A DNA stretch of 45,700 bases, taken from the NCBI GenBank assembly GCA_022787565.1, contig JALFVN010000021.1:1-45700 (forward strand). The letters run 5' to 3'. Position 1 is the stretch's first letter. The number at the start of each line of letters is the position of its first letter. Below, piece after piece: positions 1-45,700 of the stretch. This DNA comes from Clostridiales bacterium (GTDB lineage: Bacteria > Bacillota > Clostridia > Oscillospirales > Oscillospiraceae). The notes under the pieces were generated by a model. That model had not been told where the DNA came from, did no database searches, and worked only from the letters and a program-made list of their open reading frames with translations. The position numbers and the translations under genes were made by a program.

Positions 1-130
1 GCCCGGCGACAACGTGGACATGGACGTTGAACTGATCACCCCCATCGCCATCGAGAACGGCCTTCGCTTCGCTATCCGCGAGGGCGGCCGTACCGTCGGC
101 TCCGGTGTTGTTATCGGCATCAACGAGTAA
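1..130 (+). CDS. tuf: Elongation factor Tu, C-terminal end (partial)
   Basis: The first bases, read in frame from position 2, give 42 residues and a TAA stop at 128-130. They match the conserved last strands of EF-Tu domain 3 ([20 protein letters not shown], then [17 protein letters not shown]). EF-Tu is the GTPase that delivers aminoacyl-tRNA to the ribosome. The start and the GTPase domain lie outside the window. A strong intrinsic terminator follows directly, so this gene ends its transcription unit. Confidence 0.95.
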
Positions 131-140
131 TTAAAACCTA

Positions 141-173
141 AAAAAAGACGCTGCTCCGGCAGCGTCTTTTTTT
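141..173 (+). terminator. Intrinsic terminator of tuf
   Basis: An 8-bp GC-rich stem (GACGCTGC / GCAGCGTC, 147-166) with a 4-nt loop is followed by seven T (167-173). It starts 16 bases after the tuf stop. Confidence 0.93.
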
Positions 174-265
174 AACTTCTGAAAAGTCAATATCCTATGC
201 TCAGAATGTCACGGACAGGCACACAGGGCTGCCCTACAGCTTCCCGGCCGACTCCATTTGATTTT

Positions 266-292
266 GTAGGGGCGCCCTGTGTGGCGGCCCGC
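266..292 (+). repeat. Palindromic repeat family B, copy 1 (divergent)
   Basis: A GTAGGGGCG...CGGCCCGC inverted repeat in the tuf-dcyD gap. It has the same architecture as the copies at 23741-23765, 23788-23813, 30363-30388 and 30534-30558: GTAGGGGCG at one end and CGCCCGC at the other around a short variable core. This copy has a different core, so membership is likely but not certain. Confidence 0.55.
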
Positions 293-381
293 AAAAAAAG
301 CTTGCTTCGAATTTCTTCAGGCTTGTGCTTTCCGGGATAATCGTGTATAATCCCATCGATTCTTTCTAAAAGGAGAGACCC

Positions 382-1341
382 ATGAAAAGTCTGAATGATT
401 TTGCGAGAGTCCCACTCGCTATACTGCCCACACCCATACAGAAACTGGAGAATATCAGCCGGATTCTGGGTACCAATGTGTGGATCAAGCGGGACGATAT
501 GACCGGCATCGGCCTTGGGGGCAACAAGGTCAGGAAGCTGGAGTTTTTGCTGGCAGAGGCCAAAGCGCAGGGCGCGGAAGTGGTGTTTACCACCGGGGGC
601 GCGCAGTCCAACCACGCCATGCTCACCGCCGCCTGCGCCAAAAAGCTGGGCATGACGCCTATCCTTATTCTGAAAAAGCGGGGCGTCACCGATCGCAAGG
701 GCAATCAGCTTCTGGAATATCTGATGGATACCGACGTGCGTTTTATGGATACCGACAGCTACGATGACATCTACGCCGAGATGGACCGGGTGGGCAAAGA
801 GCTGGGCCGGCCCTATTACAAGATCCCCTGCGGCGGCTCCAACGCCCTGGGCGCGCTGGGCTATGTGGCCTGCGTCAAGGAAATTGCGGACAGTGGACTG
901 CATTTTGACTATCTGATCTGTGCCGAGGGCAGCGGAGGTACCCACGCCGGTGTGGCCCTGGGGGCAAAGCTCTTCATGCCCCAAACCCGCACTGTGGGCG
1001 TGATGGTGGATTCCGACCCCTTTGATGTGATCACCCCGGAGATCATGCGGGGCACGGCAAAGCTGCTGGAGGCCGATGTGGAGATCGGCCCCGGGGACGT
1101 GCATCTGCTGAACATGTGCGGGCCCGGGTATGCCATTCCCTCAAAGGAGGGCAACGCCGCTATCCGCATGATGGCGGCAAACGAGGGCCTGTTCCTGGAC
1201 CCCGTATATACCGGCAAAGCCTTCGCTGGGCTGGTAAAGCTTGCCCGCGAGGGCGCTTTCCGTCCGGAGGACAACGTGCTCTTCCTCTATTCCGGGGGTG
1301 CCGGCGGTCTTTTCGCCGTTGACGTTGATCTGGACGAATAA
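382..1341 (+). CDS. D-cysteine desulfhydrase / ACC deaminase family PLP enzyme
   Basis: 319 residues, the usual length for the family. Fold-type II PLP enzymes of this group include D-cysteine desulfhydrase (D-cysteine to pyruvate, ammonia and sulfide) and 1-aminocyclopropane-1-carboxylate deaminase. Visible marks are GIGLGGNKVRKLE, where Lys49 is the expected Schiff-base lysine, TTGGAQSNHAMLTAA for substrate/PLP contact, the phosphate-binding GSGGTHAG loop, and FLYSGGAGGLFA near the C-terminus. The start is supported by AGGAGAG 5 bases upstream of ATG. It is a single-gene unit between the tuf terminator and its own terminator. The substrate cannot be fixed from sequence; the desulfhydrase reading is preferred because of the ending and the organism type. 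Confidence 0.85.
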   Translation: MKSLNDFARVPLAILPTPIQKLENISRILGTNVWIKRDDMTGIGLGGNKVRKLEFLLAEAKAQGAEVVFTTGGAQSNHAMLTAACAKKLGMTPILILKKRGVTDRKGNQLLEYLMDTDVRFMDTDSYDDIYAEMDRVGKELGRPYYKIPCGGSNALGALGYVACVKEIADSGLHFDYLICAEGSGGTHAGVALGAKLFMPQTRTVGVMVDSDPFDVITPEIMRGTAKLLEADVEIGPGDVHLLNMCGPGYAIPSKEGNAAIRMMAANEGLFLDPVYTGKAFAGLVKLAREGAFRPEDNVLFLYSGGAGGLFAVDVDLDE

Positions 1342-1345
1342 TGAA

Positions 1346-1382
1346 AAAATTGCTCCCTTCTGAAATGAGGGGAGCAATTTTT
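1346..1382. terminator. Bidirectional intrinsic terminator
   Basis: The stem AAATTGCTCCC / GGGGAGCAATTT has T-runs on both strands (AAAAAA on the left, TTTTT on the right). It lies between the convergent dcyD-like gene and the minus-strand operon ending at 1383, and probably serves both. Confidence 0.88.
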
Positions 1383-2573
1383 CTATTTCTGATGGGGATG
1401 AAATACCGGGGCTTGCTCCTCCGGCGGGGCAGAGGGGTTGCCGGGATCAAGGCCACGTCGCTGAAGCCTGTGCTTGGTGTTGTCCCGGACAAGGCTGTAG
1501 ATCACCGCCACAAGGGGAATGAAGAAGATCATGCCCAGGATGCCGAAAAGCTTTCCGCCCAGAAGGGCAGCGGCCAGGGTCCACAGGGGCGGCAGACCGA
1601 CGGAACTGCCCACTACCCGGGGGTAGATGAACTGGTTTTCAATAAACTGCACGCCCTGGTAGACCAGAATGCACAAAATCAGCTTGGAGGGCTGGCCGAT
1701 AAGGGTGAGCAGCGCGCCCACAAAGCAGGCGGCAAAAGCGCCGATATAGGGCACAAAGGCCAAAATCCCCGTGAGCATGGCAACAACGCCTGCATAGGGC
1801 AGACGGAAAAGACTGAAGGCGATAAACATCAGCAGACCCAGAATCACCGCCTCCATACACTGTCCGGAGAGAAAGCGGGTGTAGGTGCTCTGGATCAGGG
1901 AACAGACCTGGCAGAAACGGTCGGCGTGGGCGCGGTTCAGATGGGCGTAGATCAGCATTTTGCTCTGCCGTTTCAGGTCATCCTTATCCAGCAGCACATA
2001 GGAGCCGATAATGATGGTGAAGACCGCCGTGGTCACACCGGAGATGGTGGTGGTTGCCACATTCACCGCCGAGCCAAGAACGGAACCGGCGCCGCTGAGA
2101 GCGCTCTGGAGAAGCTTGCCGAAATCCAGACCGGCCAGTGTCTGGTCCACGGCGCTGTTGATGGCGTCGGTGTCTACATGCCAGGTGCTCAGCACAGCCA
2201 TCCACTCCGGCCACTTCTCCTTTACGGTGACGCCGATGCTCTTGGCGGAATTGATGATCTCCGGCACAGCCACCAGCCCCACCAGCGCAATCACCAGCAC
2301 AAGACACAGATAGGTGAGAATCAGACTCACTGCATTCAGTGCCCCGTTCCCCGGCTTCTTTTTCGCTTTGGCAAACAGACGCTCGATCCCCCGGCGTATG
2401 CCGTTCATGGGAACGCTGAGCACAAAAGCCAGCACAAGCCCGGCCAGAACAGGCAGCAGCAGCCCGCCCAGCCAGACGAGGAAGTCCTTGATGATGTTGA
2501 GATTGGTGGCTGCGGCGAACATAGCAACGCCGCAGGCAATCAGCAACAGGTTTTGTCGGTTTTTTTTGTCCAT
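1383..2573 (-). CDS. AI-2E family transporter (UPF0118/PerM-like membrane protein)
   Basis: 396 residues. Hydrophobic hairpins near residues 8-25 and 33-55 are followed by a basic stretch and a soluble region. A C-terminal block of long hydrophobic segments follows, including FVPYIGAFAACFVGALLTL and the family signature ENQFIYPRVVGSSVGLPPLW. Family members export small molecules (autoinducer-2 in TqsA) or act as ion antiporters; the substrate here is unknown. The ATG has AGGAG 6 bases upstream and sits 34 nt inside the end of the PAP2 gene, implying translational coupling. It is the last gene of a lipid-envelope operon. Confidence 0.88.
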   Translation of the reverse strand: MDKKNRQNLLLIACGVAMFAAATNLNIIKDFLVWLGGLLLPVLAGLVLAFVLSVPMNGIRRGIERLFAKAKKKPGNGALNAVSLILTYLCLVLVIALVGLVAVPEIINSAKSIGVTVKEKWPEWMAVLSTWHVDTDAINSAVDQTLAGLDFGKLLQSALSGAGSVLGSAVNVATTTISGVTTAVFTIIIGSYVLLDKDDLKRQSKMLIYAHLNRAHADRFCQVCSLIQSTYTRFLSGQCMEAVILGLLMFIAFSLFRLPYAGVVAMLTGILAFVPYIGAFAACFVGALLTLIGQPSKLILCILVYQGVQFIENQFIYPRVVGSSVGLPPLWTLAAALLGGKLFGILGMIFFIPLVAVIYSLVRDNTKHRLQRRGLDPGNPSAPPEEQAPVFHPHQK

Positions 2574-3247
2574 TTTTTCTCCTGCCGGGAACTGATCCGG
2601 GTTTTAAAACAGATAGGATAGGCGATGGCGCACAGAGGCAGCGCCGCGATAATATCCAGCACGGAGTGCTGCTTGACGAACACCGTGGATACGCAGATCA
2701 GCGCCGCTGTCAGGGTGAAGGCCCGCTTCCAGCCTTTGCTGCGGAAAGCAGGGGTGTTCCAGGCGGCAAACATCACCGCAAGGGAGCCGATCACATGAAT
2801 GGAGGGGCAGACATTGGTGTCCGTATCAAAGCGATAGAACCAGGCCATGAAGCGGGTCAGCATGTTGTCCCGTTCAAAGCTGCCGGGCCGCAGATGCTGA
2901 CAGTTGGGGAAAAGCAGGTAGGTCAGCAGTGCCGCGGTATATGTAACCATGATGAACTTCATCATGCGGGAGAAACATTCCGTGTCGCAGAAAAAGGTGT
3001 AGACCAGCATCCCGATGAGAAACACGAACCAGAACAGATAGGGGAGCAGAAACAGCTCGTTGAAGGGGATCAGATCGTCCAGGGCACAGTGCATACTGTA
3101 ATAGGTCCCGGGCTGATAAAAGCGTTCCACAAACAGAAACAGCAGCCCGTAGACCGGCCAGTACAGCAGCAGCTTCACATGCTTGAACTCCGGCGAATTC
3201 AGCTTGGAAAGACGGAATTCCCGGTAATCTGTCACAGGTTTTTTCAT
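2540..3247 (-). CDS. PAP2-superfamily membrane phosphatase / lipid phosphotransferase-like
   Basis: About 235 residues with several membrane segments. The PAP2 (phosphatidic acid phosphatase type 2) signatures are CPSIHVIGSLAV (SxH motif) and KQHSVLDIIAALPL (the final H and D of motif 3). The family dephosphorylates lipid phosphates at the membrane; some members transfer head groups. I chose the ATG at 3247 because it overlaps the glycosyltransferase stop as ATGA and has AAGGG 8 bases upstream. A GTG three codons earlier is also open. In this operon it may supply diacylglycerol to the neighbouring glycosyltransferase (inference). Confidence 0.85.
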   Translation of the reverse strand: MKKPVTDYREFRLSKLNSPEFKHVKLLLYWPVYGLLFLFVERFYQPGTYYSMHCALDDLIPFNELFLLPYLFWFVFLIGMLVYTFFCDTECFSRMMKFIMVTYTAALLTYLLFPNCQHLRPGSFERDNMLTRFMAWFYRFDTDTNVCPSIHVIGSLAVMFAAWNTPAFRSKGWKRAFTLTAALICVSTVFVKQHSVLDIIAALPLCAIAYPICFKTRISSRQEKKWTKKTDKTCC

Positions 3248-4374
3248 GTTTCCCACCCTTCTCTTTCCATCAATACCCTGAGAGAGGCATAGATCAGCTC
3301 AGCGGAATTTTTCCGGGGCAGCTTTTTGCCGGCTTCGCCCATGGCCGCCAGACGCTCAGGGGCGGACAGAAGACAGATGCACAGCTCTGCCAGCGCTTCC
3401 GGATCGGAGGCCGTGTCTGCCAGACCGGACCTGATAAAATAGCGGAGATTATATTCCTCGCAGCCGGAGACGGCGTTGACCAGCACCATGGGCAGACCCT
3501 TGGCCGCCGCTTCGCTGGTGCTGAGGCCGCCGGGCTTGGTCAGATACAGGTCGGCACTGTCCATAAGAAGGGATATATTGTTAGCATATTCTATCACATG
3601 GATGTTATTCCGTCCATGAAAATTTTTGTTCATCCAGCGAAAGAGCTTCTTGTTAGTACCGCATACGATGGTCATCATCTGACCCTCTCCCAGCCGATCG
3701 GCCAACAGTGAGGCCAGCTCCTTCATGGGGCCGCAGCCCATGCTGCCGCACATCAGCAGCAGATGGCTGCCATCGGGAGCATAGCCCAACTGCTGCCGGG
3801 CCTGCTTTTTGTCTGTTCTCTCGTAAAAACAGGCACGGACCGGCATCCCGCTGTCGATCACCTGTTCGGGGCGGACCTGGAGCTGACGATCCACCACGCT
3901 ACGGTCGGGGACAAAGAACAGATCGGTGCCGATGCTCTCGGTGCCCGGGCTGCAGGTGTAATCCGTGGCGATAAAGCAGCTTTTGATCTTCAGAGAGGGG
4001 TATTTCTCCCGCAGCTCCGTGACCATAATGGCGGAAAACACATGGGGGCAGATCACGGTGTCGATGTGGTTCTGGATGATGTATTTGCACAGGGCCTCCG
4101 TCCCCTCGCCGATAAAGCGGTAGGGCAGAGTGCCGTCATCCAGCCTGCCCGGGTGTTTTTCGGAAAATCGGTAGCCTAATTTGAAAAGCCAGGGCATGTA
4201 CCGGTACATGCGCACATGCCAGCGGGAAATGAAACGGGAGGCGCCTTTGGAGATAAAACAAAGGGCGTCCTCAATGCGGCAGCTGTCGCCGTGCCGCTCA
4301 AAGCACTCCTTTATGGCCCGGGCGCAGGAATTGTGCCCCTCGCCGGTGTTGCAGCTCAAAATCAGCGCGTTCAT
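3244..4374 (-). CDS. MGDG-synthase-type glycosyltransferase (GT28 family)
   Basis: 376 residues, typical of processive diacylglycerol glucosyltransferases and plant MGDG synthases, which are MurG-like GT-B enzymes. The N-terminal nucleotide-loop motif MNALILSCNTGEGHNSCARA is clear, as is a C-terminal donor-sugar site (DLYLTKPGGLSTSEAAAKGLP, then a GCEEYN motif). The likely reaction is transfer of a hexose from a UDP-sugar to diacylglycerol at the inner membrane face, giving glycolipids or a lipoteichoic-acid anchor. It overlaps its neighbours on both sides by 4 nt, so it is tightly coupled to the CrtO-like and PAP2 genes. Confidence 0.87.
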   Translation of the reverse strand: MNALILSCNTGEGHNSCARAIKECFERHGDSCRIEDALCFISKGASRFISRWHVRMYRYMPWLFKLGYRFSEKHPGRLDDGTLPYRFIGEGTEALCKYIIQNHIDTVICPHVFSAIMVTELREKYPSLKIKSCFIATDYTCSPGTESIGTDLFFVPDRSVVDRQLQVRPEQVIDSGMPVRACFYERTDKKQARQQLGYAPDGSHLLLMCGSMGCGPMKELASLLADRLGEGQMMTIVCGTNKKLFRWMNKNFHGRNNIHVIEYANNISLLMDSADLYLTKPGGLSTSEAAAKGLPMVLVNAVSGCEEYNLRYFIRSGLADTASDPEALAELCICLLSAPERLAAMGEAGKKLPRKNSAELIYASLRVLMEREGWET

Positions 4375-4847
4375 TTTTCTTTCTCCTTTCCGGCACAGCG
4401 GCGCAGCAGCCGCAGGAATCTGGGCCGGTTATATCTCTGAATGATGATAAAGGGCAGGTTGCCCAAAAGGCAGTAGATCAGCCAGACCACCAGGCCGCCG
4501 GCGCCCGGCCAGAGCCGGAACACCGCAATGCCGGTGAAACAGAGCAGAAAATGGGTCAGCTCGGCGATGCAGGTCTCGTTGATCATCTGCCGCAGCGTGT
4601 CCTCGTCAGGGCGTCCCTCCAGCTTTTTGGGGGGCATCAGCTTTTTGCAGACCCTGCTCATGTCCGGCACCCGGCTCTGCCAGACGGAGACACGGAGCTT
4701 TTTATAAAGCTGTCCGTCCTGCTCAAAGCCGAAGCTCCGGAAAGGAAAACCGTCAAAATCAAAGCAGTGTCCTGCCAGCAGCCGCCCGATAAAAAACGCC
4801 AGGATCCCGGTGGCTGCCAGATAACAGGCACATAGGAATAATTTCAT
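4371..4847 (-). CDS. CrtO-like glycosyl-4,4'-diaponeurosporenoate acyltransferase family protein
   Basis: 158 residues. There is an N-terminal membrane segment (about residues 4-22), a soluble middle with the pattern YKKLRVSVWQSRVPDMSR, the sequence INETCIAELTHF, and two further membrane segments. The ending, IIIQRYNRPRFLRLLRR, matches my memory of the CrtO family. In Staphylococcus that family acylates a glycosylated carotenoid in staphyloxanthin synthesis. No other carotenoid genes are in the window, so a role as an acyltransferase on another glycolipid made by the adjacent glycosyltransferase is more likely (inference). First gene of the operon. Confidence 0.7.
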   Translation of the reverse strand: MKLFLCACYLAATGILAFFIGRLLAGHCFDFDGFPFRSFGFEQDGQLYKKLRVSVWQSRVPDMSRVCKKLMPPKKLEGRPDEDTLRQMINETCIAELTHFLLCFTGIAVFRLWPGAGGLVVWLIYCLLGNLPFIIIQRYNRPRFLRLLRRCAGKEKEK

Positions 4848-5114
4848 TTAACCCCCTGCTTTCTGTATCTTACGCGGATATTCTACCGGCAGTAGTGCAA
4901 CCGAAGTTCAACTGTAAATCAACATTTGTTGAACTTTTCTTAATAGAATTATTATATGTGCTTTTCCGCTGTTTTTTTCATGGCCGGATCAGATAAAGGA
5001 AAAGAGACAGCCCGCAATTTCCGCAGCCGCGCCGCTTTGCGGGTTGTCGCGAAGCAGGCACGCAAACGGCAATTGCGGCAAGGCGAGAGCGAAGGATTCC
5101 GTGAAAAAAACCAG
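4848..5114. other. Intergenic region with an inverted repeat and repeat family D
   Basis: This is the first part of the 468-base gap between the lipid operon and groEL. AAGTTCAAC (4904-4912) and GTTGAACTT (4928-4936) form a 9-bp inverted repeat upstream of the minus-strand operon, a possible operator. From about 5024 to 5090 comes a copy of repeat family D (see 22298-22372). The segment 5115-5206 is repeat A copy 1. No convincing gene is present; the short ORFs here are built from repeats. Confidence 0.6.
5024..5090 (+). repeat. Dispersed repeat family D, copy 1
   Basis: GTCGCGAAGCAGGCACGC, then GGCAATTGCGGCAAGGCG, preceded by CCGCGCCG. The same string order occurs in reverse complement at 22298-22372 with small differences (GTCGCAAAGCAGGCCCG, then GGCAATTGCGGCAAGGCG). 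Shared non-coding sequence in two unrelated intergenic gaps marks a dispersed element. Confidence 0.7.
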
Positions 5115-5206
5115 TGTCATCCTGAGCGGAGCGAAGGATCCCGTCCGGTTACGCTGGGTCCTTCTATCCACGGGATTCTTCACCGCTTGCGCGGTTCAGA
5201 ATGACA
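5115..5206 (+). repeat. Palindromic repeat family A, copy 1
   Basis: An imperfect inverted repeat of about 90 bases. One arm reads TGTCATCCTGAGCGGAGCGA then AGGATCCCGT. The other reads ACGGGATTCTTCACCGC then GCGGTTCAGAATGACA. The arms are related to each other as reverse complements. Other copies are at 13469, 14139, 23591, 23923 and 26799. Confidence 0.9.
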
Positions 5207-5247
5207 AATGTTTAGAAAAAGGCGGCCACAATTTTTAGAAAACGGAA

Positions 5248-5285
5248 AGCCCGCCTCCGGCTGGGCCGGAAGCGGGCTGAGATAC
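5248..5285 (-). terminator. Intrinsic-type terminator downstream of groEL
   Basis: A 14-bp stem (AGCCCGCCTCCGGC / GCCGGAAGCGGGCT, 5248-5278) with a 3-nt loop lies 37 bases after the groEL stop. On the minus strand it is followed by TTTCCGTTTT, a modest U-tract. Confidence 0.75.
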
Positions 5286-5315
5286 AATCAAAAATTTTTG
5301 CTTTTCTGGTACGGC

Positions 5316-6962
<1,647 letters not shown>

Positions 6963-6969
6963 TTACTGC

Positions 6970-7254
6970 TTACTCGATTACTGCCAGAATATCGGACTGA
7001 CGGACGATGGTGTATTCCACGTCTTCCAGCTTTACCTTGCTGCCGCTGTATTTGCCCACCAGCACGCTCTGTCCGGCTTTGACGATCATTTCAACCTCGT
7101 TGCCGTCCACAATGCCGCCGGGGCCAACCTCTACCACCTGGTAGATCTCGGGCTTCTCCTGGGCGGATGCGGCCAGAAAGATACCGGAGGAGGTGCGCTC
7201 CTCTGCTTCGTTCTGCTTCAGTACTACTCTGTCAGCCAAGGGTCTGAGTTTCAT
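6970..7254 (-). CDS. groES: Co-chaperonin GroES (Hsp10)
   Basis: 94 residues starting MKLRPLADRVVLKQ, the classic GroES opening. The mobile loop EERTSSGIFLAASAQEKP follows, then the roof and C-terminal strands (VEYTIVRQSDILAVIE). I chose the ATG at 7254 because GGAGG lies 8 bases upstream. A TTG five codons further upstream is open in frame but overlaps that ribosome binding site, so it is unlikely to be used. A 28-base gap separates it from groEL. Confidence 0.98.
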   Translation of the reverse strand: MKLRPLADRVVLKQNEAEERTSSGIFLAASAQEKPEIYQVVEVGPGGIVDGNEVEMIVKAGQSVLVGKYSGSKVKLEDVEYTIVRQSDILAVIE

Positions 7255-7295
7255 TCTATATACCTCCAAATAATTTTATACAAAATTCAGCATCG

Positions 7296-7322
7296 TTAGC
7301 ACTCAAAACACCTGAGTGCTAA
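7296..7322 (-). promoter_or_regulatory. CIRCE operator (HrcA binding site)
   Basis: Perfect TTAGCACTC-N9-GAGTGCTAA, the HrcA repressor site of heat-shock operons. The palindrome extends outward through AGCATCG / CGATGCT (7289-7329), which would also form a 5'-UTR hairpin. It lies between the groES promoter and start. Confidence 0.98.
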
Positions 7323-7330
7323 CGATGCTA

Positions 7331-7358
7331 ATAATACCACAGATTTAACTTTTTGCAA
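7331..7358 (-). promoter_or_regulatory. Sigma-A type promoter of groESL
   Basis: On the minus strand TTGCAA (7353-7358), a 16-base spacer and TATTAT (7331-7336) lie just upstream of CIRCE, so repressor binding would cover the transcription start. Confidence 0.8.
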
Positions 7359-7447
7359 GCCCCTAAAATGAAAATTCGTCGGAAATTTTATTAATTTTTT
7401 GTAACGGATTTTGAAGAGCGCCCAAAAAGGGCCTTTGTCGGGAAAAA

Positions 7448-8182
7448 TCAGCCTTCGGGGATCAGGGTAAAGGTGTGCAGCATGGACAGCAGGCGCACGC
7501 CGTGTCCCTCGGCGGCCTCAAAGAAATACTGTATGGTCGCCTGAAATACGCCCTGCTGACCGTCGGGGATCAAAAATACCTGCTTGCAGGCCGAGTCCCA
7601 TTCCCAGCCGCTCCGGGCAAAGAAACTCAGGCTGTCCGGCATGGACCAGGCTTCCGTCTCTGAGACCTCCCAGTCGAAGGGAATCTCCGCTTTTGCCGCC
7701 TCTGCCGCCTCCTGCACTGTGATATCCGGCAGATGGACGATGTCCATGCCGCAGGTGGGCAGATCCGGGGAAAAATTCACGGGCCGGATAATGGTCACGC
7801 CGTTTTCTTCGGTCATGGTGTAGCTTTCGCTGTCGATGTAGATGGCAAAGCCCGGTACAGCGTCAGCCCCGGTCTCTCCCGCCTCCGGCTCCTGTCCCAC
7901 GGCGGAATACTGGCCCTCAACCGGCGCACCCTCTACCATGATGGTGATCTCCTTCGGCGGGAACAGGGTCTGAATCAGGGAGCGGACCTTTTCCGCCACA
8001 TATTCCGCCGCTGCGGCGCCGGGGGCAGTCTGAAAAAACAGAGCGCCCAGAAGGACAATGGCCAGCGCGGCGGCAAGACCCCGGAAAGCGTGGTGTTTCT
8101 CCCGCCCTGCCTTGGGGGCAGCTTCCAGAATATATTCGTCCTTTACCTGCCCAAGAGCGTTGATGATCCGATCTTCCTTCAT
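7448..8182 (-). CDS. Predicted membrane-anchored anti-sigma factor
   Basis: 244 residues: a short cytoplasmic N-terminus (MKEDRIINALGQVKDEYI), one membrane segment (about 31-50, rich in Ala/Leu), then an extracytoplasmic domain of about 190 residues with no motif I recognise. Its start overlaps the ECF sigma factor stop by 4 nt (ATGA). That arrangement and topology are typical of an anti-sigma that holds the sigma factor at the membrane. The signal it senses is unknown. Confidence 0.7.
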   Translation of the reverse strand: MKEDRIINALGQVKDEYILEAAPKAGREKHHAFRGLAAALAIVLLGALFFQTAPGAAAAEYVAEKVRSLIQTLFPPKEITIMVEGAPVEGQYSAVGQEPEAGETGADAVPGFAIYIDSESYTMTEENGVTIIRPVNFSPDLPTCGMDIVHLPDITVQEAAEAAKAEIPFDWEVSETEAWSMPDSLSFFARSGWEWDSACKQVFLIPDGQQGVFQATIQYFFEAAEGHGVRLLSMLHTFTLIPEG

Positions 8183-8739
8183 ACAGACATTCCCTCCTTA
8201 TCCATCAGCTCTCTCAGCTTGTTTCTTGATCGCAGCAGCGACATTTTTACCTTGCTCTCCGTCATGCCGTAGTCCCGGGCAATCTCGCTTACGGAACTGA
8301 AATACCAGTAGCGGCGCATGAAGCATTTGCGGTTTTCCGGCGTCAAGGAGGACAGAAAACGGTTGAGAAGCTCTGTCAAGGCCAGCTGCTCAATGATCGT
8401 TTCGGTGCTGTCCGCCCCCGGCAGACAGTCGGAAAGCTCCTCAAAGACCTGGTCTGTCCGGCCGCCGCCCCGCTTTTCTGCCCTGACACTACGGTATCTG
8501 TCCAGCGACAGGTTGCGGGTGATTTTTCCCAGAAAAGCAGACAGCTTCCGGGGCCGCCGCGGCGGGATGGCGTTCCAGGTATTCAGCCAGGTGTCGTTGA
8601 CGCACTCCTCGCTGTCCTCGTCATTATGTAGAATGTTGTAGGCTATGGTCCGGCAGTAGCCGCCGTATTTTTTGTCCGTCTGGGTAATAGCGTCCTCAGA
8701 CCGGGCAAAGTAAAGCCTGATGATCTTTTCGTCGTCCAC
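8179..8739 (-). CDS. ECF-type RNA polymerase sigma factor (sigma-70 family)
   Basis: 186 residues. Region 2 is visible in YCRTIAYNILHNDEDSEECVNDTWLNTWNAIPP with downstream LGKITRNLSLDRYR. Region 4, the -35-binding helix-turn-helix, is in RYWYFSSVSEIARDYGMTESKVKMSLLRSRNKLR. It redirects RNA polymerase to a dedicated promoter set. The start is GTG, supported by GAGGAG 6 bases upstream. Coupled to the anti-sigma gene downstream; target genes are not evident nearby. Confidence 0.9.
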   Translation of the reverse strand: MDDEKIIRLYFARSEDAITQTDKKYGGYCRTIAYNILHNDEDSEECVNDTWLNTWNAIPPRRPRKLSAFLGKITRNLSLDRYRSVRAEKRGGGRTDQVFEELSDCLPGADSTETIIEQLALTELLNRFLSSLTPENRKCFMRRYWYFSSVSEIARDYGMTESKVKMSLLRSRNKLRELMDKEGMSV

Positions 8740-8898
8740 GATGTTCTCCTCTCTTTTTCCCGATAAGGCCTTTCACTACTATACACGAAAAAGAAAGAGC
8801 CTGCGTCACAGAAAAACAAAAAATCACGGAGTTTTCACTCCTGGACAGAAAAGCTGGAATTCTATATTATGTTGCAGTAAACTGAGAAAAAAGGATAA

Positions 8899-8955
8899 GC
8901 CTTCCCCTTGAGGGGAAGGTGGCGCGGCGCAAGCCGCGACGAATGAGGTGCAGCG
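8899..8955 (+). repeat. Inverted repeat C, left copy (flanks DUF559 gene)
   Basis: Begins GCCTTCCCCTTGAGGGGAAG, itself a hairpin, and runs through GTGGCGCGG to AATGAGGTG. The reverse complement pairs with 9307-9357 (CACCTCATCCGCCTCGC, then CACCTTCCCCTCAAGGGGA). The arms differ in the middle but share both ends. Confidence 0.88.
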
Positions 8956-9363
8956 ATGAATCAAGGAAGCAACCCAAAATTGACAGCCAAAGCGCAACAA
9001 CTGCGCAAAAATATGACCCCCGAGGAACGGCATCTCTGGTATGATTTTCTGAAGGGCTTGCCCATCACTTTTAACCGGCAAAAGGTGATCAACCAGTATA
9101 TTGTGGATTTCTATTGCGCCAAGGCAAAATTGGTGATCGAGCTGGACGGATCGCAGCACTTTGAAGACGCAGGCGCAAAGGCTGACAAAGAGAGAGACGC
9201 TTATCTCAGGAGCCAGGGATTGAGGGTATTGCGATATCCCAATTCAGAGATATGGAGAAATTTCGAAGGGGTATGCGAAGATATTCTGTTTCATATTTCC
9301 GGCGTACTCACCTCATCCGCCTCGCTTTGCTCGGCACCTTCCCCTCAAGGGGAAGGCTATTAA
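8956..9363 (+). CDS. DUF559 (Vsr-like endonuclease fold) protein
   Basis: 135 residues. The fold is recognisable from KNMTPEERHLWYDFLKGLPITF, the PD-(D/E)XK-like core IVDFYCAKAKLVIELDGSQH (D and E in strand context) and the Arg/Asn-rich stretch DAYLRSQGLRVLRYPNSEIW. DUF559 proteins resemble very-short-patch-repair nucleases; their role is unproven. The last 18 or so residues (from VLTSSASLC) are encoded by the right inverted repeat, and the stop arises just outside it. ATG sits immediately after the left repeat. No neighbour shares its direction, which supports its being cargo of a repeat-bounded unit. Confidence 0.85.
   Translation: MNQGSNPKLTAKAQQLRKNMTPEERHLWYDFLKGLPITFNRQKVINQYIVDFYCAKAKLVIELDGSQHFEDAGAKADKERDAYLRSQGLRVLRYPNSEIWRNFEGVCEDILFHISGVLTSSASLCSAPSPQGEGY
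9307..9357 (-). repeat. Inverted repeat C, right copy
   Basis: Reverse-complement partner of 8899-8955, ending TTCCCCTCAAGGGGAAGGC. It overlaps the 3' end of the DUF559 gene and supplies its C-terminal codons. Confidence 0.88.
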
Positions 9364-9391
9364 AAAGCAGCGCCTCTTTATGAAGCGCTGC
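9362..9391 (-). terminator. Intrinsic terminator of the M3 peptidase gene
   Basis: Minus-strand stem GGCAGCGCTTC / GAGGCGCTGC followed by TTTTT, 15 bases after the peptidase stop. Confidence 0.85.
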
Positions 9392-9405
9392 CGATTTGCT
9401 TTTGA

Positions 9406-11094
9406 TCAGACCTTGATCTTTTCCAGAACGGTTTCCACTCTGGCGGACAGATCCTTCAGTGCGCCGGGGGTGAAGGGGGAAGCGAAGCCGGCTTCTTCCA
9501 GCAGGTCGGTCCAGACCTTCTCGCCGCCCTGGCGGGACAGCCGCAGGTAGCGGGCAAAGGCGTCGTCATAGTCCTCCAGAGAGGCCAGCAGGAAGTTGAA
9601 GGCCGCTGTCTGGGCCAGACAGTAGTCGATGTAGTAGAAGGGGCTTTCATAAATGTGCATCTGGTACTGCCAGCGGGTGCCCTTCTCCAGATAGGGGATG
9701 CCCTCCATGGAGATATGGGGGCGGAACTGATGCTCCAGCTGCAGCCAGGCGGCGTCCCGCTGGTCGGGGGTCATGTCGGGGTTTTCATACACAATGTGCT
9801 GGAAAGCGTCCACCATGGTGCCGTAAGGGATGAAGGAGAAGGAGTCCAGCGCGTGCATGTAGCGGTACTTGGCCGCGTCCGGGCCGAAGAACTTGTCCAT
9901 ATGGGGCCAGGCAAAGAACTCCATGCTCATGGAGTGGGTCTCCGCCGTCTCCATGCCGCCGCAGCCCAGCTCCAGGGCGAAGCGGTTATCGGCGATCAGG
10001 TAGGCGTTCAGGGCATGTCCGGCCTCGTGGGTCACCACGTCCACATCGCCGGCGGTGCCGTTGAAGTTTGCCAGGATGAAGGGCTGCTTGTATTTGGGAA
10101 ATTCGGTGCAGTAGCCGCCGCCCCACTTGTTCTTGCGGGAGTCCACGTCAAAGGCATCGTTTTCCAGCATCATGTCGATGAATGCGCCGGTCTCCTCGCC
10201 CATGCGGTGGTACATCTCTTTGGCCGCGGCGAAGATGTTTTCCTTGCCGCCTACGGGGCAGGGATCCCCACCGGGGATGATCACGTCGTTGTCATAGAGC
10301 TTGTAATCCGTAATGCCCAGGCGCTTTGCGTTCTCCGAGCGGAGTCTTGCCACCACGGGCACCACGTCGCTCAGTACGTTCTCCCGGAAGGTCTTTACGC
10401 TGTCCTGATCGTAGCAGAGACGGCCCATGCGGTAGTAGCCCAGCTCGATAAAGTTCCTGTAGCCCATCTTTTTGGCCATGCGGTCCCGGACATGGACCAT
10501 GCGGTCGTAGATATCGTCCAGCTGGGCCTTGTGCTCCTCCAGACCCCGGCCAAGAACCTCATAGCACTCCCGGCGGGTGGCTCTGTCGTCGCTCTTGCCG
10601 TACTTCATCAGCATGGCCCGGGGCAGCTTTTCGCCGCGGAATTCAAACTCCATGCCGGCCATCAGCTTGGAATACTCACTGACCAGACGGTTTTCCTCCA
10701 CCATGTCGGGCACGATATCCCGGGACATGGACTTGCGCTGGACCTCCATGCTCTGGAACAGCACCGGGGACAGGGCCTGTTCCAGCTCCGGACGGAAGGG
10801 GGAGTCCAGCAGCGCGGCGGCGTAGTCCACGGCGTAGTTGTTTACGGCGGGGCCTACCTCGTCGTAGTAGTCGTTCTCGGCCACGTAAAACTCGTCGGCG
10901 GTGTTGATGGAGTAGCGCATATAGGCAAGCGCGTTGGCAGTGTAGTATTCGCAGTTGAGCTTGAGATAATCTTCTCTGGCTTTCAGAATTTCCTCCGCGC
11001 TTTTGGCGTTTTTGATGCGGGGAATAACATCCTCCATTACGGAGGCAACCTCTTCAAGCGTTACCCGCTTGTAGGGCAGTTCGGAAACTTTCAT
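9406..11094 (-). CDS. M3-family oligoendopeptidase (PepF-like)
   Basis: 562 residues, typical of clostridial M3 oligoendopeptidases, cytoplasmic zinc enzymes that cut short peptides. The zinc site VTHEAGHALNAYL lies near residue 355, with the third ligand glutamate expected in GGMETAETHSMSMEFFAWP. The C-terminal substrate-binding block contains ESPFYYIDYCLAQTAAFNFL. It is divergent from the aminopeptidase gene at 11222, and the pair would together degrade peptides to amino acids. Confidence 0.93.
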   Translation of the reverse strand: MKVSELPYKRVTLEEVASVMEDVIPRIKNAKSAEEILKAREDYLKLNCEYYTANALAYMRYSINTADEFYVAENDYYDEVGPAVNNYAVDYAAALLDSPFRPELEQALSPVLFQSMEVQRKSMSRDIVPDMVEENRLVSEYSKLMAGMEFEFRGEKLPRAMLMKYGKSDDRATRRECYEVLGRGLEEHKAQLDDIYDRMVHVRDRMAKKMGYRNFIELGYYRMGRLCYDQDSVKTFRENVLSDVVPVVARLRSENAKRLGITDYKLYDNDVIIPGGDPCPVGGKENIFAAAKEMYHRMGEETGAFIDMMLENDAFDVDSRKNKWGGGYCTEFPKYKQPFILANFNGTAGDVDVVTHEAGHALNAYLIADNRFALELGCGGMETAETHSMSMEFFAWPHMDKFFGPDAAKYRYMHALDSFSFIPYGTMVDAFQHIVYENPDMTPDQRDAAWLQLEHQFRPHISMEGIPYLEKGTRWQYQMHIYESPFYYIDYCLAQTAAFNFLLASLEDYDDAFARYLRLSRQGGEKVWTDLLEEAGFASPFTPGALKDLSARVETVLEKIKV

Positions 11095-11161
11095 ATGCTT
11101 CAGCGTCCTTTCAGATTAGTGAATCTATTCTACACTATCTCCTTAATTTTTTCAATCGGTA

Positions 11162-11190
11162 TATTCAAAGGGAGAAAACTGTGGTATACT
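11162..11190 (+). promoter_or_regulatory. Possible promoter of the M18 aminopeptidase gene
   Basis: TATTCA (11162-11167), a 17-base spacer and TATACT (11185-11190) precede the gene by about 30 bases. The -35 box is a poor match, so confidence is moderate. Confidence 0.5.
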
Positions 11191-11221
11191 GAAAACACTT
11201 TCATTTAACGGAGTTTTTACC

Positions 11222-12523
11222 ATGGATAAGATCAACAGAGCGCTTTTGGACTTTATTGCCGCCAGCCCCTCGCCCTACCATGCGGTGGAGCAGATCCGCC
11301 AGCGGCTGGAAGGGGAGGGCTATACCGAGCTTCGGGAGAACGAGGCCTGGAAGCTCACGTTCCCCGGGAAATACTATGTGCGGAGAAACGGCTCGGCCAT
11401 TATTGCCCTGAGACTGCCGGAAAGGGCTCTGCCCGGCTTTATGATCATGGCGGGACACTGTGATTCTCCCAGCTTCAAGATCAAAGAGAATGCCCCGGTG
11501 AAGTCTGCCGGGATGTATACCCAGCTCAATGTGGAGAAATACGGCGGGATGCTCTGTTCCTCCTGGCTGGACAGGCCCTTGTCCGCCGCTGGCCGGGTGG
11601 CCGTGCGGGAGAAGGGGCGTATCGTTACAAAGCTTGTGAATATCGACCGGGACCTGCTGCTGATCCCCAACGTGGCCATCCACATGGACCGCGGCGCCAA
11701 CGAGGGCAAGAGCTTTAACCCCAATGTGGACATGCTGCCGGTACTGGGCGGCGCGGAGCTCCAGCGGGGCTTTGACGCCTTGGCGGCGGAGGCTGCTGGC
11801 GTGGAAGAAAAGGACCTGCTGTCCAAGGATCTGTGCCTCTATCCCCGCACCCCGGGCACGGTCTGGGGCGCGGAGGAGGAGTTTGTGTCCTCTCCCCGAC
11901 TGGACGATCTGCAGTGCGTTTTTGCCTGCCTGGAGGGCCTGCTCGCCGCAAAGGGCGGAGAGAGCGGGGCTGTCCTCGCCGTGTTCGACAATGAAGAGGT
12001 GGGCAGCGGCACCAAGCAGGGGGCGGATTCCAGCTTCCTGGAGGATGTGCTGTACCGGGTCTGCGAGACCCTGGGCAAAACCCCTGCGGCTTACCGGGCA
12101 GCGCTGGCTGACAGCTTTATGGTCTCGGCGGACAACGCCCACGCCGTCCACCCCAACCACCCGGAGTTTGCCGACCGGAACGACCGGCCCCGGATCAACG
12201 GCGGCATCGTCATCAAATACAACGCCAACCAGCGCTACACCACCGACAGCGTCTCTGCCGCCGTGTTCGGGGAGATCTGCAAAGCGGCAGGGGTGCCGGT
12301 GCAGCGCTTTACCAACCGGGCGGACATGCCCGGCGGCTCTACTCTGGGCAATATCAGCTCCGCCCATGTGTCCATCGACACGGTGGATATCGGCCTGCCC
12401 CAGCTGGCCATGCACTCGGCCTATGAGACGGCGGGGGTGAAGGACACCGAATATCTGATACGGGCGGCGGCGGAGTTTTATTCCCGCAGCTTTCGCCGGA
12501 CGGCGGAGGGAATCGAAATATAA
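11222..12523 (+). CDS. M18-family aminopeptidase (aspartyl aminopeptidase type)
   Basis: 433 residues, normal for M18. These dodecameric metal enzymes remove N-terminal (often acidic) residues from peptides in the cytoplasm. The metal-site motifs are visible as AGHCDSPSFKIKEN (usually AHTDSP; here GHCDSP), SPRLDDLQCVFACLEGL, FDNEEVGSGTKQGADS and the C-terminal LAMHSAYETAGVKD. GGAG lies 8 bases before the ATG. Single-gene unit divergent from the M3 peptidase. Confidence 0.92.
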   Translation: MDKINRALLDFIAASPSPYHAVEQIRQRLEGEGYTELRENEAWKLTFPGKYYVRRNGSAIIALRLPERALPGFMIMAGHCDSPSFKIKENAPVKSAGMYTQLNVEKYGGMLCSSWLDRPLSAAGRVAVREKGRIVTKLVNIDRDLLLIPNVAIHMDRGANEGKSFNPNVDMLPVLGGAELQRGFDALAAEAAGVEEKDLLSKDLCLYPRTPGTVWGAEEEFVSSPRLDDLQCVFACLEGLLAAKGGESGAVLAVFDNEEVGSGTKQGADSSFLEDVLYRVCETLGKTPAAYRAALADSFMVSADNAHAVHPNHPEFADRNDRPRINGGIVIKYNANQRYTTDSVSAAVFGEICKAAGVPVQRFTNRADMPGGSTLGNISSAHVSIDTVDIGLPQLAMHSAYETAGVKDTEYLIRAAAEFYSRSFRRTAEGIEI

Positions 12524-12567
12524 ACAGCTGTAAAAAATGAGAAAAGCATGAATTCAGGGGAAAAGCC

Positions 12568-12596
12568 TTGATTTTATTCCGTTTTTTCCTTATGAT
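12568..12596 (+). promoter_or_regulatory. Promoter of the solute-binding lipoprotein gene
   Basis: TTGATT (12568-12573), 17-base spacer, TATGAT (12591-12596), 33 bases before the ATG. This gives the lipoprotein its own transcription start rather than read-through from the peptidase. Confidence 0.7.
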
Positions 12597-12628
12597 AGTC
12601 GGGCAAAATCGATGTTTGGTGGGGTTCA

Positions 12629-13429
12629 ATGAAAAAAATTGTTTGTATTATTCTGATCTTGTGCCTTTGCCTGAGCTGCTGCGCCTGCGGCGCGGGGGGC
12701 TATGGGGTAAAGACTGTGCTGACCCTTGTGGAACAGGAGTATTCCCTGGCTTTCCGCAATGACGACGGCATCTATTTTTACGTCACCGCAGCCATAGAGC
12801 AGCTGAGTGCCGAGGGGGCGGTGGACGAGCTGGCCCGCAAGTGGTTTGGCAGCAATATCGTAAACTTCAAAAAGACCGCCGGCGCGCTGGATAAACTGGA
12901 GGCGCCGGGGGAGCGGACCTTTATTATCGGCGTGGATATCAATTCCTTCCCGGTGGCCTACACCTCCGGCGGCAACTACTGGGGCTTTGACGTAGAGCTG
13001 GCCCAGGCCGTATGCGACAAGCTGGGCTGGACGCTGCAGATCCAGCCGATCGAGAAGGAAAACGTGTATATCGAGCTGTACTCCGGCAATATCGACTGTG
13101 CCTGGGGCGGCATCGCTCTGGACGAGGCAGAGCTGGAGGCCGGGCGCTACACCCAGTACGGCCCCTATATGGAAAACGACATTGTTGTGGCATCCCGGGA
13201 GGGCTCCAGCGTCTGGAACAGTCTCCGGCTCAGCGGACGGAACATGGCCATGCCCACCACCGAGGAAGCTATGGCTGCGCTGAACACCAATGAGAAGCTG
13301 GCAAACCGCCTGGGCCAGATCACCCGCCTGGCGGGAGGGATCACGGAGTGCTTTGAATATCTGTACGCCGGGAAATGTGACGCCGTGCTGACGGATACCG
13401 CGGCGCTGTATTACTATAACTCCCATTAA
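12629..13429 (+). CDS. Solute-binding lipoprotein with apparently circularly permuted SBP_bac_3 domain
   Basis: 266 residues. The N-terminus is a lipoprotein-like signal (basic MKKI, hydrophobic core, then SCCACGAGG with Cys at 17, 18 and 20). Residues about 30-74 (EQEYSLAFRNDD, then AAIEQLSAEGAVDELARKWFG) look like the last strand and helix that normally END an amino-acid-binding SBP_bac_3 domain. Residues about 97-266 look like the normal start and middle (FIIGVDINSFPVAY, then YWGFDVELAQAVCDKLGW and ending AGKCDAVLTDTAALYYY). The C-terminal part is thus moved to the front. No permease or ATPase gene is adjacent. Role: probably binding a small polar or amino-acid ligand outside the membrane; sensing rather than transport is possible. 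Confidence 0.8.
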   Translation: MKKIVCIILILCLCLSCCACGAGGYGVKTVLTLVEQEYSLAFRNDDGIYFYVTAAIEQLSAEGAVDELARKWFGSNIVNFKKTAGALDKLEAPGERTFIIGVDINSFPVAYTSGGNYWGFDVELAQAVCDKLGWTLQIQPIEKENVYIELYSGNIDCAWGGIALDEAELEAGRYTQYGPYMENDIVVASREGSSVWNSLRLSGRNMAMPTTEEAMAALNTNEKLANRLGQITRLAGGITECFEYLYAGKCDAVLTDTAALYYYNSH

Positions 13430-13468
13430 TATGCAGGCGGGGCGCGAAAAGGCAGGCCAAATCCAGCT

Positions 13469-13556
13469 GTCGTTCTGAACCGCGAGACGGCGATAAATCC
13501 CGTGAATAGAACCACACGTTATCGGATGGGATTCTTCGCTGGCGCATAGAATGACA
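13469..13556 (+). repeat. Palindromic repeat family A, copy 2 (degenerate)
   Basis: TGTCGTTCTGAACCGCGAGAC ... ATCCCGTGAATAGAA ... GGGATTCTTCGCT ... CATAGAATGACA. The outer ends and internal blocks match family A, but with more substitutions than the copies at 23.6-24.0 kb. Confidence 0.8.
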
Positions 13557-13611
13557 GGTTAATTGATGTAAGAGCAGCCGCTCAGTCAGGAAAAACAGGG
13601 ATAGGTTTTCA

Positions 13612-13812
13612 ATGGAATACAATATTTGCAAAATACAGGAACACCCGGAGCTTGCACAAAAGGCCGCCGCCTGGTTCCATGAGAAATGGGGCATACCGGA
13701 GGCGGCGTACCGGGAGAGCATGGCGGATTGTCTGAAGGCTTCCGGCCCCGTGCCCCAGTGGTTTGTCGCCGGGGAGGATCAGCCGTCCCGGATGTATATC
13801 CACAGGAGCTAA
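13612..13812 (+). pseudogene. Remnant of a GNAT-family acetyltransferase (internal deletion)
   Basis: 66 residues only. The first 50 (MEYNICKIQEHPELAQKAAA then WFHEKWGIPEAAYRESM and GPVPQWFVA) match the start of a common clostridial GNAT acetyltransferase of about 140-150 residues. The last residues (SRMYIHRS) look like that family's C-terminal end. The acetyl-CoA-binding core between them is missing, so an in-frame internal deletion is likely. Not expected to be catalytic. Confidence 0.6.
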
Positions 13813-13824
13813 GGAGGCAAAACA

Positions 13825-14130
13825 TTGGTTTTTTTTGTGATCGGCGTTTTATTCCTGCTGATGGCGGCAGGGAACGGCCTGCGTCTGGACTTTCTTCTCA
13901 ATGAGGAATACCGGGGAAGCGAAGCGGGCCGGAGTTTTCAGCGCAGAAATGTGCTGCCCTACGGCATCTTAGGGCTTTTGTTCCTGATTTGGGGCAAGCT
14001 CAGCGTCAGCAGCCTTGACCCCAGGGTGCTCTGCATCGTCATTGTGGCTGTTGCCCTGATCCCGGTGGTTTTGCTGTACAGAAATCGCAGCAGATTATTG
14101 CGGGAGTACCGGGAAGAAAAGACAAAATAA
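13825..14130 (+). CDS. Small membrane protein of unknown function
   Basis: 101 residues from a TTG start supported by AAGGAGG with a 7-base spacer (13811-13817); no ATG fits. It has two or three predicted membrane segments (about 2-17, 47-59 and 69-86). A basic tail follows (RNRSRLLREYREEKTK). I do not recognise a family. It follows the acetyltransferase remnant by 12 bases, so it may once have been the second gene of that operon. Confidence 0.6.
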   Translation: MVFFVIGVLFLLMAAGNGLRLDFLLNEEYRGSEAGRSFQRRNVLPYGILGLLFLIWGKLSVSSLDPRVLCIVIVAVALIPVVLLYRNRSRLLREYREEKTK

Positions 14131-14138
14131 GAAAATCG

Positions 14139-14213
14139 TGTCATCCTGATGAGCGAAGCGAAGAAGGATCCCGTAAACAGAGGTGCGTACTTCTGTTCAC
14201 GGGATCCTTCGCT
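14139..14213 (+). repeat. Palindromic repeat family A, copy 3
   Basis: TGTCATCCTGATGAGCGAAG ... AAGGATCCCGTAAACAGA ... TCTGTTCACGGGATCCTTCGCT. It is shorter than other copies and lies exactly between the convergent ends of the TTG-start gene and the DUF523 gene; its right arm abuts the DUF523 stop. It could act as a transcription terminator hairpin for both. Confidence 0.85.
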
Positions 14214-14650
14214 TATATCAGCTTTTCAATTTCGCTCTCGCCGTAAAGGCGTACGCCGGCGGCGCGCAGACGTTCTGAGGCCACCCCGTCGCCGGGGACA
14301 ACTTTGCCGGTGAAGCTGCCGTCGTAGATCGTCCCGCTGCCGCAGGAGGGGCTTCGCTCCTTCATCAGAGCGGCTTTGCAGCCAAAACGTTGTGCCAGAG
14401 TCAGGGCGGTCTCCGCGCCCTTGTCAAATTCCGCCGTTACGTCCCTGCCGCTTTTGCCGATGATGCTGCTGCCCAGCCGCTCGCTGGGCTCTCTGGGGAT
14501 GGGCAGGCCGCCTGCCGTTTCGGGACAGACGGGCACCAGCTGATATTTTTCCCGCAGACGGGCCAGAAGCTCCGGCGGCAGGGCGTTGTTCCCGCCGCTG
14601 TATTTGCAGTTCTTGCCTAAAAAACAGGCGCTGATCAGCAGTCTCTCCAT
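14213..14650 (-). CDS. DUF523 family protein
   Basis: 145 residues. Recognised from MERLLISACFLGKNCKYSGGNN, PVCPETAGGLPIPREPSE and LMKERSPSCGSGTIYDGSF. These conserved Cys motifs (C9, C15 and the CPE and PSCG cysteines) are characteristic of DUF523. The biochemical role is not established. It is the last gene of the cvpA-clpE-macro-rhomboid operon, four bases after the rhomboid stop. Confidence 0.88.
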   Translation of the reverse strand: MERLLISACFLGKNCKYSGGNNALPPELLARLREKYQLVPVCPETAGGLPIPREPSERLGSSIIGKSGRDVTAEFDKGAETALTLAQRFGCKAALMKERSPSCGSGTIYDGSFTGKVVPGDGVASERLRAAGVRLYGESEIEKLI

Positions 14651-14654
14651 GGCT

Positions 14655-15218
14655 CTACCTCATACTCAGGCCCAGCAGGGCACCGCAGATGCCGCCGATG
14701 ATGTGGGTCAGCTGGGAGATGTTGTCCCGCAGCACCACGCCGTCCACGATCTCGCCGCCGATGTACAGCACCAGCACCAGAATCAGCGTGATGGGGATGC
14801 AGCCGTCCTTCATCCCGGCAAGAGAGGACATGACGATCATCATAAACACAATGCCCGAAGCCCCCAGCAGCGCCGTTCCGGGGAAGAACAGCCACTGAAC
14901 CAGGCCGGAAACCAGCGCGGTGAGCAGAATGGCGAACAGAAGATTGCGGCTGCCGTATTTTTCCTCCAGGGGAGGGCCGATGACCAGCACCATCATCATG
15001 TTGCCGATGTAGTGGGCATAGCTGCTGTGCCCCAGCACATGGAGGAAAAAGCGGGGATAGGTGAATAAGTCTGCCAGTGACGAACGGTACACGCTGAAAA
15101 ACTTTGTGGTTGTCCAGCCGCCGGTGGAAATACCCAGCAGCAGCGCCCCCAGAGACAGCAGGGCAAAGGTCAGCACAACAGGGGAATTATACTGGAGCTT
15201 TACCACAAATTTTTTCAT
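14655..15218 (-). CDS. Rhomboid-family intramembrane serine protease
   Basis: 187 residues with about six hydrophobic segments. Rhomboid marks are [26 protein letters not shown] (loop 1 and the HxxxN helix), the nucleophile motif [10 protein letters not shown], and [13 protein letters not shown] with the second catalytic residue His. Rhomboids cleave substrates inside the membrane. The start overlaps the macro-domain gene stop by 4 nt. Confidence 0.9.
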
Positions 15219-15739
15219 GTCTCCACCTCGCAGCCGGAAAGGGCCTTCTCGTAATATCCGGCGGTACGCTCGTCAAAGCAGACCATGCGCACCCGCTCGA
15301 TCTCCTCATGCTCCGCTAAAAAGGCGGCGATGGTATCAATGGCGATGACCGAGGCTTTGTCCAGGGGAAAATGATAGACGCCGGTACTGATGGAGGGAAA
15401 ATCCACGGTTTTACAGCCGTTTTTCGCTGCCAGCGCCAGACAGGAGCGGTAGCAGGAGCGCAGCAGCTCCGCCTCGCCCCGGCTGCCGCCGTGCCAGACG
15501 GGGCCGGGGGTGTGGATAACGTACTTTGCGGGCAGCTTATAGCCCTTTGTGATCTTGGCCTTACCGGTCTCGCAGCCGTTCAGACTCCGACACTCGGCCA
15601 GAAGCTCCGGCCCTGCGGCCCGGTGGATAGCCCCGTCCACACCGCCGCCCCCTAAAAGAGAGCAGTTGGCAGCGTTGACAATGGCGTCCACCTGTTGTTT
15701 GGTAATGTCGCCCCGGATGATCTCGATTCTCCCCGCCAT
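15215..15739 (-). CDS. Macro-domain protein (O-acetyl-ADP-ribose deacetylase, YmdB type)
   Basis: 174 residues, a single macro domain. Signatures are [20 protein letters not shown] then [14 protein letters not shown] (ADP-ribose phosphate loop), [14 protein letters not shown] and [12 protein letters not shown]. Such proteins hydrolyse O-acetyl-ADP-ribose or remove ADP-ribose from proteins or nucleic acids. The start lies 3 bases after the ClpE-like stop, so co-translation with the AAA+ unfoldase is likely. Confidence 0.92.
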
Positions 15740-15742
15740 GGC

Positions 15743-18082
<2,340 letters not shown>

Positions 18083-18105
18083 GGATACCTCCTGAGGGAT
18101 GTCTG

Positions 18106-18822
18106 TCACATAAGTCCTCTGGTGATAAACTCAAAGGACAGGAAAAATCTTGCAAGAGTGGTGCTCTCAATGGTCTGCTTGCCGATGACCAGGCCCAGGA
18201 AGCTGAGCAGCCAGCTCAAAAGCACGCAGTACACAAAACCGCGCACAAAGCCCAGCACCGTGCCGCCGATCTCATCCAGATTTTCCATGTTGGGCAATCG
18301 GAAGGACATGTTGCCGATGTTGGCCACGGCCACAAGGAAGATCAGAATCAGCAGAAAGGCAAGCAGCAGTCCGCCCACATAGGTGATGGTGTCGCAGAGA
18401 ACGTTCACCACAGCGTCGGTCATGTCCACGTTGTTTTCCTCGGCCACCTGTACCGCTTTGCCGGCCAGCTCCTCGGCGCGCCTGTCGGAAAAGCCGGCGG
18501 ACTCCAGACACTCATAGGCATAGTCGTAGCGCAGGGAGGGGTCCTCGGCGAGAATATCGTTCAGGGAGCGGTCGCTGTCGCCGTAGCCCAGGGTCTCCAG
18601 CACATCCTCGCGGGTCTGCTGGGAGTCGATATACCCGTTGACAAAGGGCTCCAGCGCCGGAATAAACTCCCCGGCATAGGCCGAGGACAGCAGACTGCCG
18701 CCGAACAGGGCGATGATGATGGCCAGGATCCCGGCAACGCCGCCCACAAGGCCCCGCTTATAGCCGGTCCAGGTACACAGAGCAATGATGATAAGAAGTA
18801 CAATATCAATGACTAATTTCAT
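18106..18822 (-). CDS. CvpA family membrane protein
   Basis: 238 residues. CvpA-type start (IDIVLLIIIALCTWTGYKRGLV, then GGVAGILAIIIALFGG), a roughly 80-residue soluble insert, then further membrane segments (LLLAFLLILIFLVAVANI and others). The name derives from colicin V production in E. coli; the general role is envelope-related and unclear. First gene of a five-gene operon ending with DUF523. The upstream promoter has an extended -10. Confidence 0.85.
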   Translation of the reverse strand: MKLVIDIVLLIIIALCTWTGYKRGLVGGVAGILAIIIALFGGSLLSSAYAGEFIPALEPFVNGYIDSQQTREDVLETLGYGDSDRSLNDILAEDPSLRYDYAYECLESAGFSDRRAEELAGKAVQVAEENNVDMTDAVVNVLCDTITYVGGLLLAFLLILIFLVAVANIGNMSFRLPNMENLDEIGGTVLGFVRGFVYCVLLSWLLSFLGLVIGKQTIESTTLARFFLSFEFITRGLM

Positions 18823-18878
18823 AGCTGATCATTCCTTAGTATGTATTCGCGGCGTTAAGGCGCGGCGATTTTTTTCTG

Positions 18879-18888
18879 ATTATAACAC
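18879..18888 (-). promoter_or_regulatory. Extended -10 promoter of the cvpA operon
   Basis: Minus strand TGTTATAAT (TG one base before TATAAT), about 57 bases before the cvpA start. No good -35 is present, as expected for an extended -10 promoter. Confidence 0.6.
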
Positions 18889-18934
18889 GGATTTGTGAAC
18901 AAATATATAGCTCAATCAATGGTAAAGTCTGAAA

Positions 18935-19699
18935 TTAATTTAAGAACAGCTCACCCACCGGACCGTCATACCATACCCGGTTCAGGTACAGGCCCTGGGG
19001 CGGCATGGTGGGGCCGGTGAGCCGCCGGTCGCCTTTTTCCAGCAGCATGGGGATATCCTCCGGCAGCAGCTTGCCGTAAGAGGCATAGACCATGGTGCCA
19101 ACCATGGCCCGGCACATGTTGTAGAGAAAGCCGTTGGCGCAGATGGAGACGGTGATGATGTCCCCCTCCTTTTCCGCCCGGCACCAGTATACGGTGCGCA
19201 CGGTGGTTTTGGTCTGGGTGCCTTCGCTCCGGACGGCTTTGAAATCGTGGGTGCCCTCAAAGGCTTTTGCCGCCCGCTGCATCAGCTCCATGTCCAGATG
19301 CTGGGGATAAAAGCACACCCGTTTTTCCCAAAAAGGGTCCCGGATATTACTATTGTGTATTTTATAGATATATTCTTTTTTTATGCACGAGCCGATGGCG
19401 TTGAAATTCTCCTCCGCCTCTGCCGCGGCTACCACGGCAATATCCCCCGGCAGACGGGAATTGATGGCCAGGGGCAGCCGGTCCAGCGGAATGCGGCAGT
19501 CGCTTTTGAAGTTCGCGCAGTAGCGCAGGGCGTGCACCCCCGCATCGGTCCGGCCGCAGCCCACAAGCTTTACCGGGTGGCCGCAGACCTTTTCCAGGGC
19601 CTCCTCCATGGTCTGGCAGACGGTGATATCGTTTTTCTGCACCTGCCAGCCGTGATAGCGGCTGCCGTCGTATCTCAGTCTCAGGGCGATGTTTCTCAT
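18935..19699 (-). CDS. truA: tRNA pseudouridine synthase A
   Basis: 254 residues. TruA converts uridines 38-40 of the tRNA anticodon arm to pseudouridine. The catalytic aspartate is in GCGRTDAGVHALRYCANF. Other family marks are RLRYDGSRYHGWQVQ at the N-terminus and GFLYNMCRAMVGTMVYASYGK. The start overlaps ecfT by 4 nt; the EcfA-EcfA-EcfT-TruA order is common in Firmicutes. Confidence 0.97.
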   Translation of the reverse strand: MRNIALRLRYDGSRYHGWQVQKNDITVCQTMEEALEKVCGHPVKLVGCGRTDAGVHALRYCANFKSDCRIPLDRLPLAINSRLPGDIAVVAAAEAEENFNAIGSCIKKEYIYKIHNSNIRDPFWEKRVCFYPQHLDMELMQRAAKAFEGTHDFKAVRSEGTQTKTTVRTVYWCRAEKEGDIITVSICANGFLYNMCRAMVGTMVYASYGKLLPEDIPMLLEKGDRRLTGPTMPPQGLYLNRVWYDGPVGELFLN

Positions 19700-20493
19700 A
19701 AGCCGAATTTCTTCAGTACGATGACCCCCGCCAGAAAAAGCGCGGAGATGCTCATCGCCGCATAATCGATTCCCGCAAACTTCATCTGCTTCATGCGGGT
19801 ACGGCCCTGACCGCCGTGGTAGCAGCGGCTCTCCATGGCGATGGCCAGCTCGTCCGCCCGGCGAAAGGCGGAAACGAAAAGGGGCACCAGAATAGGCAAC
19901 AGGGCCTTGGCCCGGCTGACCAGACTGCCGGTCTCAAAATCTGCGCCTCTGGCCTTCTGGGCAGACATGATTTTGTCCGTCTCTTCGATCAGCGTGGGGA
20001 TGAAGCGCAGGGCCATGCTCATCATAATGGTCATTTCATGCACAGGGACCCTGATGCGCTTCAGGGGACTCATCAGCAGTTCAAGACCATCAGTCAGGGC
20101 GATGGGGCTGGTGGTGTAGGTCAGCAGGAAAGTGCCGCAGATCAGCAGCACAATGCGCAGAATCATCTGTACCGCCCGGGTGATGCCATCCCAGGTGATG
20201 ATCCAGCCGGGAAGGATGGGCGTGCCGCCGGTGTAGAAAATGTTCAGCAGGGCGGTGAGGGCGATAATGAAGATCATGGGCTTCAAGCCCTTGAAGATCA
20301 CCTTGGGTTTCAATCTGGAAAGGGCCATACAGCCCAGAGAGGCCAGCAGCACGGCGGCGTAGCCCACCCAGCCCTTGGCCTGAAACAGGGCGATGATATA
20401 CAGCAGCACCGCAATCAGCTTGGTACGGGGGTCCAGCCGGTGGATCACGGTATCGCCGGGGAAATACTGGCCCAGTGTAATGTCTTTCAGCAT
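19696..20493 (-). CDS. ecfT: ECF transporter transmembrane subunit EcfT
   Basis: 265 residues with five or six membrane segments. The opening DITLGQYFPGDTVIHRLDPRTKL is typical, and the C-terminal cytoplasmic coupling segment contains AFRRADELAIAMESRCYHGG. EcfT joins the two ATPases to exchangeable substrate-specific S components, which are not in this window. Strong GGAGG 7 bases before the start; overlaps ecfA2 by 7 nt. Confidence 0.95.
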   Translation of the reverse strand: MLKDITLGQYFPGDTVIHRLDPRTKLIAVLLYIIALFQAKGWVGYAAVLLASLGCMALSRLKPKVIFKGLKPMIFIIALTALLNIFYTGGTPILPGWIITWDGITRAVQMILRIVLLICGTFLLTYTTSPIALTDGLELLMSPLKRIRVPVHEMTIMMSMALRFIPTLIEETDKIMSAQKARGADFETGSLVSRAKALLPILVPLFVSAFRRADELAIAMESRCYHGGQGRTRMKQMKFAGIDYAAMSISALFLAGVIVLKKFGL

Positions 20494-21347
20494 CTGCCCG
20501 CCTCCTTTGCCCGAATCACGGCGGCCTTCAGCTGCTCGTGGGTGTAGATGGAGCCCTCCAGCGCTACGCCCCGCTTCCGCAGCGCCACGGCGATGGCGGC
20601 TGCGTGGGGGATGCTGAGGCCGATGGCGCTCAGTTCCTCGGGTTTGGAAAATACCTGCTCCGGCGTACCGTCCATGACGATGCCGCCGTGGTCAAAGACC
20701 ACAATGCGGTCGGCAAGCCGGGCCGCGTCGTCCATGTTGTGGCTGACGATGATGACTGTGGAGCCGGTTTTTTCCCGATAGGCGCAGATATTGTCCAGAA
20801 TCTGCCGGCAGCCGGCAGGATCAAGCCCTGCGGTGGGCTCGTCCAGAATCAGCACCCCCGGGCGCATGGCGATAACGCCGGCGATGGCGATGCGGCGCTT
20901 CTGGCCGCCGGACAGCTCCAGCGGGGATTTTTCAAACAGCTCCTCGTCCACGCCCACAAAGCCCGCGGCTTCCCTGACCCGCTCGTCCACCTCTGCCTCG
21001 CTGAGCTTCATGTTCCTGGGGCCGAAGGCGATATCCCGGTACACCGTCTCCTCAAAGAGCTGGTATTCCGGGTACTGGAACACCAGACCCACCTGCCATT
21101 TAACATCCCGGCGGGTAAATTTGTCGGTATTGATGTCCTTCCCGGCCACATAGACCTTGCCCGAGCTGGGCGCCAGCAGCCCGTTCAGGTGCTGGATGAA
21201 GGTGGACTTGCCGGAACCGGTGTGGCCGATCAGCCCCACCAGCTGGCCCTGGGGAATGGTGATATTGATATGCTCAATTGCGGCTTTTTCAAAAGGAGTG
21301 CCTGCGCTGTAAACGTGGCACAGGTCCTCCACCCGTATTTCTGACAT
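20487..21347 (-). CDS. ecfA2: ECF transporter ATP-binding protein EcfA2
   Basis: 286 residues. Walker A is GHTGSGKSTF, the Q-loop sits in VFQYPEYQLFEETVYRDIAFGPRN, the signature is LSGGQKRRIAIAGV, Walker B is VLILDEPTAGLDP and the switch His is in VSHNMDD. It pairs with EcfA1 to power uptake of vitamins or metals. Second in the ecfA1-ecfA2-ecfT-truA series. Confidence 0.95.
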   Translation of the reverse strand: MSEIRVEDLCHVYSAGTPFEKAAIEHINITIPQGQLVGLIGHTGSGKSTFIQHLNGLLAPSSGKVYVAGKDINTDKFTRRDVKWQVGLVFQYPEYQLFEETVYRDIAFGPRNMKLSEAEVDERVREAAGFVGVDEELFEKSPLELSGGQKRRIAIAGVIAMRPGVLILDEPTAGLDPAGCRQILDNICAYREKTGSTVIIVSHNMDDAARLADRIVVFDHGGIVMDGTPEQVFSKPEELSAIGLSIPHAAAIAVALRKRGVALEGSIYTHEQLKAAVIRAKEAGRC

Positions 21348-21382
21348 GCTTTTTCTCTCCGATAAATCAGCTTATTTGCGGC

Positions 21383-22219
21383 TCATTCTCTGATGGCGGC
21401 GGCCACCGCGTCGGCACAGAGCTCCGTATCCAGAATATCCAGGGGCAATACGAAGCCCTCACGGTTCAGGTCGTACAGGAGCCTTGTGGTCTCCGGTACG
21501 GTGAGACCCTCGTTCTCCATCAGCTCAACCTGGGAAAACACCTGGGCGGGAGCGCCGTCGGCCACGATACGGCCGTTGGACATGACCACCAGCCGGTCGG
21601 CCCCTACGCACTCGTCCATGTGGTGGGTGATCAGCACAACGGTCATCCCCCGTTCCCGGCACAGCCGGGTGACGGTGGAGATGACCTCGCTGCGGCCCAT
21701 GGGATCCAGCATGGCGGTGGGCTCGTCCAGCACAATGATCTTCGGCTCCATGGCGATAACACCGGCGATGGCCACCCGCTGCTTCTGCCCGCCGGAGAGA
21801 AGGTGAGGGGCATGCTGGCGGTACTCATACATACCCACCTGCTTCAGCGCCGCGTCCACCCGCTGCCGGATCTCAGCCGGGGGAACGCCCAGATTTTCCG
21901 GGGCGAAGGCCACGTCGTCCTCCACCACATTGGCCACGATCTGGTTGTCCGGGTTCTGAAACACCATGCCCACCCTGCGGCGGATGTCGATGATCCGCTC
22001 CTCATCGGAAGTGGGGATGCCGTTTACGGTAACGCTCCCCTCATCCGGGACAAGAATGGCGTTCATGTGCTTGGCCAGCGTAGATTTTCCGGAGCCGTTG
22101 TGCCCCAGAACCGCCACAAAGCTGCCCTCTTCTATCTCCAGATCGATGCCGCAGAGACTCTCCGTCTCGTCGCCGGGATAGGTAAAATGTACGTTTTCAA
22201 AACGGATTACTGCACTCAA
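21383..22219 (-). CDS. ecfA1: ECF transporter ATP-binding protein EcfA1
   Basis: 278 residues. Walker A is GHNGSGKSTLAKHMN, the Q-loop VFQNPDNQIVANVVEDDVAF, the signature LLSGGQKQRVAIAGV, Walker B IIVLDEPTAMLDP and the switch ITHHMDE. First gene of the cluster; the gap upstream (22220-22523) holds repeats. 35 bases separate it from ecfA2. Confidence 0.95.
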   Translation of the reverse strand: MSAVIRFENVHFTYPGDETESLCGIDLEIEEGSFVAVLGHNGSGKSTLAKHMNAILVPDEGSVTVNGIPTSDEERIIDIRRRVGMVFQNPDNQIVANVVEDDVAFAPENLGVPPAEIRQRVDAALKQVGMYEYRQHAPHLLSGGQKQRVAIAGVIAMEPKIIVLDEPTAMLDPMGRSEVISTVTRLCRERGMTVVLITHHMDECVGADRLVVMSNGRIVADGAPAQVFSQVELMENEGLTVPETTRLLYDLNREGFVLPLDILDTELCADAVAAAIRE

Positions 22220-22523
22220 TTTCCTGTTTCCTTTCCATCTTTATGCGTTCGGCGAAAGCGCTATGGAGCAGACTTCTTTTGACATCGCAGTGGTCAGCGC
22301 TTGCCGCCTTGCCGCAATTGCCATTCCCGGGCCTGCTTTGCGACGGCCCGCCAATGGCGCGGCGGCGGAGAAAGCTGCCCGCCTTATTCAATGATCCCTC
22401 TTATACCGATTTGAAGCCCAGCGGAGCGGGTTCAAATCGGAAAGGAAGAAGGAGAGAGCGGATATAAAGCTTTCGCGGCCAGCGGAAGCGGCATGGAGCG
22501 AGCTTCTTCTGACGCTGCGGCGT
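22220..22523. other. Intergenic repeat patch
   Basis: 304 bases without a gene. It contains repeat D copy 2 (22298-22372). A hairpin CCGATTTGAA / TTCAAATCGG lies at about 22407-22441 and lacks a U-tract on either strand. Two related segments also occur: TATGGAGCAGACTTCTTTTG (22262 on) and CATGGAGCGAGCTTCTTCTG (22492 on), each followed by GAC...GTTCAGC or GTCAGC. The second runs into the 3' end of the methyltransferase gene. Confidence 0.6.
22298..22372 (-). repeat. Dispersed repeat family D, copy 2
   Basis: Reverse complement contains GGGCCGTCGCAAAGCAGGCC and GGCAATTGCGGCAAGGCGG, matching 5024-5090 in order and spacing. Confidence 0.7.
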
Positions 22524-23384
22524 TCAGCTTTCCCAGCGGCAGCTTGCCCCGCAGGGCAGAACCAGCCCGCTGTCCGTCACCGGCAGGCCCAGCTCCTGAC
22601 TTTCGGAGCGGCCGCCGAATTTTTTGGTAAAGATACTCTCCGTCACATAGCTGAGCACCGAGGCGGAAAGCCCGGTGGTGTAGGAATTGATCAGCACGAA
22701 AAGGGGATCGTCCGACAGTACCCCGGCACAGAGAGACACAAAGGGCCAGAGATTCTGCTCCAGCTTCCACACCTCGCCCCCCGGGCCCCGCCCGTAGGAA
22801 GGAGGATCCATGATGATGGCGTCGTAACGCCGGCCCCGGCGGATCTCCCGCTCCACAAACTTGGCGCAGTCGTCCACGATCCAGCGGATAGGCGCGTCGG
22901 AAAGGCCGGAAGAGGCGGCATTTTCTTTACCCCAGGCAACCATGCCCTTTGCCGCGTCCACATGGCAGACCTGGGCCCCGGCTCTGGCGCAGGCCACGGT
23001 GGCGGCGCCGGTATAGGCGAACAGGTTCAGCACGCTGATGGGACGGCCGGCGGCGCGGATTTTCCCCATGGCCCAGTCCCAGTTGGCGGCCTGCTCGGGG
23101 AAAAGACCGGTGTGCTTGAAATTCATGGGCTTTACGTTAAAGGTAAGCTCTCCGTAGCAGACCTGCCAGTTGGCGGGCAGTCTGCCCTTGTCCCAACTGC
23201 CTCCGCCGCTCTCGCTGCGGCGGTAGCGGGCGTCCCTGTCGTTCCAGTGGGGATTTTTCCTGGGTGTGTCCCAAATCGCCTGGGGGTCCGGGCGCACCAG
23301 GTAGTATTTTCCCCAACGTTCCAACTTTTCACCCCCGGAACAGTCCAGAAGCTCGAAATCCTGCCATTTATCTGCGATCCACAT
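22524..23384 (-). CDS. Class I SAM-dependent methyltransferase (RlmI/RlmK-like)
   Basis: 286 residues. The SAM-binding core begins VLNLFAYTGAATVACARAGA, with acidic motif II in VCHVDAAKGM, and the catalytic-face motif is IIMDPPSYGRGPGG. The layout resembles 23S rRNA m5C1962/m2G2069 methyltransferases of the RlmI/RlmK group. The N-terminal PUA-like part is short or absent, so the target is uncertain. The last codons overlap a repeat segment. Own promoter upstream. Confidence 0.85.
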   Translation of the reverse strand: MWIADKWQDFELLDCSGGEKLERWGKYYLVRPDPQAIWDTPRKNPHWNDRDARYRRSESGGGSWDKGRLPANWQVCYGELTFNVKPMNFKHTGLFPEQAANWDWAMGKIRAAGRPISVLNLFAYTGAATVACARAGAQVCHVDAAKGMVAWGKENAASSGLSDAPIRWIVDDCAKFVEREIRRGRRYDAIIMDPPSYGRGPGGEVWKLEQNLWPFVSLCAGVLSDDPLFVLINSYTTGLSASVLSYVTESIFTKKFGGRSESQELGLPVTDSGLVLPCGASCRWES

Positions 23385-23429
23385 AAGCTGACCTCAACAT
23401 TTTTCCATATTTACATATTAAGACACAAT

Positions 23430-23458
23430 ATTTTATCACTAAAACGCAGACGGGTCAA
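23430..23458 (-). promoter_or_regulatory. Promoter of the methyltransferase gene
   Basis: Minus strand TTGACC (23453-23458), 17-base spacer, TAAAAT (23430-23435), about 45 bases before the start. Confidence 0.75.
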
Positions 23459-23460
23459 CA

Positions 23461-23497
23461 AAAAAAGCAGAACTTCCGGGGCTTTCGGAAGTCCTGC
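23461..23497 (-). terminator. Intrinsic terminator (minus strand)
   Basis: Minus-strand stem GCAGGACTTCCG / CGGAAGTTCTGC followed by a long T-run. It would end transcription coming from the secreted-protein gene at 24105-24653, after the repeat patch. Confidence 0.8.
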
Positions 23498-23546
23498 TCA
23501 GGAGGGACAAAGCAAGGGCGCAAAGTATGCCTCACGGGGGGATGTT

Positions 23547-23726
23547 CAATGCCGCAACCCCGTCCTGTGTGCAGCATTTTACAATCCACCTGTCATTCTG
23601 AACCGCGCAGCGGTGAAGAATCCCGTGAACAGGACACCGAAGCCACAGAATACGGGATCCTTCACTCCGTTCAGGATGACAGAATATTTTTTTGCAGGCG
23701 GCCTGTGTTGGACATGGTCGGAAGCC
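23547..23726 (+). repeat. 180-base direct duplication, first copy (includes repeat A copy 4)
   Basis: From CAATGCCGCAACCCCGTCCT to CATGGTCGGAAGCC. Nearly identical to 23879-24056; I see only a handful of differences. Repeat A occupies 23591-23681. Confidence 0.92.
23591..23681 (+). repeat. Palindromic repeat family A, copy 4
   Basis: TGTCATTCTGAACCGCGCAG ... GAAGAATCCCGTGAACAG ... ACGGGATCCTTCACTCC ... CAGGATGACA. Good match to copies 5 and 6. Confidence 0.93.
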
Positions 23727-23740
23727 GATACTGCGGTAAT

Positions 23741-23765
23741 CGGGCGATTCGTGAATCGCCCCTAC
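23741..23765 (-). repeat. Palindromic repeat family B, copy 2
   Basis: CGGGCGATTCGTGAATCGCC then CCTAC; a perfect internal palindrome GGCGATTC / GAATCGCC with asymmetric ends. Same unit, opposite orientation, as 30363-30388. Confidence 0.88.
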
Positions 23766-23787
23766 GAATGGGTATCGGAGTACGGAA

Positions 23788-23813
23788 GTAGGGGCGCTTC
23801 ACGAAGCGCCCGC
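23788..23813 (+). repeat. Palindromic repeat family B, copy 3
   Basis: GTAGGGGCGCTTCACGAAGC then GCCCGC. The core differs from copy 2 in compensating positions (GCTTC / GAAGC), so the palindrome is kept while the sequence changes. Confidence 0.88.
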
Positions 23814-23878
23814 GTTGGATGCGGCCGGAAGCCAAAAAAGCGGTGGGAGCAAGCCCCCGCCCTGCAAGTCTCCCAAAA

Positions 23879-24056
23879 CAATGCTGCAATCCCGTCCTGT
23901 GTGCAGCATTTTACAATCCACCTGTCATTCTGAACCGCGCAGCGGTGAAGAATCCCGTGAACAGGACACCGAAGCCACAGAATACGGGATCCTTCACTCC
24001 GTTCAGGATGACAGAATTTTTTGGCATGCGGCCTGCGTTGGACATGGTCGGAAGCC
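23879..24056 (+). repeat. 180-base direct duplication, second copy (includes repeat A copy 5)
   Basis: From CAATGCTGCAATCCCGTCCT to CATGGTCGGAAGCC. Repeat A occupies 23923-24013. Offset from the first copy is about 331 bases. Confidence 0.92.
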
Positions 24057-24104
24057 AAAAAGCGGCGGGAGCAAGCCCTGCCCTGCGAGGATGCCGGAAC
24101 ACTG

Positions 24105-24653
24105 TCAGCCCGGGACGCGGTTTCCGTCCTGGTCGGTATATACGGCGGGGGCCATGCCGGAGACCAGCAGCACCATATCGTCGTAATTGGTTTCTGAACC
24201 TGACCGGGTATATACGGGGCGCAGCGTCAGCTCCTCGGAAAAGGTGCCGCTGACGGCAGTTGTTGGCATAGTGTAGTATAAGTAACCCCGCAGCTTTGCC
24301 ATCAGCATTTCCCCGTTTTCCACCTTGCCCAGGGGCACGCTGTTGACAAAAACGCCGTCCAGCAGCGCAATACCGCTGACGGAATCCAATACCGCGCCGC
24401 TGAGCTCCGCCGCGCTGCCCGAGGGCGGACGCAGGGACAGTCCACAGCCCGTTTTCACAACCGGCAGGGAAGCTTCTCCTGCCAGAATCTCCTCAGCGGC
24501 CTTTTCCGCCGCCAGCAGGCCCCGGTCATGGACCCAGGGGGAATAGCTGCCCTCCGCCTGTTCTCCGTTGATACTGACCCGGCAGACCAGATGGGTGTTG
24601 GCCAGCAGCCCCAGCAGCAGGGCAAAAGCCCCTAAAGTGACCTTCTTCCACAT
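24105..24653 (-). CDS. Secreted or membrane-anchored protein of unknown function
   Basis: 182 residues from the ATG at 24653, which has AGGAGG 10 bases upstream; the longer reading starts before that site. The N-terminus MWKKVTLGAFALLLGLLANT is a signal peptide or anchor. The rest is a small extracytoplasmic region rich in G, S and V, with no motif I recognise; short pieces such as VFVNSVPLGKVENGEMLMAKL recall the N-terminal strand repeats of clostridial M23 peptidases, but no peptidase domain follows. Divergent from padR. Confidence 0.6.
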   Translation of the reverse strand: MWKKVTLGAFALLLGLLANTHLVCRVSINGEQAEGSYSPWVHDRGLLAAEKAAEEILAGEASLPVVKTGCGLSLRPPSGSAAELSGAVLDSVSGIALLDGVFVNSVPLGKVENGEMLMAKLRGYLYYTMPTTAVSGTFSEELTLRPVYTRSGSETNYDDMVLLVSGMAPAVYTDQDGNRVPG

Positions 24654-24753
24654 TGTGTCACCACCTCCTGAGGTTAACATAATACAATGAACAGCGCCCG
24701 TCAACCACTTCGGCAAAAGAAGTCAGAACAAAATTAAATTCGCAAAATTTCTG

Positions 24754-24784
24754 TTGACAACATATACTATGCAATGTATAGTAT
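24754..24784 (+). promoter_or_regulatory. padR promoter with overlapping operator palindrome
   Basis: TTGACA (24754-24759), 17-base spacer, TATAGT (24777-24782). A palindrome ATACTAT-N7-ATAGTAT (24764-24784) covers the spacer and the -10 box. Such a site is the expected target of PadR autorepression. Confidence 0.88.
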
Positions 24785-24806
24785 TATGCGAAAGGGGGTA
24801 TTGGAA

Positions 24807-25133
24807 ATGCTGGACGCCCAGATGAGGCGGGGCTTTTTGGAAATCTGCGTCCTGGCCGCGCTGGCCAGAGAGGATTCCTACGGCTATAAGATCGTCAAGG
24901 ACATGTCCGCCTGCGTCAGCGTGACGGAATCCACGCTGTATCCCATCCTGCGCCGTCTGGAGAGCGCGGGGAGCCTGAGCGTATACTCAGTGGAGCACAA
25001 CGGCAGGCTGCGGAAGATCTACCACATCACCCCCAAGGGCGAAGAACAGTTGAAGGACTTTGTGGACGACTGGGGAGAGATCGCCGCCATGTACGAATTT
25101 ATCAAAGGGGGACTTGAACATGAACAAGTCTGA
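24807..25133 (+). CDS. PadR-family transcriptional regulator
   Basis: 108 residues from the ATG at 24807, chosen because AAAGGGGG lies just upstream; an earlier in-frame ATG overlaps the promoter. The winged helix-turn-helix is seen in RRGFLEICVLAALAREDSYG, STLYPILRRLESAG and RKIYHITPKGEEQL. PadR repressors usually bind ligands and control adjacent membrane-protein genes and themselves. The stop overlaps the DUF1700 start by 14 nt. Confidence 0.93.
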   Translation: MLDAQMRRGFLEICVLAALAREDSYGYKIVKDMSACVSVTESTLYPILRRLESAGSLSVYSVEHNGRLRKIYHITPKGEEQLKDFVDDWGEIAAMYEFIKGGLEHEQV

Positions 25134-25707
25134 ATTTTTAGACAGCCTTCGCGCCGGTCTGAGCCAGCTTCCGGCGGCGGAGCGGGAGCAGAACATTGCC
25201 TATTATGAAGAGCTTTTCAGCGATATGCAGGAGGAAGGCATGAGCGAGGAGGAGGCCGCCGCCCATCTGGTCGACCCGGAGCAGATCGCCCGGGAGATCC
25301 TGGCCGAACAGCCCCTGCCTCTGCTGGTGAAAAGCCGGGTGCGCCCCTCCGGGGGCTGGACGGCTCTGAGCGTCACGCTGATCGTCCTGGGCTCTCCCGT
25401 GTGGCTGCCTTTGCTGATCGCTCTGGCGGCGGTGCTGCTCAGTGTATTGGTGGTGGTCTGGGCGCTGATTTTGTCGGTGCTGGCTGTAGCGCTGGCCGCC
25501 GGAGTCTCCGCGGTGGCGCTGGTACTGGCGGCTGTCTTCGGTTATCTGAACATACCCGGGTATCTGATGTTGGGGCTCGTGCTGATCTGCGTCGGACTCT
25601 GCCTGCTCACCGGCCTGCTGGCGGCGGCCCTGTGCCGGGCTGCGGTCCGGGGCGGAAAGTGGCTCTGGCGGGAGATCAAAAAGCTGTTTATCAAAAAGGA
25701 GCGCTGA
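25120..25707 (+). CDS. DUF1700 family membrane protein
   Basis: 195 residues from the ATG inside the end of padR (GGGGG 8 bases upstream). The N-terminal helical domain MNKSEFLDSLRAGLSQLPAA then YYEELFSDMQEEGMSEEEAA and LVDPEQIAREILAE is the DUF1700/HAAS-type signature. Three or four long hydrophobic segments follow (from about residue 78). Such proteins sit between PadR regulators and DUF4097 proteins in envelope-stress operons; the function is not defined biochemically. Confidence 0.9.
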   Translation: MNKSEFLDSLRAGLSQLPAAEREQNIAYYEELFSDMQEEGMSEEEAAAHLVDPEQIAREILAEQPLPLLVKSRVRPSGGWTALSVTLIVLGSPVWLPLLIALAAVLLSVLVVVWALILSVLAVALAAGVSAVALVLAAVFGYLNIPGYLMLGLVLICVGLCLLTGLLAAALCRAAVRGGKWLWREIKKLFIKKER

Positions 25708-25710
25708 AAA

Positions 25711-26673
25711 ATGAAAAAAAGCACGCGTTTTGTCGTCCTTACGGCCTGCGGGCTGATTTTGGCCGGGCTTCTCCTCTGCAACGTCGCCATGGCCAGGGGC
25801 GCGGATATCCTGCAGATGATGAAAAACGGGGACTTTTCCCTCCATTCCGGAGACCTGAATCTGGGCCAGGGCATCAGCGTCGCCAACGGTCAGTACGGCG
25901 GGAACGACAGCTACACCGTCTGCACCGGCGGAGAAGCGCAGTTCTCTGCGGCAAAGGTGGAGCGGCTGGACATCGGTTGGATCGCTGGCAATGTGGAGAT
26001 ATCCGTTTATGACGGGGATGAGATAAAGGTGACGGAGAGCGCCTCCCGTCCCCTTGAAGAGAACGAAAAACTGCGCTGGAGGCTGGAGGACGGGGTCCTG
26101 TGCCTGCGCTACTGCGCGCCGGGCCTGTGCAATATGCAGGAAAAATCTTTGGCGGTGCTGATCCCCGAAAGTCTCTGTCTTGAGAAACTGGAGGTGGACG
26201 TCATCTCCGCGGAGCTGACGCTGGACGCCCTGACCGTCAGCGGAGAGGTCAGTTTCGACAGCGTGTCCGGCGGCGTCCGGGCCCGCATGCTTTCCTGCGA
26301 GCGTCTCTCTGTCAGCACCGTGTCCGGGCAAGGAGAGATCGGCGGCAGCATGGAAAGACTCCGTTATTCCTCCACCAGCGGCGGTATGCAGGCGGATGGA
26401 TTGCCGGAGGGCTGCGAGGTGGAGACGGATACGGTCTCCGGGAATATGGAGCTGCGCTTCGAAGGCTGTCCCGGGAACATTGAGGCGGACAGCACCTCAG
26501 GAAGCGTCAGGATATATCTCCCGGATGATGTGGGTTTTGCGCTGGACTACGACAGTGTGTCCGGTGACCTGGACTGCGATTTCCCCTATCTGAAGGGGGT
26601 ATACGGCGGCGAAGTCCGCTTTGAAATGGACATCAGCACCACCAGCGGCGATTTGAATATCCATAAAAACTGA
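25711..26673 (+). CDS. DUF4097 beta-strand-repeat protein, membrane anchored
   Basis: 320 residues. N-terminal signal/anchor (about 6-28), then an extracytoplasmic right-handed beta-repeat domain with recurring V-S-G and T-S-G turns (SGEVSFDSVSGGV, SVSTVSGQGEI, STSGGMQADG, DSVSGDLDCDF, STTSGDLNI). DUF4097 proteins occur with PadR/DUF1700 partners and in LiaFSR-like cell-envelope responses. It starts 4 bases after the DUF1700 stop; ends the operon before a terminator. Confidence 0.9.
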   Translation: MKKSTRFVVLTACGLILAGLLLCNVAMARGADILQMMKNGDFSLHSGDLNLGQGISVANGQYGGNDSYTVCTGGEAQFSAAKVERLDIGWIAGNVEISVYDGDEIKVTESASRPLEENEKLRWRLEDGVLCLRYCAPGLCNMQEKSLAVLIPESLCLEKLEVDVISAELTLDALTVSGEVSFDSVSGGVRARMLSCERLSVSTVSGQGEIGGSMERLRYSSTSGGMQADGLPEGCEVETDTVSGNMELRFEGCPGNIEADSTSGSVRIYLPDDVGFALDYDSVSGDLDCDFPYLKGVYGGEVRFEMDISTTSGDLNIHKN

Positions 26674-26715
26674 GCGCCGCGGGGACAGTAAAATAAAAAG
26701 GAATAAAAAATAAGG

Positions 26716-26752
26716 AAGAGTGAAGAGGCGTCTGTTCTGCCTCTTCACTCTT
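26716..26752 (+). terminator. Terminator hairpin of the padR operon
   Basis: A perfect 14-bp stem AAGAGTGAAGAGGC / GCCTCTTCACTCTT with a 9-nt loop, followed by TGCTGCTT, a weak U-tract. Located 43 bases after the DUF4097 stop. Confidence 0.75.
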
Positions 26753-26798
26753 TGCTGCTTTGACCGACTTCCGACCGTATGCCGCAGATGAAGCTTGA

Positions 26799-26887
26799 TG
26801 TCATTCTGAACCGCGCAGCGGTGAAGAATCCCGTAAATAGAACAACCTGCGTTACCATACGGGATCCTTCGCTGCGCTCAGGATGAC
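26799..26887 (+). repeat. Palindromic repeat family A, copy 6
   Basis: TGTCATTCTGAACCGCGCAG ... GAAGAATCCCGTAAATAG ... ACGGGATCCTTCGCTGCG ... CAGGATGAC. It lies between convergent units (padR operon and the SSB-like gene), as does copy 3. Confidence 0.92.
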
Positions 26888-26897
26888 GGCCTGTGTT

Positions 26898-27518
26898 TTA
26901 TACCGTCTCCGGCACGCACTCCTCAATCTCCGTCACCGACACCTCGAAGGCGGTTTTTTCCGCAGCGCCCTGTTCGGTGACTTTTATGTACCGGCGGCTC
27001 TGGATCCGGCCCTCCAGACACACTACCGTGCCCACGGTCCAGAGGGCCGCGTCTCTGGCCCGGGAGCCCCAGCAGATACAGGGCAGGTAGTCCGAGCGGC
27101 CGTAATGCCGGTTCACGGCCAGCATTAGATCGCAGATATCCCGGCCCATGGGCGTGCAGCGCAGATTGGGCGCCTTGCAGAGCGTCCCCCGAAGGCGCAC
27201 TAAATTGCTGTCCTCCTCGTCACAGAAAAACAGCTCCCGGGCAAACACCGTGATCACCAGCTTTGCCCCTTCCCCATGGCGGTTATTGAAGGTGCGCAGT
27301 TCCCCGACGACGCAGAGCTTCTCCTGCTCCCCCGGCTCCAGCGCCGCCAGCTGCTCCTGCCGGATCACCACGTTTACCCGGTCAAGATTGCCGGACAGAC
27401 GGCTGATCTCCAGAGGGAAAGTGAAAAACTGCTGCCCCCGGCTTGCATGGGAGTAAACGGGGCTTCCGGCCATGTGCCCGCAAAGCCGCGTGTAGTTGTT
27501 CTCGTTATTCATGTCCAT
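26898..27518 (-). CDS. Single-stranded-DNA-binding (SSB-like) protein with two OB folds
   Basis: 206 residues. Two consecutive SSB-like segments are visible: residues about 8-95 (YTRLCGHMAGSPVYSHASRG, then FFTFPLEISRLSG and KLCVVGELRTFNN) and about 103-198 (SNLVRLRGTLCKAPNLRCTP, then ICDLMLAVNRHYGRSDYLPC and VCLEGRIQSRRY). The second matches classical SSB best. There is no acidic SSB C-terminal tip. Likely an auxiliary ssDNA-binding protein; a single-gene unit. Confidence 0.8.
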   Translation of the reverse strand: MDMNNENNYTRLCGHMAGSPVYSHASRGQQFFTFPLEISRLSGNLDRVNVVIRQEQLAALEPGEQEKLCVVGELRTFNNRHGEGAKLVITVFARELFFCDEEDSNLVRLRGTLCKAPNLRCTPMGRDICDLMLAVNRHYGRSDYLPCICWGSRARDAALWTVGTVVCLEGRIQSRRYIKVTEQGAAEKTAFEVSVTEIEECVPETV

Positions 27519-27570
27519 GACTGGCTCCGTCCTTTTCGTTGAGATACTTAACTCTATTCACAAGCCATAC

Positions 27571-27599
27571 TTGAATATGACCGGGAAAAAAGATATAAT
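27571..27599 (+). promoter_or_regulatory. deoC promoter
   Basis: TTGAAT (27571-27576), 17-base spacer, consensus TATAAT (27594-27599), about 30 bases before the start codon. Confidence 0.85.
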
Positions 27600-27628
27600 G
27601 GTCCCATAACGAAAAAAGGAGCACCAAT

Positions 27629-28312
27629 ATGGAATTAAAAGAAATACTTGAAAAATGCGACCACACCCTGCTGAGAGTGGACTGCACCAGCGCCGAGATC
27701 CGCGCTCTCTGCGACCAGGGCATCAAATACAACTGCGCCAGCGTCTGCATTCCGCCTGCCCATGTGGCCGGGGCCAAGCGCTATGTGGGCGACAGACTGA
27801 AGATCTGCACCGTCATCGGTTTTCCCAACGGCTACATGACTTCCGCGGCAAAGGCTTTTGAGGCTGCCGACGCCATCAGAAACGGCGCGGATGAGATCGA
27901 CATGGTCATCAACCTGTCCATGGTGAAGGACGGCTGCTGGCAGGACGTGGAGAAGGACATTATGGCCGTGCGTGAGGCCACCCGGGGCCATATCCTGAAG
28001 GTCATTATCGAGTGCTGCCTGCTGACCGACGTGGAAAAAATCCGTATGTGCCAGATCGTCTCCCGCTGTGGCGCGGACTACATCAAGACCTCCACCGGCT
28101 TTTCCAAGGGCGGCGCCACCCGGGAGGACGTAAAGCTCATGCGGGAAAACTGCCCGGAGAGTGTAAAGGTCAAGGCTGCCGGCGGAATCTCCTCTCTGCA
28201 GGACGCGGAGGACTTCATTAATCTGGGCGCTGACCGTCTGGGCACCAGCCGCATCGTGAAGGCTGCCATGGAGTTGGAAAACGCTGAGGGCGCCCCGGAG
28301 GAAAATTACTGA
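27629..28312 (+). CDS. deoC: Deoxyribose-phosphate aldolase
   Basis: 227 residues. DeoC splits 2-deoxyribose-5-phosphate into acetaldehyde and glyceraldehyde-3-phosphate in nucleoside breakdown. The Schiff-base lysine is in DYIKTSTGFSKGGAT (about residue 153), with the second lysine in VKVKAAGGIS and the aspartate in GADEIDMVINLSMVKDG. Slightly divergent at the start (CDHTLLRVDCT instead of the usual DHTLL). AAAGGAG upstream; own promoter. Confidence 0.96.
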   Translation: MELKEILEKCDHTLLRVDCTSAEIRALCDQGIKYNCASVCIPPAHVAGAKRYVGDRLKICTVIGFPNGYMTSAAKAFEAADAIRNGADEIDMVINLSMVKDGCWQDVEKDIMAVREATRGHILKVIIECCLLTDVEKIRMCQIVSRCGADYIKTSTGFSKGGATREDVKLMRENCPESVKVKAAGGISSLQDAEDFINLGADRLGTSRIVKAAMELENAEGAPEENY

Positions 28313-28335
28313 CTTTCTCCTGCGGGGAAGCCGCT

Positions 28336-28704
28336 TCACCGCGCGAAAAGCCTGCGCAGCAGGCTGCATAGGGCGGTGCCCGGAATGGACAGGACAAACC
28401 ACATCAGAATAAATTGGGGACAGATCTGGCCCAAAAGGTTAAAGGGCAGGGCGGAGTAGTCCCACACCTGCCAGTGGAGCCGGAGGTTTACGATGCAGCC
28501 GGCAATAAATTCCACCGTGGTGATGATGCAGGCGCTGAGAATCCATTTTTTCGGCAGACTCAGTTCACTGCCGCTGACCAGATACATCAGCGTAAAGCAC
28601 AGCCCGCCGCAGAGCAGCATGGTCCAGTGAGTCCAGCCCCGCCAGAGAATTTCGATCAACCCGTAGAGTATGCTTCCAAAGACAAAGACCGGCAGAAGTT
28701 CCAT
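28336..28704 (-). CDS. Small four-helix membrane protein (ABC_trans_CmpB / putative ABC permease family)
   Basis: 122 residues with four hydrophobic segments. Residues about 81-95 (VWDYSALPFNLLGQICPQF) and IEILWRGWTHWTM are hallmarks of the family named putative ABC transporter permease (CmpB type). No ATPase partner lies next to it and the function is unknown. Convergent with deoC. A hairpin ACCCGGGC / GGCCCGGGT (about 28717-28741) lies just upstream of its start. Confidence 0.75.
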   Translation of the reverse strand: MELLPVFVFGSILYGLIEILWRGWTHWTMLLCGGLCFTLMYLVSGSELSLPKKWILSACIITTVEFIAGCIVNLRLHWQVWDYSALPFNLLGQICPQFILMWFVLSIPGTALCSLLRRLFAR

Positions 28705-28781
28705 AAATAATCACCCGGGCTTATCTTTTCCCGGCCCGGGTATTTTCATCCGTGAAGAGAAATATTATTTAAAGAAAAGCC

Positions 28782-28810
28782 TTGACACGGGGGAAATAAT
28801 CTGGTATATT
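28782..28810 (+). promoter_or_regulatory. Promoter of infC-rpmI-rplT
   Basis: Consensus TTGACA (28782-28787), 17-base spacer, TATATT (28805-28810). It gives a leader of about 150 nt before infC. Confidence 0.88.
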
Positions 28811-28816
28811 AACAAA

Positions 28817-28954
28817 GCTTAAAACAAAGAAGGTACGGCATCCCCGGCCTCACCCGGCGGTCAGAAGAACCGGCTGTGGTCAATAAAAGCATTGTCCCCT
28901 AAAGGGGAATTACGGTGTTTTTACGCGCGGATGCTGTGCATCCGCGCTTTTTTT
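28817..28954 (+). promoter_or_regulatory. infC leader with transcription attenuator (L20-leader type)
   Basis: The leader holds several GC-rich pairing segments and ends in a terminator: a 10-bp stem GCGCGGATGC / GCATCCGCGC with a 3-nt loop and seven T (28925-28954), only two bases before the infC Shine-Dalgarno. In other Firmicutes L20 binds such leaders and causes early termination of infC-rpmI-rplT. I infer the same here; the L20-binding fold itself was not modelled. Confidence 0.75.
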
Positions 28955-28969
28955 CGGAGGTGTTTCACA

Positions 28970-29542
28970 ATCGCAAACGCTGTTCATCAAATAAACGAAG
29001 AGATCACTGACAAGGAGATCCGTCTTATCGGAAACGAGGGCGAGCAGCTCGGCATCATGTCTGCCGACGAGGCTCTCAGGATCGCTGCCGAGCGGGAGCT
29101 GGACCTGGTCAAGATCGCTCCGGGCTCAAATCCCCCTGTCTGCAAGATCATGGATTACGGCAAATACCGCTTCGAGCAGGCCAAGAAGGAAAAGGACGCC
29201 AAGAAGAATCAGCGCGTCATTGAGATCAAGGAGATCCGCATGTCTCCCGGCATCGGCGACAATGACTTTAACACGAAGCTGAAAAACGGTCAGAAATTCC
29301 TGAACGACGGCAACCGCGTCAAGGTCTCTGTGCGCTTCAGAGGCAGAGAGATGGCTCATACCGACATCGGCGAGGTGCTTCTGCGCAATTTTGCCGAAAA
29401 ATGCGCCGACATTGCGAATCTGGACAAAGCCCCCAAGCTGGAGGGCCGCAATATGTCCATGTTCCTCTCTCCCAAGCCCCAGACGCCGCCGAAAAAGCCC
29501 GCAAAGCCCAAGGTGCCCAAGACCGGCGAGAGTGCCGAATAA
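28970..29542 (+). CDS. infC: Translation initiation factor IF-3 (ATC start codon)
   Basis: 190 residues. The product runs ANAVHQINEEITDKEIRLIG then NEGEQLGIMSADEALRIAAE, standard IF-3 N domain, followed by the C domain (KEIRMSPGIGDNDFNTKLKN, VSVRFRGREMAHTDIG) and a Pro/Lys-rich tail. IF-3 checks start-codon pairing and keeps ribosomal subunits apart. No ATG, GTG or TTG fits in frame. The ATC at 28970 is correctly spaced after CGGAGG (28955-28960). infC genes often use AUU/AUC so that IF-3 represses its own translation. Confidence 0.93.
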   Translation: MANAVHQINEEITDKEIRLIGNEGEQLGIMSADEALRIAAERELDLVKIAPGSNPPVCKIMDYGKYRFEQAKKEKDAKKNQRVIEIKEIRMSPGIGDNDFNTKLKNGQKFLNDGNRVKVSVRFRGREMAHTDIGEVLLRNFAEKCADIANLDKAPKLEGRNMSMFLSPKPQTPPKKPAKPKVPKTGESAE

Positions 29543-29600
29543 GAACGTATAATGCAGGCTTTCGCCTGTCATTCACCAGTTACGGAAGGAGAAATTTATC

Positions 29601-29798
29601 ATGCCCAAACTGAAGACCCACAGCGGTGCCAAGAAGAGATTCAATCTCACCAAGACCGGCAAGGTCAAACGCGCACACGCATATAAGAGCCATATCCTCA
29701 CCAAGAAGGACACCAAGCGCTGCCGCCGTCTGCGTTCCGAGGCTTATGCCGACGCAACCAACGAGGCAACCATCAAGAAAATGATCCCTTACAAATAA
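29601..29798 (+). CDS. rpmI: Ribosomal protein bL35
   Basis: 65 residues, standard length. [20 protein letters not shown] then [20 protein letters not shown] are diagnostic. Strong GGAAGGAG before the ATG. Middle gene of infC-rpmI-rplT. Confidence 0.98.
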
Positions 29799-29831
29799 TT
29801 AAGGGCTGACGTGTAATAGGAGGATATACAA

Positions 29832-30185
29832 ATGGCAAGAGTTAAAGGCGCAATGATGACCCGCAAGCACAGAAACAAGGTTCTTGGTCTGGCAAAGGGT
29901 TACTGGGGCAACAAGTCCCGTCACTATAAGATGGCTAACGAGCAGCTGATGAAGTCCGGCCGCTATGCCTATGTAGGCCGCAAGCAGAAGAAGAGAGACT
30001 TCCGCAAGCTGTGGATTACCCGTATCAGCGCAGGCTGCAAGATGAACGGTATGAACTACTCCACCTTCATGCATGGTCTGAAGCTGGCCGGTGTGGACAT
30101 GAACCGCAAGATGCTGTCCGAGACCGCTATCCACGATCCCGCTGCTTTCACCGCTCTCTGCGAGCTGGCGAAGAACGCACGCTAA
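29832..30185 (+). CDS. rplT: Ribosomal protein bL20
   Basis: 117 residues. [20 protein letters not shown] then [20 protein letters not shown] and [20 protein letters not shown] are diagnostic of L20, which is needed for early 50S assembly and probably represses its own operon through the leader. AGGAGG upstream; last gene before a strong terminator. Confidence 0.98.
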
Positions 30186-30201
30186 TATCGTAATATCATG
30201 C

Positions 30202-30240
30202 TCCGCCGCCGGGAAACCGGCGGCGGACTTTTAATTTTAA
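30202..30240 (+). terminator. Intrinsic terminator of rplT operon
   Basis: An 11-bp stem TCCGCCGCCGG / CCGGCGGCGGA with GAAA tetraloop (30202-30227), followed by CTTTTAATTTT. Confidence 0.9.
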
Positions 30241-30248
30241 TAAGAAGT

Positions 30249-30767
30249 ATGGATTTGCCGAAGAGAAAAAGAAACCGTCTTGAAAACTGGGATTACAGCG
30301 CTAACGGAGCCTATTTTGTCACCATATGTACTTATAATAGAGAAACAATATTGGGCCGGGATGTAGGGGCGATTCACGAATCGCCCGCCACCGGCATAGC
30401 CTTGACCCAAATCGGGAAAATCGTGAGTGATACTGCGGAAACGCTGCCGCAGAGATTCCCGGAAATCAAACTTGAAAAATATGTGGTCATGCCGAACCAT
30501 GTCCATTTGCTCCTGCTGATCGACCGCGATCCACGGGCGATTCGTGAATCGCTCCTACAGAGCGGGAGATCACTGATTTCCAAAGTCGTTGGATATTTTA
30601 AGATGAATTCCAGCAAAAAAGCCCACAAGATTGAGCCGGGCTTAATGCTCTGGCAGAGGTCTTTCCACGATCATATAATACGGAATGACGTGGATTATCT
30701 TCGTATCTGGGAATATATTGATACAAACCCCATCAAGTGGCGCGAGGATTGCTTTTTCAAACTGTAG
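30249..30767 (+). CDS. REP-associated tyrosine transposase (RAYT, Y1_Tnp / IS200-like)
   Basis: 172 residues starting MDLPKRKRNRLENWDYSANG. I chose the ATG at 30249 because the longer reading would run through the rplT terminator. The HUH motif is VVMPNHVHLLLLI and the catalytic tyrosine region is SKVVGYFKMNSSKKAHKI. C-terminal WQRSFHDHIIRNDVDYLRI and YIDTNPIKW are typical of RAYTs, which move or maintain palindromic REP elements by single-strand transfer. Two copies of repeat B lie inside the gene in frame, adding GAIHESPA and RAIRESL between conserved blocks. Confidence 0.9.
   Translation: MDLPKRKRNRLENWDYSANGAYFVTICTYNRETILGRDVGAIHESPATGIALTQIGKIVSDTAETLPQRFPEIKLEKYVVMPNHVHLLLLIDRDPRAIRESLLQSGRSLISKVVGYFKMNSSKKAHKIEPGLMLWQRSFHDHIIRNDVDYLRIWEYIDTNPIKWREDCFFKL
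30363..30388 (+). repeat. Palindromic repeat family B, copy 4 (inside RAYT gene)
   Basis: GTAGGGGCGATTCACGAATC then GCCCGC, reverse complement of copy 2 except for one trailing base. Read through in frame in the transposase. Confidence 0.92.
30534..30558 (-). repeat. Palindromic repeat family B, copy 5 (inside RAYT gene)
   Basis: CGGGCGATTCGTGAATCGCT then CCTAC; one base different from copy 2. Opposite orientation to copy 4, 145 bases away. Confidence 0.92.
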
Positions 30768-30925
30768 CATCCTGCGCGGGTATTCCATAACAGGGAATCT
30801 TCTCCACATTTCCCCGTATTCCCTAATCGAAGCCAGGCGGAAAGGGAATGAAGTCCGTTTCCTCTGACAGCCGTAGCCTCTGTGCCAATTATTCTTTCTT
30901 GCGCTTTCAGAGGTGATGGTGTATC

Positions 30926-32068
30926 ATGTTTCCCATGGATAATACAAAAACGAAAAAATTGAATTTCAAGGCCCTGTACCGGCTGTGCCCGGGGGCTCAC
31001 TGGCTGGCGCTGGTCAGCGCTCTGCTGATCCTGCTGCACCTGGCCACACGGGGAAATCACCAGCTGATGGTCTGGCTCTCGGAAAACCTGGTGCGCCCGG
31101 TGCACGGTCTCTTAGCCTGGCTCTGTTCCTATGCACCCTTTTCCGTAGCGGAGCTGGTGATCTGCCTGGCGGTCATCGGCACGGTAGTTTACATAATATA
31201 TGAAATCGTGCGTTTGATCCGTCGGCCGGAAAAGTTGAGGCGGGTTTACATAATTATTGCAACCCTGCTTGCTGTCCTGTTGTTCGTCTATGCCGGTTTC
31301 TGCCTTTTATGGGGTATCTATTACTATGGAGACGATTTTCAGGCGAAAAGCGGCCTCAAGGCGGAGGAAATCTCCGTGGAGCAGCTCTCGGAGGTGACGG
31401 CGTATTTTGCCGATCTGGCAAACGAATATTCCACCCAGGTGACCCGGGATGAAAACGGCGTGTACACAGCAGACAGAGAGGCGATCCTGGCCCGCTCACC
31501 GGAGGTATTTGGCGCGGCGACAGAGCTGTTTCCCTGCCTCCGGGGGCCCGGCGTGGCGGCAAAGCCCTTTGCACTCTCCCGGATACTCAGCTATCTGGAC
31601 TTCACCGGCTTTTTCTTTCCCTTCACGGCGGAGGCCAACGTGAATATGGATTTCCCACCCAGCCTGTTTGCGGCTACGGTGGCCCATGAGCTTTCTCATC
31701 AACGGGGGGTGGCCAAGGAGCAGGAGGCCAATTTTGTGGCCGTGCTGGCAAGCCTGGAATACGGCGACGCGGATTACTGTTATTCCGCCGCGCTGCTGGC
31801 CTACACCCATCTGGGAAACGCTCTGTATAAGGCGGACAATGAGGCCTGGCAGCAGGTCTACGGCAGCCTGAACCGCTATGTTCTGGCGGACTTTGCCTGC
31901 AACCGGGAATACTGGAAACAGTTTGAAACCCCGGTGCAGACCGTTTCCAATACGGTCTACGAGGGCTTTTTGCAGAGCTACGACCAGAAGCTGGGGCTGA
32001 AAAGCTACGGCGCCTGTGTGGATCTGCTGGTGAATTATTACTATGAGGCGGCTCTGGCGGCGAAGTGA
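30926..32068 (+). CDS. DUF3810 family membrane protein with HExxH motif
   Basis: 380 residues. Three membrane segments fall in the first 140 residues (about 26-43, 70-95 and 109-131), then an extracytoplasmic domain. It contains TVAHELSHQRGVAKEQEANF near residue 250, an HExxH-type zinc-protease motif with a downstream glutamate. This matches DUF3810, a family with predicted but unproven peptidase activity. Two ATG codons (30926, 30935) are possible; GAGGTG lies 10 bases before the first. Single-gene unit. Confidence 0.85.
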   Translation: MFPMDNTKTKKLNFKALYRLCPGAHWLALVSALLILLHLATRGNHQLMVWLSENLVRPVHGLLAWLCSYAPFSVAELVICLAVIGTVVYIIYEIVRLIRRPEKLRRVYIIIATLLAVLLFVYAGFCLLWGIYYYGDDFQAKSGLKAEEISVEQLSEVTAYFADLANEYSTQVTRDENGVYTADREAILARSPEVFGAATELFPCLRGPGVAAKPFALSRILSYLDFTGFFFPFTAEANVNMDFPPSLFAATVAHELSHQRGVAKEQEANFVAVLASLEYGDADYCYSAALLAYTHLGNALYKADNEAWQQVYGSLNRYVLADFACNREYWKQFETPVQTVSNTVYEGFLQSYDQKLGLKSYGACVDLLVNYYYEAALAAK

Positions 32069-32109
32069 ACTGAGGAAAAAAGATTTTTCTCAAAAGGGGA
32101 AAATAATTC

Positions 32110-32137
32110 TTGACAAACAGATAAATATGAGTATAAT
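32110..32137 (+). promoter_or_regulatory. Promoter of tRNA-Gln
   Basis: TTGACA (32110-32115), 16-base spacer, TATAAT (32132-32137), about 14 bases before the tRNA. Confidence 0.88.
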
Positions 32138-32150
32138 AATCCTTGCGTTT

Positions 32151-32224
32151 AGCGGGATTGTGTAAAGGTAGCACAGCGGACTCTGACTCCGTATGTGAGG
32201 GTTCGAATCCTTCTCCCGCTGCCA
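32151..32224 (+). tRNA. tRNA-Gln (anticodon CTG)
   Basis: Acceptor AGCGGGA pairs with TCCCGCT; anticodon stem GCGGA / TCCGT with loop CTCTGAC (anticodon CTG, reading CAG). The T arm has GTTCGAATC and the CCA end is encoded (32222-32224). Confidence 0.96.
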
Positions 32225-32231
32225 AAAGCAG

Positions 32232-32261
32232 ACAGTCCGCCCAAAAGGGCGGGCTGTTTTT
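32232..32261 (+). terminator. Intrinsic terminator of tRNA-Gln
   Basis: ACAGTCCGCCC / GGGCGGGCTGT stem with AAAA loop, followed by TTTT (part of a longer T-run). Confidence 0.9.
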
Positions 32262-32304
32262 GCTTAAAAAGTGCAGACTGCTCTGAGCCCTCAGGCCAAG
32301 GCAA

Positions 32305-32349
32305 TGAAACAGGCCACGTTTGTTTTTGTGACAAACATGGCCTGTTTCA
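32305..32349. repeat. Long near-perfect hairpin (19-bp arms)
   Basis: TGAAACAGGCCACGTTTGT and ACAAACATGGCCTGTTTCA are reverse complements except one position (G-U in RNA), with a 7-base loop TTTTGTG. There is no U-tract on either side. It lies between tRNA-Gln and the convergent DUF975 gene. Confidence 0.85.
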
Positions 32350-32402
32350 ACGCAATAAAGCCCTTGCGGGGCGGATGGAATATCATCTGAGAATGGGGAT
32401 CA

Positions 32403-33170
32403 TCAGCCCTCCCAGGGGGGCGTTTCCCGCCAGGTGCCGCCGTTTCCGGCATCATTGACGGTGTCTGCACCGCGGAGCGCTTCATAATACAGAATAAAGC
32501 TCATACTGATGTACGGCGTGGTCCAGACCTGCACCGCATAGCCCACAACCGGAATGGATTCCAGAATGGCCCAGCCGATAAAGCTCAGGTCCATGACGAA
32601 AAGCTCACCCTTGTGGCCCTTCATCATCCGCTTGCTCTCCCGGATGCACTGCATCACGGACATCTCCGGGTGATCCAGCAGCAGGTAGAGGGCCATACGG
32701 TAGCGGTAAGCGGCGATAATGCCGGGAATGACAAACAGCAGTGACCACAGCGTAATGAAAAGCCCCTCCAGAATGTTCAGGAGAATGATGCGGCCTAACA
32801 TGCCGAAGCCGTCCAGCAGGTTGCCGAAGCAGGCGCCGGTACGGCGTACAGTGTTCATCAGAAACAGGACAAAGCCTGCGGCAACCACAGTGAGCACCAG
32901 CTGCAGGGCAAGGTAGATAATGTACGCGGCGGGGCTGGTCGCGCCGGGGGACATAAACTCGTATATATAGTCATAGTCACCGCTGAGGACCGCGTCGTAG
33001 TAGTTCTGAAGCTCCTGAACGGTGAGGTTGAGCCCCATAATGCGGTTGGACAGCCAGGAAATGACAATGGCCAGCAGCAGATAGACAAGGCCCACCAGAA
33101 CAGGGCTGGGCTTTGAACCGGTGACAAGGGCTCTGGCGCGCCCTTTCAGGGCGGGACGATCAATTCTCAT
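32403..33170 (-). CDS. DUF975 family membrane protein
   Basis: 255 residues with five or six hydrophobic segments. The motif GIIAAYRYRMALYLLLDHPE then CIRESKRMMKGHKGELFVMD is characteristic of DUF975; SFIGWAIL and TTPYISMSFILYYEAL follow as expected. The function of the family is unknown. AAGGAG lies 7 bases before the ATG. Flanked by the two tRNA genes. Confidence 0.88.
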   Translation of the reverse strand: MRIDRPALKGRARALVTGSKPSPVLVGLVYLLLAIVISWLSNRIMGLNLTVQELQNYYDAVLSGDYDYIYEFMSPGATSPAAYIIYLALQLVLTVVAAGFVLFLMNTVRRTGACFGNLLDGFGMLGRIILLNILEGLFITLWSLLFVIPGIIAAYRYRMALYLLLDHPEMSVMQCIRESKRMMKGHKGELFVMDLSFIGWAILESIPVVGYAVQVWTTPYISMSFILYYEALRGADTVNDAGNGGTWRETPPWEG

Positions 33171-33266
33171 AGCGCATCTCCTTTGTGTTTTTCATCTTAA
33201 CTAAAATATATCATTCCCCTAAAACAAAGTAAAGAAAATTTTCTGCCGAATTTGCGCAAATTTCTC

Positions 33267-33295
33267 TTGACAATCGACGAAGGTGGTGCTATTAT
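33267..33295 (+). promoter_or_regulatory. Promoter of tRNA-Leu
   Basis: TTGACA (33267-33272), 17-base spacer, TATTAT (33290-33295), about 20 bases before the tRNA. Confidence 0.8.
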
Positions 33296-33314
33296 AATCA
33301 AGCGTTCCAGAGAT

Positions 33315-33402
33315 GCGCGAGTGGTGGAATTGGCAGACTCGCTAGATTCAGGTTCTAGTGCTCACTCCGGGCGTGCGGGTTCAAGTCCCGCCTCGCGCAC
33401 CA
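33315..33402 (+). tRNA. tRNA-Leu (anticodon CAG)
   Basis: Acceptor GCGCGAG pairs with CTCGCGC. Anticodon stem CTAGA / TCTAG has loop TTCAGGT, anticodon CAG. A long variable arm (class II) and T arm GGTTCAAGTCC are present; CCA is encoded (33400-33402). The integrase gene downstream points at its 3' end, so this is the likely attachment site. Confidence 0.96.
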
Positions 33403-33406
33403 CATG

Positions 33407-33442
33407 CAGACCTCAAATCGAAAGATTTGGGGTCTGTTTTTT
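33407..33442 (+). terminator. Intrinsic terminator of tRNA-Leu
   Basis: CAGACCTCAAATC / GATTTGGGGTCTG stem with GAAA loop followed by six T. Confidence 0.9.
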
Positions 33443-33547
33443 GCATTTCAGGCATTTTTAGCGCATATCCCATTTTCGACCATCTTCGTCAGCGCTTGAC
33501 AAATGCGACGATTTCTAACATTTTTCTAACGCATTTCATCGGCGGTA

Positions 33548-34690
33548 TCAAAAAAGGCTTGCTTCCATTTTCTCAGTGAGCAATTGTTTCCTCTGGGTGT
33601 CCAGATGCCCGTAAATGTTTGCGGTCATTTGAATATCCGCGTGTCCCATGTATTCCTGAACGTCTTTCAGCGTAAATCCGTTATTCAGAAGCAGGCTCGC
33701 GCAGCTATGCCGGAGTTCATGGAAACGAATATGCGGCAGATGGTTGTTTTTCAAAAGAAGCGAAAAATGGGAGGATACATAGTCCGGCGAAAAAGGCTTG
33801 CCGTTGGGCCACTTGAAGATAAAATCATTCTGCTCATATTCATCGCCGCAGAGCTGGCGATTTATCCGCTCATCCGCTTTTGCCTTGAGAAATATTTCTC
33901 TGGCTTCCTGCGTCAAAGGGAAGGAACGATGGCTGGAGCTGTTTTTCGTCTTGTCTTTGCAGACGGCAGTTGTGACCTTTGACACGGTATGTTTGATCGT
34001 CAGCCGCCCGGCGGTAGAATCAACGCTGTCCCATTTCAATCCCAGGACTTCGCTTCGGCGAAGACCATACAGGGCAGTGATCTTCACGAGGGGATAGATC
34101 GGGTCGTCACAGATTGCATCAAAGAGGGTTTTGAGCTGGTCGGCATTATAATAGCTGGACTCATAGCGCTGCTTTTTCGGAAGCTCAACAAATTGACAGG
34201 GATTCGTTTGAATGATGCCGTTTTTCACAGCCTCATTCAGAGTCTGGTGGATAATATTTTTATACTGCCGCAGAGAGGCGGGGGATAGTCCTCCTTTTCC
34301 GTCTTTGCGGCCTTTTACCGCTTTTTCATCGAAAAAGGCCTGGAGCGTCTCCCGCGTTACATCCTGCAAAAGGATTCCGCTTTGCTCAAAATAGGGGATT
34401 ACCTGGGCATTTGCCATCAGCGAATACCCCTGAAAAGTCACAGAATCTACTCTGCGCTCGGCTACTTTCAGCCATGCACGGATATAATCGGAGAACAAAA
34501 TGCTGCACACAGGGCGCTCAGGGGCCTTCTCGTACGCCAAAAGCGTTTCTCGCAGGAGCTGTTCGGCTTTCCTCTTGTTTCCTTTTGCTTCGAGCCCGGT
34601 GGCAATCCATTTCTGTTTTCGCTTACCATTCTCTTTCAGGTTAATTATTATATAGAACTTGTCATTTTTGACTTGCAGGCTGCCTGTCAT
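33548..34690 (-). CDS. Phage/ICE-type tyrosine integrase
   Basis: 380 residues, typical of integrases of Gram-positive mobile elements. An N-terminal arm-binding domain (YIIINLKENGKRKQKWIATG) is followed by a SAM-like core-binding domain (about 65-170) and the catalytic domain. Catalytic residues visible are R in ALYGLRRSEVLGLKW, H-x-x-R in HELRHSCASLLL, H in YMGHADIQM and the nucleophile Y in TANIYGHLD. It performs site-specific integration and excision, presumably at the tRNA-Leu 3' end 145 bases away. The start overlaps the excisionase-like stop by 4 nt. Confidence 0.95.
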   Translation of the reverse strand: MTGSLQVKNDKFYIIINLKENGKRKQKWIATGLEAKGNKRKAEQLLRETLLAYEKAPERPVCSILFSDYIRAWLKVAERRVDSVTFQGYSLMANAQVIPYFEQSGILLQDVTRETLQAFFDEKAVKGRKDGKGGLSPASLRQYKNIIHQTLNEAVKNGIIQTNPCQFVELPKKQRYESSYYNADQLKTLFDAICDDPIYPLVKITALYGLRRSEVLGLKWDSVDSTAGRLTIKHTVSKVTTAVCKDKTKNSSSHRSFPLTQEAREIFLKAKADERINRQLCGDEYEQNDFIFKWPNGKPFSPDYVSSHFSLLLKNNHLPHIRFHELRHSCASLLLNNGFTLKDVQEYMGHADIQMTANIYGHLDTQRKQLLTEKMEASLF

Positions 34691-34920
34691 GGTATCTCCT
34701 TTCTGACAGTCGGATCAGTCTGTTTATCAGGTTCGTCAGCTGTGTTCCATGCAGAGGCAATATATTCAACGAGACAGGATTTCGGTACTCGGATGGATGA
34801 CCCAATTCGCAGATGGCGGATTGAATTATTGTTTATGAGCATATATGCGCTGTTGCGTCCGATATGCAGGGCCTGGCTGACCTGCGTAACGGTCAAAATA
34901 TCTGGGTAGGCTTCAAACAT
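34687..34920 (-). CDS. Excisionase-like helix-turn-helix protein
   Basis: 77 residues from the second ATG (34920); an ATG at 34944 adds eight residues. The MerR/excisionase-type winged HTH is seen in ILTVTQVSQALHIGRNSAYM, then RHLRIGSSIRVPKSCLVEYI. Such proteins direct integrases toward excision or regulate them. Immediately upstream of and overlapping the integrase gene, the usual order for these elements. The ribosome binding site is weak. Confidence 0.85.
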   Translation of the reverse strand: MFEAYPDILTVTQVSQALHIGRNSAYMLINNNSIRHLRIGSSIRVPKSCLVEYIASAWNTADEPDKQTDPTVRKEIP

Positions 34921-35130
34921 CGTTTTTCCCACTGGATTTTTCACTTGTGAAGACCGACGGATATCCCGAGATCGTGATTGCCCTGGCGTTATAGGGAAAG
35001 ACAGCTAAATCACCAATATAAATGACAGAATATTCAACATTTTCAAGGTACATAGGGAACACACTTCCTATACTAATTTTCTCATATATTTTGATCCTTG
35101 TCAAATTTCAGAGCACTTTTTTGAGGAAAT

Positions 35131-35155
35131 AATGCGTCTCACGGTGAAACACATT
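35131..35155. repeat. TTTCAC-N-GTGAAA palindrome, copy 1 (degenerate)
   Basis: AATGCGTCTCAC-G-GTGAAACACATT. Degenerate version of the palindrome at 42727 and 45538. Confidence 0.75.
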
Positions 35156-35624
35156 AATATGACAAAATCCGCACTTTACTTTGTGCGGATCATTTTTTAT
35201 CACGATATTTCTCAAAGGCAAAGTAGACGGCGGCGGGCCAGCCGCTCCATAGGATTTTCCGTGCCTCCCTCCATGCTTGTGGCGGGGCGTTCTACTCTGT
35301 GACGTGTAGCCAACGCAAGTATCATTGTTCCCGTCTGCGCATCATGGCCCGCGGCTCTGCCAAAGCTGCTTCACAGCGCGGTGTTTCCCGCTCGTCCCTT
35401 TTCTCTCCTCTCTGGGATCTGTCTTCGCGCACCCGCTGTACGGCTCAACGCAGGCAGAACGTATCTGTCTGCCCTATTCATTTTTCCTCGGATCGTCGAT
35501 CCGCGAAAACACATCAGCCCCGGTGTGCTTTGGCTGATCCACGACGAAAATAAATACGTTTCACGGTGAAAACGTATTAAACCAACTTGTCAGAAGGACG
35601 ATGCAGCCTCGTCCTTCCTTGCCT
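35156..35624. other. Non-coding stretch between element genes
   Basis: About 470 bases between two palindrome copies and the Spo0A-like gene. A hairpin ATCCGCAC / GTGCGGAT with TTTTTT on the plus-strand side lies at about 35166-35197. The rest contains short plus-strand open frames with unnatural composition and no family match, possibly decayed coding DNA. I see no supported gene. Confidence 0.5.
35552..35578. repeat. TTTCAC-N-GTGAAA palindrome, copy 2
   Basis: AATACGTTTCAC-G-GTGAAAACGTATT; the arms match over 12 bases with one inserted A. Confidence 0.82.
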
Positions 35625-36119
35625 TTAAGTCATGCCCTTTATGTATGCTGCCATCATGTCAATAAACTCCGCGTTGCTTGGAGCCTGCATAAGGGGCCTC
35701 CCGGCGATCTCATTCATCGCGTCCCGGTCCCCGTAGTCCCAGCAAGTATTAATCAGCGTTCGGAGCGCATGTTCCACGGAATGAGGCTTCACGCCAAAGC
35801 GCCTGGCTGTCTCCGGGTACAGACGCTTGGTGATGAGATGGATGCTCTCCTGAGAGCTTACGATTTGCTCTATCATGTATACGGCATAGTCAAAGCCAGT
35901 GTACCGCCCGGAAGCGCCAATGCTCCTGAGCAGCCGGTCAGCCGTAATGGGAATCCCGCCCTGCTTATCCGGCAGATAAATATAGAAAATATCTGAACCC
36001 TTCTTTCTTTTTTTGATGCAGGAAGGTCCAGAAAAGGAGGAGAACGGCAGTAGGGAAGGGACCGCTGCGTGTATAACTTCACTGCCTGACCTCACATAAT
36101 GTCTAAGCAAGAAGCACAT
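35625..36119 (-). CDS. Stand-alone Spo0A C-terminal-domain DNA-binding protein
   Basis: 164 residues. The C-terminal about 110 residues match the Spo0A effector domain: TGFDYAVYMIEQIVSSQESI, then HLITKRLYPETARRFGVKPH, VEHALRTLINTCWDYGD and SNAEFIDMMAAYI. In Spo0A this trimer of helices binds TGTCGAA-type boxes. No response-regulator receiver domain is present; the N-terminal about 50 residues are unlike it. The start at 36119 has only a loosely spaced AGAGG. It lies with the integrase and may be the element's regulator. Confidence 0.8.
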   Translation of the reverse strand: MCFLLRHYVRSGSEVIHAAVPSLLPFSSFSGPSCIKKRKKGSDIFYIYLPDKQGGIPITADRLLRSIGASGRYTGFDYAVYMIEQIVSSQESIHLITKRLYPETARRFGVKPHSVEHALRTLINTCWDYGDRDAMNEIAGRPLMQAPSNAEFIDMMAAYIKGMT

Positions 36120-36390
36120 TATTGTTCTCTGTTTCCTCTAATGTGCTTAAATTATACTATAAATACGGGCAATTTTGTTTATGAACACATCGCATAATGT
36201 CGCCGCAGCCTGTATGGCTGAAATGGATAACTGTCGAATTTCCTTTCGTGGTTTTGCGCATAAAGAAAAGTACCCCGCTTAAAACAGTTTGAAAAGAAGT
36301 ATAAAACAGTGACAGCCGACTCTTAAAAAGCCGGCTGTCAGCAAATTATTCGATATATTGTAATTTATTATGATATCAAATGTGCTGCAC
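36120..36390. other. Intergenic region with terminator hairpin
   Basis: 271 bases. A TATAAT on the minus strand (36151-36156) may be the -10 box of the Spo0A-like gene. No gene is seen. Confidence 0.5.
36310..36340 (-). terminator. Terminator hairpin of the lipoprotein pair
   Basis: Minus strand TGACAGCCGGC / GTCGGCTGTCA with loop of about 9 and downstream CTGTTTTAT. Located 50 bases after the last lipoprotein gene. Confidence 0.7.
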
Positions 36391-38526
36391 TCAGCTCTGC
36401 TCGGCCATGTAGATGCTGGCCCGGGACTGGATCAGGTCCACCGTATCTTCAAGGCTTCGCTGCCCGGCGAAATACGCGCTGGCCTCCGGCCAAACGATCT
36501 GCCAGATCTGCGGGTCATGCCGCGCTGCAAGGGAAGCGTTTTCAATAATGGCGGCAATTTCGTTCATGGCTTCCAGGCCGTATGGATGGATCCGGTCGTT
36601 TCCGTCCTCAACGACTTCTCTCCATGCCCGGTCAATTTGTTCCTGCATTCCATCCCGGCGGGGAGACAGAAAAAACTGGGTGTTATACTCCCGGGTGACA
36701 AATTGGCGTAAAAACGCCCAGCATTCCTCCTTGTTGGCGGAAAAGGAAGAAATGCCGAAGCTCAGCGAGGGATAGATCACATTTCCGATCTCCGGAAAGC
36801 CCACAAAACAGTAATTTTCTCCAAAGGCGCTGGGCGCGATGCTGGCCATCCAGATGTCCCCGATATTGCAGTAATACAAAAGCGATGTGCTGTTTTGCAC
36901 ATCGGTATTGAGTGTGCTGTACGCATGGGACAGCCCCTCTTCAGGGACCGTTTTGGCTGTCTCTATAATATTTTTAAAATAATCCGAATCAAAATAACAT
37001 TCTCCGGTTTCCCAGTTGACCAGCTTCTCCCCCGAGGCCGCGATAACGTTGCCAAGCCAAAAGGCTCTGCCGTAGTGATTGTCAAACAGAGTTTCCGCAT
37101 AGGGGCTTTGAGAAACAACGTCGTTTAAGTTCGCGTATGTCCAGGAAGAGGCTTCACCCACAGCTCCGGAATAAGCAAAGGATGTGGTCAGTGAATACTC
37201 CGGGACCAGTTGATACAGGCCGCCGCTGATCTCCAGAGAGCGTAAAACGCCGCTGAAGAAATCTTCCCGCGACAACTCCGGGTCTTTGTCGATATAAGGG
37301 TACAGGTCCTCCAGCAGCCCCCGACGCGCAAATGGTCCCGAGGACGGGATCGTATCAATGGAGACCATGGAGAAGTCATAAATGTCCGGAATCTTCCCGG
37401 AGAGGATATCCGCCGTCAGCTTCATCTGGGCGGCGCGATTATCCGTGCCGTCGCTGTATACGGAGTAGTTCACCACTTCAATAGGATACTGGGGGTTCTC
37501 CAAATTCCACTGGCGGATCGCCTCCTGGATCCGGTAGTCCAGCCCGTACTCGCTTGTGGTGGCCAGGAGGATGGTGGAGCCCTCCGCCGTGTCTGCCTCT
37601 TTGGGCGCAAGAGTGAGAAGGGGTGTGGGCTTGTCAAAGCTTATTTTTCCTGTGCAGATCAACTTGCTGTTTTCGGTCTCAACCACGGCTCCCCCTGTTA
37701 TGCTCAGACCGGTCCAGGAAAACAGCTTTTCCAAAGTCCGGTCCGCGAAACGATAGCCATACAGGCAGCTGCCGTCGTCCAGATAGAGGTCCCAGCTTTG
37801 CCCGGCTGCTATTCTTGAAAAAGACAGATTGAAGGCCGCCGCGGCTTCCAGGGTCTGCTTCTTGCTGTCCAGCCTGTACAGGCGGTATTTTCCGTCTTTA
37901 AGCTGCCCAAGAATCAGCTGCCCATCCCCGGTGACGGTCATTTTTGCGCCGGGTTCCACGTCCAGAGAGAAAATTTTCCTGAAGGGTTCTCCCGGCTTCG
38001 CCGCCGTCAACTGTTCATTGCTCAACAGGTAGATAACACCCTCCGCATACCTGATCTCCCTGACGGATGAATCTTCACCCATGTCCAGCGCGTCCAGCAT
38101 GTAGCTTCCCGCCTGCCTGCCCTCCGCGTCAATTTCGATGACCGCGCCGGCGTGGCTCTCGTCCAGGGGCAGGGCCAGAACGTAGATCTGCCCCTCCGGC
38201 GAGACGGTGAGGTCTCTTAGCATCTGGTCCGGAAAAGAACAGATCACCTGGCTGAGAGCGCTCTGGGGGTCATAGGCAAAGAGATAAGCGCCTTCACTGT
38301 CGCTGCCGGTATAGCAGACCCTGTCCCCGGACAGAGCTAGGGCGTCGTCGATCCATACAGCCCCGCTCTGCTCCGGAATTTCCACCGCGTACTTCAGCGG
38401 GACGATCTGCTCCGACACCTTCACCGCGTCGATCTCCGTAAGTTCCTCTTTGCCGCCGTCCTTGCTGCACGCGGCCAGGCCCAGCAGCAGAAAAAGCACA
38501 AGAAGAGAGAAAAGGATTCTTTTCAT
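36391..38526 (-). CDS. Lipoprotein: predicted beta-propeller-like N half plus extracellular solute-binding C half (paralog 2)
   Basis: 711 residues. Signal peptide with lipobox LLGLAACSKDG. Residues about 45-310 contain repeated strand units with S/T-P-E-G turns (LTVSPEGQIYVLALP, RYAEGVIYLLSNEQL, VTGDGQLILGQLKDGKYRLY), consistent with a propeller. From about 318 (TILLATTSEYGLDYRIQEAI) it resembles a family-1 solute-binding protein, with PDIYDFS, RRGLLEDLYPYIDKDPELSR and a C-terminal helix block. Clearly paralogous to the next gene across the whole length. No permease or ATPase gene adjoins it. Function unknown; ligand sensing is as likely as transport. Confidence 0.8.
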   Translation of the reverse strand: MKRILFSLLVLFLLLGLAACSKDGGKEELTEIDAVKVSEQIVPLKYAVEIPEQSGAVWIDDALALSGDRVCYTGSDSEGAYLFAYDPQSALSQVICSFPDQMLRDLTVSPEGQIYVLALPLDESHAGAVIEIDAEGRQAGSYMLDALDMGEDSSVREIRYAEGVIYLLSNEQLTAAKPGEPFRKIFSLDVEPGAKMTVTGDGQLILGQLKDGKYRLYRLDSKKQTLEAAAAFNLSFSRIAAGQSWDLYLDDGSCLYGYRFADRTLEKLFSWTGLSITGGAVVETENSKLICTGKISFDKPTPLLTLAPKEADTAEGSTILLATTSEYGLDYRIQEAIRQWNLENPQYPIEVVNYSVYSDGTDNRAAQMKLTADILSGKIPDIYDFSMVSIDTIPSSGPFARRGLLEDLYPYIDKDPELSREDFFSGVLRSLEISGGLYQLVPEYSLTTSFAYSGAVGEASSWTYANLNDVVSQSPYAETLFDNHYGRAFWLGNVIAASGEKLVNWETGECYFDSDYFKNIIETAKTVPEEGLSHAYSTLNTDVQNSTSLLYYCNIGDIWMASIAPSAFGENYCFVGFPEIGNVIYPSLSFGISSFSANKEECWAFLRQFVTREYNTQFFLSPRRDGMQEQIDRAWREVVEDGNDRIHPYGLEAMNEIAAIIENASLAARHDPQIWQIVWPEASAYFAGQRSLEDTVDLIQSRASIYMAEQS

Positions 38527-38552
38527 TTTTTACCTCCATTCGGTCCCTGTGG

Positions 38553-40685
38553 TTAGCCGGCCTGCTCAGCCATGTAGATGCTGACTCTCGACTGGATCAG
38601 GTTCATGGTATCTTCAACGCTCCGCTGATCGGCGAAATAGGCCCCCGCCTCAGAGTAAACGATCTGCCAGATCTGCGGGTCATGGCGGACCACCGTGTCC
38701 ACATTGATGATGATATCGGCCAGGGCGTTCATAGCTTCCAAACCGTAAGGGTGATATTGCCGGATCTCGCCGAAGCCCTCCCAGGTGTTGCTGATCTGGG
38801 CCCGCAGGCCGTCCAGCCGCGGCGTGATGAAGAATTTCAGCTGGTATTCTTTGGTTAAAAACTGCCGGAGAAACTGCCAGCACAGGTCCTTGTTGGGGGA
38901 ATAGGCGGAGATCCCATAGCTGCACAAAGGGTAGATCGCGCTGCCCACCTCCGGCAGGCCGGGGAAGCAATAGTCCTGCTGAAAGGCCTGGGGACCTGTG
39001 CTTGCCATCCACACATCGTTGGCGTTGATGTAGTACAGCAGGCCGGTACTCTCCGCCACCTCGTCGGCCAGAAGGGGTGTCTCCATCTCCATGCCCGTCT
39101 CGGGCATGGCTTTCATGGTCTCCAGAAGGCTCCGGAAATAGTCTGATGTAAAATAGCACTCACCGGCGGACCAATTTACCAGCTTGTTGCCGGAGGCGTC
39201 GACGATGTTTCCAAAAAGCCACATCCGGTCGTGGTGCTTGTCAAAGACAGAATCGAAACGGTCGCTGTTTTCGATGATCGCGTTGAAATTTGCATAGGTC
39301 CAGCCCTCCCGGGGCCCCACGGCGCTTGAAGCGGCAAAGGTTGTCACCAGTGAGAAGGCCGGGACTACCTCATATAACCCGCCGTTTATTTCCAGTGAGT
39401 GGATGACGCCTGGGATAAAGTCCTCCCGTGACAGCTCCGGGTCATTGTCGATATAGGGGTACAGGTCCTCCAGCAGTCCCCGCCGGGCAAACTGGGCTGA
39501 GGAGGGTATGCTGTCAATGGCGGTCAGGGAAAAATCATAGATATCCGGTATGTTTCCGGCGACCATATCGGCCATGAGCTTCACCGCTGAGGCGTTTTTA
39601 TCCTCGCCGCCGTATACGGAGTAATCGATAATTTCTATGGGGCACTGGGGGTTGTGGTTGTTCCAGTCCCTTATGGCCTCCTGGACCCGAAAATCAATCC
39701 CCGCCGGGTCGGTGGTGGCAAAGCGGATCACGCTGCTGCTCTCCTTGTCAATCTCCCGCGGCGTCAGAACCAGCAGAGGGCCGGGGGCGTCAAAGGAGAG
39801 GCGTCCGGAGCAGATCAACTTCCCGTCCGTTTCCGCCACGCTCCCCCGCAATATGCCGAGGCTGTTCCAGGAGAACAGCTTTTGAAATTCCTCTGTCTCA
39901 AAGCGATAGCCGTAAAGGGCGTTGCTGTCGCCGAGAAACACATCCCAGCTCTCCCCGCCGCAGACGTCGGAAAAAGGCATGTTGAAGGCGACGGAGCAAA
40001 GCAGTTCCAGCTTCTCCGTCGAATAGAGCTGTAGGCGGCATGTATTCTCCGCGTCGTTATACGCTAGAATAAGCTCCCCCTCAGCGGTGCAGGCCAGCCG
40101 GGCGGCGGGCTCTGCCGGTATTGACCGGTCCTGCCGGATCCCTTCCTCGACTTTCGCGGCGATTAGGGCCTTATCGCTCAGAATAAACAGCTTTCCACCG
40201 GCGTATTCGATCTGCTTCGGCAGCCGGTTTTCTTCCCCCATGAGCTTATTTAAGGCGCTTGTGCAGAGCACAGTTCCGTTTTGGTCCAGTTGGATGATCT
40301 CATATTCCCCGGCATCGGAGGCGGCGAGGAGAAACAAAACCCCTTCCGGCGAGGCTGCCACATCCCAAAAACTCTTTTCCCGGGAGGAAAAAAGCACGGT
40401 TTCTCTTGCTGCTTCCCCGTCGAAGCAGCACAGGTGATATGCCTCGCTGTCGCTGCCGATGTAATAGACCTTTCCGTCCAGGACAGTCAGCGCGTCGCTG
40501 GCCCAAATTTTGCTCTCCCTCTCATTTTCCACAAGGGAATAGCTGGGCGGAACGATTTTCCCGGACACGGAGGCCGCGTCGATCTCCGTGTCGGCCTTAT
40601 TGTTTGCCTCTTCTCTGCCGCTGCACGCGCTGAGGGCCAGGCAGAGGGCCAAAAGTAAAAGAAGAGTACACCGCTTTCTTTTCAT
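38553..40685 (-). CDS. Lipoprotein: predicted beta-propeller-like N half plus extracellular solute-binding C half (paralog 1)
   Basis: 710 residues. Lipobox LALSACSGREE. Same two-part layout as the downstream gene, with many identical blocks (GSDSEAYHLCCFD, PDIYDFS, FARRGLLEDLYPYIDNDPEL, RHDPQIWQIVYSEAGAYFAD, SRVSIYMAEQ). 26 bases separate the two genes, so they form one operon. It is divergent from the ECF sigma gene at 40816 across a 130-base shared upstream region. Confidence 0.8.
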   Translation of the reverse strand: MKRKRCTLLLLLALCLALSACSGREEANNKADTEIDAASVSGKIVPPSYSLVENERESKIWASDALTVLDGKVYYIGSDSEAYHLCCFDGEAARETVLFSSREKSFWDVAASPEGVLFLLAASDAGEYEIIQLDQNGTVLCTSALNKLMGEENRLPKQIEYAGGKLFILSDKALIAAKVEEGIRQDRSIPAEPAARLACTAEGELILAYNDAENTCRLQLYSTEKLELLCSVAFNMPFSDVCGGESWDVFLGDSNALYGYRFETEEFQKLFSWNSLGILRGSVAETDGKLICSGRLSFDAPGPLLVLTPREIDKESSSVIRFATTDPAGIDFRVQEAIRDWNNHNPQCPIEIIDYSVYGGEDKNASAVKLMADMVAGNIPDIYDFSLTAIDSIPSSAQFARRGLLEDLYPYIDNDPELSREDFIPGVIHSLEINGGLYEVVPAFSLVTTFAASSAVGPREGWTYANFNAIIENSDRFDSVFDKHHDRMWLFGNIVDASGNKLVNWSAGECYFTSDYFRSLLETMKAMPETGMEMETPLLADEVAESTGLLYYINANDVWMASTGPQAFQQDYCFPGLPEVGSAIYPLCSYGISAYSPNKDLCWQFLRQFLTKEYQLKFFITPRLDGLRAQISNTWEGFGEIRQYHPYGLEAMNALADIIINVDTVVRHDPQIWQIVYSEAGAYFADQRSVEDTMNLIQSRVSIYMAEQAG

Positions 40686-40765
40686 TTCTTTTTCTCCTTT
40701 GGTGAATGGATGGGGAAAACCCCTCTGCTACTTTATCCCTTCAGCACTCGAAAGGAGGGACAGGC

Positions 40766-40793
40766 TTTACAAAAAAATATTCTGTGATATGAT
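40766..40793 (+). promoter_or_regulatory. Promoter of the ECF sigma gene
   Basis: TTTACA (40766-40771), 16-base spacer, TATGAT (40788-40793), 22 bases before the start codon. A housekeeping-type promoter by appearance. Confidence 0.6.
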
Positions 40794-40815
40794 TCATCCC
40801 AAAGGGGGTGAGCCT

Positions 40816-41316
40816 ATGGCCGATTCATTTCTGGAAGATCTGTACCTGGAGATGTACAAAAAGCTGTATTATTACGCCTATGTGCGGCTGAAAGATGAGC
40901 AGCTGTCTCAGGAGGTCGTACAGGACGTGTTTGTCCTTGCCCAGGAAAAATTGGAGGCCCTGCGGCAAAGCCCCAACCCCCAGGGCTGGCTGATCCGGAC
41001 TGCGGGCTACACGGTCCTCCACGCCCAGCGGACCAGGCAGCTCATTCAGGCTCATTTTGCCCCTCTGGATGAGGAGATCATGGCCGCATCCCCGCCGGAA
41101 GAAGAGTTGGGCCTGCGCGAGCTGATGACGGAGGAAGAATGGCGGCTGATGAAGAGTGTTTACTGCGACGGCTATTCCATCAAGGAGGCGGCAGGCTTAT
41201 TCGGTCTCAGTTTGGAAGCCTGCCGGAAACGGCTCTACCGCCTGAAGCAGCGGCTGCGAAGCCAATTAAGAGAAGAACCGGACGCCGGGAAAGGAGGGGA
41301 AAATGATGCCGGATAA
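40816..41316 (+). CDS. ECF-type RNA polymerase sigma factor
   Basis: 166 residues from the ATG at 40816 (AAAGGGGG upstream); a longer open frame would run back through the divergent gene's start. Region 2 is in YYYAYVRLKDEQLSQEVVQD then VFVLAQEKLE and PQGWLIRTAGYTVL. Region 4 is in MTEEEWRLMKSVYCDGYSIK then EAAGLFGLSLEACRKRLYRL. Its stop overlaps the next gene by 14 nt. Likely partner of that membrane protein and possibly regulator of the divergent lipoproteins. Confidence 0.9.
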   Translation: MADSFLEDLYLEMYKKLYYYAYVRLKDEQLSQEVVQDVFVLAQEKLEALRQSPNPQGWLIRTAGYTVLHAQRTRQLIQAHFAPLDEEIMAASPPEEELGLRELMTEEEWRLMKSVYCDGYSIKEAAGLFGLSLEACRKRLYRLKQRLRSQLREEPDAGKGGENDAG

Positions 41317-42493
41317 ATTCAGGAAAAATGAACTGCAAAAGCTCTCCACGGCAGAGCTGGAGGAATTGATCCGCTCCATGCCGGCAGACATTGACCCCGA
41401 GGACTGGCTGCTGGTGATGGACGAATATACCAGCCGGGAAGAGGTCCCCGACGTGGACGCCGCCGCGGCGCTGGAAGCGTTCAAAACCGATTATGACGGG
41501 GCTGAGCCCGTATTTTCGGAGGTGGACGAACCCGGGGCCGATTCTCCCGCCTTCGGGCGCCGGAGACGGCGCGGGGCCCTGCGCATTCTGCTGGCGGCCG
41601 CCATTCTGACGGCGCTGTTTTCCGCCACCGCCTATGCCGCCGGCTGGTTCGGCCTGCGCTCCCGGGCCGTGCAGACCGGGATAGAGATCGACACCCCCGA
41701 TTTTGAGGCCGTGGGCAAAGAGGCCGCGGAGAAATCGGAGGCCGTGCTGCTGATCCCCGCCGGGTATCAGCAGTCAGCGGAATATCAGGCGGCAGAGGAA
41801 TGGTATGAAATAAATCTGCGCTACTGCCAGGAGAAAAACGCGGAATGTGAGGCCGCCGGTCAGGGCGCATGGGACTGGATGGACGTGGAAGCGGCAAAAG
41901 CGATTTTGGGCGACAGTCAGAGCATCTACAACGCCTTTGACGGGGTCCTTGCGGAAAAGCTGCTGGAGATCAGCGGAAAATACGGCGTGGCGCTCCACAG
42001 CGCCATGGCCTATCCCGCCTCCCTTTCGGAATTTTACCGTCTAACCGGCACGGAGCCCTTCGGCCTGCCGGAGTACGGGGAGCAGGTTCCCGCCTATGTG
42101 TTTGAGGACGGCTCCTTTCACGTTGAGGGGGCTTTCAGCCTTCACGGCGTCAGCTGCGATTTTTCGCTGGAGCGAGCCCTGGCCGGGACCCTGCCGCCCT
42201 ATAGCCGCCTGCTCCACGACCCGGACGCCTATGAGGAATGGGCCTATACCACGGCCTCGGGTGCGGCGGTCTGCATCGACTGGAGCAAGGAAGCGGATCA
42301 CATGTATTATGACTACGGGGAGGGCTCCGCCAAGCTCTGCTACGGGCACACGGTCACTGCCCACTACGCCCAGGACGGCGCTTTCCTCACCCTGTGGGGC
42401 TATGTCCCCGGCGGAAAAGAGGACGCCGAAGCCCTTGCCGATCTGTTCGACTTTGCCACAGCCTGCGCGGGACGTCCTGAATCAGCGGAATAA
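41303..42493 (+). CDS. Predicted anti-sigma factor, membrane anchored
   Basis: 396 residues (the start could also be the second Met). A cytoplasmic N-terminal helical part (KLSTAELEELIRSMPADIDP) is followed by one membrane segment after RRRRR (about 94-113). A large extracytoplasmic domain of about 280 residues, rich in acidic and aromatic residues, shows no motif I know. Overlap with the sigma gene and topology support an anti-sigma that senses a signal outside the membrane. Confidence 0.7.
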   Translation: MMPDKFRKNELQKLSTAELEELIRSMPADIDPEDWLLVMDEYTSREEVPDVDAAAALEAFKTDYDGAEPVFSEVDEPGADSPAFGRRRRRGALRILLAAAILTALFSATAYAAGWFGLRSRAVQTGIEIDTPDFEAVGKEAAEKSEAVLLIPAGYQQSAEYQAAEEWYEINLRYCQEKNAECEAAGQGAWDWMDVEAAKAILGDSQSIYNAFDGVLAEKLLEISGKYGVALHSAMAYPASLSEFYRLTGTEPFGLPEYGEQVPAYVFEDGSFHVEGAFSLHGVSCDFSLERALAGTLPPYSRLLHDPDAYEEWAYTTASGAAVCIDWSKEADHMYYDYGEGSAKLCYGHTVTAHYAQDGAFLTLWGYVPGGKEDAEALADLFDFATACAGRPESAE

Positions 42494-42687
42494 ACGCGAA
42501 AAGGAATACGCCTTGATGAAAGACGTATTCCTTTCCCTGCCTGGGTGTACGCTCTTTAAGAGCGGGGACCAGTCCCGCATCTATGCAGCCGCACTGCTCC
42601 ACGCACCAGCTCGCAAAAATGGGGATTATTGTCTGCCCTGAGCCATTTATTTTTCTCAATATTTCTGCTCGCAAGCAAATCAGCCTG

Positions 42688-42753
42688 AAAATCACGGTGA
42701 AACACAGTTCCCCCAATCCCCCAAGGAAATGCGTTTCACCGTGAAACGCATTT
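42688..42753. repeat. Composite palindrome repeat, left flank of AbiE module
   Basis: Half-site AAATCACGGTGAAAC (42688-42702), a 24-base spacer, then the full palindrome AAATGCGTTTCAC-C-GTGAAACGCATTT (42727-42753). The half-site can also pair with the palindrome. Same layout at 45508-45564. Confidence 0.92.
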
Positions 42754-42888
42754 GCCCAAATACGCCCAGTTGAAATGGACCTGATTGGGGAGCCTTGATT
42801 ATGCTCTGCGGCTTGATCCCACTTTTCGAATCATCTGCATTTTGCATAACTTTGTCCGGTCAAAATAATATTGTGTAAAAAAGTCATG

Positions 42889-42917
42889 TTGACGGTATGA
42901 ACAAAACGGGTTATAAT
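42889..42917 (+). promoter_or_regulatory. Promoter of the AbiE-nuclease operon
   Basis: TTGACG (42889-42894), 17-base spacer, consensus TATAAT (42912-42917). Confidence 0.88.
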
Positions 42918-42982
42918 AGTTTGACATTACTTTATCCGCTTCAATGGCTAAAATGGTGGAAAGTCAGAAAGGTACTGCACGC

Positions 42983-43582
42983 ATGACTGGTGTAGAAGAT
43001 TACAAGAATATATTTGCGCGATACGGTGGGATGATGCGTACAAAACAGCTGGAGGAAGAAAACATTCTCTATCGCAAGGTACAACAGCTCATTCAGGAAG
43101 GCTATGTGGAGAAGCTTCGCTATGGTTATTATCGATGGGTCAATCCAGATGATTTCAGCGAGGTTGGCATCATAAAATGCCTTTTCCCGGATGCTGTTCT
43201 CTGCATGAATACCGCTTTGCGCTATTATGAATACAGCGACCGGACACCCGGTGATTGGCATCTGGCTGTCAGCAAGGATTCCGGCAAATCTCGCTTCAAA
43301 ATTGATTATCCGTTTATAAAACCTTACTATGTAGAGCCTTCCATTCTGGAGCTGGGCCTGACTCGCGGAGAAATGGATGGGCACGACATCCGTATCTACG
43401 ACAAAGACCGTGTCATTTGTGACTGCCTGCGTTATCGCAATAAAATGGACAAAGAAATTTTTAATAAAGCGATTCAGAGCTACATCAATGATCCCGGAAA
43501 AAGCATCCCCAAGCTTCTGGAATACGCTGAACCATTGCGAGTAAAGAAAATAGCAAAAGAGTTGATAGGAGTGTGGCTGTAA
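42983..43582 (+). CDS. abiEi: AbiEi-type antitoxin (type IV toxin-antitoxin)
   Basis: 199 residues from the ATG at 42983 (AAAGG about 10 bases upstream); an ATG at 42944 adds 13 residues but lacks a ribosome binding site. The winged-helix N-terminus reads FARYGGMMRTKQLEEENILY, LIQEGYVEKLRYGYYRW. The central domain contains FPDAVLCMNTALRYYEYSDR and the C-terminal part DKDRVICDCLRYRNKMDKEIF, all as in AbiEi. AbiEi represses its operon and counteracts the AbiEii toxin, usually without direct binding. First gene of a three-gene unit. Confidence 0.88.
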   Translation: MTGVEDYKNIFARYGGMMRTKQLEEENILYRKVQQLIQEGYVEKLRYGYYRWVNPDDFSEVGIIKCLFPDAVLCMNTALRYYEYSDRTPGDWHLAVSKDSGKSRFKIDYPFIKPYYVEPSILELGLTRGEMDGHDIRIYDKDRVICDCLRYRNKMDKEIFNKAIQSYINDPGKSIPKLLEYAEPLRVKKIAKELIGVWL

Positions 43583-43606
43583 GCCGCTTATTCTGGAGGA
43601 ACGATT

Positions 43607-44515
43607 ATGGCTGTAAGGGGAAAAAGCATCAACCTGTTTTTGATGGATGGAAAGGCCGATGGACGCATTAAATGCACATTAGCCAATTGGACCGGTATTG
43701 CATATAAAATCCCTCGCACTGATATTGACTTGTGCAGGGATCGTGAGGACCTGAAGCAGAGTGGCGTCTATTTTCTGCTTGGCGTTTCTGATGAAACTGG
43801 CGAAAACATAGTTTATATCGGACAAGCTGGTGAACGCAAGAACGGTGAGGGAATCCTATATAGACTTCAAGAGCATAAACGAAATCCAGATAAGGATTAC
43901 TGGACAGAGGCCGTTGTTTTTACTACTGCAAACAATTCTTTCGGACCAACTGAAATCAGCTATCTTGAGCACCGCTTCTGTAAACTGGCTAAGGATGCAA
44001 AGCGATATAAGGTTAAAAATGGGAATGATCCAACACCTGGGCATATAACTGAAGAAAAGGAATGTGAGTTAGAGGAGTTCATTGAGTATGCGCAGCTTAT
44101 CATGGGAACACTCGGGCATAAAGTTTTTATTCCGCTTCAAGGTACTGTGATGGCCGAAGATGATAATCCTTTAAGTATTGCAGTTGAACAAGAACTCCAT
44201 TTGAAACATTCAAAGATTAAAGCGTCCGGAAAGCGTACCAGCGATGGTTTTGTTGTTCTTAAAGGAAGCCAGGTTGCTGTGACTGAGTCAAAAAGCTGCC
44301 CCGGTACAATCCGCAACCTTCGGCAGAAATATGCTGAGAAAATATCTGCTGATGGCAAGCTGACCGAAGATATTGGATTCAGCAGCCCTTCTGCCGCAGC
44401 CGGATTTGTGTCTTACTCCAGCGTGAACGGATTGATCGCGTGGGTGTCTGATGATGGAAAAACATTGAAGGATTTGGAGAACAATTCCTTAACAGAGGAG
44501 ATAGCTTATGTCTGA
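43607..44515 (+). CDS. GIY-YIG nuclease with DUF4357 domain
   Basis: 302 residues. GIY-YIG motif as GVYFLLGVSDETGENIVYIG (about 49-68), followed by the arginine helix LYRLQEHKRNP and the glutamate in EISYLEHRFCKLA. The C-terminal about 90 residues (SDGFVVLKGSQVAVTESKSC then GFSSPSAAAGFVSYSSVNG) match DUF4357, commonly joined to GIY-YIG domains. Likely a DNA-cutting enzyme. GGAGG lies 7 bases before the ATG. It is embedded between the AbiEi and AbiEii genes: 24 bases after the first and overlapping the second by 8. Confidence 0.92.
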   Translation: MAVRGKSINLFLMDGKADGRIKCTLANWTGIAYKIPRTDIDLCRDREDLKQSGVYFLLGVSDETGENIVYIGQAGERKNGEGILYRLQEHKRNPDKDYWTEAVVFTTANNSFGPTEISYLEHRFCKLAKDAKRYKVKNGNDPTPGHITEEKECELEEFIEYAQLIMGTLGHKVFIPLQGTVMAEDDNPLSIAVEQELHLKHSKIKASGKRTSDGFVVLKGSQVAVTESKSCPGTIRNLRQKYAEKISADGKLTEDIGFSSPSAAAGFVSYSSVNGLIAWVSDDGKTLKDLENNSLTEEIAYV

Positions 44516-45410
44516 TCTTGCTGCTTCTGTTCTTGCAAAACTGAAAAATAGGGCAAAGGCCTCCGGCATCAGCTATCAGCAGTGTCTGCAGCTCTTCTTT
44601 CAGGAAGAGTTTCTGCGCAGGCTGGCAGCTTCAAAATATGCTGAGAATTTTGTGCTGAAGGGCGGCCTTTTCATTTATACCCTGACCAACTTTGAGAGCC
44701 GTGCCACCGTTGATGTGGACTTCCTGATGCGCGGTCTGAACAACGATCTGGCTCGCATGGATGAGATTATTGCCGAAATTTTGGCTGTCCCCACCGGAAA
44801 CGACTTTGTGACATTCAAAACTTCCAAGGCCGAGCCGATCGCCCTACAGCGCAAATACCATGGCGTCAGTATGCAGATCACCGGATACATAAAGAACGTA
44901 CGAGTGCCCTTTAATGTGGACATCGGCGTTGGTGACGTCATCATTCCTCACCCGGAGCGGCGCAGCATACAGACACAGCTGGACGGTTATGAAAAACCGG
45001 AGATATTGACTTATTCCCTGGAGAGCACGATTGCCGAAAAGTTCGATGCTATTCTGCAGCGCTTTGAACTTACCGGTCGCATGAAGGACTTCTACGATAT
45101 TTACTACCTGTCCCGCACTTTTGATTTCGATGGACTGAAGTTGCAGACAGCAATTCAGGAAACACTTCAGAACCGCGGCACCGCTTATGAAAAAGAAAGC
45201 TTCAACCGCGTTATTGCACTGGCTGATGATGAGGATATGCAGACCAAGTGGCGCTTCTTCCTGAAGACACTGGGCAATCCGGAGATTTCGTTTCAGGATA
45301 TTATGATGGGTATTCAGTGCTTCCTGGCTCCCGTCTGGGAAGCAATATTGAAACAAGATGAGCTTTTGGCAGTATGGCGCTCTGATCATGCAGAATGGAG
45401 TATCCCGTAA
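44508..45410 (+). CDS. abiEii: AbiEii/AbiGii-type nucleotidyltransferase toxin
   Basis: 300 residues. AbiEii motifs are visible: KGGLFIYTLTNFESRATVDV then DFLMRG (GG and DxD-type metal site, about 48-73), the central ESTIAEKFDAILQRFEL with the conserved lysine, and RMKDFYDIYYLSRTF (KDxxD motif). AbiEii toxins transfer nucleotides (GTP in AbiE) and stop growth or phage propagation. GAGGAG upstream; start overlaps the nuclease stop. Confidence 0.93.
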   Translation: MSDLAASVLAKLKNRAKASGISYQQCLQLFFQEEFLRRLAASKYAENFVLKGGLFIYTLTNFESRATVDVDFLMRGLNNDLARMDEIIAEILAVPTGNDFVTFKTSKAEPIALQRKYHGVSMQITGYIKNVRVPFNVDIGVGDVIIPHPERRSIQTQLDGYEKPEILTYSLESTIAEKFDAILQRFELTGRMKDFYDIYYLSRTFDFDGLKLQTAIQETLQNRGTAYEKESFNRVIALADDEDMQTKWRFFLKTLGNPEISFQDIMMGIQCFLAPVWEAILKQDELLAVWRSDHAEWSIP

Positions 45411-45700
45411 TTCATACACTGCATTTTGAATTTACGTCTGCAATAAATGGAAAGAATTTTGGCGCAGTACAGCAACGCACAAAAAGCTCATAAATTAATC
45501 TTTGCCTAAAATCACGGTGAAAAACATTTCTCCCGGGAAATGCGTTTCACCGTGAAACGTATTTTTTATTGATTTGATAGACGGAAATCTTCTTATAAGC
45601 CCGCGCAAGTGTTTATAAAACCTCGCGAAAATGGCTTAAAATCAAGGTTTTCTGCATATCGTCATTTATCTTGCCATATCTCCGTATAAGATGATTTTGT
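45411..45700. other. Right flank of the AbiE module to window end
   Basis: 290 bases, AT-rich, with the composite palindrome at 45508-45564 and no gene that I can support. Confidence 0.6.
45508..45564. repeat. Composite palindrome repeat, right flank of AbiE module
   Basis: Half-site AAATCACGGTGAAAA (45508-45522), spacer containing TCCCGGGA, then AAATGCGTTTCAC-C-GTGAAACGTATTT (45538-45564). Same orientation and order as the left flank copy. Confidence 0.92.

Follow-up and report, generated by a model that had tools for sequence, protein, structure and literature searches.

A PDC-S14-type nuclease gene apparently inserted, intact, between the two genes of an AbiE operon

AbiE, as a type IV toxin–antitoxin system, is characterized by a bacteriostatic toxin that AbiEi neutralizes without contact. 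According to the available text of PMC3985639, AbiE is bicistronic: AbiEi represses its own operon and neutralizes AbiEii, a predicted nucleotidyltransferase that causes reversible arrest. The PDC set of PADLOC is described, in the available part of PMC10855318, as having been found through guilt-by-embedding. Its member PDC-S14 appears there as a single-gene defence candidate that overlaps with GAO_29, which is described as restriction-like; in one Pseudomonas aeruginosa panel it was no marker of resistance (57% of 14 carriers were susceptible), which counts against a strong role for the nuclease. CMoRE (PD-T4-3) is presented in the accessible text of PMC12923530 as a GIY-YIG type IV restriction enzyme that acts on modified DNA, and TgvAB, in that of PMC11411939, as a module embedded in a type I restriction–modification (R–M) operon, with HEC systems cited alongside. 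The embedding of defence genes in defence operons is already described; embedding in AbiE has been seen once, here. The sources available to us on AbiE, PDC-S14, GIY-YIG restriction and defence embedding, each in part, do not describe a nuclease inside AbiE.

The locus analysed here resembles AbiE as outlined in PMC3985639, as far as its available text goes, in the upstream antitoxin gene, the downstream nucleotidyltransferase toxin gene and the conserved positions of the toxin, but its two halves are split by a 927-bp segment that carries a nuclease gene. The nuclease itself matches the PADLOC PDC-S14 profile (PDLC04925) over nearly its full length (residues 1–293 of 302, 1e-109), and differs from the described PDC-S14 in that this copy lies inside AbiE. 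As with TgvAB, a defence module sits within another defence operon; according to the part of PMC11411939 available, however, the outer operon there is R–M and the module belongs to the GmrSD family, whereas here a toxin–antitoxin pair surrounds a GIY-YIG protein.

The window, the whole 45,700-nucleotide stretch that was analysed, is contig C60 of a 2.63-Mb genome in 77 contigs (completeness 99.14, contamination 4.04); loci on this contig stop at 45700, and it therefore appears to end there. Open reading frames (ORFs), PADLOC and Pfam bear out the gene order given by a sequence-only reading of this DNA: three real genes on the + strand, behind one good promoter. These are abiEi (ORF 42944–43582; PADLOC AbiEi 2.6e-77, with a Pfam AbiEi_4 match of only 0.04, below the cut-off), a gene for a GIY-YIG nuclease with a DUF4357/RAMA-like C terminus (43607–44515) and the toxin gene abiEii (44508–45410; PADLOC AbiEii 4.8e-93, Pfam AbiEii 2.7e-47), the motifs of which (GG, DxD and K...R..DxYD) are invariant among the 15 relatives kept in the alignment. 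The nuclease gene fills the 925-nt gap between the abiEi and abiEii ORFs and overlaps abiEii by 8 nt (44508–44515), as the same reading had it.

Also as claimed, a single near-consensus promoter of the sigma-70 type (TTGACG-17-TATAAT, 42889–42917, + strand; 11 of 12 positions match) precedes all three genes. Promoter-like sites are not commoner than expected in 42400–45700 (7 versus 5.3 in shuffles), and a promoter that looks similar by eye precedes abiEi in the two-gene relative L023. Because the −10 element ends at 42917, the true start of abiEi is more likely the ATG at 42983, ahead of which AGAAAGG can be seen by eye. Two ATCCGCT-like direct repeats flank the promoter (42851–42944, + strand), with similar ones in L023 by eye, and may represent an AbiEi operator. 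The module is AT-richer than its surroundings on the left, as had been noted, with a G+C content of 0.42–0.50 in 42500–45499 versus 0.51–0.63 in the windows from 38000 to 42499.

The nuclease is assigned to the GIY-YIG fold from its invariant residues together with modest structural similarity, the best match being the nuclease I-TevI. Pfam returns DUF4357 (3.2e-12) but, at E ≤ 1, none of the GIY-YIG families, the NCBIfam search gave nothing relevant, and profile A3 had 0 matches among PDB sequences. Across 37 sequences, Y55, Y70, G72, R86 and E121 are invariant and H90 is nearly so; the two tyrosines of GIY/YIG and the catalytic arginine and glutamate are present. With residue roles taken from the available part of PMC12923530 and from the variant names of structural matches, the candidate catalytic residues are Y55, Y70, R86, H90 and E121. 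All are intact, so the mutated catalytic site that would have made the position of the gene look accidental was not seen in this comparison. One sequence, L097, was omitted from the structure alignment because its matched stretch contains a stop, and only its open part entered the tree. The third tyrosine of the GIYxY motif, which CMoRE has according to the accessible text of PMC12923530, is missing from the window nuclease, which reads GVYFL with an invariant L57; the DUF4357/RAMA-like C terminus is a further difference from CMoRE. The gene shows no decay, is present as one copy in its own genome and has its own GGAGG (Shine–Dalgarno) site.

How the nuclease gene came to lie here is indicated by L023, a two-gene AbiE locus with an AbiEii 82% identical to that of the window. 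The alignment of L023 with the window breaks off after 43580 and resumes at 44508, which leaves 927 bp (43581–44507, + strand) extra in the window, exactly between the abiEi stop and the abiEii start. Where the abiEi/abiEii overlap of L023 reads TGATG, abiEi in the window ends with TAA, and the end of the nuclease gene carries GAGGAG before the abiEii ATG (by eye). Such a junction would be expected if abiEii remained coupled after an insertion, or if the insertion survived only where that coupling persisted. The sequence TGGCTGTAAG is shared by the end of abiEi and the start of the nuclease gene; insertion by microhomology at this sequence is only suggestive, because L023 reads TGGCTGTGATGG at that place. 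A chimeric assembly would also give an arrangement seen in one assembly only, and this one has the contig number and contamination given above; both junctions fall at gene boundaries, however, with Shine–Dalgarno-like sites and an overlap, which makes a misjoin unlikely, and we consider a chimera highly improbable. We instead favour, at a probability of roughly two in three, an autonomous PDC-S14-type nuclease gene that was inserted, after horizontal transfer, at the abiEi/abiEii boundary of a canonical AbiE operon in DNA derived from an integrative and conjugative element (ICE).

The sequence-only reading had proposed either a combined three-gene defence system or a nuclease guarded by the AbiE pair, and we looked for the same gene order elsewhere. 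AbiEii was found in 38 of 300 family genomes and 32 of 295 order genomes and, by profile, in 86 of 341 class genomes. We compared 63 AbiE loci: 30 from the family search (window included) and 28 new ones from the class search, both being the best of longer lists of matches, and 5 viral loci, two of them (L186 and L187) resembling each other. The AbiE profiles were built from 28 and 29 proteins of the family loci and may miss remote AbiE. Both genes occur in 61 of these 63 loci (window included; best of longer lists), L031 and L034 being without AbiEi. In all of the other 60 pairs, again the best of longer lists, there is no gene between the halves, whose spacing is at most 71 nt and in most cases an overlap (−4, −8 or −10); the window thus departs from the bicistronic layout, with genes adjacent or overlapping, that all these pairs keep.

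From the side of the nuclease, and counting partial matches, the query was found in 21 of 300 family, 21 of 295 order and 7 of 101 genus genomes. The genome collection holds at least 535 relatives, of which the best 80 were taken for locus comparison, and viral contigs yielded 22 loci. In none of 122 nuclease loci, among them the nearest relatives (with the best 80 of at least 535 relatives), is the nuclease enclosed by an AbiE pair. The nuclease profile was matched by 119 of these 122, some of the loci match in part or in DUF4357 only, L106 and L136 seem to be the same contig, the flanks of L002–L021 span about 1.5 kb and many loci end at a contig end. In L110, a Turicibacter metagenome-assembled genome, an AbiE pair lies 2.8 kb from the nuclease on the opposite strand, and L054 has a weak AbiEi-like match (8e-4) 2.6 kb away. 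L110 holds, within 7 kb, the nuclease, type III R–M genes and the AbiE pair. A 30-base junction pattern had 0 matches in the viral contigs, and window positions 42600–45700 found no near match among plasmids and phages.

Nuclease and AbiE share a genome in 5 of 300 family genomes (2.7 expected, p = 0.11) and 6 of 295 order genomes (2.3 expected, p = 0.017), the genomes with both genes having been paired by eye from match lists; without the window's own genome, p becomes 0.22 and 0.046, respectively. In the family and order sets, the two occur on one contig only in that genome. The sequence-only reading had named absence from nearly all relatives, together with a lack of co-occurrence, as what would speak against it: the absence was found, and the lack of co-occurrence holds only roughly, given the order-level p = 0.017.

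A true three-part system, in which nuclease and AbiE work together and DNA cleavage or its products trigger growth arrest by AbiEii, could explain the operon-like run of genes, the 8-nt overlap, a nuclease without decay and the slight order-level co-occurrence; with no second instance in the 60 other AbiE pairs or the 122 nuclease loci, within the same best-match limits, we hold it to be unlikely. The combined and the guarded arrangement both go unsupported, because the nuclease is absent from the 60 other AbiE pairs recovered, its relatives lie elsewhere and a close relative has the site unoccupied. A conserved three-gene system was rejected on the 60 pairs and 122 loci (best of longer lists). 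In the sets examined, the arrangement resembles an isolated insertion that is still intact, rather than a new conserved three-gene system.

The neighbours of the nuclease relatives were counted in 76 of the 80 loci (the best 80 of at least 535; L060, L061, L069 and L123 were dropped in ORF matching), with each neighbour cluster named from one representative. Within this sample, a restriction gene lies within 6 kb in 38 of 76 loci (type I in 23, type III in 13, GmrSD in 5) and is the immediate neighbour in 28. In 14 of the 76, the gene directly upstream is hsdR, in the same orientation, with a gap of at most 56 nt in 10 of the 14, several of which are near-identical copies. For a rough comparison, 90 HSDR_N match rows came from 118 class genomes, some rows being two pieces of one gene; by our own estimate (about 2.6 Mb per genome), about 0.2 would be expected in the 782 kb of nuclease loci, which span more classes than those 118 genomes, versus 16 loci observed. 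The R–M label changes 26 times on the nuclease tree; shuffles give 27.2, with 196 of 500 being as low. Near-identical nucleases are shared between genera and, going by the labels, between phyla (L067, L087 and L095); the two together point to frequent transfer and repeated attachment to R–M systems. Identical or nearly identical nucleases of the PDC-S14 kind link L105 with L109, and L067, L087, L092 and L095 with one another, across genera and labelled phyla, which points to recent transfer. The closest relatives, L052 and L053, carry their own promoter-like sequences (by eye), and no AbiE was found in the flanking DNA examined around them.

These neighbours also bear on the possibility of a free-standing homing endonuclease like I-TevI that spread itself into a gene boundary. 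I-TevI is the best structural match, and the precise insertion with an unoccupied site in L023 would suit such an element, but the relatives sit at other sites, directly behind hsdR in the 14 of 76 loci above, none of the other 60 AbiE junctions (best of longer lists) is occupied and the C terminus is DUF4357. DUF4357 is not known as a DNA-binding module of homing endonucleases, and we find this origin very improbable.

In the favoured reading, of an inserted autonomous nuclease, the three genes would be transcribed together from a promoter repressed by AbiEi, which would also neutralize AbiEii. The GGAGG of the nuclease gene would serve its own translation start. Its C terminus is about 7 residues longer than in L052 and L053 (by eye), and this short extension would supply the GAGGAG site and the overlap for abiEii, which would therefore stay translationally coupled. 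The nuclease would be a self-sufficient restriction enzyme whose target may be modified phage DNA, recognized by its C-terminal domain, and AbiE would act separately, through reversible growth arrest by AbiEii. Modification-dependent cutting is suggested by domains and neighbours and would resemble the action of CMoRE, although this nuclease lacks the GIYxY motif. There is a small chance that the insertion was selected, not accidental, and made a young two-layer defence operon in which the AbiEi repressor controls restriction nuclease and AbiEii toxin together; a phage that disturbs AbiEi would then raise DNA cleavage first and growth arrest second.

As we read it, this is a real, precise and apparently intact insertion of a defence nuclease of known kind into an otherwise canonical AbiE operon, and it defines no new system. 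It offers an example, with the site known to the base, of a free defence gene entering another defence operon, the gene overlap of which was kept in new form. The survey of neighbours presents PDC-S14 nucleases as itinerant partners of restriction systems, a pattern consistent with a type IV (modified-DNA) role.

The mobile setting proposed for the module holds. Around tRNA-Leu (33315–33402), an ICE end with a tyrosine integrase, an HTH_17 protein and a Spo0A_C-domain protein occupies 33315–36263, near a palindrome; 35131–35543 and 35553–36263 are 93% and 88% identical, respectively, to contig C1 of the same genome, which carries a relaxase, a coupling protein and a P-loop transfer ATPase. Closer to the module, 42539–42622 (− strand) is what remains of an ICE lysozyme/CHAP gene and shares 74% identity with C1:15553–15635; Pfam found no match in 41303–42490. 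Together with the dispersed palindromes, these features make it most likely that the module lies in ICE-derived DNA and that the palindromes are repeats of that DNA. Such a setting would suit a nuclease guarded by its position between antitoxin and toxin, where its loss would be costly (addiction), and AbiE can stabilize mobile elements according to the available text of PMC3985639. Relatives of the nuclease nonetheless occur without AbiE nearby, and losing the nuclease alone would bring back an ordinary two-gene operon, which would make for a weak guard; we judge this reading very unlikely.

Matching composite palindromes do stand on both sides of the module in the same orientation (42688–42758 on the left; 45508–45564 on the right, also terminator-like), as the sequence-only reading described; their role as ends of a movable cassette did not hold up. 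An 11-mer with at most 1 mismatch has 9 matches in the window versus a shuffle mean of 0.61. The 25-bp family AATGCGTTTCACCGTGAAACGCATT occurs in the window at 35131–35155, 42728–42752 and 45539–45563 and is clustered on contigs such as the ICE-like C1. With at most 3 mismatches it is found at 13 places in its own genome, on C1, C38 and C60, and with at most 2 in 32 of 101 genus genomes; the reversed control gave none in its own genome or in the 101. The copy at 35131–35155 and the 13 genome places make the bracketing weak evidence for a cassette, and we rejected the palindromes as cassette ends in favour of dispersed repeats of ICE-like DNA. Several C1 ORFs read through the palindrome as FHRET, which suggests a small insertable repeat. 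Elsewhere in the window, a small gene at 30198–30767 contains GGGGCGATTCACGAATCGCCC palindromic DNA inside its ORF, and its product, we presume, resembles a REP-associated tyrosine transposase. Tandem genes at 36391–40685 encode a pair of similar proteins (711 and 710 amino acids) that look by eye like solute-binding lipoproteins.
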